Assembly (NCBI GenBank): GCA_903877135.1
Contig: CAIRCN010000058.1
Coordinates: 1-64,000 of the forward strand
Reading direction: 5' to 3'
DNA: 64,000 bases
DNA from: an uncultured Opitutia bacterium
Lineage (GTDB): Bacteria > Verrucomicrobiota > Verrucomicrobiia > Opitutales > Opitutaceae
The translations under genes were made by a program, and so were the position numbers. Under the pieces are notes generated by a model, which saw nothing but the letters and a program-made list of their open reading frames with translations, had not been told where the DNA came from and searched no databases. Of this stretch, positions 1 through 64,000 are shown in pieces; positions within the stretch are counted from its first letter, which is position 1, and each line of letters begins with the position of its first letter.

Positions 1-120
1 GTTTGATGGTGAAAACTGCGGTGGTTGATGGCATGGGTGTAACAGAGTCACATTTTTCGGAGATGTCAAGAGGCACAGAGTCACCAACACAATAACATCA
101 TCTTCTTTCGGCACGCCACG

Positions 121-176
121 GGTGCGGGCTCACGCAGACCGCGAGTGGCAGTCAAGTGCATAGCCCAATTATCCTA
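121..176 (+). pseudogene. Left fragment of an interrupted receiver-domain gene
   Basis: Read in the frame that joins across the target duplication, this flank encodes RVAVKCIAQ and continues into LSYQVDVVNSGAAALDHF on the other side of the insertion. That matches the first helix of a response-regulator receiver, where such domains usually read NQ-V-x-x-x-L-x-x-L-GY-x-V-D-V-V-x-N-G. The stretch further left lacks the expected DD phosphorylation motif, and stops occur in frame before about position 42, so the 5' part is lost or badly decayed. The joining of the two halves is inference based on the matching reading frame. Confidence 0.35.
169..176. repeat. Target-site duplication, left copy (TTATCCTA)
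   Basis: The octamer TTATCCTA directly abuts the left terminal inverted repeat and recurs at 2421-2428 directly outside the right one. Eight-base duplications are characteristic of the IS1595 family. Because both copies are perfect, the insertion is probably recent relative to the decay of the host gene. Confidence 0.9.
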
Positions 177-199
177 ATGGCCTATGCAGTTGACTGACA
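177..199 (+). repeat. IS1595 left terminal inverted repeat
   Basis: These 23 bases are the exact reverse complement of 2398-2420. The outer tip begins ATGGCCTATGCAG. Identity stops at the 24th base (C at 200; the mirrored position 2397 would require G but is A), which fixes the inner limit. Confidence 0.92.
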
Positions 200-238
200 C
201 TTGAGTGAGGGTTCGTATCCCCGACACCTCAAAAAGAG

Positions 239-1183
239 ATGCCGCGGTCTACCCAAAGTCCTGGTGCGAACCTCGCGGCCCTAGTCGCACCGTTCCCCCA
301 AGATAGAACTGAATTCGCTCAGTGGTTTAGAGAAGAGGAAAAATGTCTGGAGTATCTGGCAGCGGTCCGGTGGCGGGATGGCTTTATGTGTCCGAAGTGC
401 AACGCCGTTGCCGCGTGGGAAGTCGGCCCCGGCTTGCTCCGATGCAAATCGTGCCGGCGATTAGTTTCTGTCACGGCGCGAACGCTTCTTCATCGAACTC
501 GAAAACCGGTGCGCGACTGGTTCGAGGCGTTTTGGCACCTCTGCGGACAGAAAAACGGAGGCAGTGCGCTTGGTCTTCAGCGAGTCATGGGCTTTGGCAG
601 TTATCATACAAGCTGGGAGTGGATGCATAGGATGCGGCGCGCTTTTGTGGTGCCGCCGCGCTCGAAGCTTACGGGGGAAGTCGAAGTCGATGAGACCTTC
701 ATCGGCGGTGTGCGCCACGGAAAACGAGGGCGCGGTGCGGCCGGCAAGACACTCGTTCTGATCGCTGCCGAAATAAGAGGAGTGAGGATAGGGCGAATCA
801 GGCTGGTTGTGATTCCCGATGCGACCGCAAGCACCCTAATCCCGGCGGTTCAGTCCTTGGCGGAACCTGGCAGTAACGTGGTCACCGATGGACTCGCCAG
901 TTACACCGGCCTGACCGCCAGCGGTTACAATCACTCCGTTTCGCGCGCCACGCCGCAAGTCGGCAGGAATCTACTTCCGCATGTTCACCGAGTTGCCTCT
1001 CTACTGAAGCGATGGCTTCTCGGCACACATCAAGGGGCGGTCGCCCATGATCGCCTCCAATCCTATCTCGATGAGTTTGTGTTCCGATTTAATCGTCGGT
1101 CGTCTGGCAGTCGCGGACTGCTATTCCACCGCCTGCTCGTTCAGGTGCTCAAGAGCGGTCCGGTTCCCAGAACACGCCTCTAA
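239..1183 (+). CDS. IS1595-family transposase
   Basis: This 314-residue protein cuts and joins the element ends. An N-terminal zinc ribbon is visible as CPKC (Cys51, Cys54) and CKSC (Cys69, Cys72), the arrangement typical of ISXO2/IS1595 transposases. The catalytic RNase H-like core starts at EVDETFIGG with Asp151 and continues at VVTDGLASY with Asp217. The third catalytic position appears to fall in LPHVHRVASLLKRW, with His250 and Lys257, rather than a Glu; some IS1595 subgroups use N or H there. Length is normal and there is no frameshift, so it is probably functional. The start is an ATG 39 bp inside the left terminal repeat. It is the only gene on the plus strand of the element. Confidence 0.93.
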   Translation: MPRSTQSPGANLAALVAPFPQDRTEFAQWFREEEKCLEYLAAVRWRDGFMCPKCNAVAAWEVGPGLLRCKSCRRLVSVTARTLLHRTRKPVRDWFEAFWHLCGQKNGGSALGLQRVMGFGSYHTSWEWMHRMRRAFVVPPRSKLTGEVEVDETFIGGVRHGKRGRGAAGKTLVLIAAEIRGVRIGRIRLVVIPDATASTLIPAVQSLAEPGSNVVTDGLASYTGLTASGYNHSVSRATPQVGRNLLPHVHRVASLLKRWLLGTHQGAVAHDRLQSYLDEFVFRFNRRSSGSRGLLFHRLLVQVLKSGPVPRTRL

Positions 1184-1675
1184 TGCGTTCACCGCCGCTT
1201 GGCCCGGCGATTCACTAGCCGAACCCGCCGCTTGAAAAGATCGAGTAGTGAAGCGGCCCGAACCTCAGCGCTGCCGTCGAGGTGATTCCACGATTCATGG
1301 AAGCGGCCATTTTGGTCAATCTGCTCGGAGCGATGATGCCGTGGCAGGAAGAATATCTTTTCGACGCGAGGAATGCCCCGAAGATTCCGGCGGAGCCGCA
1401 GGCAGACCTCCGGTCCAACGTCCGCCGGCGAAGCGACTTCCTCCACCGCCTCACCGCTCCGACCTGTGCGCACTGCACAAATCTCAATTTGCGAGTGCAG
1501 ACGCAGATTGGGGACCACGTCCGCTAGATCAGCTTTGGCGTGCGCCATGCGTTCTGCGTAGGTGGTCGCAGTTGTGTAGTAGGCCAAACTCGGGTTGCAG
1601 TTGTGCGAGCCAGCAAGATTGGTTTTGTGCAATTTGAGATTCATGGAAGTAAGAGCTACATGTCCGGCTCGGAGC
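1184..1675. other. Passenger interval of the IS with no confident gene
   Basis: Between the transposase stop and the vapC stop lie 492 bp without a recognisable gene. The longest open frame is on the minus strand at 1189-1728 (179 codons, running into the 3' end of vapC), with an internal Met near 1644 that would give about 151 residues. Its composition is mixed, rich in Arg and Leu, and no motif is recognisable. Plus-strand frames here look like shadows. It may be a decayed or unknown passenger gene, or only the 3' trailer of vapC. Confidence 0.3.
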
Positions 1676-2083
1676 TCACGAAAAGGGGTTGAGTGTATTG
1701 ACGCCGGAGCGCTGGAAATCGGAGACATAGCGCGTCACTACTGTAAGTTTGTGTTCGAGTCCCGTTGCCGCGATCAGGCCATCCGAAACAGGGAGCGGTT
1801 GGTTTAAGCAGAGGCGACCCCAGCGGTCAGTGATGGCGGCGGTGATCGGCAGGATTCGTTCCGCGTAGTGTGCCTCCAAGCCAAGTAGCCACCGTTCTAG
1901 TGCGCCGGCGGCTTTCGGATCCTTGGCACGATGCAGTTCGATGCCCCGTCGGATTTCTCCGAGCGTGAGCACGCTGAGGAACGCTTCGTCTGGCTGGATG
2001 CCTGCCATCCAGCTCGCCACACCGTGATCGCAGTGTGGCTTCCGAAGTTCCGAAATGACGCAGGTGTCCAGCAGGTAGGCCAT
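1676..2083 (-). CDS. vapC: VapC/FitB-type PIN-domain toxin
   Basis: A 135-residue PIN-domain ribonuclease, expected to cleave RNA (often tRNA) when its antitoxin is lost. The four acidic residues of the PIN active site are present: Asp6 in YLLDTCVISE, Glu43 in LTLGEIRRG, Asp101 in PVSDGLIAATG and Asp122 in VSDFQ. The usual TRNVxDF signature reads TRYVSDF here, so the conserved Asn is a Tyr. The start codon overlaps the vapB stop by one base (TGATG), the usual translationally coupled arrangement. It lies inside the IS1595 element, with its stop well short of the transposase. PIN toxin identity is strong; the target is unknown. Confidence 0.9.
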   Translation of the reverse strand: MAYLLDTCVISELRKPHCDHGVASWMAGIQPDEAFLSVLTLGEIRRGIELHRAKDPKAAGALERWLLGLEAHYAERILPITAAITDRWGRLCLNQPLPVSDGLIAATGLEHKLTVVTRYVSDFQRSGVNTLNPFS

Positions 2084-2319
2084 CAGAGTTCGACGGGACG
2101 GGGAAGATCGCTAGTCCGAGGAAACTCCACGGCTTCGCTTTGAGGGATGCTGCGCAAGTATTCGATGAAGTTGCGTTTCGGCCCAGGGTTGTTTCCGACC
2201 AAGGCCGAACGGAGCAATCGCCGATGTGCTTCTTCGACGGAAACACCTTGTGCGGCCGCACTACTGCGCAGCTTTCTTACGACGGCGGGTTCGATGTCGC
2301 GGACAAGAAGTTGAGGCAT
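2083..2319 (-). CDS. vapB: VapB/FitA-type antitoxin
   Basis: A 78-residue protein starting MPQLLVRDIEPAVVRKLRSS, the ribbon-helix-helix signature of FitA-type antitoxins: a beta strand followed by two helices ending around residue 40. The C-terminal half (NFIEYLRSIPQ and on) would wrap the toxin. It is the first gene of the pair and overlaps vapC by one base. RHH antitoxins of this class normally repress their own operon. Tandem 8-bp repeats just upstream (2330-2346) are a plausible binding site. It is carried as a passenger inside the IS element. Confidence 0.88.
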   Translation of the reverse strand: MPQLLVRDIEPAVVRKLRSSAAAQGVSVEEAHRRLLRSALVGNNPGPKRNFIEYLRSIPQSEAVEFPRTSDLPRPVEL

Positions 2320-2329
2320 GGGTTATGAA

Positions 2330-2354
2330 TGATAGCACTGATAGCATTTGTCAA
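2330..2354 (-). promoter_or_regulatory. Putative vapBC promoter and operator
   Basis: On the minus strand a perfect TTGACA hexamer lies at 2354-2349. Downstream of it, just before the vapB start at 2319, are two direct repeats of TGATAGCA (plus-strand reading, 2330-2337 and 2339-2346) one base apart. Repeats of this type in front of an RHH antitoxin are usual autorepression sites. The -10 element is not clear: TATCAT is present but at short spacing. The call rests on position and repeats only. Confidence 0.45.
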
Positions 2355-2397
2355 GAGGCAACCTCGCCAACAGGCATTGCCTCCTGCTCTCTATGAA

Positions 2398-2420
2398 TGT
2401 CAGTCAACTGCATAGGCCAT
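2398..2420 (-). repeat. IS1595 right terminal inverted repeat
   Basis: A perfect 23-base reverse complement of 177-199. It ends directly against the second TTATCCTA copy and therefore defines the right boundary of the element. Confidence 0.92.
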
Positions 2421-2428
2421 TTATCCTA
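2421..2428. repeat. Target-site duplication, right copy (TTATCCTA)
   Basis: An exact copy of 169-176, immediately outside the right terminal repeat. It also forms part of the restored reading frame of the interrupted receiver gene (codons TTA TCC TAT). Confidence 0.9.
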
Positions 2429-2925
2429 TCAGGTCGATGTCGTCAATTCCGGTGCGGCCGCCTTGGATCATTTCTCGCAGCATGAGCCGGACTTGGTCCT
2501 GCTTGATGTCGGTTTGCCGGACACGAATGTTTTCGAAATCTGTGAAACGCTGAGAATTGGCATGGGATCGATGCGGTCCCGGTCATTTTCATCACATCCC
2601 GAAGCGACCCCGATGAAATAGATGAGAGCTTGGCGGCCGGCGGAGTTGATTACCTCGCCGAGCCATTCCGCAAGTAGTAGGTCCGGGCGCGCATTCGGGT
2701 GCACCTGCTGAACCGGCTGCGAGTCGCGCAGTTGCACAAGGAAGAAATCTCAAAAAATCTGCTTCTGTGCATGGCGGCTTACGACTTGCGCAATCCCCTC
2801 GTCTCAATTCGGGCGCTGACCAACTTGTTGCGTAACGACACGGTCGAATTGGTCACGCCGAAACAGCGCGACCTGCTGGACACTGCCTATGACGCCAGCC
2901 AGTCGATGCTCGAGCTGCTCTTTCC
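2421..2925 (+). pseudogene. Remnant of a receiver-histidine kinase gene, interrupted and decayed
   Basis: Downstream of the IS the sequence encodes a receiver core (EPDLVLLDVGLPDTNVFEI) with the phospho-acceptor Asp. A frameshift near 2550-2565 follows. The second frame continues as AVPVIFITSRSDPDEIDES and DYLAEPFRK, then meets two consecutive TAG codons (2675-2680) where relatives usually have Glu. Translation resumes as VRARIRVHLLNRLRVAQLH and then CMAAYDLRNPLVSIRALTNL, a HisKA domain whose phospho-acceptor His is a Tyr (TAC, 2780-2782). The match fades after SQSMLELL. One insertion, one frameshift, two nonsense codons and loss of the key His make this a certain pseudogene. Its partner and signal are unknown. 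Confidence 0.85.
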
Positions 2926-3043
2926 AATGGGCGGTGTGACCAGAATCGTCGCTGCCTTCTGGTCGAGTTGCTTCATCCTGAAACGCAGGTCTGGGGGTTT
3001 ACACCCCATTACATCGGCACCGCGATCTGAGTATGATCCTCCC

Positions 3044-3490
3044 ATGACAACAAAGATCTTCCTCGTGACCGCCAAGACTGGTCTGGTGACAATGACAGTG
3101 CTGATGGCCGCGCTCACCGGATGCGTTTATGACGGACCGAACCAGCGTGGTGAATATCGGGGACGCCCGACAGTGCAGGTCCAAGCCGCGGTGGTGTTTC
3201 AGGATGACTACGACTATTACCCGGCCTACGAGACCTACTACAGCCGCAACCGGCACGAATATGTCTATCGCGACGGCAACAACTGGGTCCGGAGCCCGCA
3301 GCCACGGGGCATCCAGGCGAACGTGTTATTAGCCGCGCCGTCTGTGAGGGTGGATTTTCATGACTCGCCGGCGCAACACCATAGCAGCGTGGTCAAAAGC
3401 TACCCGAAAAACTGGAAGCAACCGGCTAAAGCCCATGCCGACAAAAACGAGCGCAAGGACGACAAGAAGCCCAGCGAAAACAGGAACTAA
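3044..3490 (+). CDS. Small exported lipoprotein, function unknown
   Basis: A 148-residue protein with an N-terminal hydrophobic segment ending in the lipobox LTGC (Cys27), so it is probably lipidated and held in the cell envelope. The mature part is rich in Tyr and Asp (DDYDYYPAYETYY) in its first half and ends in a Lys-rich, charged tail (HADKNERKDDKKPSENRN). An upstream in-frame extension belongs to the kinase remnant, so the ATG at 3044 was chosen because it gives a proper signal peptide. No family is recognised. Tyr-rich secreted proteins of this type are common next to surface genes, but no role is claimed. Confidence 0.7.
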   Translation: MTTKIFLVTAKTGLVTMTVLMAALTGCVYDGPNQRGEYRGRPTVQVQAAVVFQDDYDYYPAYETYYSRNRHEYVYRDGNNWVRSPQPRGIQANVLLAAPSVRVDFHDSPAQHHSSVVKSYPKNWKQPAKAHADKNERKDDKKPSENRN

Positions 3491-3737
3491 CTGATCAGGT
3501 CTGGCTCGCGGCCCGTGATTCGCTCGTTGGTTAGAACGATGCGCCCAAACAGACAACCGTCTCTGTGGTTAACGCGGACGCACAACCACAGCCCATAGGC
3601 CCTTGCAGCGGCAGATATTCCACAAATCCCGCCCACCGGAGCAACAAGCCTCAAGTTACGCGGCAGGAAGCCGATTAAATTGGCGATACCCAACGTTCGC
3701 ACGCCGGGCACATGGGTGCGAACACAGCCAATTCCAA

Positions 3738-5108
3738 ATGACCGTCCGTTCCAGACTGATCCTCGCCTTCAGCATGGTGGCGTCGGTGCCGCTTGTTGGC
3801 GGCGCCATCGGCCTGTATGCTCATCGCTGTGCCATGCACTGGGCGGCGCACGCCAGACAGGTCGCGCTGGAGGCCACCCAGATTCTGGCCGCCACGGAGG
3901 AGGTTCAAGTTAGCTCCGAGCAGGCGCTCCGCGAACCCTCCTCAGCGGACGCCATCGCTGCGACAATTCGCCAGAACCTCGCCACGGTCAGGGCGATGGC
4001 GCCTGCATTTGCCCTGCCGGTCGAAACCATCGACGCTATCGGTCAGACTTCACAGGCAGTAGTGAAACCCTCAAATCGCGCTGCGTCGCAGACACTGGCA
4101 AACACCGTGAGGCAAAGAATCGACGTCACCATCCGCGACGATGATGCCGCCACTGCTTCCGAAAGTCTGTTGCTGGAGTTGACCATGGGGATAGGCACAC
4201 TGTTCGGCATAGCACTCGGCATTGGCTTTGGCATCGTCACCAGTATCGCCGTAACCCGGCACATCCGTGAAATCGCCAAGACCATCTGGGTCGAGACTGG
4301 AGAGGTCGCCTCATCCGTCACACAGGTGGCCGCATCCAGCCGAGATTTGGCAGCTGCCTCGAGCCAGCAGGCGGCTTCGTTGCAGGAAACGAGCGCCTCG
4401 CTAATCGAGGTGAACAACATCGTGAAAACCAACGCCGACCATGCGCGGAAGGCCCAGGCGATCTCCCATCAGAGTCGCGGTGCCTCCGACCAAAGCGCCC
4501 GTGAGATCGCCGATCTGCAAGCGGCGATGAAGGAAATCTCCGGTTCCAGCGCCAATATCGCCAAGATCGTCCAATCGATCGACGAGATCGCCTTTCAAAC
4601 CAACATCCTCGCGCTCAACGCCGCCGTGGAAGCCGCCCGCGCCGGCGAGGCTGGCACCGGGTTCGCCGTGGTAGCCGAGGAGGTTCGCAGTCTGGCCCAG
4701 CGCTCTGCCTCTGCCGCACGGGAGACCACCCAGAAAATCGACGATGCCCTCTCGAAGAGCACGCGCGGCGCCGAGATTGCCGCCCGCGTCGAGCATTCGC
4801 TGCGCCAAGTCATCGACGACGCGCATCGCGTGGACGACCTCATCCAGCGCATCGCTGAGTCTTCGGTCGAGCAGGCCAAAGGGCTGGATCAGGCGGTGCA
4901 CTCGGTGAACCGGATTGATGAATTGACGCAAGGGAATGCCGCCCGCGCGGAACAGACTGCCGCCGTTGCCCAGGAACTTGACTCACAAGCGCACACCATG
5001 CGCCAGCATCTTGCCGGCCTGATGGACAACTCCTCGGCAACTCAGCCCGCCGTCGTCCCTGCGAAGACGCCCGCTCCCGCGCGTTCGATCGAACCGTTGC
5101 CAGTGTAG
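3738..5108 (+). CDS. Methyl-accepting chemotaxis protein
   Basis: A 456-residue chemoreceptor. The ATG at 3738 places the first membrane helix at residues 5-28, followed by a periplasmic sensor of about 115 residues and a second Gly-rich helix near 147-173. The cytoplasmic part contains the invariant hairpin tip [17 protein letters not shown] and [17 protein letters not shown] around residues 283-325, the CheA/CheW contact region. There is little room for a canonical HAMP domain between the second helix and the signalling coiled coil. The C terminus (ARSIEPLPV) lacks a CheR-docking pentapeptide. No other chemotaxis gene is nearby, so it is an orphan receptor feeding a remote che cluster. Confidence 0.92.
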
Positions 5109-5117
5109 CCGGCAGAT

Positions 5118-5381
5118 TTAGCCGCCGCCATCCTCGTCAGCGATAGCGACCAAATTCCTTACCGCGGTGTAGAGCGCCTCATACGAGGCCACCGGTATTC
5201 CTGCGGCTTCGCCGGGCGCCCAAAGGCAAATGCGCCCGGTGCCCTTCACCTCGGGAGTGAGAAAATCCCGCACCGCTTCGTAGGTCACCTGCGGCCCGCG
5301 CTGCATGATCGCGTCGGTGATCACTGCAGTGATCCAGATGTCATAGCCAAACTCGCGCCGGATCCGGCCCACATCATGCAC
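5118..5381 (-). CDS. Hypothetical protein
   Basis: An 87-residue open frame with a GTG start, on the same strand as and just downstream of polX. It contains FGYDIWITAVITDAIMQRG and a Gly-rich tail ending EDGGG. No signal peptide or membrane helix is visible and no family is recognised. The frame stays open upstream of the GTG for several protein-like codons (VFKQRCKFTRLHGLTWS) without an ATG, so the true start is uncertain and could lie near the polX stop. It is moderately likely to be real because it fills a gap with no competing frame. Confidence 0.45.
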   Translation of the reverse strand: MHDVGRIRREFGYDIWITAVITDAIMQRGPQVTYEAVRDFLTPEVKGTGRICLWAPGEAAGIPVASYEALYTAVRNLVAIADEDGGG

Positions 5382-5468
5382 CGACCAGGTGAGCCCGTGC
5401 AGCCGGGTAAACTTGCACCGCTGTTTGAAGACCGGAAAAGATGCCCACCCCGGCCGCGGGTCGGCGCC

Positions 5469-7247
5469 TCAACCTATCTTCCGCTCCACCAGCAAGCGCC
5501 GGATGTCTGCCCGCGGCCGGGCTGTAATCACATGCTCTTTGGTGAGCCAGCCTTTGCGCGCCGCGCCCACCCCCAGCCGGAAATCCGTCAGACCCGCTGT
5601 GTCATGCGCATCGGGATTAATAGCGCACATCAACCCGCGCTCCGCCGCCCGGCGCCAGAGTCGCCAGTCCATGTCGAGCCGCCATGGGTTCGCGTTCAGT
5701 TCGATCACGACCCGGTGGGCAATGGCGGCATCGATGATCTTATCCGCATCGATTTCGTAGCCCTCGCGCTGCAGAAGCAGGCGGCCTGTCAAGTGGCCCA
5801 GCATCGTGACGTGCGGATGCTCCATCGCCCGGATAATGCGCGCCGTCATGGCCTCGCGGCTCTGCTTGAACGCCGAGTGCACCGACACGACCACGTAGTC
5901 CAGCTCCGCCAGCACCTCGTCGGCAAAATCCAAGCGACCGTCCGGCAGGATGTCGCACTCCGTCCCGGCGAAAACGTGCGTCCGAAATTTGCCCGAGGCG
6001 TTCAAGCGCCGGATGGCGGCGATTTGCGCGGCAATCCGCGCCTCGTCGAGGCCGCGCGCCTGCACGCTCGATTTGGAGTGATCGGCGATGCCGAGATATT
6101 CCAAGCCCAGCGCCTGCGCTGCCGCCGCCATTTCCTCTAGCGTGTTGTGGCCGTCCGACGCGGTCGTGTGGTTGTGAAAGACGCCGCGGATGTCCGCCTC
6201 CTCGATCAGCACCGGCAACGCACCTTGCTCGGCCGCCTCGATTTCGCCCAGCCCTTCGCGCAACTCCGGCGGTATGAATTTCAGCCCCAATGCCGCGAAC
6301 AGCTCCGTCTCGCTGGCGATCTCCTTTCCTTCAGTCTTTCCGTCCTTCTGCTTTTCGGCCTTTTCCTTCGCCGTCCCTTCCCCGGCCGCCGGCACCAGCC
6401 CCCATTCGCTCAACGACAGCCCGCGCCCCAGCGCCCGCTGCCGCATCTGGATGTTGTGATCCTTCGAGCCGGTGAAGTGATGCCACGCGAAAACAAACTG
6501 CTCCTGCGGAATCAGCCGTAAGTCCGCCTGCAGCCCCGATTGCAACCGTACGCTCGCCTTCGTCTCTCCATGCGCGGTGACCTCCGCCACGCCGCCCTGC
6601 GCAACAAACCAGTCAACCACCGGCTTCGGGTCCGACGTGGACACTAAAAAATCGAGGTCACCCACCGTCTCCATCCGTCGCCGCAGACTCCCCGCATGCT
6701 CAGCGCGCAAGACCTGCGTAAGGCCGCGCAGGCCCGCCAAAATCGGCTCGGCCGCGGCCCATGCTTCGAACCAGAGATGGCGCCGCGCATATTTTTCGCG
6801 GTGGCGGATGCCCTCGATAATTTTCTCCTGCGATTTCTCGCCAAATCCCTCCAGCGCCGCCACGGCGCCCGTCTCGCAAGCCGCCTGCAGCTTGGCGATG
6901 GAATCGACGCCGAGCTTCGCCTGCAACGCGCGGATCTTCTTCGGGCCGACGCCGGAAATCTGAAGCAGCTCGACCAAGCCGTGCGGAATCGAAGCCTTGA
7001 GCTTTTCGTAAAAACCCAGCCGGCCCGTCGTGTGCAGCTCGGTGATTTTTTTCGCCAGCGCCTCGCCGATGCCCTTCACACTCTCCAGTTCTCCCGCCGC
7101 GATCAGCCGCACCAGCTCCGCCTCCTCAATCGCCTCCAGCACCCGCGCGCCCGTCTGGTAGGCGCGCACCTTGAACGGATTTTCACCGTTCAGCTCCAAC
7201 AACACTCCGATCTCGGCCAACACGCCGGCCATTTCGTTCTTAGTCAT
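5469..7247 (-). CDS. polX: DNA polymerase/3'-5' exonuclease PolX
   Basis: A 592-residue family X DNA polymerase for gap filling in base-excision repair. N-terminal helix-hairpin-helix motifs ([24 protein letters not shown]) are followed by the polymerase beta-like nucleotidyltransferase core, with [18 protein letters not shown] supplying the metal-binding Asp pair. The C-terminal PHP domain begins [18 protein letters not shown] and includes [18 protein letters not shown] and NPDAHD, giving the exonuclease/phosphoesterase activity. A Lys/Glu-rich linker (near residues 300-330) between the two halves is longer than usual. Length otherwise fits the bacterial PolX family. It is encoded alone, with only a small unknown gene downstream. 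Confidence 0.96.
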
Positions 7248-7297
7248 CCCGCACGAATAGCATCGAAAATCGAAAATCTTAAATCGAAAATGCCGTC

Positions 7298-7705
7298 ATG
7301 CCCTTCGTTTACCATCGCACCGTCCACTTTGCCGACACCGATGCCGCTGGCGTGGTCTTCTTCGCCAATTACCTCGCCATCTGCCACGAGGCTTACGAGG
7401 AGGCGCTGGCCGCGGCCGGCATCGACCTGAAAACGTTTTTTGCCGACACGGGCGTGGTTGTGCCGATTGCCCGGAGCGAGGCCGACTACCTGCGCCCGCT
7501 CACCTGCGGCGCCAAGCTTCGCGTCACCGTCGTCCCCGAGGCCATTGGCGAGGATTCCTTCGCGCTGCGCTGCGAGATCATCCGTCTCGGCCGCCCGGAG
7601 AAGTGTGCCGCCCGGGTCCGCACCGAACACGTCTGCACCTCCAGCCAAAAACGCACCCGCACCCCGCTGCCCCCTGCGCTCGCCGCCTGGGTCAGCGCCG
7701 GCTAG
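7298..7705 (+). CDS. 4HBT hot-dog acyl-CoA thioesterase
   Basis: A 135-residue hot-dog fold thioesterase. The 4-hydroxybenzoyl-CoA thioesterase signature is present as FADTDAAGVVFFANY (residues 11-25) with the catalytic Asp, followed by CHEAYEEAL. The short form resembles 1,4-dihydroxy-2-naphthoyl-CoA hydrolases of menaquinone or phylloquinone synthesis and YbgC-type enzymes; the exact substrate cannot be read from sequence. It diverges from polX and stands just upstream of korA, on the same strand but separated by about 115 bp. Confidence 0.88.
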   Translation: MPFVYHRTVHFADTDAAGVVFFANYLAICHEAYEEALAAAGIDLKTFFADTGVVVPIARSEADYLRPLTCGAKLRVTVVPEAIGEDSFALRCEIIRLGRPEKCAARVRTEHVCTSSQKRTRTPLPPALAAWVSAG

Positions 7706-7819
7706 TGATTATTAGACTGGCGTGCCGGGTCCCGGCGCAGCCGCAGTTTGCGGAATATACCCGGGAATTCCGAAAATTGGCCATGACTCGCGTGAGTATT
7801 GGGCATAAGTTAGCCACCT

Positions 7820-9682
7820 ATGGTCAGCCCTAATCCTCAAACGGCCGGCAGCACGCCTTCGGCCACCACCGGCACCAGTTCCAGTCAAACCCTCCCCGAT
7901 GCCGTCATCCGCCTCGCCGGTAACTCGCAGGATGGCATCCAGACCATCGGCGGCTTCCTCGCCCGCATAGCGGGCCGCAGCGATCAGGACGTCATGACCT
8001 ACATGACGATCCCGTCGACCATCTCTGGCGGCCCGTCGATTTTCCAAGTGCGCATGGGCACCGGCGAGATTCTCTCCGAGGGCGATCAGACGGACTTCCT
8101 CGTCGCCTTTTACCAGCACAGTTACGAGGCGCACAAAAGCTCCCTTCGCGACGGCGGCGTGCTGATCTACGACAGCGACAACGTCAAGCCCGACCCCACC
8201 GAGCGCCGCTACACCCACGTCCCTGTCCCGATCACGACCAACACCATCGAGGCCGTCGGCGGCACTGGCAAGGACAAGGGCAAAAACATGTTCGTCTTCG
8301 GCCTCATCGGCCGCGTGTTCAACCTCAACATTGTGAAGCTCCACAACCTCGTGCGCGAGCGCTTCGGCGGCCGCAGCGAGGATATCGTGCGCAACGCCCT
8401 CATGGCGGTCGACGCCGGTTACGCCCACCCCGTCGAGAATCTCCTCGGCCACCTTTATCGCTTCGAGGCCAACGACCGCGCCGGCCGCAACCCGCAGGTC
8501 ACGCTCGATGGCAACACCGCCCTCGCCTACGGCCTCATCGCCGCCGGCGTGCGCTACGGCGCGGCCTACCCGATCACACCATGGACATCCATCATGGAGC
8601 TGCTGCGCAGCGAGCTCCCGAAATACGGCGGCACCTTCGTGCAGGCCGAGGACGAGCTCAGCGCCATCTCGATGGCGCTCGGCTTCGCCTACTCCGGCCA
8701 CCTCGCCGTCACCGGCAGCTCCGGCCCCGGCCTCTCGCTCAAAATGGAAGCCCTCGGCTGGGCCGTCATGGCCGAGATGCCTCTCATCATCATCAACGTC
8801 CAGCGCGGCGGCCCGTCCACCGGCCTGCCGACCAATGAGGAGCAGAGCGACCTCATGCAGGCGATCTACGGCAGCCACGGCGACGCCCCCCGCGTCGTCC
8901 TTGCCCCGAAAGACGTCGAGGATTGCTTCTATATCGCGCTGGAGGCCGGCCGCATCGCCCGCGCCTACAGCACCCCCGTCATCATCCTCACCGATCAGGC
9001 GCTGGCGACCCGCATCGAGGCGTTCGACGAGCCCAATCTGGCCAAGTTCATGGTCGAACCGAAACTCGATCTCACGCCTCGACCCGCCGATTTCAAACCC
9101 TATCCGCTTGACCGCATCACACATCACGCGCCGCCCGGCACCGTGATGGAATCCGGCGTCTATCCGACCGCCACTGGTCTGGAGCACGACGAGATGGGAC
9201 ACCCGACTGGCAATCCGGCGCTGCACCAAAAGATGACCGCCAAGCGCCGCGAAAAGCTGAAACGGCTCGGCGAGGAACTCCCGCGTCCGCTGATCCACGG
9301 CGCCGACGAGGGCGACATTCTTCTCGTGAGCTGGGGCTCGACCTTCGGTCCGGTTCGCGAAGCGTCCAACCGCCTCAATGCCAGCGGCGAGGCCACCGGC
9401 CATATCCATCTGCGCCACCTGCACCCGTTGCCGCCCGGCCTCGAGCGCGTCTTTGCGCGCTACCGCCAGGTCTTCGTCGTCGAGATCAACGACCAGGGCC
9501 TCTACGGCTTCGGCCAGCTCGCGATGCTTCTGCGCGCCCGTTACGCCAACCCCGCCATCCGCAGCATCACCAAGTCTGACGGACTCGGCTACAAGACTCG
9601 CGAAGTCGTCGAGGGCGTCCACCGCCTAAAAGGCGCCGCCTCCGCCTCCGTCTCAGCTTTCCCGGACGACACGCACAGCTAA
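7820..9682 (+). CDS. korA: 2-oxoacid:ferredoxin oxidoreductase, fused gamma-alpha subunit
   Basis: A 620-residue subunit that, with KorB, oxidises a 2-oxoacid (most likely 2-oxoglutarate) to the acyl-CoA with ferredoxin as acceptor. The N-terminal third is the gamma domain (GNSQDGIQTIGGFLARIAG, TIPSTISGGPSIFQVRMG). After residue 230 the alpha domain follows with YPITPWTSIMELL, QAEDELSAISMALGFAYSG, TGSSGPGLSLK and the hallmark QRGGPSTGLPT. A C-terminal transketolase-like domain covers the last 130 residues. The first 27 residues are low-complexity Ser/Thr-rich and unusual. The korB start is 26 bp downstream, so the two form an operon. Substrate choice is family inference. Confidence 0.93.
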   Translation: MVSPNPQTAGSTPSATTGTSSSQTLPDAVIRLAGNSQDGIQTIGGFLARIAGRSDQDVMTYMTIPSTISGGPSIFQVRMGTGEILSEGDQTDFLVAFYQHSYEAHKSSLRDGGVLIYDSDNVKPDPTERRYTHVPVPITTNTIEAVGGTGKDKGKNMFVFGLIGRVFNLNIVKLHNLVRERFGGRSEDIVRNALMAVDAGYAHPVENLLGHLYRFEANDRAGRNPQVTLDGNTALAYGLIAAGVRYGAAYPITPWTSIMELLRSELPKYGGTFVQAEDELSAISMALGFAYSGHLAVTGSSGPGLSLKMEALGWAVMAEMPLIIINVQRGGPSTGLPTNEEQSDLMQAIYGSHGDAPRVVLAPKDVEDCFYIALEAGRIARAYSTPVIILTDQALATRIEAFDEPNLAKFMVEPKLDLTPRPADFKPYPLDRITHHAPPGTVMESGVYPTATGLEHDEMGHPTGNPALHQKMTAKRREKLKRLGEELPRPLIHGADEGDILLVSWGSTFGPVREASNRLNASGEATGHIHLRHLHPLPPGLERVFARYRQVFVVEINDQGLYGFGQLAMLLRARYANPAIRSITKSDGLGYKTREVVEGVHRLKGAASASVSAFPDDTHS

Positions 9683-9707
9683 ACCTTCTTTTCCCCTCTC
9701 CTCCCCC

Positions 9708-10658
9708 ATGAGCAACTCACTTCCCGCCGCTCCCCTCGCCCAACCGGGCAACCAGCGCGCGCCCCTCACTAAGAAAGCCCTCACCTCCGATCATCCGACG
9801 TGGTGCCCCGGCTGCGGCGACTTCGCCGTCCTCGCCTCGTTTTACCGCGTCCTTGAGCGCCTCCAATACCCGCAAGAGAGCATCGTCACCTTCGCCGGCA
9901 TCGGCTGCAGCTCGCGCTTCCCCTACTTCGTCAACACCCATGGCGGCCACTACCTCCACGGCCGCTCTCTGCCCTTCGCCGCCGGCATCAGCCTCAGCCG
10001 CGACGACCTTCACGTCTTCGTCTTCGGCGGCGACGGAGACGGCTACTCCATCGGCGGCAACCACCTCGTCCACACCGCCCGCAAAAACGTTAACCTCACC
10101 TACGTCATCATGGACAACTTTGTCTACGGCCTGACGAAGAAGCAGACCTCGCCGACCTCGCCCATCGGCTTCAAGTCGAAGACCGACCCCACCGGCGCGA
10201 TGGACCAGCCCATCAACCCCATGCGCACGCTCCTCAACAGCGGCGCGACCTTCATCGCCCGCAGCCACGCCACGCAGGTCAACCACATGATCGAGATGAT
10301 GGAGCGCGCTGCCCGCCACAAGGGTTTCTCCGTCGTCGAGATTCTCTCCGAGTGCGTCGAGTTCTATGAGGGCGCGTTCGATGCCGCCAACCCGCGCAAA
10401 GGCGGCGCATTTCCCGTGATCGAACTCAAGAAGAACGATGGCACTCCTGAGGACGCGCTCCGGCACGATCCCGCAGACGAACTCGCCGCCTACCGCCTCG
10501 CGCACGAGGCATGGCCCGGCAAGTTTGGGGTGTTCTACGAGATCAACCGCCCGACCAAGAACGAACTCGAGGCCGGCCTTGTCGCCCGCACCCGCGAGAA
10601 GACAAAAAACGCCAACGACCTCGCGCTCCTGCAGTCCAGCTTCGCCCGCCTCCGGTAG
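9708..10658 (+). CDS. korB: 2-oxoacid:ferredoxin oxidoreductase, beta subunit
   Basis: A 316-residue thiamine-diphosphate-binding subunit. It opens with the metal-cluster and substrate motif HPTWCPGCGDFAVL and GIGCSSRFPYF. The ThDP/Mg site is GGDGDGYSIGGNH, followed by NFVYGLTKKQTSPTSP, all standard for the KorB/OorB group. A C-terminal extension of about 60 residues (after EILSECVEFYEGAF) is normal for the 2-oxoglutarate type. It is co-transcribed with korA. No separate gamma or delta (ferredoxin-like) subunit gene is adjacent, consistent with the two-subunit version. Confidence 0.93.
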   Translation: MSNSLPAAPLAQPGNQRAPLTKKALTSDHPTWCPGCGDFAVLASFYRVLERLQYPQESIVTFAGIGCSSRFPYFVNTHGGHYLHGRSLPFAAGISLSRDDLHVFVFGGDGDGYSIGGNHLVHTARKNVNLTYVIMDNFVYGLTKKQTSPTSPIGFKSKTDPTGAMDQPINPMRTLLNSGATFIARSHATQVNHMIEMMERAARHKGFSVVEILSECVEFYEGAFDAANPRKGGAFPVIELKKNDGTPEDALRHDPADELAAYRLAHEAWPGKFGVFYEINRPTKNELEAGLVARTREKTKNANDLALLQSSFARLR

Positions 10659-10715
10659 TTATTTCATGGAATTGAAATACCGTCTTTCCCGCAGGAGCCG
10701 ATGCTCGTCTTCGGT

Positions 10716-11276
10716 CTATTTCCAGCTTCTGCCCCGCCCGCTGACCAGCAGAGACCCTGCGAGCATAAACCGCCATGGTTTAGCCGCCCATACCGGACCG
10801 GCGTAGCTGACGCCAATGCGCGGCGTCGCCTGCACCAGCGAGCGCGGCAAACGCACGCCGCGGTCCTCGATCCACAAACCGCTCGCCGGCTCCGCGGCAA
10901 GTCCGTTCAGCCGTCGGTCGATCTCCAGCCATTTCGTCAACCGGCCCGGGCCACTAATCCCGTCGACCCCGCGGATGAGCACAGCCGAAGGCCAGTCCGG
11001 CGGACCGACGACGAGGTTGAGCATCTCGTGCACGCCATAGCACAGATAGACATACCACACACCACCCGCCGCATACATGGTCTCGGTGCGGGCCGTGCGC
11101 CCGGCCCGGGCATGACAGGCGAGATCGCGCTCGCCGTCGTAAGCCTCCACCTCGGTGATCATGCGGGCCATGGTCCCGGACGAGCCGGCGCGCACGAGGA
11201 ACTTGCCCAGCAGATTCCGCGCGTGGCGCACCGCACCACGCCGCATCCAATCCTGCTGGTCCACGATTTCATGCAT
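10716..11276 (-). CDS. DNA-3-methyladenine glycosylase (AAG/MPG family)
   Basis: A 186-residue alkyladenine DNA glycosylase that removes 3-methyladenine and related damaged bases. Motifs visible are ARNLLGKFLVR, ITEVEAYDGERDLACHARAGRT (the catalytic Glu lies in TEVEAY), MYAAGGVWYVYLCYGVHEMLN and LIRGVDGISGPGRLTKWL. Length matches the family from the Met at 11276. A longer open frame upstream runs through the next gene and is not conserved in character. The start codon overlaps the ATG of the opposite-strand MFS frame (GCATGC), which argues for a later MFS start. It is convergent with korB. Confidence 0.92.
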   Translation of the reverse strand: MHEIVDQQDWMRRGAVRHARNLLGKFLVRAGSSGTMARMITEVEAYDGERDLACHARAGRTARTETMYAAGGVWYVYLCYGVHEMLNLVVGPPDWPSAVLIRGVDGISGPGRLTKWLEIDRRLNGLAAEPASGLWIEDRGVRLPRSLVQATPRIGVSYAGPVWAAKPWRFMLAGSLLVSGRGRSWK

Positions 11277-11313
11277 GACTTTGGCGGCGCAGCCTGTTTT
11301 ACGCTGGAACGCA

Positions 11314-12732
11314 GTGCACGCAACTCCAGCCCACGGCAATAAGACGGCGACGCCCCTGCGGCACCTTCTCACCCTGTGCACGTTGGACGGGGTCGCAGCG
11401 ATGCCCATCACGGTTCTAAGCCAGCCGGGCAACTCGGTCCTTGCGGCACTCCTCACCGGCACCTTTGCACTTTCCACCGAGACCTACGGGCTGATCTCGT
11501 CGCTGCCATTCTGGTTTAATTTCCTGCAGGTGCTGCTCACGCCGCTGCTGACCCAGCGCCTCGACGCCCGCACGGCAACCATCGCCAGCGCGTGGCTCGG
11601 TTTTGCCGGCTGGCTGGCCCTGCTGGTGGCGCTGCCGTACATTCCCTGCGGCGAAAATGCGGTGACGCGCGCGATTTTTCTGACCGCTTTTTCGGTCATC
11701 GCCCTCTCGACGTCGATCAATGGGGTAACATGGAACGCGTGGATGCAGCAGTGCGTGCCGGTCCGGTTGCGGGGCAAATATTTCGGTCGCCGCAACCGGC
11801 TGCTCTATCTGTCCCTGTTCGGCTTCATGCTCGTGCTTTCGGGGCTCCTGGCGTGGTTCCACGGCTCGCTCCTCGCGTTTCAGATTCTTTTCGCCGGCGC
11901 CCTTTTCCTACGCGTCGTCTCCGTGACCGCGCAGCACCGCATGCGCACTTCCAGTTCGGGTCGCACCGCTCCGGCCGAGCCGCACTGGCGCGAACAGGTG
12001 CGGGTCGTGGGGCGCGACGCGGTCCTCGTCCGCTTTATCGTCTTCGCGTCTCTGATGGGTTTCGCCATCAACCTTTTTGCGCCGTTCTACCCGGTGTTTT
12101 TGTATGAGGAACTACATCTGAGCGTCGCGCACGCCAACCTCATTCTGCTTGTCGGCGTGTTCGGCGCGGCCCTTTCTTTTCCCGCCTGGGGCCGGTTGCT
12201 GGACCGCTTCGGCAACGTCCCGGTGATGATCGTCGCCCTCGTGCTCTGGCAATCCTTCAATTCCCTCTGGTGCTTCCTCGGACCGGACAACATCTGGCTC
12301 CTCTATGTCATCCAACTGTTGGGCGGCCTTTTCAGTGCCGGCTATGGCATTAGCGTCTTTGGACTACTATTGAAACTCACCCCGTCGGACGCGCGCACTA
12401 TGGGCATGGCGTTGTTTGTCTCCATTTCCTCCCTAACCGCCGCGCTCGGCCCGATCATCGGCGGTCATCTGCTGGGCTGGGCACACACTCGCGGTTTCCC
12501 GTCGCTCTCCGTTTACCACGCCGCCTTCGTCGTCATGCCAGTCTTTACAGTGGCCAATCTTTTCCTGCTACGGCGCGTAGCCGAGTCCAACTCCGCCCGC
12601 ATCACCGACGTGGTGGGCGCCATGCGCAACGTTCGCACCATGGCCTCGCTGTTCGGCCTCACCTTCCTTGTCAACCAGGTCTTCTACCGCGCGGGTGACC
12701 GAAAAATCCAGCCGACCGCCCCCAGAGTCTGA
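11314..12732 (+). CDS. MFS transporter (first of a tandem pair)
   Basis: A polytopic membrane protein of about 472 residues with 12 predicted helices, a secondary transporter for a small solute, probably a sugar. The family A-loop motif appears as RLRGKYFGRRNRLLYLSLF, and the second half has the related WGRLLDRFGNVPV. It is clearly paralogous to the next gene, sharing RGK(Y/F)FGRRNRLL, LSFPAWGRLLDRFGN and VVGAMRNVRT. An ATG at 11275 is possible but overlaps the opposite-strand glycosylase start. GTG at 11314 puts the N terminus in register with the paralogue, so it was preferred. It is followed by the second transporter and a PfkB kinase. Confidence 0.85.
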   Translation: MHATPAHGNKTATPLRHLLTLCTLDGVAAMPITVLSQPGNSVLAALLTGTFALSTETYGLISSLPFWFNFLQVLLTPLLTQRLDARTATIASAWLGFAGWLALLVALPYIPCGENAVTRAIFLTAFSVIALSTSINGVTWNAWMQQCVPVRLRGKYFGRRNRLLYLSLFGFMLVLSGLLAWFHGSLLAFQILFAGALFLRVVSVTAQHRMRTSSSGRTAPAEPHWREQVRVVGRDAVLVRFIVFASLMGFAINLFAPFYPVFLYEELHLSVAHANLILLVGVFGAALSFPAWGRLLDRFGNVPVMIVALVLWQSFNSLWCFLGPDNIWLLYVIQLLGGLFSAGYGISVFGLLLKLTPSDARTMGMALFVSISSLTAALGPIIGGHLLGWAHTRGFPSLSVYHAAFVVMPVFTVANLFLLRRVAESNSARITDVVGAMRNVRTMASLFGLTFLVNQVFYRAGDRKIQPTAPRV

Positions 12733-12806
12733 CGTGGCGGACAGTTCGGGTCCGCGCTTTCGCTTTGATAACCCCACCGGCATGCATTGAGTGCGCCGAC
12801 ACCACC

Positions 12807-14213
12807 GTGCCCGCCTCCGATCCGAACCCACTCCATCTCACGCCTGCCCAGCGCAAAGACGACCTGCTGCGCAGCATGCGGCTATGCACCTCCGAAGGTA
12901 TCGTGGCCATGCCGATCGTGACAATGTCGCTGCCGGTGAATGTTTTTATCACGGCGCTGGTGGCCAAGGCCTACATCCTGCCCAAGCCCATGATCGGGTT
13001 GATGAGCGCGATGCCCTTCATCGGAAATTTCCTTCAAATTTTCGTCGCCCCCGCGCTCATGCGCTGGCGGCCCCCGAAGACAGTGTCGGTGCTGTTTGCG
13101 ACGCTGCACATGCTCTCGTGGCTGTCCCTAGTCTTCCTCCTGCCGTTTGTGCCCAAGACAGATCCGGTGGCCGGCGGCTGGTGGCTTATCGCTTGGTTTT
13201 TCGTCACAAGCATGTTTATCGCCGTCGCCGGTGTCGCCTGGAACTCGTGGGTGCAGGACTGGGTGCCCGCCCGCGTCCGCGGGAAATTTTTCGGCCGCCG
13301 CAACCGCCTCCTCCAACTCTCGACGCTCGCCTTCCTGCTGACCGCCGGTTGGGTGCTCTCGCGGTGGTGCTACGCCGTGCCGGCCTTTCAGGCCGTCGTG
13401 ATCGGTGCCGTGCTGCTGCGTTGCTTCTCCCTGCGCTGGTCCTGGAAAATGCCGACGCACTCCCGCCACCGCGCCGCCCCAGTGGCACCATCGTTTCTCG
13501 GGCAACTGCGCGTGCTGCGCCACGCGCCGTCCTTCCTGCTGTTCGTGGCGTTCGGAGCGGTGTGGTCCTTTGCAGCCAACTGCTTCGGCCCGTTCTACCA
13601 TGTGTTCATGTTCGAGCAGCTTGATTTCACCGCCTTCGATGTTGGATTGCTCGCCACGCTGTCGGCCTTCGGCGGCGCGCTTTCGCTGCCTGCCTGGGGC
13701 CGCCTGCTCGATCGTTACGGAAACAAATCCGTTATGACGCTCTCGCTCGTGCTCTGGCAGTCGCAGAGCATTCTCTGGTGCTTTCTCCGACCGGATAACC
13801 GCGGCCTGCTCTACCCGATGTGGATTTGGGGCGGCATGATGAGCGCCGGTTTCGTCCTCGGCCAGTTCACGATGGTGCTGAAACTAATTCCTCCCGAAGC
13901 GAAGCACCTCGCTCTAGGTATGAACCTCGCCCTAACCTCGCTCGTCGCCGCCATCGCGCCGATTCTGGGCGGCCAAATTTTACAATGGGCGCTCGCCCAC
14001 TGGCCCAACGCCCTCTCGGTTTATCACGTCTGCTTCATCCTGCAGCCAGCGCTCGCGGTCAGCGGCGCCTTGCTGCTCGTCCGGGTGCATGAATCGCACG
14101 CGAGCGATTTCACCAGCGTCGTCGGTGCCATGCGCAACATCCGCACGCTGAGTGGCGTGCTGGGCCTCGACTTCCTCGTCAATTACATCTTCTACCGTCC
14201 ACAAAAAAGATGA
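12807..14213 (+). CDS. MFS transporter (second of a tandem pair)
   Basis: About 468 residues, 12 predicted membrane helices, with RVRGKFFGRRNRLLQLS between helices and WGRLLDRYGNKSV in the second half. It aligns along its whole length with the preceding gene and must be a tandem duplicate. No ATG is present near the 5' end; GTG at 12807 is the best start, TTG at 12765 an alternative. Its stop overlaps the start of the PfkB kinase by four bases (ATGA), so transporter and kinase are translationally coupled. That suggests import followed by phosphorylation of the same sugar. Substrate unknown. Confidence 0.88.
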   Translation: MPASDPNPLHLTPAQRKDDLLRSMRLCTSEGIVAMPIVTMSLPVNVFITALVAKAYILPKPMIGLMSAMPFIGNFLQIFVAPALMRWRPPKTVSVLFATLHMLSWLSLVFLLPFVPKTDPVAGGWWLIAWFFVTSMFIAVAGVAWNSWVQDWVPARVRGKFFGRRNRLLQLSTLAFLLTAGWVLSRWCYAVPAFQAVVIGAVLLRCFSLRWSWKMPTHSRHRAAPVAPSFLGQLRVLRHAPSFLLFVAFGAVWSFAANCFGPFYHVFMFEQLDFTAFDVGLLATLSAFGGALSLPAWGRLLDRYGNKSVMTLSLVLWQSQSILWCFLRPDNRGLLYPMWIWGGMMSAGFVLGQFTMVLKLIPPEAKHLALGMNLALTSLVAAIAPILGGQILQWALAHWPNALSVYHVCFILQPALAVSGALLLVRVHESHASDFTSVVGAMRNIRTLSGVLGLDFLVNYIFYRPQKR

Positions 14214-15142
14214 ACGAGTTGCCGCATATCGTCACTCTGACCGCGAACCTTCTGGCCGAGCGCACCCTTGAGTTCGACGCCTGGGCGCCCGGGCAGACAC
14301 AACGCGCCCGTCGCGAGATTTTCCAAGTCGGCGGCAAAGGTATCAACGTGGCCAAAATGCTCAACCGCCTCGGCGCGCCCAACACCGCGCTGTGTTTTCC
14401 GGGCGGCGCGAGCGGCGCGGAATGCGAGGTATGGCTCCGCGCGCGGAGCTTTGCGCTTCGCTCCTTTCCCACCGACGCCCCGACCCGCACCGGCACCGTG
14501 GTGCGCTCCCGCGGCGAGCGGGAGACGACTTTTCTCGGCGTCGATGTCCCACCCTCGGCCGCCGCCCTGCGCGCTTGCGCGGAATTTCTCGGCGAGCAGC
14601 CGACCGGCACAGTGCTCGCTGTGTGTGGCAGCCTGCCCGGCTGGGAAACGGCCGACTACGACCCGCTGCGCGAGGCGTTGCACCGCTGGCCGGAGCGCGG
14701 TCCCCTCGTCGCCGACACCCACGGGCCGGCGCTCGCGTGGTTCGCCAACGAGGGCGCCGCGCTACTGCGCGTGAACCGAGCCGAGCTTGAATCGCTCTTC
14801 ACCGCCCGCGAGCGCACTCTCTCCAGCGGCGAGTTGCTGCGCACTGCGCGCGACCGCTGGTCCGCGCTGCGCTGGGCCGTCAGCGACGGCGCTGCGCCGG
14901 TGTGGTTCATCGGCGACAGCCGCGACGCCGAGACCATTTTGCCGCCACAGATCGCAGAAATTTCCGCTACCGGTTCCGGCGACGTGATGCTCGCCTGCGC
15001 GCTGTTTGCCCGGTTTCATCGCGGGCTGAGCTGGCGCGATGCGGTGGCATGGGCGCTGCCCTTTGCCGCCGCCAACGCCGCGCATCCCGGCATCGCCGAG
15101 TTTCCCTTCCCGTCAGAGGGGCCAGATTCACTTCGCCGCTGA
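14210..15142 (+). CDS. PfkB-family sugar kinase (1-phosphofructokinase-like)
   Basis: A 310-residue ribokinase/PfkB-fold kinase. The N-terminal substrate motif is [18 protein letters not shown] (about residues 40-57), as in FruK and tagatose-6-phosphate kinases. The C-terminal catalytic motif is ATGSGDVML near residue 254, with the catalytic Asp present; the usual GAGD reads GSGD. The order and spacing fit the hexose-1- or 6-phosphate kinase subgroup. The start codon overlaps the stop of the upstream MFS transporter, so the two are coupled. Precise substrate cannot be assigned from sequence. Confidence 0.88.
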
Positions 15143-15205
15143 TTGCCGGCGACGCGACGTTTTTTGCAGGCGCAAAATCAAATTAAACCTTGCGTTCACT
15201 TCCCC

Positions 15206-15228
15206 AAAACCGCTTTATCCGCGGTTTT
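15206..15228 (+). promoter_or_regulatory. Leader hairpin directly before rplU
   Basis: AAAACCGC (15206-15213) pairs perfectly with GCGGTTTT (15221-15228) around a 7-nt loop. The hairpin ends five bases before the rplU ATG at 15234 and occupies the place of the ribosome binding site. No alternative Shine-Dalgarno sequence lies between it and the start. Its A-rich 5' arm and U-rich 3' side resemble an intrinsic terminator or a ribosomal-protein binding site. Autoregulation by L21 is inference. Confidence 0.55.
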
Positions 15229-15233
15229 ATTTT

Positions 15234-15548
15234 ATGAAAGCCACTATCAAAACCCAAGGACAGCAGTTCACTGTCACCGAGGGCGACATCCTCATCGTCA
15301 ATCGCTATCCGAATACGGAAGCTGGTGCGACTGTTGAGATTAAAGACGTGCTCGCGGCGGGCGAGGGCGAAAATTATAAGGTCGGCACACCGACCTTGGC
15401 CGGCGCTTTGGTCTCAGCGAAGATCTTGGAAAACAAGCGCGGCGACAAAGTCATCATTTTCAAGAAAAAGAAGCGCAAGGGCATGGAGCGCAAACGCGGC
15501 CATCGCCAGGAGCTTTCCGTCATCAAGATCGAGTCCATCACCGCTTAA
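15234..15548 (+). CDS. rplU: 50S ribosomal protein L21
   Basis: A 104-residue large-subunit protein with the L21 pattern: [19 protein letters not shown] at the N terminus and [19 protein letters not shown] near the C terminus, which binds 23S rRNA. It is the first gene of the usual rplU-rpmA operon; rpmA follows after 13 bp. The ATG at 15234 gives the canonical start. The leader contains a hairpin immediately upstream, see its own entry. Confidence 0.97.
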
Positions 15549-15561
15549 GGAGAATCCCGTC

Positions 15562-15807
15562 ATGGCGCATAAAACAGGTCAGAGTTCCACCAGTAACGGT
15601 CGCGAGAGCGATTCAAAACGACTCGGCGTAAAACGCTTCGGCGGCCAAACCGTCCTTGCCGGCACCATCATTGTCCGCCAGCGCGGCACCAAACTGCATC
15701 CGGGCCGAAACGTCGGCGTGGGCCGCGATTGGACGCTCTTCGCACTCAAGGACGGTGTCGTCAAATTTGACAAGCCCCATCGCCGCGTCGAAATCGTCGC
15801 GAACTGA
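15562..15807 (+). CDS. rpmA: 50S ribosomal protein L27
   Basis: An 81-residue protein reading [20 protein letters not shown] and [19 protein letters not shown], both diagnostic of L27, which sits at the peptidyl-transferase centre through its N terminus. There is no N-terminal extension of the type cleaved in Firmicutes. An AAGGAGAA ribosome binding site precedes the ATG. The usual obgE does not follow; the operon ends at a strong terminator (15839-15864). Confidence 0.97.
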
Positions 15808-15838
15808 GCAGTCAGTCACTCGCTCGCTTCACTCTTCC

Positions 15839-15864
15839 AGCGCCGGAACTTCCGGCGCTTTTTT
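15839..15864 (+). terminator. Rho-independent terminator after rpmA
   Basis: AGCGCCGGA pairs with TCCGGCGCT around a 3-nt loop and is followed at once by a run of six T (15859-15864). It closes the rplU-rpmA operon. Confidence 0.88.
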
Positions 15865-15906
15865 GTTGGTTTGCCAGCGCGAGGCAGCACGCCTCAGTTC
15901 TACACC

Positions 15907-16236
15907 GTGCATTCCGACCGACTTAGCGAACTCCGCCGCCAGCGCGCCTCAGCCGCGGACCATCTCGCCTGCCTCGACAGCGAAATTGCGGCTGAAAACG
16001 CGATGCTTGCCCCGGAAACGGCTTCCGAAGCCACATTGGAAGCCTACCAGCCCAATCCCTCCAGCGTGCGCCGCGATACCAAGCGCGGCTGCTTCGCTTA
16101 TTTTGCCGCCGCACTCCTCGCCTTCACACTGACACTCGCGGCAATCTACTTCCTCTTCTACCGCGATCGGCCGCTGCTGTTCTCCGCCGACCAGCGGCCC
16201 GCCGACATGGGCCCAGACCACCGGAAATCGCCCTGA
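15907..16236 (+). CDS. Small single-pass membrane protein, unknown
   Basis: From a GTG at 15907 the frame encodes about 109 residues: an N-terminal helical charged part (SDRLSELRRQRASAADHLACL) that may form a coiled coil, then one hydrophobic helix (CFAYFAAALLAFTLTLAAIYFLFY), then a short polar tail. An earlier TTG at 15871 is possible but lies almost on the rpmA terminator. No family is recognised. It is convergent with the Gfo/Idh gene, five bases away. Confidence 0.55.
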   Translation: MHSDRLSELRRQRASAADHLACLDSEIAAENAMLAPETASEATLEAYQPNPSSVRRDTKRGCFAYFAAALLAFTLTLAAIYFLFYRDRPLLFSADQRPADMGPDHRKSP

Positions 16237-16240
16237 GCCT

Positions 16241-17272
16241 TTAGGCACCAGGTTTTCCCGCCCAAGCCTGCCACACCTCATCGGTGAAACGCATCGTGCA
16301 GGCCCCGGTGGCGAAATCCGTCAGCCGCACCGGCGCACCTGTGCGGATCGAGTCGATGAAGTCCGCCTCCACCCGCCAGCCATCGCCCGCGGCAGTATCG
16401 ACCGCAACCCGCTCTTCTACCGCTCCTGGCGTTGCGGCACGCCACAGTGCCCTCGCACCGACGTCGAGCCGCAGACTGCCGTGTGTTCCCGAGACCCGAA
16501 TCTCGTTGCGCGGGGCGCCGGACTCCACCCCGCTGTGATGCATCACCAACCGCGCCCCGTTGGCATACCGGCCCAGCACGGTAAGACTTTCGGGTATCCT
16601 CACGTCGACCATCCTGCCGGTCGGCCACGCGCGGCGCGGCGTAAACACCGCCGCGTCGGCCGACACCACCGTGGCGTCCTCCCCCATCCACCGCCGCACC
16701 GCTTCGTAATAAATGCCCAGCATAAGCGTGTTGTGCCCGCTGAGCGTCTCATCCTGCCGCCACGTCATTGGCGCGGCCGGATTGGCGTAAATCGCCGTCG
16801 TGTGCGTCACCGTGACCTCGCGCACTTCGCATAATTCCCCCCTCGCCAGGATTCCGCTTACCGCAGCATCAAACGGCAGCGTGAACGGCGATGGCACCAC
16901 TTGCGCCACGAGGTCTGGCCGCGCCTCTGCTGCCTTCAGCATGGCGCGGGCCTCTGGAAAATTCCGCGCCATCCGCGCCTCCGTCAGCACATGCTTGCCC
17001 GCTGCGAGCGCGGCGACCGTGATTTCGGCGTGCAAATAGGGCCAGGTGCCGATGCACACGGCATCGATGTTCGGATCCGCAACGACCTCCCGCCAATCCG
17101 CCGCGATGCCCGGAATGCCGAATTCCATCGCAACCCGCGCCGACGATTCCGCCGAGCGGTTGACCACCGTCGTCACCTCCACGCCCGGCATGGCGCGAAA
17201 TCCCGGCAGGTGCCGTGCCCGGGTGTTCGCCCCGGCGCCAATCAATCCGATCCGCAGCGTGGTCCGCATCAT
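16241..17272 (-). CDS. Gfo/Idh/MocA-family oxidoreductase
   Basis: An NAD(P)-dependent oxidoreductase of about 343 residues. The Rossmann motif is LRIGLIGAGANTRARHLPGF at the N terminus. The usual catalytic EKP motif after the nucleotide domain reads TEARMARNF, so the Lys is absent; a subset of this family carries EARM-type sequences and may have other roles. The start was placed at a tandem ATGATG with GAGG 4-7 bases upstream; the earlier Met at 17287 is less likely. It follows pheA on the same strand by about 20 bp and may be in its operon. Substrate unknown, probably a sugar or inositol derivative. Confidence 0.85.
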   Translation of the reverse strand: MMRTTLRIGLIGAGANTRARHLPGFRAMPGVEVTTVVNRSAESSARVAMEFGIPGIAADWREVVADPNIDAVCIGTWPYLHAEITVAALAAGKHVLTEARMARNFPEARAMLKAAEARPDLVAQVVPSPFTLPFDAAVSGILARGELCEVREVTVTHTTAIYANPAAPMTWRQDETLSGHNTLMLGIYYEAVRRWMGEDATVVSADAAVFTPRRAWPTGRMVDVRIPESLTVLGRYANGARLVMHHSGVESGAPRNEIRVSGTHGSLRLDVGARALWRAATPGAVEERVAVDTAAGDGWRVEADFIDSIRTGAPVRLTDFATGACTMRFTDEVWQAWAGKPGA

Positions 17273-17291
17273 GCCACCTCGCGCCACGGCG

Positions 17292-18371
17292 TCAGCTCGC
17301 CGCCGGATAGCTTCCGAGCCACTTCACAAGCGGGCAAAACTTCTGCAGCTCCGCCAGCGCCTCCTTCATCGGCGGATCGTCGTAGTGCCCCGTCACATCG
17401 ATGAAGAAATAATAGTCCCACGGGCGTTTCTTGCTCGGCCGCGACTCGATCTTCGAGAGATTAACCCCGCGCTCGGCAAATGGCATCAGCATCTTAAGCA
17501 GCGCGCCGGCATGCGACGACGCTTGGTCACCGAGCGAAATCGCGAAACTCGTGAGGTCCTTGCCGGCGCCCACCGGCCCCGAGGGCTTGCGGCCCAGCAC
17601 GAAAAACCGCGTTGTGTTGTCGGCCTTGTCCTGGATGTTCTTCGCGAGGATCGGCACGCCGTGTGTGGTGGCCGCCAGTTCGCTCGCCACCGCCGCCGCG
17701 CCCGGTTCGTCCTTCGCGATCTGCACCGCGCGCGACGTGCTCGGCGCGTCGACCAACTGTGCGTGCGGCACATGCCGCTGCAGCCAGTTCCGGCATTGCG
17801 CCAGCGCCTGATCTTTCGAGTAAACCCGTTCGATTGCCTCGAGCGGCGAGTTAGAGATCAGCGCGTGGGTGATCTCAAGGTAGATCTGGGCCACGATCTT
17901 CAAGTCAGACTCGATGAACAAGTCCAGTGCGTCGCGGACAGAGCCCTCCGTCGAGTTCTCGATCGGGATTACCGCGTAGTCGGCCTCTCCCTTTTCCACC
18001 GCCGTGAAAATGTCGCCAATAGTTGCCATCGCGTGATAATCCACGCTCGCGCCGAATTTCTTCATCGCCGCCTGGTGCGTGTTTGTCGCCTCCGGTCCGA
18101 GATAGGCGATCAGCAATGGCTTCTCCAGCGCGATCGCCGCTGACATGATCTCGCGGTAGATTGCGCGCAACGCCTCGTTCTTGATCGGGCCCGCGTTTTG
18201 CGCACTGACCTTGCGGAGCACCGCTTCCTCGCGCTCAGCGACGTAAATCTGTCCCCCCTGGCTGCGCTTGAGCCGCCCAATCTCCGCCGCGAGTGTCAGT
18301 CGCTGATTGAGCACCTCGACCAGTTCCCGGTCGAGCTGGTCGATTTTCGTGCGAATCGCCTCGAGATCCAT
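17292..18371 (-). CDS. pheA: Bifunctional chorismate mutase/prephenate dehydratase
   Basis: A 359-residue enzyme that converts chorismate to prephenate and then phenylpyruvate in phenylalanine synthesis. Residues 1-85 form an AroQ-type chorismate mutase (EAIRTKIDQLDRELVEVLNQ). The dehydratase domain begins IAYLGPEATNTHQAAMKKFG and has ENSTEGSVRDALDLF and the catalytic NTTRFFVLG. The ACT regulatory domain carries GALLKMLMPFAERGVNLSKI and the ESRP Phe-binding motif, so feedback inhibition is expected. The ATG lies one base after the scpB stop, which rules out the longer open frame that overlaps scpB. Confidence 0.95.
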   Translation of the reverse strand: MDLEAIRTKIDQLDRELVEVLNQRLTLAAEIGRLKRSQGGQIYVAEREEAVLRKVSAQNAGPIKNEALRAIYREIMSAAIALEKPLLIAYLGPEATNTHQAAMKKFGASVDYHAMATIGDIFTAVEKGEADYAVIPIENSTEGSVRDALDLFIESDLKIVAQIYLEITHALISNSPLEAIERVYSKDQALAQCRNWLQRHVPHAQLVDAPSTSRAVQIAKDEPGAAAVASELAATTHGVPILAKNIQDKADNTTRFFVLGRKPSGPVGAGKDLTSFAISLGDQASSHAGALLKMLMPFAERGVNLSKIESRPSKKRPWDYYFFIDVTGHYDDPPMKEALAELQKFCPLVKWLGSYPAAS

Positions 18372-18372
18372 G

Positions 18373-19260
18373 TCAGGATTGGGCCTGGGATTCGCTCGTG
18401 GCCGCCTCCGGGGCGGTTTCCACCGCCACAGCCGGCGCGGGTTCTTCGGCCACGGGCGAAGCTTCTGCGCTCGCCTGCCCTTCGAGTGGCAGTTGCTCAT
18501 TCGCTAGTCCCATGTCGGTGTCGCTAAGTGTCGTCGGGTTCATCGCGTTCTTGAGCCACTCGTCGATCTGGCGCGACGAAAGCACGTCCGACGCCGGTAG
18601 TTCGTCGAGCGATTTGATGCCCACGAACTCCAGAAACCGGTCCGTCGTCCCGTATTGAATTGGTCGTCCGGGCAGGTCGGCCCGCCCCATGACATAGATA
18701 AGCTCGCGTTCGAGCAGCTTGCTGATGCCCGCCTCTGCCGACACGCCGCGAATCGTCTCAATCTCGCCGCGCGTCACCGGCTGCCGGTAAGCAACGATCG
18801 CCAGCGTCTCGGTTGAAGACGGGCTGAGCTTCACCGGCGGCGGCTCCTGTCGCAGGATGCGCACCCAGCGGGCCACGCTCGGATGGGTGACCAGCCGGTA
18901 GCCGTTCGCGCCCTCGATCAATAGCAGCCCGTCGGCGCTCGTCCGCAATTCCGCCGCGATCTCGTCCATCGCCTCCCTCACCTGCGTGACCGTGATCAGT
19001 GCCGGCACCTCCTGATAAAGCTCCGCATCCTCCGGCGGCTCGGCAAAAACCTCGGCAACTTCAGAGGCCGCCACGCCTGTGGGTTCCTCTACCTTGGGCT
19101 CTTCACTCCCCACTTGCCCCTCGTCACTTGCCGTTGCCACCGACGGCATCACTGCCGCTTCCTGAAACCGCATGAAGGCGGCTTGGATGTCCTTGATCGC
19201 GAGCGGCTGGCTCGACGAGAAGAGGAGCGCCTTGAGCACTTTTTTCAGATTGAAGGCCAT
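18373..19260 (-). CDS. scpB: SMC-associated segregation protein ScpB with acidic insert
   Basis: A 295-residue condensin accessory protein. The two winged-helix domains are visible: FNLKKVLKALLFSSSQPLAI at the N terminus, and LSPSSTETLAIVAYRQPVTRGEIE with GRADLPGRPIQYGTTDRFLEF in the middle, the strongest ScpB motif. Unlike most ScpB proteins (about 180-200 residues), it has an acidic, low-complexity insertion of about 50 residues inside the first winged helix (from about residue 35) and an Ala/Glu/Pro-rich tail after residue 245. Its partner scpA is not in the window. pheA starts one base after its stop. Confidence 0.93.
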   Translation of the reverse strand: MAFNLKKVLKALLFSSSQPLAIKDIQAAFMRFQEAAVMPSVATASDEGQVGSEEPKVEEPTGVAASEVAEVFAEPPEDAELYQEVPALITVTQVREAMDEIAAELRTSADGLLLIEGANGYRLVTHPSVARWVRILRQEPPPVKLSPSSTETLAIVAYRQPVTRGEIETIRGVSAEAGISKLLERELIYVMGRADLPGRPIQYGTTDRFLEFVGIKSLDELPASDVLSSRQIDEWLKNAMNPTTLSDTDMGLANEQLPLEGQASAEASPVAEEPAPAVAVETAPEAATSESQAQS

Positions 19261-19395
19261 GCGGGTAAGTCACGACGAGTGAATGCGGTGCCCGCGCGTT
19301 GAAGCAATCCGAAACGCACCGATTTCCGACCCGCCCGTCATACGCGACATGACTCTTGCCGCGCCCCCTTCGGTTTGGTTCTGTCAGGTCCTCCC

Positions 19396-21099
19396 ATGAG
19401 TGCCTCCAAACCCGATCCCCTTCGCCCCCACTCCTCCGTCATCACCGACGGCCCCAGCCGCGCCGGCGCGCGCTCGATGCTCCGCCCCGTCGGCTTCACC
19501 GAGGAGGATTTCAAGAAGCCCATCGTCGGCATCGCCTCCACCTGGAGCATGGTCACGCCCTGCAACATGCACATCGACCAACTCGCCCGCGAAGCCGAGT
19601 CGGGCGCCAACGCCGCCGGCGGCAAGGCTATCATCTTCGGCACCATCACCGTCTCCGACGGCATCAGCATGGGCACCCAGGGCATGCGCTACTCCCTCGT
19701 CTCGCGCGAGGTCATCGCCGACTCCATCGAGACCGTCACCGGCGGTGAGGGCTTCGACGCCGTTGTCGCCATCGGCGGCTGCGACAAAAACATGCCTGGC
19801 TGCATCATGGCCCTTGCCCGCCTCAACCGCCCCGGCGTCTTCGTCTATGGCGGCACGATTCTCCCCGGCATCCATCCCGACTCAAAAAAAGAGTGCGACA
19901 TCGTCTCCGTCTACGAAGCCATCGGCCAGCACGCCGCCGGCAAAATCGACGACGCCAGCCTCGCGAAAATCGAAGCCTGCTCCGTCCCCGGCGCCGGCTC
20001 TTGCGGCGGCATGTATACCGCCAACACCATGGCCTCCGCCATCGAGGCGCTCGGCATGTCGCTCCCGAATTCCTCCGCGCAAATCGCCATCAGCGCCGAG
20101 AAAAAAGCCGACTGCCGCAACGCCAGCACCGCCGCCCTCGCCCTCCTCAAAGCCGGCCTCACGCCGCGCGACATCATGACGAAAAAGGCGTTCGAGAACG
20201 CCATCACTGTCGCCATCGCGCTCAGCGGCTCGACCAACGTCGTGCTCCACCTCCTCGCCATCGCGCACTCGGCCCACGTGAAGCTCTCCCTCGAGGACTT
20301 CACGCGCATCGGAAAAAAGGTGCCCGTCCTCGCCGACCTCAAGCCCTCCGGCAAATACGGCATGGTTCACCTCACGCGCATCGGCGGCCTCCCGCCGCTC
20401 ATGAAAGTCCTCCTCGATGCCGGCCTGCTCCACGGCGACTGCCTCACCGTCACAGGCAAGACCGTCGCCGAAAATCTCCGCGACGTTAAGCCCTACCCCG
20501 CCGACCAGGATGTCGTCCGCCCGCTCTCGAACCCCATCAAGCCCAACAGCCACCTCGTCATCCTTTACGGCAACCTCGCTCCCACCGGTGCCGTCGCGAA
20601 AATCTCCGGCAAGGAAGGCCTGCAGTTCAGCGGCAAGGCCATCGTGTTTGAAAACGAGGAGTCTGCCCTCGACGCCATTCTCAACGGCCGCGTGAAAGCA
20701 GGCCACGTCGTAGTCATTCGCAACGAAGGTCCCGTCGGCGGCCCCGGCATGCGTGAAATGCTGAGCCCCACCAGCGCCATCATGGGCCGCGGACTCGGCA
20801 AGGAAGTCGCGCTCATCACCGACGGTCGGTTTTCAGGAGGCAGCCACGGTTTTGTGGTCGGCCACATCACGCCCGAAGCCGCCGTCGGCGGCCCGATCGG
20901 CCTGATCAAGAACGGCGACACCATCACGATCGACGCCGTGAAATGCACCCTCACGCTCGATCTCCCCGCGAAGCAAATCGCCGCCCGCAAGAAAGCGAAG
21001 AAGCCGTTCAAGCCGAAGGAAACCCGCGGCGTCCTAGCCAAATATGCAAGCCACGTCACAAGTGCTTCCGAGGGTGCAGTGACAGACAAGGATCTTTGA
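19396..21099 (+). CDS. ilvD: Dihydroxy-acid dehydratase
   Basis: A 567-residue Fe-S enzyme dehydrating dihydroxy acids to 2-oxo acids in valine, leucine and isoleucine synthesis. Cluster and active-site motifs are present: [25 protein letters not shown] and [14 protein letters not shown], then [19 protein letters not shown] near the C terminus. The ATG at 19396 was chosen over an upstream TTG because it matches the usual N terminus, just before the conserved [13 protein letters not shown]. No leader peptide or attenuator is evident upstream. Confidence 0.96.
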
Positions 21100-21120
21100 G
21101 CCGGCCCCCCGGCTATTGGC

Positions 21121-22011
21121 ATGAGGCTGTCGCTCGCAATCCTCTTCGTGATCACCACGACCGGGTTTGCGACTGAAACGCTGGAAGAATCTTACGCGGC
21201 CCAAGGCCGCCTCATTCTCGCGCCGTTCGCTTCAGCGCCATTCCCGCATCCGGCGCGGGCGGAGGGGCACATCTATCAAGACAAGCTCTACCCGGCGAAG
21301 GAGCACTATTCGGATAACACCGTCGCGCTCTTCATCCCGAAGGGATTTCGCGTCACTAGCTGCGTCGACATTGTCGTTCATTTCCACGGCTGGCGCAACA
21401 CCGTCACCGGCACGCTGGCCAGCTTTCACCTAGTTGAACAACTCGTCGCGAGCGGCAAGAACGTCGTGCTAATCGTCCCCGAGGGCCCTCACGACGCCCC
21501 CGATTCCTTCGGAGGCAAACTTGAGGATGCCGACGGCTTCAAACGCTTCATGGAAGAAGTCGTCGCCATGCTCCGTGATCACGCAGGTTTCAAGACGAAG
21601 GATTTCTCCATCGGCCGCATCATCCTCTCGGGTCACAGCGGCGGGTATCACGTCATCGCGGGAATCCTTGACCGCGGCGGGCTGGCCAAAAACGCCGACG
21701 AAGTCTGGCTTTTCGACGCTCTCTACGGCCAGACCGATTCCTTCCTCGCCTGGTCAGACCGCACGCACGGCCGCCTCCTCGACATCTACACCGACCACGG
21801 CGGCACGAAGGAAGAGTCCGAAAAACTCCAAGCCCGCCTCACCGCGCGTGGCACGAAGATTCTCGCCACTGAGGAAACGTCGCTCGCCGCCGACGCGCTG
21901 AAGACCAAGCAATTCACCTTCATCCACACGGACCTCGCCCACGACGACGTCATGGCCAAGCGAAACGAATTCGCGCTCTTCCTGAAAACAAGCGCCCTCA
22001 CCGACCGCTGA
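21121..22011 (+). CDS. Exported alpha/beta hydrolase-like protein
   Basis: A 296-residue protein with a signal peptide (LSLAILFVITTTGFATE), so it acts outside the cytoplasm. The alpha/beta hydrolase fold is suggested by VDIVVHFHGWRN (oxyanion region), VVLIVPEGPHDAPDSFGG and the nucleophile elbow ILSGHSGGYHVIAG with Ser near residue 173. A candidate catalytic His lies in TFIHTDLAHDDVM. The specific substrate is unknown; esterase or peptidase are both possible. It follows ilvD closely, but the intervening 21 bp hold a small GC hairpin and co-transcription is uncertain. Confidence 0.75.
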   Translation: MRLSLAILFVITTTGFATETLEESYAAQGRLILAPFASAPFPHPARAEGHIYQDKLYPAKEHYSDNTVALFIPKGFRVTSCVDIVVHFHGWRNTVTGTLASFHLVEQLVASGKNVVLIVPEGPHDAPDSFGGKLEDADGFKRFMEEVVAMLRDHAGFKTKDFSIGRIILSGHSGGYHVIAGILDRGGLAKNADEVWLFDALYGQTDSFLAWSDRTHGRLLDIYTDHGGTKEESEKLQARLTARGTKILATEETSLAADALKTKQFTFIHTDLAHDDVMAKRNEFALFLKTSALTDR

Positions 22012-22124
22012 CTCTATTCGACGCTTGCTCGCTCGGGTCGCCAATCAAGATCCTGAAAGTGTAATGCGCACCATAGGTCCAGGCGGGAGCATCGCAGGAG
22101 TCGGGTGCCGTTGTGCCGTGAACC

Positions 22125-22592
22125 TCAGACTTTGGTCGCTTGGCTGGCATTGTTCTCGGCGAGCCGTTCGATGATTTTTTCGAGACGCCGCTGACGGGTC
22201 TCGGGTTTGCGCGACTCCTCCAGCAGCGCGACGATCATGCGGCGCGTGGACGGCGAGCCGCGTGTAAATGCCGTCGCCGCCGCTGGACGATATCGCAGCG
22301 CCTGTTCCAAATCGGGCGGGAGGGCCACAACCAGCGAGGACCGATCGCGGGTGAGTGTGATGTCGACTTCGTAGCCGGCTCCGAGCCCATGCGGCCGGAA
22401 CACGTCGACGCGCAGGAAGAGCCGCCCACGTCCAGCGCGACCGGAAGTCACCGTCGACGGATGCGCGTCGCCGAGGTAGCGGACAATGACGGGAATCCTG
22501 CGTTCCGGCCCGAGGGCTCTGAAAACCGCGGGCGGAACATCGACCGCGTAGAGCAGGCCGACTTTCTTGATGCGGGCGCGGAAGACGGGCAT
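22125..22592 (-). CDS. YdeI/OmpD-associated family protein with DUF1905 domain
   Basis: A 155-residue protein. The first 95 residues fit DUF1905, a small beta barrel (FRARIKKVGLLYAVDVP, IPVIVRYLGDAHPSTV, LRVDVFRPHGLGAGYEVDI). The remainder is the helical YdeI-like tail (TRRMIVALLEESRKPETRQ followed by a repeated RRLEKIIERL). Proteins of this kind are widespread and poorly characterised; some protect against bacteriocins or bind metal-stress targets. It lies between two oppositely oriented neighbourhoods and is not evidently in an operon. Confidence 0.8.
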   Translation of the reverse strand: MPVFRARIKKVGLLYAVDVPPAVFRALGPERRIPVIVRYLGDAHPSTVTSGRAGRGRLFLRVDVFRPHGLGAGYEVDITLTRDRSSLVVALPPDLEQALRYRPAAATAFTRGSPSTRRMIVALLEESRKPETRQRRLEKIIERLAENNASQATKV

Positions 22593-22630
22593 GACGGTAG
22601 AGTCGAGGCGGAAGAGGGAAACCGCGCCCC

Positions 22631-25297
22631 TCAGGTTTCAGGCAATTTCACATGCTCTTTCACCCAGCGGTCAATGCCGGGGAGCTCCCGGTGTTTCACA
22701 GCCGCCAGGTGGCGGATGCGGTCCGCAGTGCGCTCGGCCTCGGTCAGAGCGCCGGGCGGTAGGTTTTTGCGGACAAAATCCTCAAGCTCGTCGGCCCGCG
22801 CAACGTCGGTGAACGGGCGCATGATGCCCGGCACGTAGGCGTTGCGGCCGAAGAAGGTGACTTGCTTCATCAGCGCGTCCATGTGCGCGCGGGCAAAATC
22901 CCACGCAAGCTCGGGATGGTCGTTGGCGGCGACCGCGGCGACGTTGCGGGTGGATTCGGTGACAGACATCTCGCCGCTTAGGCTGAGCGCAAGCGTTTCG
23001 CCAGCGAGGACGGGGTCCTGCACCGCCTGCATGGCGGCGTAGGCGCGGCGTTTTTCCTGCGTGGTGAGAGCGGTGCGGGCGAGCGTGTGGAGCCGGTCGA
23101 AAGTTTCGCGGGTGGCGTAGCGGCCGACGACGAAGAGCACGGGGCCGCGGAGGTTGCCGGGGAGCGACGAGGGGGCCTTCAGGAAGGCCCCAAAGCGAAG
23201 CGCGCACTCGGCGATGACGCTGCGGTCGCCGCAATGGCCGAGGATCGAGATGAGCGAGCCGCGCAGCGAGGCGTCGAGGGGCGTTTCGCCCGTGACGGCG
23301 GTCCAGCCAAGGCGCGCGAGCTGGGGCGCGAGGAGCTGCACGACCCACGCCTGATAGGCCCGGCGGCCGGGTTCGGTGCGTTGGAGGGCATCGATCGCCC
23401 AGAGCCGCTCGAGCACGAGGGAGACAACGGGCTGACAGTGGCTGCCGCCGAGCTGCTGCGCGAGTTCGAGCCATGCGACTGCGGGCGTGCGGCCGGCTTC
23501 AACGAGCGCCCAGGTGTCGGAGAGGAGGTTGAGCTGGTCGGCGATGGGCAGGTTGGCGATGTCGCGGCGGAGTGCGGCGGCGAGGGCGTCGTCGTAAAGC
23601 ACGCGGTAATAGCCGGTGTTGCCGGCGTTGGCCTTCGGGGTGCCGGCACCCGCAGGCCACGGCACCGTGACCGTGCGGTTCTCAAGGAGCACGACGGACG
23701 GGGTGGAGAAATCGGCGGTGTTGGCGAAGGCAACGGGAATCTTCCAGATGAGCGGCACGGCGGAAGGGTCGTTGAGCGTGAAGCGGAGTTGCTCGAGCTG
23801 TAGTGCGTGTGTGGACCCTGCGCCCATGGCGGACACGAGCACGATCGGAAAGCCAGGCTGCTCGGTCCAGCCGGCGGCGAGCGCGACGACGGGTTTGCCG
23901 GACGCCTCGCCGAGCGCCGCCCAGAGGTCGGCGGTGGTGGAGTTGGAGAGTTGGTGGGCGGCAATGTAGCGGCGGATTCCGTCGCGAAACGTGTCCTCGC
24001 CGAGGTAGGCCTCGGCCATGCGGAGGAAGCACTGGCCTTTTTGGTAGGAGATCGTGTCGAAGGCGTCGTTGGCCTGGCTCTCGTTGGCGATGGGCTGCTG
24101 GATGGGGTGCGTGGTCTTGCGCGCGTCGAGCTCCATGGCGCGGTCCTTGTCGGCGTTGGCGCGGAGCCAGAGCTGCCACGCGGGGTTGAGAGCGTCGCTG
24201 CACTTGGTGCCCATCCACGAGGCGAAACCCTCATTCAGCCAGAGGTTGTCCCACCACGCCATCGTCACGAGGTCGCCGAACCACTGGTGCGCCATCTCGT
24301 GCGCGATGACATCGAAGACGCGCTCGCGCCCTTCCTGCGAGGAGGTGGCGGGATCGTAGAGCAGCGCGGTGTCGATGTAGGTGATGCAGCCCCAGTTCTC
24401 CATCGCGCCGAAGGTGGCAAAGGCGTTCGGCACCGCGATCTGGTCAAGTTTTGGCAGTGGGTAGCGCACGCCGAAGTAGCGATTGTAGTAGGCAAGGATA
24501 CGCTTGGTCGATTCGAGCGCGTAGAAAGCGGAGGCGCGCTTGCCCTCGGTCGTCAGGATGCGGAGCTTCACGCCGTCTTGCTCGCCCTCGACCGCCTCGA
24601 ACTCGCCGGCGTAAAGCGCGACGAGGTAGCTGGCCATCGCCGGGGTGCGGGCAAAGACGACCGCCTTCAATCCCCCGGCGACCGGCGTTTCGCGCACGAC
24701 GGGCATGTTGCCGACGGCCATGAGTTTTTCCGGGACGACGAGTGTGATGTCGTAGGTTGCGCGGTAGACGGGCTCGTCCCAGCAGGGAAAAACGCGGCGC
24801 GCATCGGTCGGCTCCATCTGGGTGCCGAGCATAAGCTTGTCGCCGGACGGCGTGGGATATTTGTCGACGAAGAACCCCTCAGCCTGGGTGCCGATTTTGC
24901 CGCGGTAGTCGATCGAAACGGTGTGCGGACCGGCGGCGAGTACGGCGGGGATAACGAGGGTGAGCGTCTGTTTTTCAGCATCAGTGCGGGCCGCGAGCGG
25001 CTGCGGGTGGGCCAGATCGTCGAGGAGCGTGGCGGAAACGATGTCGAGGTTCAGGGCGTTGAGCACGAGCTCGCGCATGGGCTGGAGCACATCGAATGCT
25101 ATGCGCGCGGTGCCGTGGGTGGTTCGCGCCACAAGGTCAGGCTGAAGGCGCAGCTCGTAGTGGCGCGGGACGGCGGTCTTCGGCAATTGGCCGGGTGTTT
25201 CACTGAAGGAAAACGGCTTTTCGGCGAGAAGCGCGACGGGCAGAGTGAGCGCGAAGGCCAGCGAACGCCAGACTCCGCAGACAATAGGGAAGCTCAT
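22631..25297 (-). CDS. M1-family zinc aminopeptidase, exported
   Basis: An 888-residue aminopeptidase with an N-terminal signal sequence (SLAFALTLPVALLAEK). The exopeptidase motif FGAMENWGCITYID sits near residue 296, and the zinc site HEMAHQWFGDLVTMAWWDNL near 330 with the downstream Glu in LWLNEGFASW. The long C-terminal ERAP1-like helical domain completes the usual architecture. It should trim N-terminal residues from peptides in the periplasm. It is divergent from the sensor kinase gene, with 176 bp between them for promoters. Confidence 0.95.
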   Translation of the reverse strand: MSFPIVCGVWRSLAFALTLPVALLAEKPFSFSETPGQLPKTAVPRHYELRLQPDLVARTTHGTARIAFDVLQPMRELVLNALNLDIVSATLLDDLAHPQPLAARTDAEKQTLTLVIPAVLAAGPHTVSIDYRGKIGTQAEGFFVDKYPTPSGDKLMLGTQMEPTDARRVFPCWDEPVYRATYDITLVVPEKLMAVGNMPVVRETPVAGGLKAVVFARTPAMASYLVALYAGEFEAVEGEQDGVKLRILTTEGKRASAFYALESTKRILAYYNRYFGVRYPLPKLDQIAVPNAFATFGAMENWGCITYIDTALLYDPATSSQEGRERVFDVIAHEMAHQWFGDLVTMAWWDNLWLNEGFASWMGTKCSDALNPAWQLWLRANADKDRAMELDARKTTHPIQQPIANESQANDAFDTISYQKGQCFLRMAEAYLGEDTFRDGIRRYIAAHQLSNSTTADLWAALGEASGKPVVALAAGWTEQPGFPIVLVSAMGAGSTHALQLEQLRFTLNDPSAVPLIWKIPVAFANTADFSTPSVVLLENRTVTVPWPAGAGTPKANAGNTGYYRVLYDDALAAALRRDIANLPIADQLNLLSDTWALVEAGRTPAVAWLELAQQLGGSHCQPVVSLVLERLWAIDALQRTEPGRRAYQAWVVQLLAPQLARLGWTAVTGETPLDASLRGSLISILGHCGDRSVIAECALRFGAFLKAPSSLPGNLRGPVLFVVGRYATRETFDRLHTLARTALTTQEKRRAYAAMQAVQDPVLAGETLALSLSGEMSVTESTRNVAAVAANDHPELAWDFARAHMDALMKQVTFFGRNAYVPGIMRPFTDVARADELEDFVRKNLPPGALTEAERTADRIRHLAAVKHRELPGIDRWVKEHVKLPET

Positions 25298-25473
25298 CGC
25301 GGGAGGATTTTTTACTGGCAGGAAAAGTCAACGGCCCGTTCGGTTTCCAGCTGTTTCGAATCGCGGATCGCAAGCTGCTTCCCTGCCTGGAATGTTGCCG
25401 CCGTTCATCCTCGCGCGGTGCCGTTTGTCCAATGTTTGCTCTCGCGACGCCAGAAGTCTCTACTCTCGCCCCG

Positions 25474-26601
25474 ATGCAAAGCCCCCCGTCCGCCAATGTG
25501 CTGCTTGATGACGCGCCACGCCGCGAACGGGCGAAAGGACGGCTTTATGTCACGTGCCAGATGGGGGGATGGATGTTCTTTCTTCTGCTCCAGTTAGTGT
25601 TCGCCAAGGCCTTCAGCAGTTCCGATTCGGCGGAGCGCCAGCCAAATTATTGGGGCGTCGTGCAGGTCATTGCCACCGGTCTGCTCCTGACGCACTACAC
25701 TAGGCCGTATATGGCTCGCTGGGGCTGGAAGAACCTCGGCTGGAGGCCGCTGGTCCCGCGCATTCTTGCGCTGAGTTTGGTGCTGGCGTTTATTTGGTGC
25801 GTGCTCGGCTTCGGGTGGCAGTTCGGTGTGTTGTGCGACACCTGGCCCAAGAAATACCATCCGCTGCTGTTGATCTCCGTCAACTGGATCCAAGGTGCGA
25901 TCATGCTCTTCGGCTGGCTGTGCCTCTATTTTTTCTACCATCTGTTTGACCGATTCAACAGGCTCGAGATCGAGCGGCTCCGGCTCGGCACTTCGGTCAA
26001 GGAGGCCGAGTTGCGCGCGCTCAAGGCCCAGGTCAACCCGCACTTCATCTTCAACTCGCTCAACTCCGTCCGCGCCCTGATTGACGAGGATCCCGCTCGC
26101 GCCCGCCAGTCTGTCACGCAGTTGGCGAACCTGCTCCGCTACTCGCTCCAGAGCGGGCAGCTCGAAACGGTGCCCTTCGAGGAAGAGCTGCGCGTCGTCA
26201 ACGACTACCTCGCGCTCGAGCAGGTGCGCCACGAGGAGCGCCTGCGCGTGCGGCTCGACATCGCGCCCGACACCCTCATGCTGCCCGTGCCGCCGATGCT
26301 GCTCCAAACGTTGGTGGAGAACGCCGTGAAATACGGCATCTCTGCCCGCCCCGAGGGCGGGGAAATCGTGATCATTGCGCGGCGCGAAAGCGAGTCGCTC
26401 CGCCTACAGGTGACCAATCCCGGCGAACTCGCCACCGACGCCACCCGCAGCCGGGTTTCCTCGACCGGCGTGGGGCTGCGCAACGCCGCGGAACGGCTAC
26501 GGTTGCTTTTTGGCGAGAGCGCCTCGCTGCGCCTTCGGGCGGATTCGCCGGCACTCGTCGTGGCCGAGGCCATCGTGCCGCTTCACCCCACCCGCGCGTG
26601 A
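25474..26601 (+). CDS. LytS-type sensor histidine kinase
   Basis: A 375-residue kinase from the ATG at 25474. Four hydrophobic segments occupy roughly the first 160 residues (GGWMFFLLLQLVFAKAF and others). The His_kinase motif is LKAQVNPHFIFNSLNSVRAL with the phospho-acceptor His, followed by a GHKL ATPase domain (LVENAVKYGI, GVGLRNAAERLRLLFG). This is the partner of the LytTR regulator 13 bp downstream. The order kinase, regulator, small peptide, NatA, NatB resembles the NatK-NatR control of natAB in Bacillus, so I infer that it senses a condition relieved by the exporter. It is divergent from the aminopeptidase. Confidence 0.92.
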   Translation: MQSPPSANVLLDDAPRRERAKGRLYVTCQMGGWMFFLLLQLVFAKAFSSSDSAERQPNYWGVVQVIATGLLLTHYTRPYMARWGWKNLGWRPLVPRILALSLVLAFIWCVLGFGWQFGVLCDTWPKKYHPLLLISVNWIQGAIMLFGWLCLYFFYHLFDRFNRLEIERLRLGTSVKEAELRALKAQVNPHFIFNSLNSVRALIDEDPARARQSVTQLANLLRYSLQSGQLETVPFEEELRVVNDYLALEQVRHEERLRVRLDIAPDTLMLPVPPMLLQTLVENAVKYGISARPEGGEIVIIARRESESLRLQVTNPGELATDATRSRVSSTGVGLRNAAERLRLLFGESASLRLRADSPALVVAEAIVPLHPTRA

Positions 26602-26614
26602 TCCGCCCGACACA

Positions 26615-27352
26615 ATGAAAGCCCTGCTCATCGACGACGAGCGCCTCGCGCGCAGCGAGCTCCGCCGGCTGCTGGCGGCTTTCCCCGACCTGCAGATTGT
26701 CGGGGAGGCGGCGAACGCCAAACAGGCGCGCGAACAGCTCGCCGCGCTCAAGCCGAGCCTCATCTTCCTCGACGTTCAGATGCCGGGCGAGACTGGCATG
26801 GAGCTGCTCGAGTCGCTCGAAGCGCCAGTCCCGCACGTGATTTTCACGACCGCCTACGACGAATTTGCGGTGAAGGCCTTTGAGTTGAACGCCCTCGACT
26901 ATCTGCTCAAGCCGGTCGATCCACCACGCCTCGCCGCAGCGATTGACAAGCTCCGGGCAAAACTCGCCGGCGCCAGCGCCGAAACCCATGCTGACAGACT
27001 GGCGGCGCGCGAGCGCCTTGCGGCCGAGGACAAGGTCTTCGTGCGCGAGGGCGACCGATGCTGGTTCGTCGAGGTGAAATCGATCCGTCTGCTGGAGAGC
27101 GAGGGCAACTACACCCGCGTGCATTTCGACACCGCCCAGCCTCAGCTCTTTCGGTCGCTCAATGCGATGGAAGAGCGGCTCGACCCAAAGTTTTTCTTTC
27201 GCGCGAACCGCCGCCAGATCATCAATCTCGCCTGGATCGACAAGATCGAGCCGTGGTTCAGCGGCGGCCTGCTGGTGTACCTCAAGGGCGGCGCCAAGAT
27301 CGAGCTCAGCCGCCGCCAGGCGCAGGAGTTCCGCGAGAAGATGAGCCTCTAA
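26615..27352 (+). CDS. LytTR-family response regulator
   Basis: A 245-residue regulator. The receiver (MKALLIDDERLARSEL, phospho-acceptor Asp in LIFLDVQMPGETG, TAYDEFAVKAFELNALDYLL) is joined to a C-terminal LytTR DNA-binding domain (VKSIRLLESEGNYTRVHF, FFRANRRQIINLAWIDKIE). It pairs with the upstream kinase. Probable targets are its own operon and the downstream transporter genes, by analogy with other LytTR systems; no binding site was identified with confidence. Confidence 0.93.
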   Translation: MKALLIDDERLARSELRRLLAAFPDLQIVGEAANAKQAREQLAALKPSLIFLDVQMPGETGMELLESLEAPVPHVIFTTAYDEFAVKAFELNALDYLLKPVDPPRLAAAIDKLRAKLAGASAETHADRLAARERLAAEDKVFVREGDRCWFVEVKSIRLLESEGNYTRVHFDTAQPQLFRSLNAMEERLDPKFFFRANRRQIINLAWIDKIEPWFSGGLLVYLKGGAKIELSRRQAQEFREKMSL

Positions 27353-27363
27353 AAATTACCCCT

Positions 27364-27522
27364 ATGACCAAGACAACCTTCTCACGTTTCAACCTCGATG
27401 GCGTTGTAACCGGCCTAGGCATCGGTGTCGCCCTGACCGCCGCGCTCGGTCCGGCGCTCGGCATTCCCATCGGTATCGGCCTCGCAATCGTGTTCGGTCT
27501 GGCTGTCCGACGGAAATGCTGA
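27364..27522 (+). CDS. Small Gly/Ala-rich membrane protein of the transporter operon
   Basis: A 52-residue protein between the regulator (11 bp) and the ABC ATPase (12 bp). After a short polar head (MTKTTFSRFNLDGVV) it forms one long hydrophobic hairpin (TGLGIGVALTAALGPALGIP and on) and ends in RRKC. A ribosome binding site precedes neither end strongly, but the frame, spacing and amphipathic pattern fit a real gene. It may be an accessory membrane peptide of the NatAB-like exporter. No family name is known to me. Confidence 0.65.
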   Translation: MTKTTFSRFNLDGVVTGLGIGVALTAALGPALGIPIGIGLAIVFGLAVRRKC

Positions 27523-27534
27523 AAGGACGACTCC

Positions 27535-28278
27535 ATGATCGAAGCTCACAACCTGACGAAAACTTTCCGCGACAAGAAGCGCGGCACGATTCGCGCGGCC
27601 GACAATATCTCCTTTCGCGTCCAGCCGGGCCAGATCTACGGCCTGCTCGGCGCCAACGGCGCGGGTAAGACCACCACACTCCGCCTGCTCGCCACGCTGC
27701 TTTCGCCAACGGATGGCGGCGCGACGGTCGCGGGTTTCGACGTCGCCCGCGAGCCGGAGAAAGTCCGCGCCAATGTCGGCTTCCTCGCCGCCTCCACCGC
27801 GCTTTACGCGCGCCTCACTGCCCGCGAGATGATCGCCTATTTTGGCCGGTTGAATGGCATGACCGACGATGCTGTGCGTGTGCGCATCAAGCAGATCTCG
27901 GCCGAACTCGACATGGATGATTTCCTCGACCGGCGCTGCGACAAGTTCTCCACCGGCATGAAGCAGAAAACATCCATCGCCCGCACGCTTGTGCACGACC
28001 CGGCGGTGATGATCTTCGACGAGCCAACGCTCGGACTCGACGTGATGACGGCGCGCGCGATCGTGAAATTCGTCCGCGACTGCCGCGCCCGCGGCAAGAC
28101 GGTTATCTACTCGACGCACGTCATGAGCGAGGTCGAGAAACTCTGCGACGTCATCGGCATCATCCACGACGGCAAACTGCTGGCCGAGGGCACGCTGGCC
28201 GACCTGCGCGTCCGCCACAGTGAACAGGACATGGAGGAGATTTTCGTGAAGATCGTCGGCGGGGAGGGCACGAAATGA
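27535..28278 (+). CDS. ABC transporter ATPase, NatA-like
   Basis: A 247-residue ATPase. Walker A is [14 protein letters not shown], the signature motif [13 protein letters not shown] and Walker [13 protein letters not shown], followed by a switch His in [10 protein letters not shown]. It belongs to the exporter subgroup with NatA and CcmA-type proteins. The last four bases overlap the permease start (ATGA), so it is translationally coupled to it. Upstream are a LytTR two-component system and a 52-aa membrane peptide. The transported substrate is not established; Na+ efflux is suggested by family only. Confidence 0.93.
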
Positions 28279-29522
28279 ACTGGAGCAACATCGTTACGGT
28301 TTACCTGAAGGAGCTGAAGGATTCGCTGCGCGATCGCCGCACGCTGATGTCCACGATAATCATTCCGGCGCTCGTGATGCCGTTGCTGACCTTTGGCGTC
28401 GGAAAAGTTATGTCGGTCGTCATGAAAAAGGCGCAGGAGGATATCCCAACGGTGGCGATTCTGGGCGGCACAGACTCGCCCGCGGTGGTGACGGCGCTGA
28501 AAAAATCTCCCAAGCTCCGTGTCGTCGCGTCTCCGATGGATTGGAAACAGGCCATCGGAGATAAGAAACTCCGTGTGGCCGTGGAAATTCCTCCGGGCTT
28601 TGAGGCGGGGCTGAAAGCCGGATCGGCGCCGTCGGTGAAAGTCTTCAATTACACGGGCGAACTCAAATCCGAGAATGGCACCCGGGTGGTGGAGCGGTTT
28701 CTCATCGATCTGCGCGACCAGACCATTGCCGATCGCCTCGCCGAGCATTCGCTGCCGAAGACACTGGCCCGGCCGTTCGAATTCAAACGCGAAAACGTCG
28801 CGCCCCCCGAGAAAGTCGGCGGCAATCTCTTTGGCGGCTTCGTGCCGTATCTCATCATCATTCTCTGCTTCAGCGGCGCGATGTATCCCGCGATGGACCT
28901 GACCGCGGGCGAGAAGGAGCGCGGCACGATGGAAACACTGCTTTGCAGTCCGGTGGCGCGGGTGGACATCGTGCTGGGAAAATTCCTGATGGTGCTCACG
29001 GGCTCGCTCTCGGCGATGTGTTTCATGCTGGTTTCCATGGGTGCCACGGCGGCGATCGGTGGCTCGCTGATGATGGGTGGCGGCGGTGCTGCCACGAAGG
29101 TCGGCATCGGGGCAGCCACGCCAGCGCGTGCCACCATGGACGTGATACCGATGATCGATCCGCTGGGCCTGGTCGGAGTGCTGGCGATGGTGTTTCCGGT
29201 GGCCGTGATGTTTTCCGCGGTGGCCTTCACGGTCGCGCTTTTTGCGAAGAGCTACAAGGAAGCCCAAAGCTACCTCGCGCCGATGATGATAGTCGTGATC
29301 ATGCCGGCCGTGGTCGGCATGCTGCCCGGCATCGATCTGAACGCCCGCCTCGCCCTCGTGCCGCTGCTCAACCTCTCGCTCGTCTGCAAGGAGATGCTTT
29401 CCGGCGTGTGGCACTGGGACTATATCGCGCTCATCTTCGGTTCGTCGTGCGTCTATGCCGCGGTGGCGCTCGCGCTCGCCGTGCGGATGTTCAGCCGCGA
29501 AGATGTGATCTTCCGCGCCTAA
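28275..29522 (+). CDS. ABC-2 type permease, NatB-like
   Basis: A 415-residue permease. One N-terminal helix follows VTVYLKELKDSLRDRRTLM, the usual NatB opening, then a large extracytoplasmic domain of about 150 residues. A cluster of five or six helices begins PYLIIILCFSGAMYPAMDLT and includes EKERGTMETLLCSPV, the family-diagnostic coupling region. A short Gly/Met/Ala-rich loop (around residues 260-280) is unusual. It forms an exporter with the NatA-like ATPase. An operon with the upstream LytS/LytTR genes is likely because no terminator separates them. Confidence 0.9.
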   Translation: MNWSNIVTVYLKELKDSLRDRRTLMSTIIIPALVMPLLTFGVGKVMSVVMKKAQEDIPTVAILGGTDSPAVVTALKKSPKLRVVASPMDWKQAIGDKKLRVAVEIPPGFEAGLKAGSAPSVKVFNYTGELKSENGTRVVERFLIDLRDQTIADRLAEHSLPKTLARPFEFKRENVAPPEKVGGNLFGGFVPYLIIILCFSGAMYPAMDLTAGEKERGTMETLLCSPVARVDIVLGKFLMVLTGSLSAMCFMLVSMGATAAIGGSLMMGGGGAATKVGIGAATPARATMDVIPMIDPLGLVGVLAMVFPVAVMFSAVAFTVALFAKSYKEAQSYLAPMMIVVIMPAVVGMLPGIDLNARLALVPLLNLSLVCKEMLSGVWHWDYIALIFGSSCVYAAVALALAVRMFSREDVIFRA

Positions 29523-29636
29523 CGGAGCTTCCGTCGGTAAAGAAATTTAAAAATTCGGCGGGTTTTGGTAAACGGCCGGTAAAATCCGGGCGCCCCCGTA
29601 GATTTTCCCCGCGGGAAAGGCTATACCGTGCGTGCG

Positions 29637-30230
29637 ATGCAATCCACCACACATAAACACATGACAACCTACCCAATGGCCGTCCACGGATTGAAACTTC
29701 CCCGCCGCAGTTCGACGGCAACCAAGGAGCCCTGGCAGACCGCTCCCGCGCAAGATGACCGCAACCTAACCGACGAGGGCGAGCGGCTGCGCGGGTGCGA
29801 AGCCAAGCTCCGGGAATACGAGGCGCGCCTGCAGGAATGGCAGGAACGGCTCGCCCGCGGCGACACCTCGTCCCCTGTCACGCTGTCCACCGCGCCGTTT
29901 GGCACCGGCCACGACCCCGCCACCGACGAGTTGGCCCTCCAAATCGCTTGGAAAAAACTCTACCGGGCGCGCGAACTGCTCGATGCCGAGATCGCGCACT
30001 TGCGGGACGAGCGGATGTCGGCGCAGGGCCGTGAGGCCGAGATTCAACGCCGGGAAAAGGCACTCGAACAGCGGGAACGGCAGTTGGCCGTGCGCGATCG
30101 TCTGCTCACCGAGGCCGAGGCGGCCGTCCCCGCCGCACCTCCTGCCCCGGTCAGGCAAACCTCACTGCTGGGCCAGTTCACGCAGGCGCCGTTTACCTTC
30201 GCACGCAACGTCCTCTCCGCAGCGAAGTAG
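29637..30230 (+). CDS. Coiled-coil protein, unknown
   Basis: A protein of about 197 residues. Two charged helical segments, ERLRGCEAKLREYEARLQEW near residue 50 and a longer one (LYRARELLDAEIAHLRDERM to RRREKALEQRERQLAVRDRL), predict coiled coils. The C terminus is Pro/Ala-rich and ends FTQAPFTFARNVLSAAK. No signal peptide. The start is uncertain: GTG 29628, ATG 29637 and ATG 29661 are all in frame; the last would remove a His-rich N terminus. No family recognised; cytoplasmic filament or scaffold roles are only a possibility. Confidence 0.6.
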   Translation: MQSTTHKHMTTYPMAVHGLKLPRRSSTATKEPWQTAPAQDDRNLTDEGERLRGCEAKLREYEARLQEWQERLARGDTSSPVTLSTAPFGTGHDPATDELALQIAWKKLYRARELLDAEIAHLRDERMSAQGREAEIQRREKALEQRERQLAVRDRLLTEAEAAVPAAPPAPVRQTSLLGQFTQAPFTFARNVLSAAK

Positions 30231-30349
30231 GCCGCTGCGAGGGGGCTCCGAGGGAAGCCAACCCGCAGGGCAACCGAAGGTCCTTCTCATGATCGAGGGT
30301 GGCACAGGCGCGGAGTGGTCCGGCGGTTTCCCGCTAGGGGGATTGCCTC
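30231..30349. other. Short gap before the BlaI operator region
   Basis: About 120 bp between the coiled-coil gene and the -35 hexamer of the next promoter. I see no gene, hairpin with a T-run, or repeat in it. Confidence 0.3.
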
Positions 30350-30394
30350 TTGACAGTTCCTACAGATGTAGGAATTACTGGTCTTACATCTGTA
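30350..30394 (+). promoter_or_regulatory. BlaI-type promoter with two palindromic operators
   Basis: A perfect -35 hexamer TTGACA (30350-30355) is followed by two perfect 10-bp palindromes, TACAGATGTA at 30361-30370 and TACATCTGTA at 30385-30394. Both fit the TACA-NN-TGTA core recognised by BlaI/MecI repressors, and their centres lie 24 bp apart. The BlaI-family gene and its M56 partner begin right after. Autorepression of the pair is therefore very likely. The -10 element is not obvious; AATTAC or ATTACT at 17-18 bp spacing is weak. Confidence 0.8.
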
Positions 30395-30400
30395 ATACTT

Positions 30401-30775
30401 ATTCCGCCGAAAATCTCCAACGCCGAGTGGGAAATCATGAATCGGGTCTGGGCTTCAAGCCCGATCACCGCGACGGAGGTGTTTGACGCCCTGCCGCACG
30501 ACAACGAGTGGAAACAGAAAACGGTGAACACTTTTCTGACGCGTCTCGTGGAGAAAGGCGTGCTAACGGTGGCGAAACAGGGACACGTCAACCTCTACTC
30601 CCCGCGACTGCGGCGTGAGGAGTGCGTGGCCAGCGAGAGCGAGTCGTTTTTGCAGCGCGTATACCAAGGCGCAGCCGGGCCGCTGTTGCTGCATTTTTGC
30701 GAGCAGGGCGACCTGAACGAGGCAGAGATCGCTGCGTTGCAGAAGCTGTTGCAGAAGAAGAAAGGGCGCTCATGA
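30401..30775 (+). CDS. BlaI/MecI-family transcriptional repressor
   Basis: A 124-residue winged-helix repressor if started at 30401. The conserved opening PPKISNAEWEIMNRVW matches the family, where the protein normally begins a residue or two before KISDAEWEVM. No ATG, GTG or TTG lies in that place; the codon is ATT, a rare start. TTG at 30350 would put both operators inside the gene and is unlikely. The rest (VFDALPHDNEWKQKTVNTFL, LVEKGVLTVAKQGHVNLYSP) is canonical. Its stop overlaps the M56 protease start by four bases (ATGA). The protease is expected to relay a signal that inactivates this repressor. Confidence 0.88.
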   Translation: MPPKISNAEWEIMNRVWASSPITATEVFDALPHDNEWKQKTVNTFLTRLVEKGVLTVAKQGHVNLYSPRLRREECVASESESFLQRVYQGAAGPLLLHFCEQGDLNEAEIAALQKLLQKKKGRS

Positions 30776-32649
30776 GCGCGCTCACGACGGCCTTTCTTGC
30801 AGTGGTCGCCATGTCCTGGCGGGCAGCGTTTCTGATTCTATTGCTCGTGGCCTTGCGGTTCATTTTTCGCCGGCAGATTCCGCCGGGTATGATGTTCTTG
30901 GGATGGCTGCTGCTAGCGGGATTGCTGCTGATGCCATTTCGCCTGCCGATGCCTTGGGACCCGCTGGGGCTAGGTAGAACGGCGAAGCTACGGCCAGCGG
31001 TGACGGCGGTGCGCTTTACGGAGGAGGTGCCATTAGCGGACCAGCCTGAAGTGCCGCACGCATATCGGTTGGAGCCGTCGAGCGCAGGGACGCTGGCCAG
31101 AATAGCGGAGCAGAATATTAATTTCGATGTTTTCGACGTGCAGGTAACAACGACGCGCGACTACGCGAGTGTCTGGGCGGAGATATGGCTGGCAGGCGTG
31201 GCCGGCCTGCTGGCGCTACGGATGATGGCGATGCTGCGGCTGCGGAGAAAATTGCGCAGTGTCCGTCTGCCGGTGACGACGGAACTCGCAGAAGCGGTGC
31301 GGCGGGGCTGTGCCGCGCTTGGCGTAACTCGCATTCCGGCGATCGTGGTCACGCCGTTGGTGTCGACTCCGGCGCTCTGTGGCGTCATCAGTCCGCAGTT
31401 GTTGTTCCCAGTCGGCTTGGCGGATAAGCTCTCCGGCGCGGAGCTGCGATGGGTCGTGTGGCACGAACTGGGGCATCTGCATCGTCGTGATCTTTGGGCG
31501 CAGGCATTGCTGCATGCAGCGTGCGCGGTGCATTGGTTCAATCCTGCGGTCTGGCTGGCCGCGCGGCTCGCCCGGCACGATTGCGAATTGGCCTGCGACG
31601 ATTTTGTGCTGCGCCGCGGCGGATCCGACGGCAGCGCCGACTACGGACACACCCTGCTCAAAGTGCTGTGCCGGTCGGGTGGCAAAGACCGCCTGCCTGC
31701 GGGCGTCGGCATGGTGGAAGGCAAGCGCCAGCTCTTCTCAAGGATTCATATGATCACAAATTACCGTCCCCAGACATTAGTCCGCACTTTCGCTGGCGTG
31801 GCGTTGCTCGCCGCATTTGCCGTCATTGGCTACACCGAGGAAGGGAAAACGCCAGCAACCACTACCGCCGTCGCTCCAACCACCCCAAAGTCGCCTGTGC
31901 GGAAGACGCCGGCAGAGCTCAAGGCAATGGCAGAAGCCGAGCGCGCCAAGATGGAAAAATGGGAGGCAGAGGCAAAAATCGTGCTGCGCACGATCGGCAC
32001 ACCCGGCGGCGTGCCCGTGGCGCTGTTTGATGTGAACGACGAGCCGTGCCTCGTGACGGAGGGGTTTGAGCTCGTGGCTTCCATGGTCACGGGGATCGAC
32101 GTTGAAAACAAACGGGTGACAGTCACACACCGAGATCAGTCGAAACGTGTCTTCGATTTAACCGATCCGCGGCCGGTGAAATTTCCCAGCTTCACGCCAG
32201 AAACGATCGACGCGATAATTGCGAGGCATCCTACTGTGCGACCCGAAGCCAGCATGTTGCCAGTCCCGGTGTTGATGGCTTGGAACTCAATCAATCGCGA
32301 GGGCAAGGAAGCTATTCTGCTCAATTATCTGCAAGGCGGTATGGTGATTGGAATTCGTAGCGGTCCGTTTGGCATGGGAGCATCCTCCTCATTTCTTTTC
32401 CAGAAGCAGATTTCCCAGAGAAGCCATGAAAGGATGAATGCCTTTCTCGCCAGTCTGACGCCTGAACAAAAGGCGGCATTCAAAGGCGGCGCGCAGATGG
32501 CGATCAGAATTACCGACGCGCCCGAGAAGCGGGAGGCGCAGATGGCAATCTCCCGCCAGCAGAAGACGGAGCAGGACAAGGTGGTCGCCGGGCTCTCACC
32601 CGTGCAGCGCAAGCTCTACGACGCGTGGCGAGGACCGGCGCGAAACTGA
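30772..32649 (+). CDS. BlaR1/MecR1-like M56 membrane metallopeptidase
   Basis: A 625-residue membrane protease coupled to the BlaI-type repressor. Helices at the N terminus (AVVAMSWRAAFLILLLVAL, MFLGWLLLAGLLLM) precede the zinc site VVWHELGHLHRRD with His231 and His235, and the M56 motif HWFNPAVWLAARLARHDCELACDDFVL. Another helix near residue 333-352 (FAGVALLAAFAVIGY) is followed by about 270 residues with no penicillin-binding serine motif. So it is not a beta-lactam receptor of the classical type; the C-terminal domain may sense something else. Substrate and signal are unknown. Confidence 0.9.
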   Translation: MSALTTAFLAVVAMSWRAAFLILLLVALRFIFRRQIPPGMMFLGWLLLAGLLLMPFRLPMPWDPLGLGRTAKLRPAVTAVRFTEEVPLADQPEVPHAYRLEPSSAGTLARIAEQNINFDVFDVQVTTTRDYASVWAEIWLAGVAGLLALRMMAMLRLRRKLRSVRLPVTTELAEAVRRGCAALGVTRIPAIVVTPLVSTPALCGVISPQLLFPVGLADKLSGAELRWVVWHELGHLHRRDLWAQALLHAACAVHWFNPAVWLAARLARHDCELACDDFVLRRGGSDGSADYGHTLLKVLCRSGGKDRLPAGVGMVEGKRQLFSRIHMITNYRPQTLVRTFAGVALLAAFAVIGYTEEGKTPATTTAVAPTTPKSPVRKTPAELKAMAEAERAKMEKWEAEAKIVLRTIGTPGGVPVALFDVNDEPCLVTEGFELVASMVTGIDVENKRVTVTHRDQSKRVFDLTDPRPVKFPSFTPETIDAIIARHPTVRPEASMLPVPVLMAWNSINREGKEAILLNYLQGGMVIGIRSGPFGMGASSSFLFQKQISQRSHERMNAFLASLTPEQKAAFKGGAQMAIRITDAPEKREAQMAISRQQKTEQDKVVAGLSPVQRKLYDAWRGPARN

Positions 32650-32714
32650 GTGAAATTGTTTGGCGGGCACCTGCGGGTTTGCAGCAGGAGGCGGAAACTG
32701 CCAGCGTCGTGCCC

Positions 32715-34022
<1,308 letters not shown>

Positions 34023-34076
34023 GCGCCGTCGCAAAATTCTCCGTGCGCCTCCGCAATCTGTGATTAAGTTTTTCCC

Positions 34077-35654
34077 ATGAACTGGTCCCGTTTCAAATCC
34101 CATTTCTACCACAGCACCGACCTCGGCGTTTCGCTCGACGTCTCTCGCATCCCGTTCCCCGACGAGTTCCTCGCCACCATGGCCCCGCGCATGGAAAAGG
34201 CGTTCGCGGACATGGCCGCGCTTGAAAAGGGTGCCATCGCCAACCCCGACGAGCGGCGTATGGTCGGCCACTACTGGCTCCGCGCCCCACACCTCGCGCC
34301 CACACCCGACTTGGCCGACAAAATCATCTCGACGCTTGCCGCGATCAAGGCCTTCGCCGCCCAAGTCCACGCCGGTGCCGTCGCCGGCCCCAAGGGCAAG
34401 TTCAAAAACCTCCTCGTCATCGGCATCGGCGGCTCCGCCCTCGGCCCGCAGTTCGTGAGCCACGCCCTCGGCGGGCCCCGCAAGGACAGGCTCTCCGTCG
34501 CGTTTCTCGACAACACCGACCCCGACGGCATCGACTACGTCCTCGCCGGCCTGCGCAGCCAGCTCGCCCGCACCCTCGTCGTCGTCATTTCAAAATCCGG
34601 CGGCACCGCCGAAACCCGCAACGGCATGCTCGAGACCATCGCCGTCTTCAAGGCCGCCGGGCTCGATTACACCAAGCACTTTGTCGCTGTCACCGGCATC
34701 GGCTCCAAGCTTGATGCCACAGCGGGGAGCGAAGGCTGGCTCGCACGCTTTCCCATGTGGGACTGGGTCGGTGGCCGCACCAGCGAACTCTGCGCGGTCG
34801 GCCTCCTTCCCGCCGCGCTCCAAGGTCTCGACATCCAGGCGATGCTCGACGGCGCCGCCGCGATGGACGCCGTCACGCGCACGCCGAGCATTGCGCAAAA
34901 CCCCGCCGCGCTCATGGCGCTCATGTGGTATTTCTCGACCGACGGCCGCGGCGCGAAGGACATGGTGGTCCTGCCCTACAAGGACCGCCTGCTCCTCTTC
35001 TCGCGCTACCTCCAGCAGCTCGTGATGGAATCGCTCGGCAAGGAACTCGACCTTCAAGGCCGCATCGTCAACCAAGGCCTCGCCGTTTACGGCAACAAGG
35101 GCTCGACCGACCAGCACGCCTACGTGCAGCAGCTCCGTGAAGGCGTGAACAATTTCTTCGTCACGTTCATCGAGGTGCTCCACGACCGCGACGCAAACAC
35201 CTCTCTCGAAGTCGAACCCGGCGTCACTGCCGGCGACTATCTCCAGGGTTTCCTCCTCGGCACGCGTGACGCACTCAGCGAGAAGGACCGCCACTCGGTC
35301 ACGATCACGTTGCGCAACGTCTCGCCGCGCTCGATCGGCATGCTCATCGCCCTTTACGAGCGCGTCGTCGGCCTCTACGCCTCGCTCATCAGCGTAAACG
35401 CCTACCACCAGCCCGGCGTCGAGGCCGGCAAGAAGGCCGCCGGCGGCGTGATCGCCCTCAAGCTCAAGCTCGTCGCGGCGCTGCGAGCAGCCCGCGACCA
35501 GTTGTTCACGGCGGAGGAACTCGCCGCACAAATTGGCGAACCCGAGCGCATCGAACTTGTTTTCAAGATTCTCGAACACCTCGCCGCCAACAAAGGCAGC
35601 GGCGTGAAAAAACGAAGCCGCCTGCCTTGGCACCACTCGCGCTACGGCCTGTGA
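34077..35654 (+). CDS. pgi: Glucose-6-phosphate isomerase
   Basis: A 525-residue glycolytic isomerase converting glucose-6-P to fructose-6-P. Motifs visible are [36 protein letters not shown], the active-site [18 protein letters not shown] and [19 protein letters not shown]. It ends [20 protein letters not shown], with the catalytic Lys/His region. Length suits the bacterial form. It could receive fructose-6-P from the NagB route encoded at 42 kb, though the genes are 7 kb apart. Confidence 0.95.
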
Positions 35655-35676
35655 GACACCCGCCGTCTGTTTTTCG

Positions 35677-36465
35677 ATGAAGAACCTGCCCTTCGCCCTC
35701 AGCGTGCTGGCCGTGATCAGCGCGGCCCTGTTTGCTGTGCTCTATGTTCGCTTGGGCAACTCCAAACGGCTGCTACAGACACAGCTCGCCACGGCCAACA
35801 CCCGCGCCGCCGGCCTGACGGCCCAACTCGCCCGGGCGGCCGAGCAAAACAATGCCTTGGAAAAACGCCTCATCACGCTCGATTCCGACCTCGGCACGGC
35901 CAAATCGCGCCTCACCGCCACCGAAGCGCGCAACATCCAACTCGGCCGCGAACTGGCACAAGCTAAGGCCCTCGTCACGGCTCACGAGCAGACCGAGCGC
36001 AATCTCGGCGGCGAAATCGCCGCACTCAAGCGTGACCTTCCCGCGGCGCCCGCCGCCGCAGTCTCGCGGGAGACAGTCGCAGCCGACCAGACCACCATCG
36101 CCGAGTTGGAGCGCCAGCTCGCCAACGCCCAGCACGGCGCCGCTGCGCCCGCCATCACGGGCGCCTCGACCGCCGTGTTTGCCAGCCAGCCAGCGCCGCC
36201 GGTGCCGCCCGACCCGGCGTCAGCCACATTGTCAGCCACTGTCCTCAGCGTCGGACCAAAAGCCCCTTTGTCGTGCTCAACTGCGGCGCAACTCAGGGCG
36301 CCGCGACAAGCCAGCTCTTTTCGATTTAGCGTGGAACCGATGTGCTCGCCACGGTTCTCATCAGTGATGTTCGGACCCATTTCTCTGTTGCCCAGGTGCA
36401 GCCCGCTTCCCTCCATGGGGCCTTGCATAAAGGCGATTCCGCGCTATCAACCCACTAAGTCATGA
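35677..36465 (+). pseudogene. Membrane-anchored coiled-coil protein with broken 3' end
   Basis: The first 190 residues look intact: an N-terminal membrane helix (LPFALSVLAVISAALFAVLY) and a long coiled coil (residues 28-125), then a Pro/Ala linker. From ATVLSVGPK (about 36238-36261) the open frame becomes non-protein-like. A shift of one base near 36260-36268 restores FVVLNCGATQGAATSQLFSI, a TAG at 36327-36329, then RGTDVLATVLISDVRTHFSV and so on to a TAA at 36456-36458. That C-terminal beta domain reads like a genuine conserved domain, so the gene carries a frameshift plus a nonsense codon. Either a recent pseudogene or a truncated protein is produced. Confidence 0.7.
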
Positions 36466-36626
36466 ACATCTTTAAGAAACCCCTCCTCGGCCTACTCCTC
36501 CTCGCCTTCGGCGCTCTCCTCGGCGGCTGCTCGACCCGCACCCCGCAGGACACTTCGATTCCCTGGAGCCGTCCCGCCGACTGGGAAGGCCAGATGCCCG
36601 GTATGGGCACTGGCACCGGACGCTGA
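36462..36626 (+). CDS. Small lipoprotein
   Basis: A 54-residue protein too short for usual ORF filters. It starts MNIFKKPLLGLLLLAFGALL and has a perfect lipobox LGGC (Cys23), then a short Ser/Thr/Pro-rich mature part ending WEGQMPGMGTGTGR. The mature part is only about 32 residues. It overlaps the last four bases of the frame before it and ends 20 bp ahead of a hairpin terminator. Small lipoproteins of this size occur in many Gram-negative genomes; function unknown. Confidence 0.75.
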   Translation: MNIFKKPLLGLLLLAFGALLGGCSTRTPQDTSIPWSRPADWEGQMPGMGTGTGR

Positions 36627-36648
36627 TCCCCGGCACAATGTTTGAGAA

Positions 36649-36674
36649 AATCCGGCCTCGCGCCGGATTTTTTT
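36649..36674 (+). terminator. Rho-independent terminator ahead of rsmI
   Basis: AATCCGGC pairs with GCCGGATT around the 5-nt loop CTCGC, followed by a T run that ends at the base before the rsmI ATG (36675). It closes the small-lipoprotein transcript. Because the rsmI start codon directly follows the T run, rsmI must be either leaderless or read through from it. Confidence 0.75.
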
Positions 36675-37400
36675 ATGACCGACACTCCCGCCCCCAACGC
36701 CTCGCTCACACCGCTGCCCGGCAAGCTCTACGTCGTCGCGACGCCCATCGGCAACCTCGCCGACCTCACCGAGCGGGCCCGTGCCATCCTGAGCGCCGTC
36801 GATCTCATCGCCTGCGAGGACACCCGCACAACCGGTGCCATGCTCAGCCGGTTCGGCCTGCACCGGCCGCTCGTCTCCTACCACGAACACAACGAAACCG
36901 AGGCCGCCGAGCGCCTTGCCGGCGAACTCACCGCGGGCAAGTCTATCGCTGTCGTCACCGACGCCGGCACACCAGGACTGAGCGATCCCGGTTTCCGCCT
37001 CGTGCGCGCCTGTCGCCGCCGCGGTCTACCCGTCGTCCCTGTGCCCGGTGCCTGTGCGCTCACCGCCGTGCTCAGTGCCAGCGGACTGCCGACTAACGGT
37101 TTTCTCTTTGTCGGATTTCTTCCGCCGAAGAGCGCCGCACGGATTGCCTTCCTCGAAAAATACCGCGCCTTCGACTATACGCTCGCCCTCTATGAAAGCT
37201 GCCACCGCGTCGACAAGGCCGTCGCCGAGATCGCCGCCACACTCGGTCCGCACCGCGTGATCTGCATCGCCAAGGAAGTCACCAAGCTCCACGAAACATT
37301 TCTCGTCGGCCCTGCCGCCGACGTTCAGACGCGCCTCGCGAAAACGAGCCTCAAAGGCGAATTTGTCCTGCTGATCGCCCCGGCAGACTTCACCCTCTGA
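36675..37400 (+). CDS. rsmI: 16S rRNA 2'-O-ribose C1402 methyltransferase
   Basis: A 241-residue SAM-dependent enzyme of the tetrapyrrole methylase fold. It opens LYVVATPIGNLADLTERA and has CEDTRTTGAMLSRFG, SYHEHNETE, VTDAGTPGLSDPG and SGLPTNGFLFVGFLP, the RsmI signature set. The start follows directly on a terminator T run. Its last 11 bases overlap the end of the opposite-strand pseudouridine synthase gene (convergent overlap). Confidence 0.95.
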   Translation: MTDTPAPNASLTPLPGKLYVVATPIGNLADLTERARAILSAVDLIACEDTRTTGAMLSRFGLHRPLVSYHEHNETEAAERLAGELTAGKSIAVVTDAGTPGLSDPGFRLVRACRRRGLPVVPVPGACALTAVLSASGLPTNGFLFVGFLPPKSAARIAFLEKYRAFDYTLALYESCHRVDKAVAEIAATLGPHRVICIAKEVTKLHETFLVGPAADVQTRLAKTSLKGEFVLLIAPADFTL

Positions 37401-38151
37401 CCAGCGGCGCGGTTTCTGGCGTCGGCGACCCCAGCAGTCCGTGCGCGGCGCAGAAGTCGCGCAAATCCTCCGGCAACGGCGCGGTGAACACCTGCTCCAC
37501 GCCGGTCGCCCGCAAATCTATCTCCGCGCAATGCAGCGCCTGGCGGGGCAGCAGCAGCTTCACGGCCAGCTCCGGCGTCCAGCCGTGGTCGATGAATTCC
37601 AGGTAGCACAGCGCGTCCGGCCCGTAGATCTTGTCCCCCACCAGCGGGTGCCCGAGCCAGTGGGCGTGCACGCGAATCTGGTGTTTTCGCCCCGTCTCCG
37701 TGACCACACGCGCCAGCGTGAAGCCCCGCCCGACGGCCAGTGGCGCAAAATGCGTCACCGAGGCCTGCCCTTCCTCGCTCACCGCCGACTTGATGAACAC
37801 CGGACTGGTCCGGTCGTCGCCGATCGGCTGATTCACCGTCACCGGGGCGGCCAGTTCGCCGGTGAGGACCGCGAGGTAAACCTTGCCTACGGTGCGCTCC
37901 TGCATGGCGCGCTGCAGCTGGCTCGCCATACGCGCGTCCTTGGCCAGTACCACCAAGCCGCTCGTCTCACGGTCGAGCCGGAAGATGAGATGCATCGTCG
38001 GCAACTGTGTGTATTCGCGGGTCGCGCCGACCAGGCTCGACCATGGGCCTGCCTTGGACGGGTGGCAAACCACGTCGCCCGGCTTCGCCACGACCAAGAG
38101 CCGTTCGTCTTCGTGAACGATCCACGACTTCATTTCCTCCGGCGCGATCAT
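37390..38151 (-). CDS. RluA-family pseudouridine synthase
   Basis: A 253-residue enzyme isomerising uridine in rRNA or tRNA. The catalytic motif is HLIFRLDRETSGLVVLAK with the essential Asp, preceded by DERLLVVAKPGDVVCHPS and followed by GRKHQIRVHAHWLGHPLVGD. There is no S4 domain, so it resembles the short RluA/TruC types. The start at 38151 was chosen because the longer frame overlaps the short-chain dehydrogenase. A start in VFSKRACGWPRRNK is possible. The target uridine is unknown. Confidence 0.92.
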   Translation of the reverse strand: MIAPEEMKSWIVHEDERLLVVAKPGDVVCHPSKAGPWSSLVGATREYTQLPTMHLIFRLDRETSGLVVLAKDARMASQLQRAMQERTVGKVYLAVLTGELAAPVTVNQPIGDDRTSPVFIKSAVSEEGQASVTHFAPLAVGRGFTLARVVTETGRKHQIRVHAHWLGHPLVGDKIYGPDALCYLEFIDHGWTPELAVKLLLPRQALHCAEIDLRATGVEQVFTAPLPEDLRDFCAAHGLLGSPTPETAPLVRG

Positions 38152-38246
38152 CCGCACCGGGCCCTGCTTATTCCGCCGCGGCCAACCGCAGGCCCGCTTG
38201 GAAAACACGTCGTCCGGCCGCGCCTCGCCCGGCTGCTCGGGCGCGC

Positions 38247-39083
38247 TCACCGCTGCACCTGCTTCAGCCGAAAACGCGCCAGCACCAACGCTGCCACGCG
38301 CGCCGCGATTGGTTTGGGCACCTTGGAGCCGAAAAACGCCCCGAGTTTGTTCTTCCACCCCGTGACGACCTGGCTCCGACCCGCGCCGAGGGCACGCAAC
38401 GACGCCAGCACCACTTCTTCGCAAGACATGCTGAGCGCATCGGCGACACTGCCCTGCTTGAGTCCGGCACGCCGGAAGAACTCCGTGGCCGTCGGCCCCG
38501 GGCAAACCGCTAGCGCCCGCACGCCACTGCCGCGCAGCTCCTCGTTGAGCGCCAGACTCCAATGCAGGACAAACGCCTTCGACGCCCCGTAGGCGGCCAG
38601 GTAGGGCGTCGGCTGAAACGCCGCCGTTGAGGCCAGGTTGATGATCGCGCCACCGCGCCTCTTCAACAGTGGCAAAAGCAGTCCGGTCAGGTGCACCAGA
38701 CCCCGGATGTTCACATCCAGCATTTCGAGCTGATGTGCGAGATTGGGCTCAGGAAAGTGCCCGTATGCGCCGAAACCACTGTTATTGATGAGCAACACCC
38801 TTCCGCCCGGCACCTTGCGATCCAAGAACGCGATCACCGCCTCTATCGCCCGTTCGATTTCCTCCGGGCGGGACACATCGCAGGCAAAATGGTTCAATCT
38901 TATTCCCAGATTTATGTCACTCGGATTGCGCCGGGAGAGGTTGCAAAAAACTAGTTCCGGGCTCAGCTTCGCACATATCTGAATGAACGATTTTCCAATA
39001 CCGGAAGATCCGCCGGTCACGACGACGGCCGAGAAAGTGGAGAGCGCTTCGCGTGGCGAGGACACAGAGGTATTGGTGGGCAA
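38247..39083 (-). CDS. Short-chain dehydrogenase/reductase
   Basis: A 278-residue SDR. The NAD(P) motif is VVVTGGSSGIGKSFIQIC near residue 20, then NNSGFGAYGHF, the Ser in INLASTAAFQPTP and the catalytic YGASKAF (Tyr and Lys). The C terminus has a basic end (AALVLARFRLKQVQR). The start codon at 39083 is TTG; a GTG a few codons on is an alternative. It is divergent from hpf, and the pseudouridine synthase lies downstream on the same strand. Substrate unknown. Confidence 0.88.
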   Translation of the reverse strand: MPTNTSVSSPREALSTFSAVVVTGGSSGIGKSFIQICAKLSPELVFCNLSRRNPSDINLGIRLNHFACDVSRPEEIERAIEAVIAFLDRKVPGGRVLLINNSGFGAYGHFPEPNLAHQLEMLDVNIRGLVHLTGLLLPLLKRRGGAIINLASTAAFQPTPYLAAYGASKAFVLHWSLALNEELRGSGVRALAVCPGPTATEFFRRAGLKQGSVADALSMSCEEVVLASLRALGAGRSQVVTGWKNKLGAFFGSKVPKPIAARVAALVLARFRLKQVQR

Positions 39084-39143
39084 TTTTTACACCGGGTCGG
39101 CCTGTCTGGCCCGGTTTGGTAACCCAAAACATAACCCAGAAAC

Positions 39144-39518
39144 ATGAACAGCCAAAACAACCACGAATTGATCGTCTCCGGCATTCACCTTGAACTCACC
39201 CCCTCGCTAAAGACTTTTGTGCGCGAGAAATCTGAGAAGCTGTTTCGCCATGAAGAGCGGATCGTGCGTTTGCGCGTGGAACTGGAGTGCGATTCCAAGG
39301 AGGCCATTGAGACGCGGTTCAAGGTCAAGGGCCACATCAACATCCACGGTCCCGATCTCAATGCCACGGTCCAGTCTGATGAGTGCCACAAGGCCATATC
39401 GCTGCTGGTCGACAAGCTCGACCGCATGCTCATGGAGCGCCATCACATGAACAAGACCAAGCGCAACCATCCGCACCCGGTGGAATTTGACAATGTTGCG
39501 CTGCCCAAGGCGGTCTAG
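39144..39518 (+). CDS. hpf: Ribosome hibernation promoting factor
   Basis: A 124-residue member of the HPF/YfiA family that silences 70S ribosomes in stationary phase. It shows ELIVSGIHLELTPSLKTFV at the start, KLFRHEERIVRLRVELECD and a C-terminal extension (HHMNKTKRNHPHPVEF). The length suggests a short form without the full dimerising tail. A strong terminator follows (39543-39571). Confidence 0.93.
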   Translation: MNSQNNHELIVSGIHLELTPSLKTFVREKSEKLFRHEERIVRLRVELECDSKEAIETRFKVKGHINIHGPDLNATVQSDECHKAISLLVDKLDRMLMERHHMNKTKRNHPHPVEFDNVALPKAV

Positions 39519-39542
39519 AGTCCGATGCCACCTCCAGCTTTC

Positions 39543-39571
39543 ACCCCGCCGGACTCGTCCGACGGGGTTTT
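39543..39571 (+). terminator. Rho-independent terminator after hpf
   Basis: ACCCCGCCGGA pairs with TCCGACGGGGT (one mismatch) around CTCG, then a T-rich tail. It lies 24 bp after the hpf stop. Confidence 0.8.
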
Positions 39572-39666
39572 CATTTTTGGAAACATGGAGCCGCGGGGTT
39601 CACGGCGCGGTGTAAGATAGAGCGCGTTGTTCTCAATGGGCTTCGTTGTCCTGAGGAAAAACCAAG

Positions 39667-40821
39667 TTAGTCCAGCCAGCGGTCGAACCAGGTAAAGGCC
39701 TCCGCCTGCATCGCACGGTTGAACTGGTGGTGGCCCGGATACCATGAGCAGCGATACGTCTCCAGCTGCCCGCTCGCCGCATAGACCCGGCCCAGCATGC
39801 CGTCGGCCCGCTCCATCTCGGCGCGGGTGAAGAACGGGTCGGCGCGGGCGTTGATCACCAGCGTCGGCCGCGGCGCGCGCAGCCCGAGAATCTCCGGGTA
39901 GTCGAGATCGCGCGGGAGGAGCGGGACGTAGCACATCCATGTGTGTGTGTAACTCTTGTGGAGCAGGTAGTCGCGCCACGTCGTCATCATACCCACGCAC
40001 ACCGTGCAGCGGATGCGGTCGTCCAGCCCTGCGAGGAACACCGTGCGTAGGCCGCCGCCGGAAAGTCCGCCGCAGCCGACGCGCGCCGGATCGACATCAG
40101 GCCGGGCACACAGCACATCGAGCGCTACGCGGTCCTCGGCCGCAAACACCCCGGGCCACGTGGTGCCGGCGCTGAAGAGGGATTTCGCCATCACGTGCTC
40201 GTGCTCTGCGGCCCAGTCGTTGTAGGCGGCGACGCCCGCGGGCGAGTCATCGGTGTCGTCCTTCAGGCCCTCGCGCAACTCAGGCGGCACATCCGCGAGC
40301 CGCACCCGCCGGCTACCGAAGGCAAACGCATCGTGCACCAGCACGACGTAGCCGCGGTGCGCCAGCTCATTGGCCCAGGCCAGGCCCTCGTAGGCGTCGT
40401 CGCGATGCTGAACGACGAGCGGATGCACGGCGGGGCTGGTCTGGGTGATCTTCTCCCGGCCGAAAAATTTGAACCGGCCGTGGTCATGCAGCGCCAGCAC
40501 CGCGGGCAGCTTGCCGTTGGCGCCGGTGGGTTTCAGGACCACCGCGCGCGTCGGTGGTCCGTAGGGCAACTGCCATCTGATCTCCTCCACGGCCAGACCG
40601 TCATGCAAAAAACTCCGGCACACTTTCGCCGTGATCCCATCGGGCAGCGACGGCGGCGCCATGCATGCCGTCACGCGGGTGCGCGCGGCAGCCCGGCGGG
40701 TGGCGAATTCACCCGGGGGACAGTGCTGCAACGAAAGCGGGCCCGGCGTTTCCGGCACCAGCGCGGCGGCCCACGGGCCATAGGCGCCAATCATCGATTG
40801 CGTGGGTGGCGAAGCCTTCAT
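39667..40821 (-). CDS. Alpha/beta hydrolase (acetyl-esterase-like)
   Basis: A protein of about 384 residues. The alpha/beta hydrolase core shows PAVLALHDHGRFKFFGREKI, ELAHRGYVVLVHDAFAFGSR and the nucleophile elbow GCGGLSGGGLRTVFLAGL, with RADPFFTRAEME (acid) and WYPGHHQFNRAMQAEAF (His) near the C terminus. This subgroup often de-esterifies sugars, so a deacetylase on amino-sugar glycans is plausible. The ATG at 40821 overlaps the nagA stop by four bases, which couples it to nagA. No signal peptide is visible, so it works in the cytoplasm. Confidence 0.8.
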   Translation of the reverse strand: MKASPPTQSMIGAYGPWAAALVPETPGPLSLQHCPPGEFATRRAAARTRVTACMAPPSLPDGITAKVCRSFLHDGLAVEEIRWQLPYGPPTRAVVLKPTGANGKLPAVLALHDHGRFKFFGREKITQTSPAVHPLVVQHRDDAYEGLAWANELAHRGYVVLVHDAFAFGSRRVRLADVPPELREGLKDDTDDSPAGVAAYNDWAAEHEHVMAKSLFSAGTTWPGVFAAEDRVALDVLCARPDVDPARVGCGGLSGGGLRTVFLAGLDDRIRCTVCVGMMTTWRDYLLHKSYTHTWMCYVPLLPRDLDYPEILGLRAPRPTLVINARADPFFTRAEMERADGMLGRVYAASGQLETYRCSWYPGHHQFNRAMQAEAFTWFDRWLD

Positions 40822-41966
40822 GCGTTCCACTCGACCTCGCGCACCGTTTCGCCGGCCAAGTGGATTTCGATCCTTGAGCCGGTCCCGGTTGCATGGAGCA
40901 GGCAGTAATCGGCCGGGGCGCCGGCGACGACGGCGGGAGCAAGCCCGAGGAACTCAGCCGGCTGCGTTGAGAAAAAAGACCAGGCGCTCTGCAGCGGCCG
41001 ACGCAGCATCGCCGCCGCACGGCGCACGCCCTCGAGCGGGGTGAGGCTGGAGCCGGCATAGTTGGACTTGCCCGGCTGGCGCACGATCCCGTCGGAACCC
41101 ACGTGCACCTGCATGCCCGCTAGCGGAAAAACGCCCGGGCCCGCGCCCGCCGCCGAAATGGCATCGGTGGTGTAGCAGATGCGCGGCGCATCAAGCGCGC
41201 GGTGAAACAGACGAAAAAGCATCGGCGAAACGTGAATCCGGTCGGGAATGATGCTGACCAGCAGGCCCGGCTCGTCGAGCACGCGAAAGACGATGTTGTC
41301 ATGCCGGTTCCACTCAGTCGGGCAGGCATTGCCAAGGTGCGTGTAGCCCTCGGCCCCGGCCGCCACGGCGTCGGCGAGTTGCGCCGGGTTGGCATCGGTG
41401 TGGCCGAGCCAGATGCGAAACCCGAGTTCGCGTGCGCACCGGATCGCCACGGGCGCTCCCGGCCATTCCGGCGCGAGCGTGAGCAACACGCGATCCTCGC
41501 CGGTCACCGCCTTCAGCTCGCGCAGCCGCACCGTCGTGGGCGCCTCCATAAATTCCGGCGGATGTGCGCCGTGAAACCAGGGCTTCGGACTCAAGAACGG
41601 TCCCTCCATGTGCCAGCCCGCGATGCGGCGCTGCAAGAGGGGCGATGCGGCGCGCAGCGCGCGATAGTGTTGCAGCCGGGCAAGCATGCGGTCCCACCGG
41701 TCGGTGATGAGCGTGAGCAAGAAACGGCTACACGCCGCCCCCGCGAGTTCGGCTGCGGCCCGCTCGAGGTCGGCGCGCGTGCAGCGGTCGTTCTGAAAAT
41801 CAACGCCGGCAAAACCATTGACCTGGATGTCCACGAGCGGGGGCAGCAACACGGGCAGCCCGCGGGCGGCGTCGGCCAGCGGGTGCAACGATGCAATCCT
41901 GTCTCCCGCGCACGTCAGCCTGACGGCTTGGCCGGTGCGGTGGTCGATCGCGTCACAGGTGGTCAT
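40818..41966 (-). CDS. nagA: N-acetylglucosamine-6-phosphate deacetylase
   Basis: A 382-residue amidohydrolase converting GlcNAc-6-P to GlcN-6-P. The N-terminal motif is LVDIQVNGFAGVDFQND (Q-x-N in place of H-x-H, as in E. coli NagA), the metal Glu sits in GWHMEGPFLSPK, and the metal His residues in LGHTDAN and YTHLGNA. The catalytic Asp is in YTTDAIS. Other conserved elements are MQVHVGSDGIVRQPGKSNYA and GSSLTPLEGVRRA. It is 18 bp after nagB and overlaps the esterase gene, so the three form a minus-strand operon. Confidence 0.94.
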   Translation of the reverse strand: MTTCDAIDHRTGQAVRLTCAGDRIASLHPLADAARGLPVLLPPLVDIQVNGFAGVDFQNDRCTRADLERAAAELAGAACSRFLLTLITDRWDRMLARLQHYRALRAASPLLQRRIAGWHMEGPFLSPKPWFHGAHPPEFMEAPTTVRLRELKAVTGEDRVLLTLAPEWPGAPVAIRCARELGFRIWLGHTDANPAQLADAVAAGAEGYTHLGNACPTEWNRHDNIVFRVLDEPGLLVSIIPDRIHVSPMLFRLFHRALDAPRICYTTDAISAAGAGPGVFPLAGMQVHVGSDGIVRQPGKSNYAGSSLTPLEGVRRAAAMLRRPLQSAWSFFSTQPAEFLGLAPAVVAGAPADYCLLHATGTGSRIEIHLAGETVREVEWNA

Positions 41967-41984
41967 AGCCGGAGGTGCGCTTGC

Positions 41985-42773
41985 TCAGCGGGAGAGCAGC
42001 GACGCCGAGTCGGTGTCGAGGTACAGGATGGCGTGGGCCTGTCGCCGGAGGAAGCTACCAGGGCAAGCACTCACGACCGGACCCTCTAGCGATGCCTTGA
42101 CGGCGTGGGCTTTGCGCTTCTCTGGCACGACCGCGATCATGCGGCCGACGCGGCAGAGCGTGGGGATCGTCAGCGTGATGGCGTAGGCGGGCACGGCGTC
42201 GATGTTCGGAAAATGCCCCTCACCCACCTGCTGCCAGCGGCATTTTTCGTCGAGCTTCACCAGCTTGATTATTTCCGGGTCGGCAAAGTCAGCCACTGGC
42301 GGATCGTTGAACGCCAAGTGCCCGTTCTCGCCGATGCCCAAGCAGCAGAGGTCCACCGGCGCCGCCGCGAGCTGCGCCGCGTAGTCGCGCATCGCTTTGA
42401 GCGGCTCGAGCGCGTCGCCCTCGATGCAGCGGGCGGCGCCCGGGTGCACGCGGTCGAAGACGCGCTGCTTCAGGTAGCGGCGGAATGAGGCGGGATGCGT
42501 GACCGGCATCCCCAAGTATTCGTCCATGTGAAACAGTTCGACCCGCGACCAGTCAATGCCAGAGCGCTGTGTCAGTTTTTCCAGAAACAGATCCTGCGAG
42601 TTGCCCGTGGCGAGGATCGCCCGGGCGCGGCCACGGGCGGCAATCGCCGCGAGTAGGACTGTGGAAGCATCCTCGGCCGCCTCCGCCGCCAGCTCGGCCA
42701 GGGTTGTAAAAATCCGGACCGGCAGCTGGTCCACATGGAAGGATTTCGCAGGGAAAGGAGGTTCACTTCGCAC
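41985..42773 (-). CDS. nagB: Glucosamine-6-phosphate deaminase
   Basis: A 262-residue enzyme that turns GlcN-6-P into fructose-6-P and ammonia. The motifs ILATGNSQDLFLEKL, LFHMDEYLGMPVTHPASF and CCLGIGENGHLAFNDPP are those of NagB; the catalytic acid in GIGDGH is a Glu here. The start is a GTG at 42773, with a second GTG at VDQLPVRIF as an alternative. First gene of the minus-strand nagB-nagA-esterase operon. Its 5' region faces the GH106-like gene with about 105 bp between, holding a possible shared operator. Confidence 0.92.
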   Translation of the reverse strand: MRSEPPFPAKSFHVDQLPVRIFTTLAELAAEAAEDASTVLLAAIAARGRARAILATGNSQDLFLEKLTQRSGIDWSRVELFHMDEYLGMPVTHPASFRRYLKQRVFDRVHPGAARCIEGDALEPLKAMRDYAAQLAAAPVDLCCLGIGENGHLAFNDPPVADFADPEIIKLVKLDEKCRWQQVGEGHFPNIDAVPAYAITLTIPTLCRVGRMIAVVPEKRKAHAVKASLEGPVVSACPGSFLRRQAHAILYLDTDSASLLSR

Positions 42774-42878
42774 GAATTGAAAGAGCAGCCGGTTTTCCCC
42801 AAGTCAACAGACCAGAACGGAGCGAAGGGGCGCAAATTCGGCTCGACTGGCATAGATACCAATGGACATGTCAGAGCC
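42774..42878. promoter_or_regulatory. Divergent intergenic region with candidate operator
   Basis: This 105-bp gap separates nagB (minus) from the GH106-like gene (plus). TGGCATAGATACCA (42848-42861) is a near-perfect inverted repeat (TGGCAT/ATACCA, one mismatch) ending 17 bp before the GH106-like start. It loosely resembles the TGG...CCA sites of NagR/DasR-type GntR regulators, but two bases longer. No obvious sigma-70 hexamers were found. No regulator gene is present in the window. Confidence 0.35.
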
Positions 42879-45668
42879 ATGAAACCCACGCCTGTCCGTC
42901 TTCCCGCGAAGCAGACAGCCAGCGTGCTGCCTTTCTTTTTTCTCAATCATCGGTTGGAGTCGGCGCGATTGCGTGCGAGGATTCTGGAAATCCGGGCGGC
43001 GGGCTGCGACGGATTTTTCATCCATGCCCGTGAAGGGCTCGCGACTCCCTACCTCTCGGAGGAATGGTTCACGGCCGTGAAATGCTGCATCGATGTGGCG
43101 CGCCAACTCGGCCTGAGCGCCTGGCTCTACGATGAAATGCCCTATCCGAGCGGAGCGGCGGGCGGCGAAGTAGTGCGGCGCCGTCCCGAGTTCGTCGAGC
43201 AATCCCTTCGGGTCGAGCGCGCGGTCTTTCGGGGCGGACGCCGGATCGAATGGAAGCTTGGCTCCGGCGAAGTCGTGGCCTGTTACGCGCGCCGCCGGGC
43301 CAGCCGGCAGGAAATCATCGATCTGCGTGCGGGCATAGGTCCGATCGCGGACACCTGGCGGAAAACCGAGTTGATTGACAGCCGGCTCTATTATCCCACC
43401 GGACCGGCGGAGGTCTTTGACTGTCCACGCGCCATTTGTGTGCTGCCCGAGAATGTCCTAGCCGCTTCGCTGCCCCGCGGACGGTGGGAACTTGTGGCCA
43501 TCGCCACCAAGACCGGAGGTGACCTGCTGGAGCCGTTTGGAAACTACGTGGACGTCTCTAACCCGGAGGCGACCCGGCTTTTTCTGGAACTGACGCACGA
43601 GGCCTACTGGAGCCGCTTTGCCGCACACTTCGGCCTGACCGTGCCGGGAATCTTCGCGGACGAGCCGAAGTTTCGCAATCCGTTGCCCTGGGGAAAGGGC
43701 GTGGCGCGGAAGGTCGGGAAAATCTCGCCGACCTTGGCATTCGCCCTCGCCGGCGAAAAGGGTGCGACGGCGGACGACGAGCGGCGGCGCTATCGGCGCG
43801 TCACGGCGCGGGCGTTTTTGGAAAATTGGACCGCACCGATCAGCAGGTGGTGCGGACGGCACCGGGTCGCGCTCACCGGTCACATCAGCCCGGAGGAGGA
43901 ATGGTGGTATGAATCCCGCCACGTCGGCAGCGTGCTGGCCAACCTGCGGAAGTTTCAGATACCGGGCTGCGACGTCATCATTCCGGCGGCGGGCGACCGT
44001 AAGAATGCCATTCTCAACCTGACGGCGTGCCTGGCAGTCTCAGCGGCCGCGCAGGCCGGCAAGCCACGCGCCTTATGCGAAGTGTTCGGCGCCTGCGATT
44101 TCACCCTCGACCTGCGCACGATGAAACGCATGGCCGACTGGCTCGCCGTCGCGGGCATCAACGTGCTCGTCCCGCACGGCTTCCTTTACTCGCTGGATGG
44201 CTATCGGAAATTGGATGCGCCACCGAGCTTCGCCCCGCCGGCATTTGCCGCAGCTGATTTTGGGGCGTGGGCGGATGAATTTCGCCGTGCGGCCGAATCC
44301 CTCGGGCCCGGGGTGCAGCCGGATGTCCTCGCCATTCGGCCAATAGACTTTCTGCGCGGGCTGCCCGACGTCGACAAACCCAAGGGAGACCGTTTGCTGA
44401 CGCGGGCCGCCCGTCTGGCGACGGAACTGGCCCGGCGCGGATTGCGGGTGCACTGGATCGACGACGACGAACTCTTTGGCGTCAAGGTGGCCGGAGGGCG
44501 GTTCACCTTCGGTGCCTGTCGCTACCAGCACCTGGTGTTTTTCCAGGACTTTACAATCGGGGCTGTAACAGCGCGACTGGCAGCGCTCGGCCGCAAGGGC
44601 ACAGTCATGGATGATCGCGCGGCCCTGAAATCGTTGCGCGGACCGATGAAGACGAACGGCGATATCCACGCGGCCCGCCGCCCCGATGGACGGTGGTTTT
44701 GCGCAAATATCGGGAAACGGCCGGCGTCATTCTCAATCGGAAGTGCCCGCGGCACCTTGCAGGGCGGCGAGAGCCGAGTCATCGATGCGCGCAGCCCCAC
44801 AGCGCCGACAGTCATGCCCCGGAAAATTCTGATCAAGCTGCCGGATCGTTGGCAGGTGATCTGGCCTGAAAAGAACGCCGTATATCTCAATCCGTGGACG
44901 CTGAACGGCCGTAAGGTGCAACTCGCCCCGGCCTTTGACTTGCGAGCCGGTTGGGTGCCGGCTGTGGGGCAGACACTGTTTGGCCCGGTGCCGCTGACCT
45001 CCGAACTTAGTGCGACCCACAAATGGATTTACCGCACGCGGTTTTCCGTGCGGGGCCGTCCCGTCCTGAATTTGGTCTGCGAGTCGGGGAACATGCGCGG
45101 AGACTGGACGGCGCGGCTCAATGGCCGTGCGCTGCCACGCTGGCAAAAGGACGGTGACTTCCTGATGAAGCACACACTTCGCGGTCACCTTCGGATGGGA
45201 GTCAATCGGCTCGAATTTCATTTCACGATTCGCCGGGCGACCGAGGGAATGATTGGCGCCTGCCGTTTAGATGGAAATTTCTCCGTTTTGCCGGGCGGAG
45301 CAGTCGCTTCACCGACAGCGCGAGGTAAAACCGCGACGTCGGCAACGACACGCGCAGAGCTTGGCTTGCCTTTCTGCGGTGGGGCGGTCCGTTACACGCA
45401 GCATTTCTATGTCGGCGAAGTGACCGGGCGAAAAAGGTTTCGCCTGCGCTGCGAAGGAATATCGGGCAATGGCGCGGCCGTGCGGATCAACGGATTGCCG
45501 TGCGGGTCGGTGCGCTGGGCCCCGGATGAGGTCGAGGTGACAGCGGCGATTCGGCGCGGCGCCAATCTACTCGAACTCGATTGGCGCGGATCACCGGTCA
45601 CGCTCTGCGGTCGCGTGGACACCACCCGCCTGGATTGCCGTGTCGCACTCGTCTGCACGGATGAGTAG
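42879..45668 (+). CDS. GH106-like glycoside hydrolase
   Basis: A 929-residue protein. Its first 120 residues fit the barrel opening of alpha-L-rhamnosidase-like GH106 and related uncharacterised hydrolases: VLPFFFLNHRLESARLRARI, CDGFFIHAREGLATPYLSEE and LSAWLYDEMPYPSGAAGGEV. Later TVPGIFADEPKF and LTGHISPEEEWWYE hold likely acid residues. The C-terminal 300 residues contain two jelly-roll segments (VIWPEKNAVYLNPWTLNGRK; RYTQHFYVGEVTGRKRFRLR) as in sugar-binding modules. The start at 42879 was picked over a longer frame running through the intergenic region. There is no signal peptide, so the enzyme appears cytoplasmic, unusual for a protein of this size. Substrate unknown. Confidence 0.78.
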   Translation: MKPTPVRLPAKQTASVLPFFFLNHRLESARLRARILEIRAAGCDGFFIHAREGLATPYLSEEWFTAVKCCIDVARQLGLSAWLYDEMPYPSGAAGGEVVRRRPEFVEQSLRVERAVFRGGRRIEWKLGSGEVVACYARRRASRQEIIDLRAGIGPIADTWRKTELIDSRLYYPTGPAEVFDCPRAICVLPENVLAASLPRGRWELVAIATKTGGDLLEPFGNYVDVSNPEATRLFLELTHEAYWSRFAAHFGLTVPGIFADEPKFRNPLPWGKGVARKVGKISPTLAFALAGEKGATADDERRRYRRVTARAFLENWTAPISRWCGRHRVALTGHISPEEEWWYESRHVGSVLANLRKFQIPGCDVIIPAAGDRKNAILNLTACLAVSAAAQAGKPRALCEVFGACDFTLDLRTMKRMADWLAVAGINVLVPHGFLYSLDGYRKLDAPPSFAPPAFAAADFGAWADEFRRAAESLGPGVQPDVLAIRPIDFLRGLPDVDKPKGDRLLTRAARLATELARRGLRVHWIDDDELFGVKVAGGRFTFGACRYQHLVFFQDFTIGAVTARLAALGRKGTVMDDRAALKSLRGPMKTNGDIHAARRPDGRWFCANIGKRPASFSIGSARGTLQGGESRVIDARSPTAPTVMPRKILIKLPDRWQVIWPEKNAVYLNPWTLNGRKVQLAPAFDLRAGWVPAVGQTLFGPVPLTSELSATHKWIYRTRFSVRGRPVLNLVCESGNMRGDWTARLNGRALPRWQKDGDFLMKHTLRGHLRMGVNRLEFHFTIRRATEGMIGACRLDGNFSVLPGGAVASPTARGKTATSATTRAELGLPFCGGAVRYTQHFYVGEVTGRKRFRLRCEGISGNGAAVRINGLPCGSVRWAPDEVEVTAAIRRGANLLELDWRGSPVTLCGRVDTTRLDCRVALVCTDE

Positions 45669-45789
45669 CAACGAGGCAACGCGGCGGAAACGGAATGAGT
45701 GCGGTTGACAGATCCGGGGCCATTCCGACTACTGACGGGACTGTCCGCACTGCGACTTTCCGCGTCTCCGTCCAAATCCCCGCTGCCAC

Positions 45790-47211
45790 TTGGAATCCGC
45801 CCCTGCCGCCACCCAAGGCCCGAAGCTCTACCGTGTCGGCACGCTCACCTACACGAAAAGCACGCTGGCGCAGGTGTTTTTTTGGATGCTGTGGGGCGAC
45901 TTTTTCTACCAATTGCTCGAATCGGTCACGCCGGCCTTGATCCCGCTGCAACTGCGCTGGGAAGGCGCGAGCGACACGTTGATAGGCTTCGTGGGCAGCC
46001 AGTCCGCCCTCGTCGCCTTCTGCCTCTATCCGGCCATCGGCATTCAGAGCGACCGTCACCGCGGTCGACTGGGCCGGCGCCGGCCTTTCATTTTGTGGTG
46101 CACCCCGCCCGTGGTGCTCAGTCTCGTGCTGTTGGGCGCCGCGAAACCGGGGGGGGCCATGCTGCATCATTTCCTGGGCTGGCTGGGCGGCTCCAACTTC
46201 ACGGTCGCCGGCTGCACCATCGTCTGGATCGCCGTCTGCTACGCCATGTGGGTCATCTTCAACGCCTACATTCAGCAGGTTTACATGTATCTGTTCGTCG
46301 ATGTGATTCCGCGGGAGGTCATGGGTAAATTTTTCGGCCTCTTCCGGGCGGTCGGCGCGATCGGAAGTCTCGCCTTCAACCGCTGGGCGCTGGGTCAGGC
46401 CGAAGCCTACACGCTCCATGTTTACACCCTGATCGGCCTGCTCTATGCCAGCGCCTTTTACCTCATCGTCTGGAAGGTCAAGGAGGGGGACTATACGCCG
46501 CCTCCACCCAAAAAGCCTGGCGGCGGGCTGGCGGTGGCCAGGCTATATTTCAAGGAATGCTTCACCCATCCTTTTTACCTGAACGTCTATTTCCTCAGTT
46601 TCTTTTTCTGGAGTTCGTTGGTGCCCCTTAACTTCATCGTGTTCTTCGCGACTCAGGCGGGCCAGGCGGGCTACGCCGCCACTCTGGGACTCACGCTCCA
46701 GGAATTCGGCCGGGTGAAAAGCTGGACGTTCCTGATTCAAATTCCGGTCTTCTTTCTCATGGGTCCTCTGATCGACCGCTTTCATCCGATCCGCGTGAGT
46801 CTGGTGGGGATGTTTTTGATCAGCGCGAGCTATTTCAGCTGTTACTGGCTCGTCCAGGGCTCGACCAGCCTGCTGGTCTGCTGGACCATCAACCAGGGCG
46901 TGATCGCGATCTACCTCGGGGCGGGGGCGGCGCTGACCCCGCGCCTGTTGCCGCGGGAGCAGTATGGGCAATTTTTTAGTGCGAACCAGACCTTGGGCTA
47001 CAGCAGCATGATCGTCACGCCGCCCGTGTGCGGACTGCTTTTGGGTATGGTGCGGGACTACCGCTATCTTTTCATCTTCTGCGGCTTCTGCACCACTCTG
47101 GCCTTCGTTGCGCTTGTCACCCTGTTTATCCAATGGAGAAGGCTGGGCGGCGACCTACATTTCACCCCGCCAAACACCGTCGCGGACTCTTCCCCAGACC
47201 TCGTTCCCTGA
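45790..47211 (+). CDS. MFS transporter of the glycan locus
   Basis: A 473-residue polytopic protein with about 12 helices. It opens KSTLAQVFFWMLWGDFFYQL, has the loop motif QSDRHRGRLGRRRPFILWCT and continues with VIPREVMGKFFGLFRAVGAI. This pattern resembles GPH/MFS sugar:cation symporters. The only start in place is TTG at 45790; no ATG is available upstream. Between the GH106-like gene (121 bp) and the heparinase-like gene (60 bp) it probably imports the oligosaccharide that both enzymes process. Confidence 0.85.
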   Translation: MESAPAATQGPKLYRVGTLTYTKSTLAQVFFWMLWGDFFYQLLESVTPALIPLQLRWEGASDTLIGFVGSQSALVAFCLYPAIGIQSDRHRGRLGRRRPFILWCTPPVVLSLVLLGAAKPGGAMLHHFLGWLGGSNFTVAGCTIVWIAVCYAMWVIFNAYIQQVYMYLFVDVIPREVMGKFFGLFRAVGAIGSLAFNRWALGQAEAYTLHVYTLIGLLYASAFYLIVWKVKEGDYTPPPPKKPGGGLAVARLYFKECFTHPFYLNVYFLSFFFWSSLVPLNFIVFFATQAGQAGYAATLGLTLQEFGRVKSWTFLIQIPVFFLMGPLIDRFHPIRVSLVGMFLISASYFSCYWLVQGSTSLLVCWTINQGVIAIYLGAGAALTPRLLPREQYGQFFSANQTLGYSSMIVTPPVCGLLLGMVRDYRYLFIFCGFCTTLAFVALVTLFIQWRRLGGDLHFTPPNTVADSSPDLVP

Positions 47212-47271
47212 GCCTCTGAACCACGGCCCACACAAAAACCACGACCGGCACCGCGCCGCCATCCACCGCCC

Positions 47272-49629
47272 ATGAACACCACCCCGATCAATTCAGCCGA
47301 GGCCATATTCGAGGCGTTTTTTGACGAGACGCTCAGCGGCCTGCCCAAGTGGACGATCCATGCGCCGGGGGCCGAGGGGCTGACGGTCGCGCAAAAATGG
47401 GCGCTGGTGCAATACGACTGGCAGCGCGCCCCCGCCGATCCGGCCACGCCCGCGCTCCGCATGAACCGCGCCTTTGCCGTGGATTGCGCGGACTACGACA
47501 CGCTGATGTTTTCCCTCGTCGCCCCGCCGGGGACCCGCGTCGCCCTCCTCGCCGGCACCGATCTCGGCGAGCGGCGCAATCTCAGCACGCCGTTCGCGGC
47601 GCACAAACGCGAGCTGCTCCTCCCGCTCGACGGCGCCCGCCGGCTGCAAAGCCTGACGATCGAGATCTACGCCGATCCCGCGCGGGGCACCGGCAGCGCC
47701 TGCGGCTGGTTCAACTGGATCGGCCTGCAACACGGCGCCCAAGTCCAGCGCTACGTCCGCCAGTTCGCACGCTTCGACGAACGGTGGGAGGATTATCTCA
47801 AACCCGACACCTTCGCGCCCAGCTTCGAGCCCGCCTACGGCCTGCACCTCACCGGGGCAGAGCTCGCCGAGGCCCGCGCCGCACTGGCGCTGTCCGGTGG
47901 CCCTCGCTCCTCACCGCTCTGGGAACTCGCCGAGGACGCGCAGCGCCTCGTCCCGGAAAAGATGATCACGGATTACGTCAATTTTTGGAACGACACTCGT
48001 TTCAACCGCGTGCGCGACACCGGCAACCTCCTGCTCACCCACGGCGCCAACGCCGCGCAGGCCGCGGTGCTATTTCGTGACAAAAAACTCGGCCGGCTCG
48101 CCGCCCGCTACGCGATCAGCCTTGCGCACTGCACGCACTGGGATCCCTCGTTTTTGAGCTGGTTGACGGGCTGTAAGTGGGAGCACCGCGCCTTTGTGCC
48201 GAGCCTCGTCATGTATGATTGCGCGCTGATCCTCGACCTCTGCGGCGAGTGGTTCACTCTCTACGGCCGCGAGGTCATTTTGCGCCGCCTCGCCGAGGAG
48301 GGCCAGGGCACGAATAACTACAACACCTGGTGGTATACCTACATCTTTTGGTGCAACCAGACCGCGTGGTTCCTGCCCGGCCGCATGTATGCCTACCTCG
48401 TGCTGGAGAAAACGATGCCCGCGACCTGGGCGCCCTATCCCCGGCCGGACAAGTCCCGCGTCGCTCCCTATACCGACCTCGCGCTCGCCGACCTGCTCGA
48501 CAACCTCTCGAAAATCCTCCTGCCCGACGGCGGCTACACCGAGGGGCCGGCCTATTTCGTTCACACCGCACGGCAGGCGCTGATCACGTTCTACTACTAC
48601 GCCCGCGCCCGCGGCCTCGACGCGCGCTCTCTCGTGCCGCCCGCGCTCTACGCCACCGCCATTATGGCGGAGACACTCGTCAGCACCGCGGACGACGCGC
48701 AGATGATTTTGATCTGCGACGCGCAATGCGTCCCGCAGGAGGGCGCCGCCTTCCTCGCGTGGCTGATGCCCGATTCGCACTGGACTACGGTTTTCCGCAA
48801 ATCCGTCGCCCGCACGGGTGGCCAGCCGATATCGCTGCTCGCGCAGAACCTCTCCCAGTCCATTCCCGCCACCGGGCCCGCTTTCCGCCCGCTCGTCTCC
48901 ATGCCGGCCATCGGCCAGATGGCCTCGCACCGCCGTCTCAGCGGCGAATGGGTGAAACTTTTCCTCATGGGCAACAAGGCCGGCGCCTCGCACACGCACG
49001 AGGACAAGGGCTCGTTTGTGCTCGAGTTTGCCGGCGACAGTTTCGCGAAGGACTTTGGCATATGCGACTACAGCAATCCGCTCGCCGACCTGATGAAACA
49101 CTGCCAGCGGCACAACATGCTCGTGCCGCACGCCACCCGCGGCGCGCGCGCCAAGCCGCAGAACCCGATCTTCGCCGACATCACCCCGCGCGGCCGTGGC
49201 GATGAATTCTCCTTCCACGCCACGCTGGATCTCGCCGCCGGCTGGGAAGGCTGGTTCACCCGCTGGACGCGCACTTGGGACTCCCCCACTCCGGACTTAC
49301 TGACGATCACCGACGACTGGGCCGTCGAGCAAGGCGAAGGCGTCGCGTTCCACTGGACGACACCTCTGCCCATCGCCCTCGACGCCCCCAACCGGCGCGC
49401 CTTCATCGAGGGCCGTCGCGGCCGCGCCCTCCTCACCTGGGCCGAGGGCATCGAAGCGGTCGCCGAGGAACTGCTGCTCGAGGAGCCCGTATGGAAGGAT
49501 GTGCTCCGCGAACGCAAAGAGGGCTATCTCGTGACCACGCTGCTGCCAGAGAAGCAGCCGCGCCTCACGTTGGTGCAGCGTGGCCGGTCCGGCCAACTCG
49601 TCGTGCAGGTGAAACTCGAGTTGAAGTGA
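47272..49629 (+). CDS. Heparinase II/III-like polysaccharide lyase
   Basis: A 785-residue protein. An N-terminal beta domain (residues 1-170) is followed by an alpha-toroid (NNYNTWWYTYIFWCNQTAWF, LPDGGYTEGPAYFVHTARQA) and a C-terminal beta-sandwich with GASHTHEDKGSFVLEFAGDS, the signature motif of the heparinase II/III family. These enzymes eliminate uronic-acid-containing glycans such as heparin, heparan or alginate. There is no signal peptide, so it seems to work inside the cell on imported oligosaccharide. Together with nagA/nagB next door it suggests an amino-sugar/uronate substrate. Confidence 0.85.
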   Translation: MNTTPINSAEAIFEAFFDETLSGLPKWTIHAPGAEGLTVAQKWALVQYDWQRAPADPATPALRMNRAFAVDCADYDTLMFSLVAPPGTRVALLAGTDLGERRNLSTPFAAHKRELLLPLDGARRLQSLTIEIYADPARGTGSACGWFNWIGLQHGAQVQRYVRQFARFDERWEDYLKPDTFAPSFEPAYGLHLTGAELAEARAALALSGGPRSSPLWELAEDAQRLVPEKMITDYVNFWNDTRFNRVRDTGNLLLTHGANAAQAAVLFRDKKLGRLAARYAISLAHCTHWDPSFLSWLTGCKWEHRAFVPSLVMYDCALILDLCGEWFTLYGREVILRRLAEEGQGTNNYNTWWYTYIFWCNQTAWFLPGRMYAYLVLEKTMPATWAPYPRPDKSRVAPYTDLALADLLDNLSKILLPDGGYTEGPAYFVHTARQALITFYYYARARGLDARSLVPPALYATAIMAETLVSTADDAQMILICDAQCVPQEGAAFLAWLMPDSHWTTVFRKSVARTGGQPISLLAQNLSQSIPATGPAFRPLVSMPAIGQMASHRRLSGEWVKLFLMGNKAGASHTHEDKGSFVLEFAGDSFAKDFGICDYSNPLADLMKHCQRHNMLVPHATRGARAKPQNPIFADITPRGRGDEFSFHATLDLAAGWEGWFTRWTRTWDSPTPDLLTITDDWAVEQGEGVAFHWTTPLPIALDAPNRRAFIEGRRGRALLTWAEGIEAVAEELLLEEPVWKDVLRERKEGYLVTTLLPEKQPRLTLVQRGRSGQLVVQVKLELK

Positions 49630-49764
49630 GCCGGACACATCTTCCGCCGTTAACCTCAAGCGCAGCTGCGAATCCACCGACGCATTCGGGTGATTACGCC
49701 CCGCCACAGAAAAGGTCGGAAATAGGGCGTGAGACCTGACCTGCAAGACTGCGGACGCGCCGCC

Positions 49765-50508
49765 TCAAATCTTCTTCGCCCGCACGACCTGGTCCCAATC
49801 GTAAACCCCCTCGATCGTGCTCGCGGGTGGGACCACGAGGTATTCCTTCTCGTCCCAGTGGCCTTGCAGGAGGTTATCGATGAGGCGGATGCTGCCTTCG
49901 AGGCGGACCGATTCCTTGCCCGCCTCCTCCGCCTTGGCCTTGAATTTCTCGGCATAGCCCAGATGGCTCGTCTCAGGTAGGTCGATGAAGACCGCCTTGT
50001 CGTTGCCGTGCGAGGGGTGCATTTCCGCCCAGATATACTTGGCGTCCTCCTCGCCGTATTTCTCGACCATCTCCTTGAATGCATCGCCGGTCTGGACCAT
50101 CGAATTGCCATCGTCGCCCGTGCGCAGGAAATACTCGCCGCGCTCCAGGTAACCGATCGACGAAAACGGTGTGCTTGGCGCCTGCCCGAAATGCTCCACA
50201 AACTTGCTGCGCGAACCGAGCAAAATGGTGCAGCAGTCGTGGGCGCGGGGAATCACCAGCGGAATTCGTTTCGCCTGCAAGCCGACCGTCGCGTTGCCGC
50301 ACAGGCCGAAGAGCAGCAGGATGGCGTCGTAGTTTTTTCCGGTGGCTTCGGTGGCGTCGATTTTGTCCTGAATGATCTGGCGCAGCCCGGCGCTGCGCAC
50401 ATGCTCGCCTAGCTCGGTATATTCCGGATCGATGACATGCGGTGAGCGCGCGAGGCAGAGCGAGGCTTCGCGTTGAAAGACATTGCAGGAAATAAGTTTC
50501 AGCAACAT
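49765..50508 (-). CDS. DUF1638 family protein
   Basis: A 247-residue protein of the DUF1638 family: LISCNVFQREASLCLA, ILLLFGLCGNATVGLQA, IPRAHDCCTILLGSRSKFVE and VVPPASTIEGVYDWDQVVR. Conserved Cys residues (C-x(n)-CGN, HDCC) suggest metal or corrinoid binding. In other organisms DUF1638 proteins sit beside corrinoid methyltransferase genes and UroD-type methyltransferases, one of which occurs at 61.8 kb, but no corrinoid protein is near. Convergent with the heparinase gene. Confidence 0.85.
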   Translation of the reverse strand: MLLKLISCNVFQREASLCLARSPHVIDPEYTELGEHVRSAGLRQIIQDKIDATEATGKNYDAILLLFGLCGNATVGLQAKRIPLVIPRAHDCCTILLGSRSKFVEHFGQAPSTPFSSIGYLERGEYFLRTGDDGNSMVQTGDAFKEMVEKYGEEDAKYIWAEMHPSHGNDKAVFIDLPETSHLGYAEKFKAKAEEAGKESVRLEGSIRLIDNLLQGHWDEKEYLVVPPASTIEGVYDWDQVVRAKKI

Positions 50509-50579
50509 GGCGGAAAGAAGGGCGGCATCCAGAACACAGATTGGGCGCGGCGCGAGGATTTTGTCGCCCGCGGTCGCGT

Positions 50580-52283
50580 TTACGAGCCCCAGACCTTGAA
50601 ATCCTTCAGACTCGAGCCGCCGACGAATTCGCGCAGGATAGAGTTGTCAGGCACCCAGTCGGTCTTTATCGGCAGAAACCACTCGAGAAATGCCAGCAGT
50701 CGCCTCGTCTCCACGTATTCCGGGCAGCCGTGCTCCACCTGACGCAGCAGCGGCTCCGCCAGCGGGCGCAGCACCGAAAGTTCATAGGCGAGGGCCGAGT
50801 TGAACATGATGTCGGCATTTTCCTGATGGGGAAAGATGTGGCGTTTCTCACCGCGCCGCACGGATTCCCAGCGATTGATCGTCTGCGTGGCGCTGTAGCC
50901 GCGTTCGCGGGCATCCCGCACGATGCGGCGGACGAGCCGGGTGTCGGTCGTCGAGACGCGGTTGTGGCGGTCGAGGTTGAGCTGAGTGAGCGCCGAGGCA
51001 TAGATCCGGAACGACTGGGCCGACAACACCGGGGGGATCAGGCGCGGATTGAGGCCGTGGATGCCTTCGAGGATGATCAACTGCCCGGCGCGGATGCGGA
51101 CCGTGTCGCCCGGCTCCTGCCGGCCCTCGTGAAAATTGAAGCGCGGGATCTGCACCTCGTCTCCGGCGAGCAGGTGCTGGAGCTGGTCGCCGAGCTGCAC
51201 CAAATCGAGCGCATCGATCGTCTCAAAATCGAACTGGCCGTTCTCGTCCTTCGGCGTCCGATCGCGGCCGACGAAGTAGTTGTCCAGTTCCAAGGCGAAC
51301 GGCGAGAGGCCGAGCGCCAGCAATTGCACGGCGAGCCGCCGGGAAAACGTGGTCTTGCCCGAGGAGGATGGGCCCGAGATAAGCACCAGCCGCGCGTGGT
51401 CGCGTTTTTCCGCGATCTGGCGGGCGATCGCCGCGATGTGCTGCTCGTGCAGCGCCTCCGAGACGAGGATGATCTCGCGGCTGCGACCGGCCTGGATCGC
51501 GTCGTCGAGCGCGCCCACGCTCTCGATGCCGAGCCGCTCCAGCCAGCTGCCGTATTGGCGGAACGCGGCGAGCAGTTTCGGATAGTCCACCATCGGCGCA
51601 ACCTTGGTTGGCACATGGCGGCGCGGGAACCGCAGGGCGAAGCCGCCGTTCGCCGTCACCAGTTCGAACCATTGCAGATAACCGGTGGAGGGCACCATGT
51701 AGCCGTGGTGATAGTCCACGTGTTCGCCCAGCCGGTAGAGCGTGATTGAGGGTTTGCGGCGGTGCCGCAGTAGCCGGACCTTGTCGAGAAATCCCCGGGC
51801 CTCGAAATGGGCGATCGCCTCCTCGACCGGCGCCTCGCGCCCGCCAAACGGCAGATCGAGGCCAACGAGCCGGTGCATCTCCGCCTCCAAGTTCTTCAGT
51901 TCGTCGGGCAAGAGCGGGCCGCGCTCGCGCACGTTGCAGTAGTAGCCGCCCGAGGCCAGTGAGTGGTCGATAAAGAGCGACGCCTTGGGAAACAGAGCCG
52001 AAAAAGCCGCCTCAAGGAGAAATGTCAGCGAGCGGCGGTAGATGCGCGCCCCGTCGGCATCGGCCATGGTTACCGGCCGGACGCGCGCTTCCATGTCAAG
52101 GGTCCGGGTCAGCTCGTGCAGCTCGCCGTTGACCACGACGCCAACAATGGGCGCCGGCAGGCCGGCTTCGATGGGTTTCAGGAAATCTCCGGCGCTCGCA
52201 CCGCGCGGACCCTGCAAGGTGCGGCCATCCGGCAGGTGAATTTGGATCAGGTCACTTTTCTCGGTGATACGGACGTCGGTCAT
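50580..52283 (-). CDS. TGS-domain uridine kinase-like protein
   Basis: A 567-residue fusion. Residues 1-65 are a TGS domain (IQIHLPDGRTLQGPRGASAG, VVVNGELHELTRTLD) and the following 200 residues resemble the second additional domain of threonyl-tRNA synthetase (FPKASLFIDHSLASGGYYCN). A uridine kinase/phosphoribulokinase fold then follows with P-loop GPSSSGKTTFSRRLAVQLL near residue 300 and ALELDNYFVGRDRTPKDENG. It should phosphorylate a nucleoside or related sugar. The start at 52283 fits the TGS opening; the longer frame adds only low-complexity residues. Function of the tRNA-synthetase-like half is unknown. Confidence 0.88.
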   Translation of the reverse strand: MTDVRITEKSDLIQIHLPDGRTLQGPRGASAGDFLKPIEAGLPAPIVGVVVNGELHELTRTLDMEARVRPVTMADADGARIYRRSLTFLLEAAFSALFPKASLFIDHSLASGGYYCNVRERGPLLPDELKNLEAEMHRLVGLDLPFGGREAPVEEAIAHFEARGFLDKVRLLRHRRKPSITLYRLGEHVDYHHGYMVPSTGYLQWFELVTANGGFALRFPRRHVPTKVAPMVDYPKLLAAFRQYGSWLERLGIESVGALDDAIQAGRSREIILVSEALHEQHIAAIARQIAEKRDHARLVLISGPSSSGKTTFSRRLAVQLLALGLSPFALELDNYFVGRDRTPKDENGQFDFETIDALDLVQLGDQLQHLLAGDEVQIPRFNFHEGRQEPGDTVRIRAGQLIILEGIHGLNPRLIPPVLSAQSFRIYASALTQLNLDRHNRVSTTDTRLVRRIVRDARERGYSATQTINRWESVRRGEKRHIFPHQENADIMFNSALAYELSVLRPLAEPLLRQVEHGCPEYVETRRLLAFLEWFLPIKTDWVPDNSILREFVGGSSLKDFKVWGS

Positions 52284-52454
52284 GGGAAGGGGAATGGCTG
52301 CGCCTGCGGGCAGATGCGCCAGCGAGGCGGCGGGGGATGAATTGCTTTCAGGAGCGGGGCGTTGGGGCAAGCGCCTTGTGACTCCGGGTCTGGAGGCGAG
52401 CAGGTATTCGGTGTCGAAGCATCACCACCAACGTCGGCTGCTCTTTGGCGCAGG

Positions 52455-53021
52455 TTAAGGGTTTTCGTCGGGAAATTGGCGTCCGGGCGTCTTTCGCACC
52501 ATCCGTGCCATCGATTCCTCGGCGTTGAGAGACGGCACCTGGGCGACCTCGATCCATGCGAGGTCATGAGATTCGTCGGAAATAGTCAGCGGCTCAGCCG
52601 GGTCGGCCTCGATCATGAAGCGCAGGTCGTAGTGAAAGTGCGCCGGCACGCCCTTGCGCTCGGGTATCAGGTGCCGGTCCACGTCGAACGGCGCGGCGGC
52701 GACCGCCCTCAGGCACGCAAGCCCGCTTTCCTCCCGGGCCTCGCGCATCGCCACAGCGAGCAGATCGGGGTCGCCATCGGAGTGGCCGCCGAGCTGTAGC
52801 CACTTGTCGAGCTTGCGGTGATGGGTCAGCAGGGTGCGGACGCGATCAGGGCTCACGATCCAGGCGGAACCCGTCAAGTGCCCGCCCAGTTGCGAGCGCA
52901 ACAGGCAGTCCTCGTGGTCCTCGACGAAGCGGATCGTGTCGGTCACCATCGCCGCCTCATGCGGATCAAGCAGCTGGGCGGCATGGGTGCGGAGCAGGTG
53001 CAGGACGGCGGCGCGGTGCAT
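52455..53021 (-). CDS. Nudix hydrolase
   Basis: A 188-residue pyrophosphohydrolase. The Nudix box is readable as GGHSDGDPDLLAVAMREA followed by REESGL, with one conserved acidic position replaced by Asp. N-terminal part (LLRTHAAQLLDPHEAAMVTD) is helical, and a strand before the box reads HHRKLDKWLQLGG. Substrate class unknown; the WLQLGGH pattern is common in Nudix proteins of the MutT type that act on nucleotides. It lies 15 bp upstream of the LOG-family gene's stop, same strand. Confidence 0.9.
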   Translation of the reverse strand: MHRAAVLHLLRTHAAQLLDPHEAAMVTDTIRFVEDHEDCLLRSQLGGHLTGSAWIVSPDRVRTLLTHHRKLDKWLQLGGHSDGDPDLLAVAMREAREESGLACLRAVAAAPFDVDRHLIPERKGVPAHFHYDLRFMIEADPAEPLTISDESHDLAWIEVAQVPSLNAEESMARMVRKTPGRQFPDENP

Positions 53022-53036
53022 GGTGGTGGTCGCGCC

Positions 53037-53618
53037 TCAGTGCGTCTCGAACCATTTCGATTCCGCGGGTGCAACGTCGGCCTGCTCGATCTGGGTAAAA
53101 ATCTCCGACACGGTCGTCGCGACAGTAAAAAGTTGCAGATTGCTCGGCTTGAAAAATTTCTCTGCGAGCATCCGGTCGAAGAGCCGCAGCAGGTCGTCAT
53201 AAAAGCCATCCTGGTTGAAAAACACACAGGGTTTCTTCACGACGTTGAGTTGCCGGAGCGTGAGGATCTCCATGATTTCCTCGAGCGTGCCGAAGCCGCC
53301 CGGCAGCGTGACGAAGGCGTCGGCGCGCGTTTCCATCAGCAGCTTGCGCTCGCGCAGCGTCACGACGGTCACGATCTCGTCGGCCTCGTCGTAGGCCAGC
53401 TCGCGGGCCTTCATGAATTCGGGAATGACGCCGACCACGTGGCCGCCCTCGTGTTTCACCGCGCGAGCCACGGCGCCCATCAGGCCGGTCTTGCCGCCGC
53501 CGTAAACCAAGCCCCAACCGTGGGCGACGAGAGCCACGCCCAGTTCCGCCGCCGCCATATAGTATTTCGGATCTAGGCGATCGCTGGAGGCACAATAGAC
53601 GCAGAGCAGTTTGGACAT
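53037..53618 (-). CDS. LOG-family protein (Rossmann fold nucleotide-binding)
   Basis: A 193-residue member of the TIGR00730/LOG family. Both signature motifs are present: YGGGKTGLMGAVARA and LPGGFGTLEEIMEILT. Plant LOG proteins release cytokinins from nucleotides; bacterial ones have nucleotide 5'-monophosphate phosphoribohydrolase activity or unknown roles. The Met at 53618 is the start; an upstream in-frame Met is possible. Upstream lies a palindromic repeat that separates it from gluQ. Confidence 0.92.
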   Translation of the reverse strand: MSKLLCVYCASSDRLDPKYYMAAAELGVALVAHGWGLVYGGGKTGLMGAVARAVKHEGGHVVGVIPEFMKARELAYDEADEIVTVVTLRERKLLMETRADAFVTLPGGFGTLEEIMEILTLRQLNVVKKPCVFFNQDGFYDDLLRLFDRMLAEKFFKPSNLQLFTVATTVSEIFTQIEQADVAPAESKWFETH

Positions 53619-53627
53619 GAGATTAGA

Positions 53628-53719
53628 AACCACGAATGGACATCAATTGACACGAAGAATCTGCGAGAATGCGCTGTTCCTCTTCCCGTCTTCGTGTTCA
53701 TTCGTTTCCATTCGTGGTT
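53628..53719. repeat. Imperfect palindromic intergenic repeat
   Basis: AACCACGAATGGA at 53628-53640 is the exact reverse complement of TCCATTCGTGGTT at 53707-53719. The next bases pair partly (TTGACACGAA against TTCGTGTTCATT), giving arms of about 29 bp around a 34-bp centre. It resembles REP-like repeats. The right arm overlaps the probable gluQ start (GTG at 53714). A related, weaker half occurs at about 61346-61375. Confidence 0.7.
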
Positions 53720-54583
53720 CCTGATCTGCACAACTATCGCGGCCGTCTCGCGCCCTCGCCCACAGGATTTCTGCATCTGGGACACGCCCGCACGTTCTGG
53801 GTCGCCGCGCAGCGTGCCCGATCCGCCGGAGGCAAGCTCGTGCTGCGTAATGACGATCTAGACGCCGCCCGGTTCCGACTGGATTTTGTCGACGCCATGC
53901 TGGAGGACCTGCGCTGGCTCGGTCTGGCGTGGGAAGAGGGCCCGGACATCGGTGGCCCGCACGCGCCCTACAACCAGCGTGACCGTCGTCCGCACTATCG
54001 CACTGCCCTCGAAAAGCTCCACGCCGCCGGCCTGATTTTCCCCTGCACGCACACGCGCAAGGATGTCCTCGACGCCATCGGCGCGCCGCACGAGGGCGCC
54101 GGCGATGATGAGCCGGTTTATCCCGCATCCTTCCGGCCGCCCGCGGACGCTCCTCTGCCTCCGCTCAGCGACACGATTTCGGTCAACTGGCGCTTTCGCG
54201 TGCCCCACGGCGAAGAACTGCAATTCACCGACAGATGCTCCGGCCCGCAGCGCGCAGTCGCCGGCCGCGACTTCGGCGACTTCCTCGTCTGGCGGAAAGA
54301 CGACGCCCCGAGCTACCAGCTCTCCTGTGCCGTCGACGACGCGGCCATGCAAATCACCGAAGTCGTGCGCGGCGCGGATCTCATCCGGAGCACGTTTCGG
54401 CAGTTGCTACTGCTGCGCGCCCTCGGCCTGCCGGCTCCGGTGTATTATCACTGTCCGCTGATGACCGACGACCGTGGCGAACGGCTGGCCAAGCGCCACG
54501 ACGCGCTGAGCCTCCGCACCCTGCGCGCTCAAGGCGTGACAACAGAGGAAATCGTCGCGAAATTCGCCGCCTCCGAACCATGA
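53714..54583 (+). CDS. gluQ: Glutamyl-Q tRNA(Asp) synthetase
   Basis: A 289-residue enzyme that attaches glutamate to queuosine of tRNA(Asp), like the catalytic core of GluRS without the anticodon domain. RGRLAPSPTGFLHLGHARTF holds the HIGH motif, LVLRNDDLDAARFRLDFVD the family segment, and LAKRHDALSLRTL the KMSKS equivalent. The zinc ligand set is incomplete (FPCTHTRKD), so it may be a zinc-free version. The start is probably GTG at 53714. moaB overlaps by four bases (ATGA). Confidence 0.93.
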   Translation: MVPDLHNYRGRLAPSPTGFLHLGHARTFWVAAQRARSAGGKLVLRNDDLDAARFRLDFVDAMLEDLRWLGLAWEEGPDIGGPHAPYNQRDRRPHYRTALEKLHAAGLIFPCTHTRKDVLDAIGAPHEGAGDDEPVYPASFRPPADAPLPPLSDTISVNWRFRVPHGEELQFTDRCSGPQRAVAGRDFGDFLVWRKDDAPSYQLSCAVDDAAMQITEVVRGADLIRSTFRQLLLLRALGLPAPVYYHCPLMTDDRGERLAKRHDALSLRTLRAQGVTTEEIVAKFAASEP

Positions 54584-55107
54584 CCGCAACCATCGGCGTC
54601 CTCAACATCTCCGACCGCGCCAGCGCCGGCGTCTACGCCGACGAGCCCGGCCAGGCCTGCCTCAGCCTGCTGCGCGAGTGGCTCACGACTCCGTTTGCGA
54701 CCGATTACAAAGTCATTCCCGACGAGCGCACAGTGATCGAAGCCGAGCTGCGCCGGATGGCCGACGAGGCCGGCTGCTGCCTGATCGTCACCACCGGCGG
54801 CACTGGCCCCGCGCCGCGTGACGTGACGCCCGAGGCGACCGCCGCCGTGTGCGAAAAAATGCTGCCCGGGTTCGGCGAACTGATGCGCGTGTCCTCGCTG
54901 CACTATGTGCCGACAGCGATCCTCTCCCGCCAGACCGCCGGCATTCGAGGCCGCACGCTCATCGTGAATCTTCCCGGCCGCCCGAAGGCGATCCGCGAAA
55001 ACCTCGAGGCCGTGTTTCCCGCGATTCCCTACTGCATCGACCTGATCGGCGGCCCGCGTCTCGAGACCAACGAGTCCGTGATGAAAGCCTTCCGGCCAAA
55101 GGCCTAG
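54580..55107 (+). CDS. moaB: MoaB/Mog family molybdopterin adenylyltransferase-like protein
   Basis: A 175-residue protein of molybdenum cofactor synthesis. MTATIGVLNISDRASAGVYA is the family opening, and LIVTTGGTGPAPRDVTPEAT the conserved nucleotide-binding loop; LPGRPKAIRENLEAVF closes the fold. Because Mog and MoaB are similar, the precise role is uncertain. It overlaps gluQ by four bases and is convergent with a membrane protein gene by four bases. Confidence 0.9.
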   Translation: MTATIGVLNISDRASAGVYADEPGQACLSLLREWLTTPFATDYKVIPDERTVIEAELRRMADEAGCCLIVTTGGTGPAPRDVTPEATAAVCEKMLPGFGELMRVSSLHYVPTAILSRQTAGIRGRTLIVNLPGRPKAIRENLEAVFPAIPYCIDLIGGPRLETNESVMKAFRPKA

Positions 55108-55457
55108 TGCCGCTGATTTCGCCATTCGGCTGGCAGGATCGAACCCACACCGTGGGCGTCCACGCGGTAGTAGAGCCAGAACACGATGAGCCCGAGCACA
55201 AGCAGGAAGAAAATTTCCCCAAGCTCGCCCCAGCGCGCACGGCTGCCGTGGTGCAGCGAGCCGACCAACGAGGAGATCACCGGCTCGGCGACAGAGCCGA
55301 CCAGCGTGCCGCCGAACAACACCATGCCCATGACCGCGGCGGTGCGGAGGAAGGCATCGTCGATCACGCGGGCTTTGTAGCTCGCGAGCTGGTTGCAGAG
55401 GTTGAGCAGCAGCAGGCAACAGGGCAGAACGTAGAAGTTGCGGAGGGCGGTTTTCAT
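55104..55457 (-). CDS. Small membrane protein, unknown
   Basis: A 117-residue protein with three hydrophobic segments: NFYVLPCCLLLLNLCNQLAS, a middle AAVMGMVLFGGTLVGSVAEP and a C-terminal EIFFLLVLGLIVFWLYYRV. No family is recognised. It ends GSILPAEWRNQRH. Divergent from the next gene, with a short intergenic region. Confidence 0.65.
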   Translation of the reverse strand: MKTALRNFYVLPCCLLLLNLCNQLASYKARVIDDAFLRTAAVMGMVLFGGTLVGSVAEPVISSLVGSLHHGSRARWGELGEIFFLLVLGLIVFWLYYRVDAHGVGSILPAEWRNQRH

Positions 55458-55516
55458 CGGGCAATTTGACTTTGGTCACACTCTGACACTGAATCAACTT
55501 TGCTCAACCACTTCCG

Positions 55517-55750
55517 ATGACCACTTACGTTTACGAAACCATCCCGCAGAAGCCCGGGCAGGCGCCCCGGCGTTTCGAGGTGAGCCAGTCGATGCGCGAT
55601 GCTGCGCTGACCCGGCATCCGGGCACCGGCGAACCCGTCCGCCGCGTGATCGCCGGCGGTTACGGTTTCATTGCGCAGAAGTCCGCGCCCCCGGTCGGGC
55701 CGTGTGGCTCGCCCTGCGAATCGCAATGCGGCTGCACCGGCAACAACTGA
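55517..55750 (+). CDS. FmdB-like protein lacking the zinc knuckles
   Basis: A 77-residue protein that aligns with FmdB regulatory proteins: MTTYVYETIPQKPGQ, RRFEVSQSMRDAALTRHP and EPVRRVIAGGYGFI match MPTYEYRC-x-x-C, FE-V-QSM-D and VRR-I-GGGGFI. The four zinc-ligand Cys of the knuckle are replaced (IPQKPGQ and HPGTGE). Instead the C terminus holds four Cys in PCGSPCESQCGC. Whether it still binds metal is open. It sits 23 bp upstream of the DUF5069 gene and is probably co-transcribed with it. Confidence 0.78.
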   Translation: MTTYVYETIPQKPGQAPRRFEVSQSMRDAALTRHPGTGEPVRRVIAGGYGFIAQKSAPPVGPCGSPCESQCGCTGNN

Positions 55751-55773
55751 CCGTCCACCGTGTCTAACCTCTT

Positions 55774-56220
55774 ATGGTAAACCTATCCTCCCCCGATCTC
55801 ACCCAACATCCGCCGCGCAGCGTGCGCGTCCGCCTCGGTGGCTATGCCCACCTGCCCCGGCTCCTCGACAAGGCCCGCGCCGAAATCTCCGGCAAGAGCG
55901 GCGAGTTCCACTACAATTGCCCGCTCGATCAGCGGTTCTTCGCCTTCACCGGAGTCAATCCCAAGGCGATGCTCGCCAAGATTAAGTCCGGCAAGACTGA
56001 CATGCAGATGCTGGAGTGGGTGAACGCCACCGCCAAGCGCCCGATCCACGAGATCATCGCCTGGTCCGCGTGGCTCGAGCAGCTCGGGCCCGGCGGCGCC
56101 GAAGGCCACGAATGGATCGGCAGCGTCATCAAGGGTCACAACTCCCAGCGCGACGACATCCGCTCTTTCGCCGACCTGCTCGATCTCGACGATTACCTGA
56201 GCTATGGCGGAAAGGCCTGA
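55774..56220 (+). CDS. DUF5069 domain protein
   Basis: A 148-residue DUF5069 protein: VRVRLGGYAHLPRLLDKAR, GEFHYNCPLDQRFFAFTGVN and IIAWSAWLEQL are typical. Such proteins are common in Verrucomicrobiota and planctomycetes and have no known function. It is closed by a strong terminator (56240-56271). No signal peptide or membrane helix. Confidence 0.88.
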   Translation: MVNLSSPDLTQHPPRSVRVRLGGYAHLPRLLDKARAEISGKSGEFHYNCPLDQRFFAFTGVNPKAMLAKIKSGKTDMQMLEWVNATAKRPIHEIIAWSAWLEQLGPGGAEGHEWIGSVIKGHNSQRDDIRSFADLLDLDDYLSYGGKA

Positions 56221-56239
56221 GCTGCCTTCCATCCTTGGA

Positions 56240-56271
56240 ACGCGGAGCCGTCTGGCTCCGCGTTTTTATTT
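56240..56271 (+). terminator. Rho-independent terminator after the DUF5069 gene
   Basis: ACGCGGAGCC pairs perfectly with GGCTCCGCGT around GTCT, followed by TTTTATTTT. The T run overlaps the last codons of the convergent MazG-like gene, so it may also act on that strand through the A-rich side. Confidence 0.88.
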
Positions 56272-56643
56272 TAACTCTGTATACTTGTCGGCGCGCCCGC
56301 GCGCTTTCTCCACCGGATATTTGGCAGCGTTGGCAGCCATCTTCGCTTCGATCGCCGCCGCCACGTCAAGGCCCGTCGCGTTGGCAAATTCCAACGCATA
56401 GATCACCACGTCGGCCAGCTCCTCGGCAATTTTCTGGCGCTTGGCCGGTTCCGCCGCGATGGCGTGCGACGCCTCAGGTGTCGTCCAAAGAAAATGCTCC
56501 ATCAGCTCGCCCGCCTCGGCCGCGAGCGCCATGCTGAGGTTTTTCGGCGCGTGGAACTGCTCCCAATCGCGCTCACGGACAAAGGCCAGCAAGCGGGTTT
56601 TGAGTTCAGTCAGGGTCGTGGTGGAGTCGTGGAGCGCAGCCAT
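56266..56643 (-). CDS. MazG-like nucleotide pyrophosphohydrolase
   Basis: A 125-residue protein of the all-alpha NTP pyrophosphatase group (RS21-C6/dCTPase type). The metal-binding acids are in NLSMALAAEAGELMEHF and the second helix EELADVVIYALEFANATGLD. It should cleanse the pool of modified or surplus (d)NTPs. The Met at 56643 was chosen; the longer frame upstream runs through a 370-bp gap. It ends in the terminator of the convergent DUF5069 gene. Confidence 0.9.
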   Translation of the reverse strand: MAALHDSTTTLTELKTRLLAFVRERDWEQFHAPKNLSMALAAEAGELMEHFLWTTPEASHAIAAEPAKRQKIAEELADVVIYALEFANATGLDVAAAIEAKMAANAAKYPVEKARGRADKYTELK

Positions 56644-56748
56644 ACCGGCACCATGCGGCCCGGCTGTCGCGCCGGCAATCACAACTCGCATTTTGCCCGG
56701 TGCTGGCGTTGCGACACACATATGTGACACGGAAAAGAAATTTAAACC

Positions 56749-56766
56749 TTGGCACACAGCCTGCAC
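56749..56766 (+). promoter_or_regulatory. Sigma-54 (RpoN) type promoter
   Basis: TTGGCACACAGCCTGCAC fits the -24/-12 consensus TGGCAC-N5-TTGCW. The diagnostic GG (56751-56752) and GC (56763-56764) are separated by exactly 10 bases. Transcription should begin near 56776 on the plus strand, ahead of the short ORF at 56791 and the Hsp20 gene at 57012. An activator binding site was not located. Confidence 0.7.
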
Positions 56767-56790
56767 TATGCAGTGTCTCGCCCCGTTCCA

Positions 56791-56934
56791 ATGACCGTTC
56801 AGCAAAAACATCTCCGCGACTGCGCCGGCGCTTCTTGTAAGAAGGCCGTCGTTGGTATTTGCCGCGCCCAGATGCGACCGGTCGCTCATAATTGGAGCAA
56901 ACAGCAGCGCACCGGTCCGGGCTTTCAGGCCTAA
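56791..56934 (+). CDS. Putative 47-residue Cys-containing peptide
   Basis: Opened by an ATG about 15 bp after the expected sigma-54 start, the frame encodes 47 residues beginning MTVQQKHLRDCAGASCKKAV, with three Cys in the first half (C-x4-C-x6-C) and a basic tail. No Shine-Dalgarno site is obvious. It could be a real short gene, a leader, or chance. The following Hsp20 gene begins 77 bp downstream. Confidence 0.35.
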   Translation: MTVQQKHLRDCAGASCKKAVVGICRAQMRPVAHNWSKQQRTGPGFQA

Positions 56935-57011
56935 ACCTCCGTTTAACGGAAAACGTTTAGAAAATCCTGAGCCCGGAGGTCCCCACCCCCGAGTATCATT
57001 CTCATTTTTCC

Positions 57012-57413
57012 ATGCATACGATCATCCACACCACCCGTTCCGACCGTGCCAGTCGTGTTGCCGCGTCCTCGCCCTTCCAGGCCAGCTTCCGCAAACCGAA
57101 CTACGATTGCCGCGAACAGCCCGACGCCGTGAAACTCGTCGTTTACGTCCCGGGCGTCGAGGCGGCGGGCGTGGAAATCGAGGCGCACGGCCCGGATCTC
57201 GTGGTGACGGCGCGCAAGACCCATTTCGTGCGTGTGAACTGGCAGGCACTCCATCTTGAGACCGCCCAGCGCGACTACCAACTACGCCTGCGGCTCGGCC
57301 ATGGCCTCGACTATCCTGCGCTGCACGCCGAGATTCGGCAGGGCGTGCTGACCATCGTGCTCCCCAAGCACGTGACGGCGGAGGAACTCATCCCTTCGCG
57401 TCGCGTGGCTTGA
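57012..57413 (+). CDS. Hsp20/alpha-crystallin family small heat-shock protein
   Basis: A 133-residue protein. The alpha-crystallin beta-sandwich is seen in DAVKLVVYVPGVEAAGVEIE, GPDLVVTARKT and DYPALHAEIRQGVLTIVLPK, the last holding the conserved G-V-L-x-I/V pattern. The usual C-terminal I-x-I anchor is not clear. It should hold misfolded proteins as an ATP-independent chaperone. It lies 240 bp downstream of a sigma-54-type promoter and probably belongs to that unit. Confidence 0.82.
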   Translation: MHTIIHTTRSDRASRVAASSPFQASFRKPNYDCREQPDAVKLVVYVPGVEAAGVEIEAHGPDLVVTARKTHFVRVNWQALHLETAQRDYQLRLRLGHGLDYPALHAEIRQGVLTIVLPKHVTAEELIPSRRVA

Positions 57414-57471
57414 ACGGTGCCATAAGTGTGTCGGGGCAGGCCCTCACACCGCATTGGCCCGCCACCGTGAC

Positions 57472-57511
57472 TGTGAAATTTTTCACAGACCGCGAAGATT
57501 TTCCTTATACT
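57472..57511 (+). promoter_or_regulatory. Sigma-70-type promoter overlapped by a 16-bp palindrome
   Basis: TGTGAAATTTTTCACA (57472-57487) is a 16-bp inverted repeat, with perfect TGTGAAA/TTTCACA arms around TT. TTCACA (57482-57487) can serve as a -35 element 18 bases before TATACT (57506-57511). A protein bound to the palindrome would cover the -35 hexamer. A 7-bp hairpin (CCTTGTT/AACAAGG, 57519-57536) follows in the presumed 5' leader of the 62-aa ORF. Confidence 0.5.
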
Positions 57512-57551
57512 ACGGGCACCTTGTTCCGAAACAAGGGTCAGCAGACTCACC

Positions 57552-57740
57552 ATGCAACTGACCGTCCCACCTCTCCGTCCTCTCTCCGTGCGCAAAGCGC
57601 CGGCGACCGTGCGTGTCCTCACACGCGAAGACGTTATGTGGAACCGCCCGATTTTCCGCGCGCCTCCCCTGAACATCAAACCGCCGTCGGCTCCGTTCTT
57701 CCCGAGCGACCTCAGCGAACCGGTCCAGGCCGGCCGTTGA
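57552..57740 (+). CDS. Small basic/proline-rich protein, unknown
   Basis: A 62-residue frame behind a recognisable promoter. It is rich in Pro, Arg and Val (MQLTVPPLRPLSVRKAPATV, RAPPLNIKPPSAPFFPSDL) and has no membrane helix, signal peptide or known motif. The position between Hsp20 and the convergent rlmJ, with its own promoter and leader hairpin, supports expression, but its product is only a prediction. Confidence 0.5.
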   Translation: MQLTVPPLRPLSVRKAPATVRVLTREDVMWNRPIFRAPPLNIKPPSAPFFPSDLSEPVQAGR

Positions 57741-57746
57741 GCCAAG

Positions 57747-58616
57747 TCACTCTGGCACAATCCACTCCAGCCGTGCGCCGCCATCCGGCGCCGGCTCGAG
57801 TGCGTGGGCCAGCCATTCGAGGATCGGCTTGCATTCCTGATCAAACTGCCACGGGGGGTTGATCACGGCGAGGCCGCAGCCCTTCATTTTGAGCGGGGAG
57901 TTTTCCCCTGCCAAAGCCAGTTCCAGCGCCAGGGTCGGTGGCGGCTGCATGTCACGCAGCGCTGCCAGGAACGCCTCCGTCCGCGCCCGCACCGTCAGCG
58001 GATACCAGACCGCGAACACGCCCGCCGGCAGCCGTCGCAGGCCCTCGCGCAGCGCCGCGACGATCTGCGCAAACTCATCCTGCACCTCGAACGGCGGGTC
58101 GATGAGCACCAGCGCACGCCGCTCCGGGGGCGGCAGCATCGCCCGCAGCGCCGCATAACCGTCCATCGCATGCACCGCCACCCGCTTCGCGCCGCCAAAC
58201 TCCGTCTCCAGCGCCGCGCATTCCTCTAGGTGTTTTTCGCACAGCGCCAGCCGATCCTGCGGCCGCGCCAGCTTGCGCGCGAGCCAGGGCGAGCCAGGAT
58301 AAAACCGCGGTGCCTCCTCCTCGCGATTGCCCCATTCTTGGTCGCATTGCCGCACCAAGGCGACGTAGTCTGCTACCGGGGCCGGGGCGTCAACCCGCGC
58401 CCACACCCGGCCGATCCCATCGGGGTGCTCGGGCCGGCGGGCCAGCGAATCGCCCTGCGCCGCCGCCGCGAGGTCATACACTCCACGCCCGGCGTGCGTG
58501 TCGAGATAGAGCAGGCCGCGGTCCTTTTTTTGCAGCGCGCGCAGCAGCTGCACGAGCAGCACATGTTTCGTCACGTCGGCGAAATTGCCCGCGTGAAAAT
58601 GGTGCCGGTAGTTCAT
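57747..58616 (-). CDS. rlmJ: 23S rRNA (adenine2030-N6)-methyltransferase
   Basis: A 289-residue rRNA methyltransferase. It starts MNYRHHFHAGNFADVTKHVL, the family fingerprint, with LLYLDTHAGRGVYDLAA for SAM binding and LVLIDPPFEVQDEFAQI holding the DPPF catalytic motif. Located between two small genes and convergent with the 62-aa ORF. Confidence 0.95.
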   Translation of the reverse strand: MNYRHHFHAGNFADVTKHVLLVQLLRALQKKDRGLLYLDTHAGRGVYDLAAAAQGDSLARRPEHPDGIGRVWARVDAPAPVADYVALVRQCDQEWGNREEEAPRFYPGSPWLARKLARPQDRLALCEKHLEECAALETEFGGAKRVAVHAMDGYAALRAMLPPPERRALVLIDPPFEVQDEFAQIVAALREGLRRLPAGVFAVWYPLTVRARTEAFLAALRDMQPPPTLALELALAGENSPLKMKGCGLAVINPPWQFDQECKPILEWLAHALEPAPDGGARLEWIVPE

Positions 58617-58632
58617 CCCTCCGCGCCACCCG

Positions 58633-59127
58633 TCACGCCGGCACCTTGATGACCGTCTTTCGCACCAGCGCCGCTTCGTGCGTCGCGCTCAGCCCCGGCA
58701 TATGCACATCGCTGGGAGAATACACCGCGGCTTCGCCGACGCCCATCCGCAGCACGGAGGCGCCGGCGCAGTCGTCATACATGATGAAGTCGCGCTCGGC
58801 GTCATAGGCCTGCTTCACGGTTGCCCGGGCGATGTCGGCGACCTCCATCAGTTCCTCGCCCTCAAACACCACCTGCACGTCGACATATTTGCGATGCGAC
58901 TCGAAAAACCCGTCGGCGCGCGCCTTGCTGCGGTAAACTTGCTCCAGCGCAAACGCTCCTCCGCCCAGTTCTATCCTCCTCGTCTCGCCAACCGCGATCG
59001 CCTTCATCCGTGCCGCCGCGGCCGAACCCGGCCGGAATAATTCGGCCAGATAACCAAAGGCCGGGGCGAACACGTCCGCCCGGGAGACCTGTGCCTGCAC
59101 GGTTGCGATGGAGCCAAAGAGAGCCAT
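58633..59127 (-). CDS. YhcH/YjgK/YiaL (DUF386) family protein
   Basis: A 164-residue cupin-fold protein. The family motif is seen as SHRKYVDVQVVFEGEELMEV and FIMYDDCAGASVLRMGVGEA, then VYSPSDVHMPGLSATHEAAL with His residues for metal. Homologues are anomerases of N-acetylneuraminate or related sugars. The start at 59127 fits the family; a longer frame upstream is unlike it. Its role may touch the amino-sugar block at 40 kb, but no linkage is shown. Confidence 0.85.
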   Translation of the reverse strand: MALFGSIATVQAQVSRADVFAPAFGYLAELFRPGSAAAARMKAIAVGETRRIELGGGAFALEQVYRSKARADGFFESHRKYVDVQVVFEGEELMEVADIARATVKQAYDAERDFIMYDDCAGASVLRMGVGEAAVYSPSDVHMPGLSATHEAALVRKTVIKVPA

Positions 59128-59197
59128 GGGCCAATTCTCACCGCACCGGCAGAGCTGGCAAGCGCCGAAACCCCGGTCTCGTGTCGCCTGTGCCCGC

Positions 59198-59944
59198 TCA
59201 ATGCTTCGCTGCACCAGCAACTGCAGCCGGAATCGCAAAGATCGCACCGTCGAGCGGTGGATTTGCCTCCAGCGTTTCCAGAACCGTCTCTTGGAGCAGA
59301 TGGCCTTCCGCATAGGTTCCGATTCTGTGCGCCAGCAGTATTCCTTTGAGCGGCATGAAATCACTGTAGCGCGTCTCGATCGTCACCTCGCGGCCAGACG
59401 GCAGAGTGCGCGTCAGCAACCGGGCGACGATAAAATAGGTCTCCGCGTCGAGCAGTAGGAAAAAGTGTTTCTGCTTCGGTTGGATGACGAGCAGTTTCAA
59501 TGTCCGGCGTTCCAGAAACGTCGTTTCTCCGGCATACTCCACTTGGTAGCCCCGTGCCGTCGGATCGACGAGCTGGTCGTCAAACTCGGCGTCCGCCATG
59601 AAATGGGCCGCCACTGCGGCGCCCATCCGTTGCGGCACCGGTGATTTCTCCGGCTCCAGCCGCCACGGCGCGGTGGTGCCGTCGGTCCCTTGGATGAGGG
59701 TGAGCCCATCACCGGTCGTTGTCACCCGCACCCGGTTCGGCCGCTGAGCCAACAATTCGAAGCGCAGCACGCGCCCTTCCACATCCACATGCCCGACCGC
59801 CCGGAGCGCCTTGAGCCCGGCCAGCCGCTCGCGTCCCCCGATAGCCTCGACATGGATGCGCGCCAGGTCACCGACGTAGTCGGCCCGCGCTACCACTGTG
59901 AGCGCAAGAATCAACGCCAAACCCAACCTCTGCCAAACGTGCAT
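59198..59944 (-). CDS. Exported LolA-like/outer-membrane lipoprotein-sorting family protein
   Basis: A 248-residue protein with signal peptide (LGLALILALTVVARAD). The mature part (YVGDLARIHVEAIGGRERLA, RVRVTTTGDGLTLIQGTDG, RRTLKLLVIQPKQKHFFLLL) shows the repeating beta strands of the LolA/LppX superfamily, which carry lipids or lipoproteins across the periplasm. Similarity is at fold level only, so the role is tentative. Confidence 0.7.
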   Translation of the reverse strand: MHVWQRLGLALILALTVVARADYVGDLARIHVEAIGGRERLAGLKALRAVGHVDVEGRVLRFELLAQRPNRVRVTTTGDGLTLIQGTDGTTAPWRLEPEKSPVPQRMGAAVAAHFMADAEFDDQLVDPTARGYQVEYAGETTFLERRTLKLLVIQPKQKHFFLLLDAETYFIVARLLTRTLPSGREVTIETRYSDFMPLKGILLAHRIGTYAEGHLLQETVLETLEANPPLDGAIFAIPAAVAGAAKH

Positions 59945-59997
59945 GATCTCATTGTCGCTATTTTCTGCGCCCGCTCAAGCTCTCCTGCGCAAAAGCA

Positions 59998-60867
59998 TTG
60001 CCCCGGTCGCGCGCGTCGCTTCTCGTCGCGCCTCCAGCCTTGGCCCACGACATCATCCGCATCCTCTCCGATCTGCACTTTGGCGACCGCGCCAGCCGCA
60101 TCGACTCGCTTCCCGCATTAGCGCCGTTGCTCGACGGCGTGTCCCAGCTCGTGCTCAACGGCGATACGCTCGACACCCGGCCCAGCGACCAACCCACGGC
60201 CACGGCGGCCTTGCGCGCCGAGGTGACAGCGTTCTTCGCCCGGCCTACGCCATCCGTCACGCTGCTCACGGGCAACCACGATCCCGACATCTCCACGCAG
60301 CACGCGCTGGAACTTGCCGGCGGCCATATTCTCGTCACCCATGGCGATATTCTTTTCGACGACATCGTGCCGTGGAGCCGAGATGCCGCCGCCGTCCGGG
60401 AGCGTATTGCCGCGGAACTCGCCCAACTCACGCCCACTGCCCGCGACCAGCTCGCAGACCGTCTCGCGGCCCATCGCCGCGCCGCCGCCACCATCGCGCA
60501 GCGCCACCAAACGGAGCGCCATAGCCTGCGCTATGCCCTCGGCGCCGCGGCCGACACCGTGTGGCCGCCGCAACGCGTTCTCCGCATCCTGCGGGCCTGG
60601 CGCGAGACGCCAAGTCGCGCCGCCGCCCTTGTGCAGCACCACCGGCCCAGCGTGCGTTTTTTTATTATGGGTCATGTGCACCGCCCCGGCTTCTGGCGTT
60701 GCCCCAGCGGGCTCGTCGTCCTAAACACCGGCTCGTTCTGCCGTCCGCTAGGCGCCGCCGCCATCGATCTTTCGCCCGACCGCCTCGTGCTGCGACGCAT
60801 CGAATGTCGCCGCGGCGAATTCCGGCCTGGCCCGATGATCGCAGAGTTTGCGCTGGCGGATGCATAA
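59998..60867 (+). CDS. Metallophosphoesterase (UDP-2,3-diacylglucosamine hydrolase-like)
   Basis: A calcineurin-like phosphoesterase of about 289 residues. The five metal motifs are in order: RILSDLHFGDRAS, VLNGDTLD, LLTGNHDPD, LVTHGDILFDD and IMGHVHRPGFWR. The arrangement resembles LpxH/LpxG-like enzymes of lipid A synthesis. The first candidate start is TTG at 59998, a second TTG at 60040 just before HDIIRILSD is as likely. No membrane helix is seen. Confidence 0.82.
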   Translation: MPRSRASLLVAPPALAHDIIRILSDLHFGDRASRIDSLPALAPLLDGVSQLVLNGDTLDTRPSDQPTATAALRAEVTAFFARPTPSVTLLTGNHDPDISTQHALELAGGHILVTHGDILFDDIVPWSRDAAAVRERIAAELAQLTPTARDQLADRLAAHRRAAATIAQRHQTERHSLRYALGAAADTVWPPQRVLRILRAWRETPSRAAALVQHHRPSVRFFIMGHVHRPGFWRCPSGLVVLNTGSFCRPLGAAAIDLSPDRLVLRRIECRRGEFRPGPMIAEFALADA

Positions 60868-60887
60868 GCTGTGGTGACACTCGCCTC

Positions 60888-61184
60888 ATGAGCATTGTGT
60901 TTGGCTGGTGGAACAAAGATCCTGAGCAGGGCAAATATCAGGTCAGCGCCGTTGTCCACGGCGGCAACATCGAATGGACGCGCCATCAGGGCCATCACAC
61001 CCAGTGGGAACCATACGAGCCCAACGACGAGGATCGCGCCCGCCTCATCTACGAAGCCGAGCGCCGCCGCCCGCGCCGCCTGATCACGACGAAGCAGTTC
61101 GAGGAGATCAAGCGCCTCAGCGAAAACATCGGCCCCGGCAGCATCTCCGGCAGGCGATTCCGCAGCTCGCCCGAATTCAAATAG
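60888..61184 (+). CDS. Conserved hypothetical protein
   Basis: A 98-residue protein starting MSIVFGWWNKDPEQGKYQVS, 20 bp after the metallophosphoesterase stop. It has a basic helical section (LIYEAERRRPRRLITTKQFE) and no signal peptide or membrane segment. No family is recognised; the Trp-rich N terminus is distinctive and could be used to find homologues. It is probably co-transcribed with the upstream gene. Confidence 0.65.
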   Translation: MSIVFGWWNKDPEQGKYQVSAVVHGGNIEWTRHQGHHTQWEPYEPNDEDRARLIYEAERRRPRRLITTKQFEEIKRLSENIGPGSISGRRFRSSPEFK

Positions 61185-61382
61185 CGGCGGTGGGCGTTGC
61201 ACCACTGCGGCGGACTTGGGAAAACTCAGAAACAAAGAAAAGCGCTGAGTGGATTCATGGACAAATGGTTGTTCAGGCAATCCTGTGCAGATTATTGCGA
61301 GCGGCCGCCGGAACCCAAGCCCTGAGATTGACCTTTGTTCTTCTCATCCGCGGCCATCCGTGTAAACCGTGGTTCCCTTCCC
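61185..61382. other. Intergenic region with a degenerate repeat half
   Basis: A 198-bp gap without a gene. Bases around 61346-61375 (CATCCGCGGCCATCCGTG and CCGTGGTT) resemble one arm of the palindromic repeat at 53628-53719, but with several changes. Confidence 0.4.
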
Positions 61383-61820
61383 ATGCCGAAAATTGATGTC
61401 AGCAAAGTCGCCGAGATTTTAAAGAAAAACCATATCGACCCTACCGTGCTCCGCCGCGTCGTCGAGGAGATGAACCTCGCCGTCCAGCCCGACCCCGGCG
61501 ACGAGGACAAACCGCCGGCGGTCAAGAAACAGTGGGTCATCGTCGTGTCCGACCCGAACGGGAAACTGCCGAAAACCGACTTCGTCGGCTGGGTCGTGCA
61601 GATTCCCGAGAGCGAAAGCCCCGTCACCACGCCCGACCGCGTCTTCCGCGCCGTCTACGATTTCAACGCCTCGAAAAAAGGCCGCCTGCTTCCCGCGAAA
61701 ACCGTCGGCGAGGCCTTCGAGAGCGTTCCCGCCAAGCACTTCAAAGACGCCGATCTTTGGGTAAAGACCAAGGAGCCCGTCATCGTGCTGCGGACCAACA
61801 ACGAGATTCCGAAAGAGTAG
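61383..61820 (+). CDS. Conserved hypothetical protein
   Basis: A 145-residue cytoplasmic protein. It begins MPKIDVSKVAEILKKNHIDP, then KKQWVIVVSDPNGKLPKTDF and GWVVQIPESES, and ends VIVLRTNNEIPKE. The ATG at 61383 gives the natural N terminus; the upstream extension is intergenic. A mixed alpha/beta composition with no membrane helix. No family is recognised. Confidence 0.7.
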   Translation: MPKIDVSKVAEILKKNHIDPTVLRRVVEEMNLAVQPDPGDEDKPPAVKKQWVIVVSDPNGKLPKTDFVGWVVQIPESESPVTTPDRVFRAVYDFNASKKGRLLPAKTVGEAFESVPAKHFKDADLWVKTKEPVIVLRTNNEIPKE

Positions 61821-61844
61821 GCTTGGACCGTTCCGACCGCGCGC

Positions 61845-62990
61845 TCAGCGCACCGCGAACAACGCCCGCACGTTTTCCACCGGCGTGCCCTGCACGATGG
61901 CGTTGGAGCAGCCCTGGAAGTAGCCGCGCCCCCCGGCCTCCGTCAGCGTGGCCTGCGCCTGCGCCCGCACTTCCTCGGCTGTGCCGTGCATCAGCAGGGA
62001 CGACGACACGTTGCCCCAGATGACCAGTCGTGGAAACCGCGCCCGCACGGCGTCGACTGTCATCGCGGCGTCGCGGTCGGTTTCCCCGAATCCCGGGCAG
62101 GCCGCCGCCTCAAACAGCATGTCCATCAACGGCCACAAATTTCCGTCGCTGCGGAAGTAATAGTGCACGCCCATCCGGTTGAGCGCCGTCAGCGCCTTCA
62201 CGTAGGCGGGCAGCACCAGAGCGCGAAACATCGCCGGTGAGTAGATTGGCCCCTGCGTGCCCGCCAAATCGCCGCCGCCCGCCATCACCGGCGGCAGCCC
62301 CGCCTCCAGAATCGCCCGACCGACCGCGCTGGCGAATTCCGCCTGAAGCATCGTCTTGCGCAGCATCAAATCCGGCGCCGTCACCATCAGTTCCAGATCG
62401 TCCGGATCGTAACCCACCCCGATCCCCGCCCCGGCACTGCAGACATAAAACTCTCCGCCAAACCGGCGCCAAAAATCCACCGCCGGTGCGATCGCCGCAC
62501 GCGCCGCGGGCATCGGGTCGGCCGCGACCGCTTCCAGTGTGGCTATCTCCTTCCGCAAGCGCACCTCGGGCGGCAAAGCCCGTGGCGACTGGTAAACCGG
62601 ACTGAAGTCCGCCGCCGCCGGCTGGTATTGCCAGATCGTGTGCTCGCCGGCCTCGGGTCCGAAACGAAACGTGAATTCGTCCAGCCGCGCGTCCGGCCGC
62701 TCGTTCATCCGCCACGGCATGCGCAGCACATCCACGTCGAGCACCCGGTGCACTTCCACCAGATCCTCGATCAATTGCGCCTCGAACTCCGCATGCGCCG
62801 CCTCGCCGTCCGCCCAGGCCGCCACCTCGGCATAGCGCACCGAACCGGTGCCCGTGTGCGCCGGCCGCCCCAGGAGCGCAGCCGACACCTCGCACGCGAT
62901 CGCCGGAATGTAGAGCGGCGCGCGGTCCGTCTCGCCGCCGACGAGGGTGGCGAGACACCGCGCCGCGCGGGGATGCGGGTTGGCAGCCAT
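61845..62990 (-). CDS. Uroporphyrinogen decarboxylase family protein
   Basis: A 381-residue protein of the UroD/MtaA superfamily, which includes heme biosynthetic decarboxylase and cobalamin-dependent methyltransferases. Segments such as ALNRMGVHYYFRSDGNLWPL and FPRLVIWGNVSSSLLMHGT fit the fold. The canonical N-terminal RQAGRY motif of heme enzymes is not present, so a methyltransferase-like role is more likely than HemE. A DUF1638 gene, a frequent partner, lies 12 kb away. Divergent from uppS. Confidence 0.8.
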   Translation of the reverse strand: MAANPHPRAARCLATLVGGETDRAPLYIPAIACEVSAALLGRPAHTGTGSVRYAEVAAWADGEAAHAEFEAQLIEDLVEVHRVLDVDVLRMPWRMNERPDARLDEFTFRFGPEAGEHTIWQYQPAAADFSPVYQSPRALPPEVRLRKEIATLEAVAADPMPAARAAIAPAVDFWRRFGGEFYVCSAGAGIGVGYDPDDLELMVTAPDLMLRKTMLQAEFASAVGRAILEAGLPPVMAGGGDLAGTQGPIYSPAMFRALVLPAYVKALTALNRMGVHYYFRSDGNLWPLMDMLFEAAACPGFGETDRDAAMTVDAVRARFPRLVIWGNVSSSLLMHGTAEEVRAQAQATLTEAGGRGYFQGCSNAIVQGTPVENVRALFAVR

Positions 62991-63059
62991 AGCGACAGCG
63001 TTGAACGTCCTTCCCCCTTGTCAAACCCAGCGCCGGCTCCCTAACTCTCCCCGCCACGC

Positions 63060-63821
63060 ATGCCTTCTTACGCCGCCCACCACAAAACCGCCGTCCCCGC
63101 CCACGTCGCTATCATCATGGACGGCAACGGTCGCTGGGCCAAACAGCGCGGTTTGCCCCGGATCGAGGGTCACCGCCGCGGCGTCGAAACCGTCCGCACG
63201 ACCACCTTCGCCGCCCGCGACCTCGGCGTGAAAATGCTCACGCTCTACGCCTTCTCCGTCGAAAATTGGAAGCGCCCGCAGGACGAGGTCGGCGCCCTCA
63301 TGGGCCTGCTGGAGTATTACCTGAAAAAGGAACTGGAAACTTTCATCCGCGACCGCGTGCAGCTCCGCACCATCGGCCGCACGGATGAGTTGCCCGCCGG
63401 CGTCCAAAAACTCCTGCGCACCACCATGGAGGAAACCCGGCACTTCACCGACTACACGCTCGTCCTCGCCCTCAACTACGGCTCGCGCACCGAGATCGCC
63501 GACGCCGCCCGCGCCTACGCCGCCGCCGTCGTCGCGGGCCGCGAGCAACTCACCGACGGCTCCTGGGACCGCTTCAGCCGCTACCTCTACACCGCCGGGA
63601 TGCCCGACCCCGATCTTATCATCCGCACTTCGGGCGAGTCGCGCATCAGCAATTTTCTCCTGATGCAGGGCGCCTACGCCGAGTTCGTCTTCACGCCGCT
63701 CCTCTGGCCGGATTTCACCAAGGCCGACCTCGCCGCCGCCATCGCAGAATTCGCCAAGCGCGAACGCCGCTACGGTCTCACCAGCGAGCAGGTCAAACCG
63801 GCCCCGGGGGCCACCCAGTAA
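63060..63821 (+). CDS. uppS: Isoprenyl transferase (undecaprenyl diphosphate synthase)
   Basis: A 253-residue cis-prenyltransferase that makes the lipid carrier for peptidoglycan. The conserved HVAIIMDGNGRWAKQRGLPR and GVETVRTTTFAARDLGVKML open it, with NYGSRTEIADAAR and RTSGESRISNFLLMQGAYAE at the C terminus. It is followed three bases later by cdsA, the common order in bacteria. Confidence 0.97.
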   Translation: MPSYAAHHKTAVPAHVAIIMDGNGRWAKQRGLPRIEGHRRGVETVRTTTFAARDLGVKMLTLYAFSVENWKRPQDEVGALMGLLEYYLKKELETFIRDRVQLRTIGRTDELPAGVQKLLRTTMEETRHFTDYTLVLALNYGSRTEIADAARAYAAAVVAGREQLTDGSWDRFSRYLYTAGMPDPDLIIRTSGESRISNFLLMQGAYAEFVFTPLLWPDFTKADLAAAIAEFAKRERRYGLTSEQVKPAPGATQ

Positions 63822-63824
63822 TCC

Positions 63825-64000
63825 ATGGCCAAACGCGTTTTCAGCTCGGTCCTCCTCTGGGCCATCGTCATCGGGGTGCTCTGGTATTTCCGAACGACCG
63901 GCGCTGTCGTGCTGGCCGCGCTCATCGCGGTGCTCACGCTGCGCGAGTTTTACCAGCTCATGCAGGGCGCCGGCTACGCGCCGTTCCATCGGCTCGGCAT
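63825..64000 (+). CDS. cdsA: Phosphatidate cytidylyltransferase, 5' part only
   Basis: The frame from the ATG at 63825 is open to the window edge and encodes MAKRVFSSVLLWAIVIGVLW, further hydrophobic segments and LREFYQLMQGAGYAPFHRL. The N-terminal membrane helices and the FYQL motif agree with CdsA, which makes CDP-diacylglycerol, and its position directly behind uppS supports the call. The catalytic region lies beyond the window. Confidence 0.8.
   Translation, partial: MAKRVFSSVLLWAIVIGVLWYFRTTGAVVLAALIAVLTLREFYQLMQGAGYAPFHRLG

Follow-up and report, generated by a model that had tools for sequence, protein, structure and literature searches.

The IS1595 family of insertion sequences, and the transporter insertion sequences (tIS) within it, which carry passenger genes unrelated to transposition inside their ends, are reportedly defined in Siguier 2009, and they are the closest described systems to the locus presented here. 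Passenger-bearing IS1595 elements are known from the available text of PMC3129680 and PMC5704250; in the latter, tISCpe8, a lincomycin resistance element, and MTnSag1 (or tISSag10) combine an IS1595 transposase with ends of about 25 bp, a target duplication and passengers between the ends, and are read there as mobilizable. Other DDE transposons carry type II toxin–antitoxin pairs, PIN toxins included: the text available for PMC7157771 gives, as its own count, toxin–antitoxin pairs in 39 of 190 Tn3 elements, and places the Tn3 pair close to the resolution site, where it is retained with the transposition module and the other passengers change. Tn7-like transposons, in turn, carry varied defence genes (PMC8649781, in the part of its text available). 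In a literature search that covered mostly titles and the starts of abstracts, with the 2009 defining paper, ISfinder and TnCentral outside its scope, we found no report of toxin–antitoxin cargo in an IS1595 element.

The DNA analysed here (the window) is a stretch of 64,000 nucleotides from an uncultured bacterium of the Opitutaceae, and it begins at the start of one contig (C58) of an 87-contig draft assembly. Positions 177–2420 of the window, read directly and then recomputed, form a complete IS1595-family element of 2,244 bp. Its left (177–199, plus strand) and right (2398–2420, minus strand) inverted repeats, each of 23 bp, are complementary at 23 of 23 bases, and outside them stand the two copies of an 8-bp target duplication, TTATCCTA, the left one (169–176) lying between a neighbouring element and this element and the right one (2421–2428) agreeing with it at 8 of 8 bases. 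Chance is no plausible source of a perfect 23-bp repeat that encloses an IS1595 transposase and abuts an 8-bp duplication exactly; identical ends and an exact duplication mark the whole 177–2420 unit as having been inserted. The element resembles tISCpe8 and MTnSag1 in its transposase, ends, target duplication and enclosed passengers; many of its relatives likewise have inverted repeats at their ends and an 8-bp duplication, and the simple ones among them are without cargo. It differs from those two elements, as described in the available text of PMC5704250, in that its passenger is a toxin–antitoxin operon, vapBC, and in that its relatives carry other toxin–antitoxin or candidate-defence genes.

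The transposase gene (239–1183, plus strand) is uninterrupted and encodes a DDE transposase of 314 aa that matches both Pfam and NCBIfam models of the family: DDE_Tnp_IS1595 (PF12762) at 1.9e-30 (106 bits, cut-off 27), Zn_ribbon_IS1595 (PF12760) at 3.7e-10 and the IS1595 transposase model NF033547 at 186 bits (cut-off 75). Across seven aligned rows the zinc-ribbon cysteines 51, 54, 69 and 72 are invariant, as are D151 and D217, and the likely third position of the catalytic set is a histidine here and an aspartate in the copy on contig C51 of the same genome. The transposase is probably active, and it would recognise both 23-bp ends, move the 2.2 kb as one unit and make the 8-bp duplication.

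The passenger genes lie on the minus strand, convergent on the plus-strand transposase gene, and have an upstream region of their own. The toxin gene vapC (1676–2083) encodes a FitB-like PIN-domain protein of 135 aa (Pfam PIN, PF01850, 1.9e-12), for which FitB (2h1c) is the nearest solved structure at 2.5e-12; vapB (2083–2319) encodes a FitA-like ribbon-helix-helix antitoxin of 78 aa (FitA-like_RHH, PF22513, 1.8e-10), and one base is common to the vapB stop and the vapC start. The acidic residues D6, E43, D101 and D122 of VapC are all present, at what we take to be the places expected for a PIN active site. Upstream of vapB (2320–2355, minus strand) lie TTGACA and two direct repeats, TGCTATCAgTGCTATCA; the repeats are two copies of TGCTATCA, and from its sequence this region may include an operator and promoter; a sigma-70 consensus scan of this upstream region returned 0 sites. 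In its PIN toxin, its FitA-like antitoxin and its overlapping genes the pair is like the type II FitAB/VapBC systems, and it differs from them in being borne in an insertion sequence and in having a toxin predicted from sequence. We consider the pair to be putatively functional, and VapBC, having retained its own upstream region, would be expressed on its own. In all these respects, namely the complete 2,244-bp unit with its repeats, duplication, open transposase and internal VapBC, the orientation of VapBC towards the transposase, and the existence of passengers in other IS1595 elements, the initial annotation of this DNA has stood up well.

Between vapC and the transposase lies an open reading frame, ORF179 (1189–1728, minus strand; 179 aa, or 151 aa from an inner ATG at 1644), whose codon-position G+C pattern resembles that of vapC. 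A frame as long as this occurs in 96 of 1000 random sequences of the same dinucleotide make-up (0.096), so that its length is not beyond chance, and a single-sequence fold gave a pLDDT of 37, which is unusable. It has no match in Pfam, NCBIfam, PADLOC or the plasmid search, and none in the 309 loci compared apart from the window's own copies. A stretch of about 490 bp without explanation abuts the vapC stop.

How constant is vapBC among the relatives of this element? A scan of genome contigs for relatives of the transposase gave 274, of which the best 80 were taken. Among these best 80 of 274, 67 end within about 1.2 kb and leave no room for a passenger (not all have a matching duplication, and some lie at contig ends), four are bounded cargo elements (L029, L030, L086 and L102), two (L031 and L032) carry cargo with no defined right end and seven are unclassified; vapBC occurs in none of them. 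The closest relative found, L029 from a Lacunisphaera MAG, has a transposase identity of 76–78% and near-identical core repeats; it is an element of 2,077 bp with its own repeats and its own 8-bp duplication, TTTGATAT, and a KilA-N gene occupies the VapBC place. Across the 309 loci, vapB or vapC was matched (at 1e-3) in copies of the window itself and in loci that had been fetched by VapC, and nowhere else. No further copy of the exact VapBC element was found in its own draft genome or among the relatives searched, so that the case for its mobility is the one made by its ends and duplication.

Comparison of related elements places the boundaries of the exchangeable part. In six of six related pairs, the similar DNA comprises the transposase and the left end, the latter in whole or in part, and picks up again in the last 22–60 bp at the right, the shared right-end stretch being about 235 bp in the pair L221/L230 and the right-end match weak in L214/L218 (E 0.36); in L086/L102, for example, the main match is 82.6% over 988 bp, followed by the last 22 bp. 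A shared left end and transposase and a shared right end, with mostly unrelated DNA between them, define a slot that reaches from the transposase stop to the right repeat. Within the slot, the pair L143/L186 shows nothing above a chance-level match and the window and L029 share a 30-bp match of chance level; L228/L229, L221/L230 and L214/L218 have short matches of 26–68 bp. In L102, 56 bp of the transposase 3' end are repeated just past its transposase and are matched by positions 918–973 of L086, and this repeated fragment may be the trace of a cargo-exchange event. Short matches inside the slot, present in five of six pairs, show that its replacement is not clean in every case. Cargo might be exchanged when the transposase uses a new downstream end together with an element's left end, or through recombination inside the common core; both routes are our inference.

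A likely source for the vapBC cassette can be proposed. VapC matches at or below 1e-12 occur in 38 of 387 genomes of the phylum, our own genome counted, and the best of them outside it, at 89% identity (the next is 54%), is in G484, a genome of the same family. At locus L275 of that genome, 680 bp are 84% identical in DNA to 1676–2355 (minus strand) of the window, a block that begins at the vapC stop codon and extends to a point about 36 bp ahead of vapB; upstream of vapB in this copy, the direct repeats have a counterpart in the corresponding position, with altered letters. The L275 copy lies outside any paired repeats, between what we take, from reading the sequence, to be a hisZ-like gene on one side and a transposase-less IS1595-type element on the other; the latter carries AbiEi (2.9e-20) and a frame-broken AbiEii, has no clear flanking duplication, and its end is about 12 bp from the cassette edge. 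The cassette in the window was probably gained from a related Opitutaceae chromosome. The initial annotation had implied that VapBC is an integral and constant part of the element, and this part of it has to be given up: vapBC is not always found between such ends, since L029 has repeats at the same place and KilA-N instead, and the closest relatives carry other genes or none. The contrary case that it had also named, a chromosomal vapBC with identical flanking DNA, was not encountered, the 84% match at L275 having different flanks.

The host genome contains other elements of this type. Eleven repeat-type ends in it match the repeat pattern, against none for the reversed pattern. Across 223 genomes of the order, the pattern had one or two sites per genome in 43 of the other 222, and the reversed control was found in a similar number of genomes (about 33), so that this search was not useful as a finder of further cargo elements. 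Six contig ends belong to one further element in three copies (left ends on C16, C39 and C67, right ends on C68, C46 and C38), which are paired by the exact 8-bp duplications TAAAACAA, AAAAAGAT and TATTTTTT, the third pair after moving its start by one T; the three copies agree at every base over 137 bp of each end, and the cargo is not in the assembly. These copies are, at the level of sequence, good evidence that a close relative moved recently in the host genome. In addition, C51 holds an element of 2,734 bp with an exact duplication, TAACTCAA, and an AAA-DUF234 gene, C78 a HipA element cut by the contig start, and C21 an element without a transposase that carries a metallophosphoesterase gene.

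The window itself starts inside a neighbouring IS1595-type element, of which the end only is present (1–168, minus strand; inverted repeat at 146–168, TGGCAGTCAAGTGCATAGCCCAA), the rest being cut off by the contig start; a short open start, MPSTTAVFTIK, runs inside it on the minus strand from 34 to 1. Its end and the 177–2420 element are separated only by TTATCCTA, and contig C57 starts with a related end that is also flanked by TTATCCTA. A tandem insertion of two elements into a single 8-bp target is likely; the middle part is missing from the assembly. Joining the C57 flank to the flank right of the 177–2420 element yielded no intact interrupted gene, and to the right of the element lies a receiver-domain remnant that is itself broken farther downstream, so that the shared TTATCCTA is what speaks for the tandem reading.

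To see what such elements carry more widely, we searched 384 genomes of the class with a profile, which gave 55 matches in 38 genomes, or 50 with three matches from our own genome and two from G484 left out. Elements were called bounded at 18 or more of 22 end bases and 7 or 8 of 8 duplication bases, and by this measure 25 of the 50 are bounded with cargo, two hold 300–500 bp without a clear gene, eight end within about 1.05 kb and 15 are unclassified. Two more bounded cargo elements, L250 and L251 (the latter matching at 17 of 22 end bases), together with the window's element, C51, L029, L030, L086 and L102, bring the set to 33. Dropped from the counts were L184 and L183 (the L030 and L031 stretches fetched again), L152 and L153 (no transposase match) and L203, inside which lies not cargo but an insertion that, from reading the sequence, is presumably of the IS256 type.

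Cargo was assigned by Pfam and PADLOC, the small cargo ORFs being scanned in part. Toxin–antitoxin families occur in 5 of the 33: VapBC, HipA (L186), HipB-HipA (L102), HicA with a RelA/SpoT protein (L214), and HicB with an ORF lacking a Pfam match that we take, on reading it, to be HicA-like (L218). Restriction-modification genes are found in two (L250 and L251) and PADLOC candidate-defence families in three: PDC-S22 (KilA-N) in L029, PDC-S02 (DUF1016) in L030 and PDC-S27 (AAA-DUF234) in C51. Toxin–antitoxin, restriction or candidate-defence genes are thus assigned in 10 of 33 elements and no such assignment is made in 23; DUF3800 and DUF7689 occur in two of the 33 each, and 19 have no telling match, three of these with a small helix-turn-helix ORF. 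L086 and L102, which carry DUF3800 and HipB-HipA, respectively, are close kin from beta-proteobacterial genomes.

Is this more than would be found in neighbouring DNA? PADLOC was run on 45 cargo proteins, for which there was no length floor, and on 119 flank ORFs with a 100-aa floor (120 were chosen, and the 874-aa ORF of L029 was left out). At E ≤1e-10, at least 7 of the 45 cargo proteins match (27 families), the members being partly identified (the two of MTase_II indirectly, from Pfam). In the flank set 52 families are matched, and among the matches listed mad3 has three members, mad2 two, and helicase-type or DrmD families one each. Fisher's p at this threshold comes to 8e-5 with no flank ORF counted and to 0.046 with six. 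At 1e-60, among the matches listed, at least 6 of 45 cargo proteins match versus one to three of 119 flank ORFs, these in helicase-type families only (p = 0.014 with three flank matches, 0.0018 with one). The comparison favours defence-type cargo and, with its small, imperfect background and incomplete flank count, is suggestive only.

Since 23 of the 33 bounded cargo elements are without such a match, a bias can be seen clearly in one clade only, that of the window's element. In a tree of 81 transposases this clade of eight has support of 100/100 and comprises one simple IS (L035) and seven elements with cargo, no two of them carrying the same; on the tree the cargo label has to change five times, at least four of the changes being forced by starred branches. 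All five bounded cargo elements of the clade (the window's element, C51, L029, L030 and L186) carry toxin–antitoxin, restriction or candidate-defence genes. The same cargo groups recur in three clade members with one end undefined: C78 (HipA), placed in the clade by a 72% transposase fragment; L031, from an Opitutus MAG, where AbiEii (3e-26) is accompanied by an AbiEi-like ORF that falls short of its cut-off (0.0042); and L032, whose restriction-type matches are weak (HSDR_N narrowly misses its cut-off at 3.4e-5).

Taken as a whole, it is very probable that 177–2420 is an IS1595 transporter IS of the Opitutaceae, with a stable left end and transposase and an exchangeable slot that holds a FitAB-like VapBC operon. 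One might instead suppose that a simple IS1595 copy has lost its right end and that an unrelated copy's end happens to lie beyond a resident vapBC, an idea to which the 11 such ends in the genome, and the vapBC that sits only 12 bp from one in L275, lend something. This is highly improbable given ends identical over 23 bases and an exact duplication that marks the insertion of a whole unit, unless the left TTATCCTA comes from the neighbouring element alone. It is improbable, too, that VapBC is an integral addiction module that stays with the transposase and aids invasion and persistence, as proposed for Tn3. VapBC does have an upstream region of its own and is enclosed entirely by the repeats, and Tn3 toxin–antitoxin pairs sit inside the transposition module (PMC7157771, in its available text); against this stand the 309 loci, with vapB and vapC confined to the window's own copies and loci fetched with VapC, and the different or absent cargo of the closest relatives. 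The 177–2420 element, unlike Tn3, has no resolvase gene and VapBC is itself the varying part; since even close relatives have other cargo in its place, the case for addiction is also less strong here than for Tn3 elements. A stabilising effect of VapBC on the element, or a protective one on the host, would be a guess, and a rather doubtful one.

A further reading, which we regard as possible and somewhat short of probable, is that VapBC and much of the other cargo are carried because they are useful to the host, in phage defence or stress, the IS being one of several vehicles. The clade's cargo of VapBC, HipA twice, AbiE, DUF1016, KilA-N, AAA-DUF234 and one restriction-like system is in its favour, whereas the 23 of 33 bounded cargo elements with no toxin–antitoxin, restriction or candidate-defence match, and the small, imperfect background comparison, count against it. 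Returning to the transporter IS with its exchangeable slot, we tentatively extend it to the lineage, at somewhat less than even confidence: one Opitutae IS1595 lineage may be a dedicated one-cassette carrier of toxin–antitoxin and defence genes (VapBC, HipA, AbiE, DUF1016, KilA-N and similar), with a fixed left end and transposase and a short right end; material for exchange would come from derivatives that lack a transposase and from elements inserted in tandem at a common 8-bp target. Such a lineage would be like Tn7-like transposons in carrying varied defence genes (PMC8649781, in its available text), and unlike them in belonging to a different transposon family and in holding one cassette in an IS of 2–3 kb.

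The relatives of this element share its transposase core and differ in their cargo or lack it, a series that lends itself to direct comparison, and the uncharacterised cargo of 19 of the 33 bounded elements is a candidate list for new toxin–antitoxin or defence genes. Toxin–antitoxin and defence genes turn up singly in chromosomes without an obvious vehicle, and some of this scatter would be accounted for if an IS of 2–3 kb took up such cassettes, one after another, in a single slot. With the slot of the closest relatives filled by other genes, many of them toxin–antitoxin or suspected anti-phage genes, a tiny IS may shuttle them one cassette at a time, and this makes it testable whether the cargo rides to help the element, the host or neither. 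If a dedicated carrier lineage of this kind exists, few self-mobile carriers of these genes would be smaller.

To the right of the studied element (window 177-2420) lies its host locus, a broken response-regulator/histidine-kinase locus (window 2429-2940, plus strand; receiver match 1.7e-7, HisKA match 4.9e-8) whose frame breaks beyond about 2565. On the left, the neighbouring IS1595-type element cut by the contig start holds an ORF start, MPSTTAVFTIK (window 1-34, minus strand), which is cut off after 11 residues by the contig start and may be the beginning of another antitoxin-like gene. TGCCTCTTGACA precedes this ORF start and is also found upstream of vapB in the studied element.

Elsewhere in the same genome, a transposase-less element of about 755 bp on contig C21 (L142, 1615-2369), with IS1595-type ends and flanking TAAAGAAA, carries a metallophosphoesterase gene as cargo. 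At L143 on contig C51, several near-palindromic GGCGCC repeats (2430-2620) lie between the transposase and an AAA-DUF234 cargo gene, and are perhaps operator or regulatory repeats.

In the beta-proteobacterial element L102, the 3' end of the transposase gene is repeated over 56 bp (element positions 1077-1132) just within the cargo slot; this second copy matches 918-973 of the related L086 at 77% and is perhaps a leftover of cargo capture.

In two genomes, DUF7689 is found as IS1595 cargo (L224, 6270-6980, 2e-30; L245, 6374-7168, 3e-28). Among the cargo genes of a distant IS1595 group from Verrucomicrobiae (cargo regions of L211, L217, L220, L226 and L228-L231), many match Pfam only weakly or, at 0.01, not at all, and it is possible that these are new toxin-antitoxin or defence genes.
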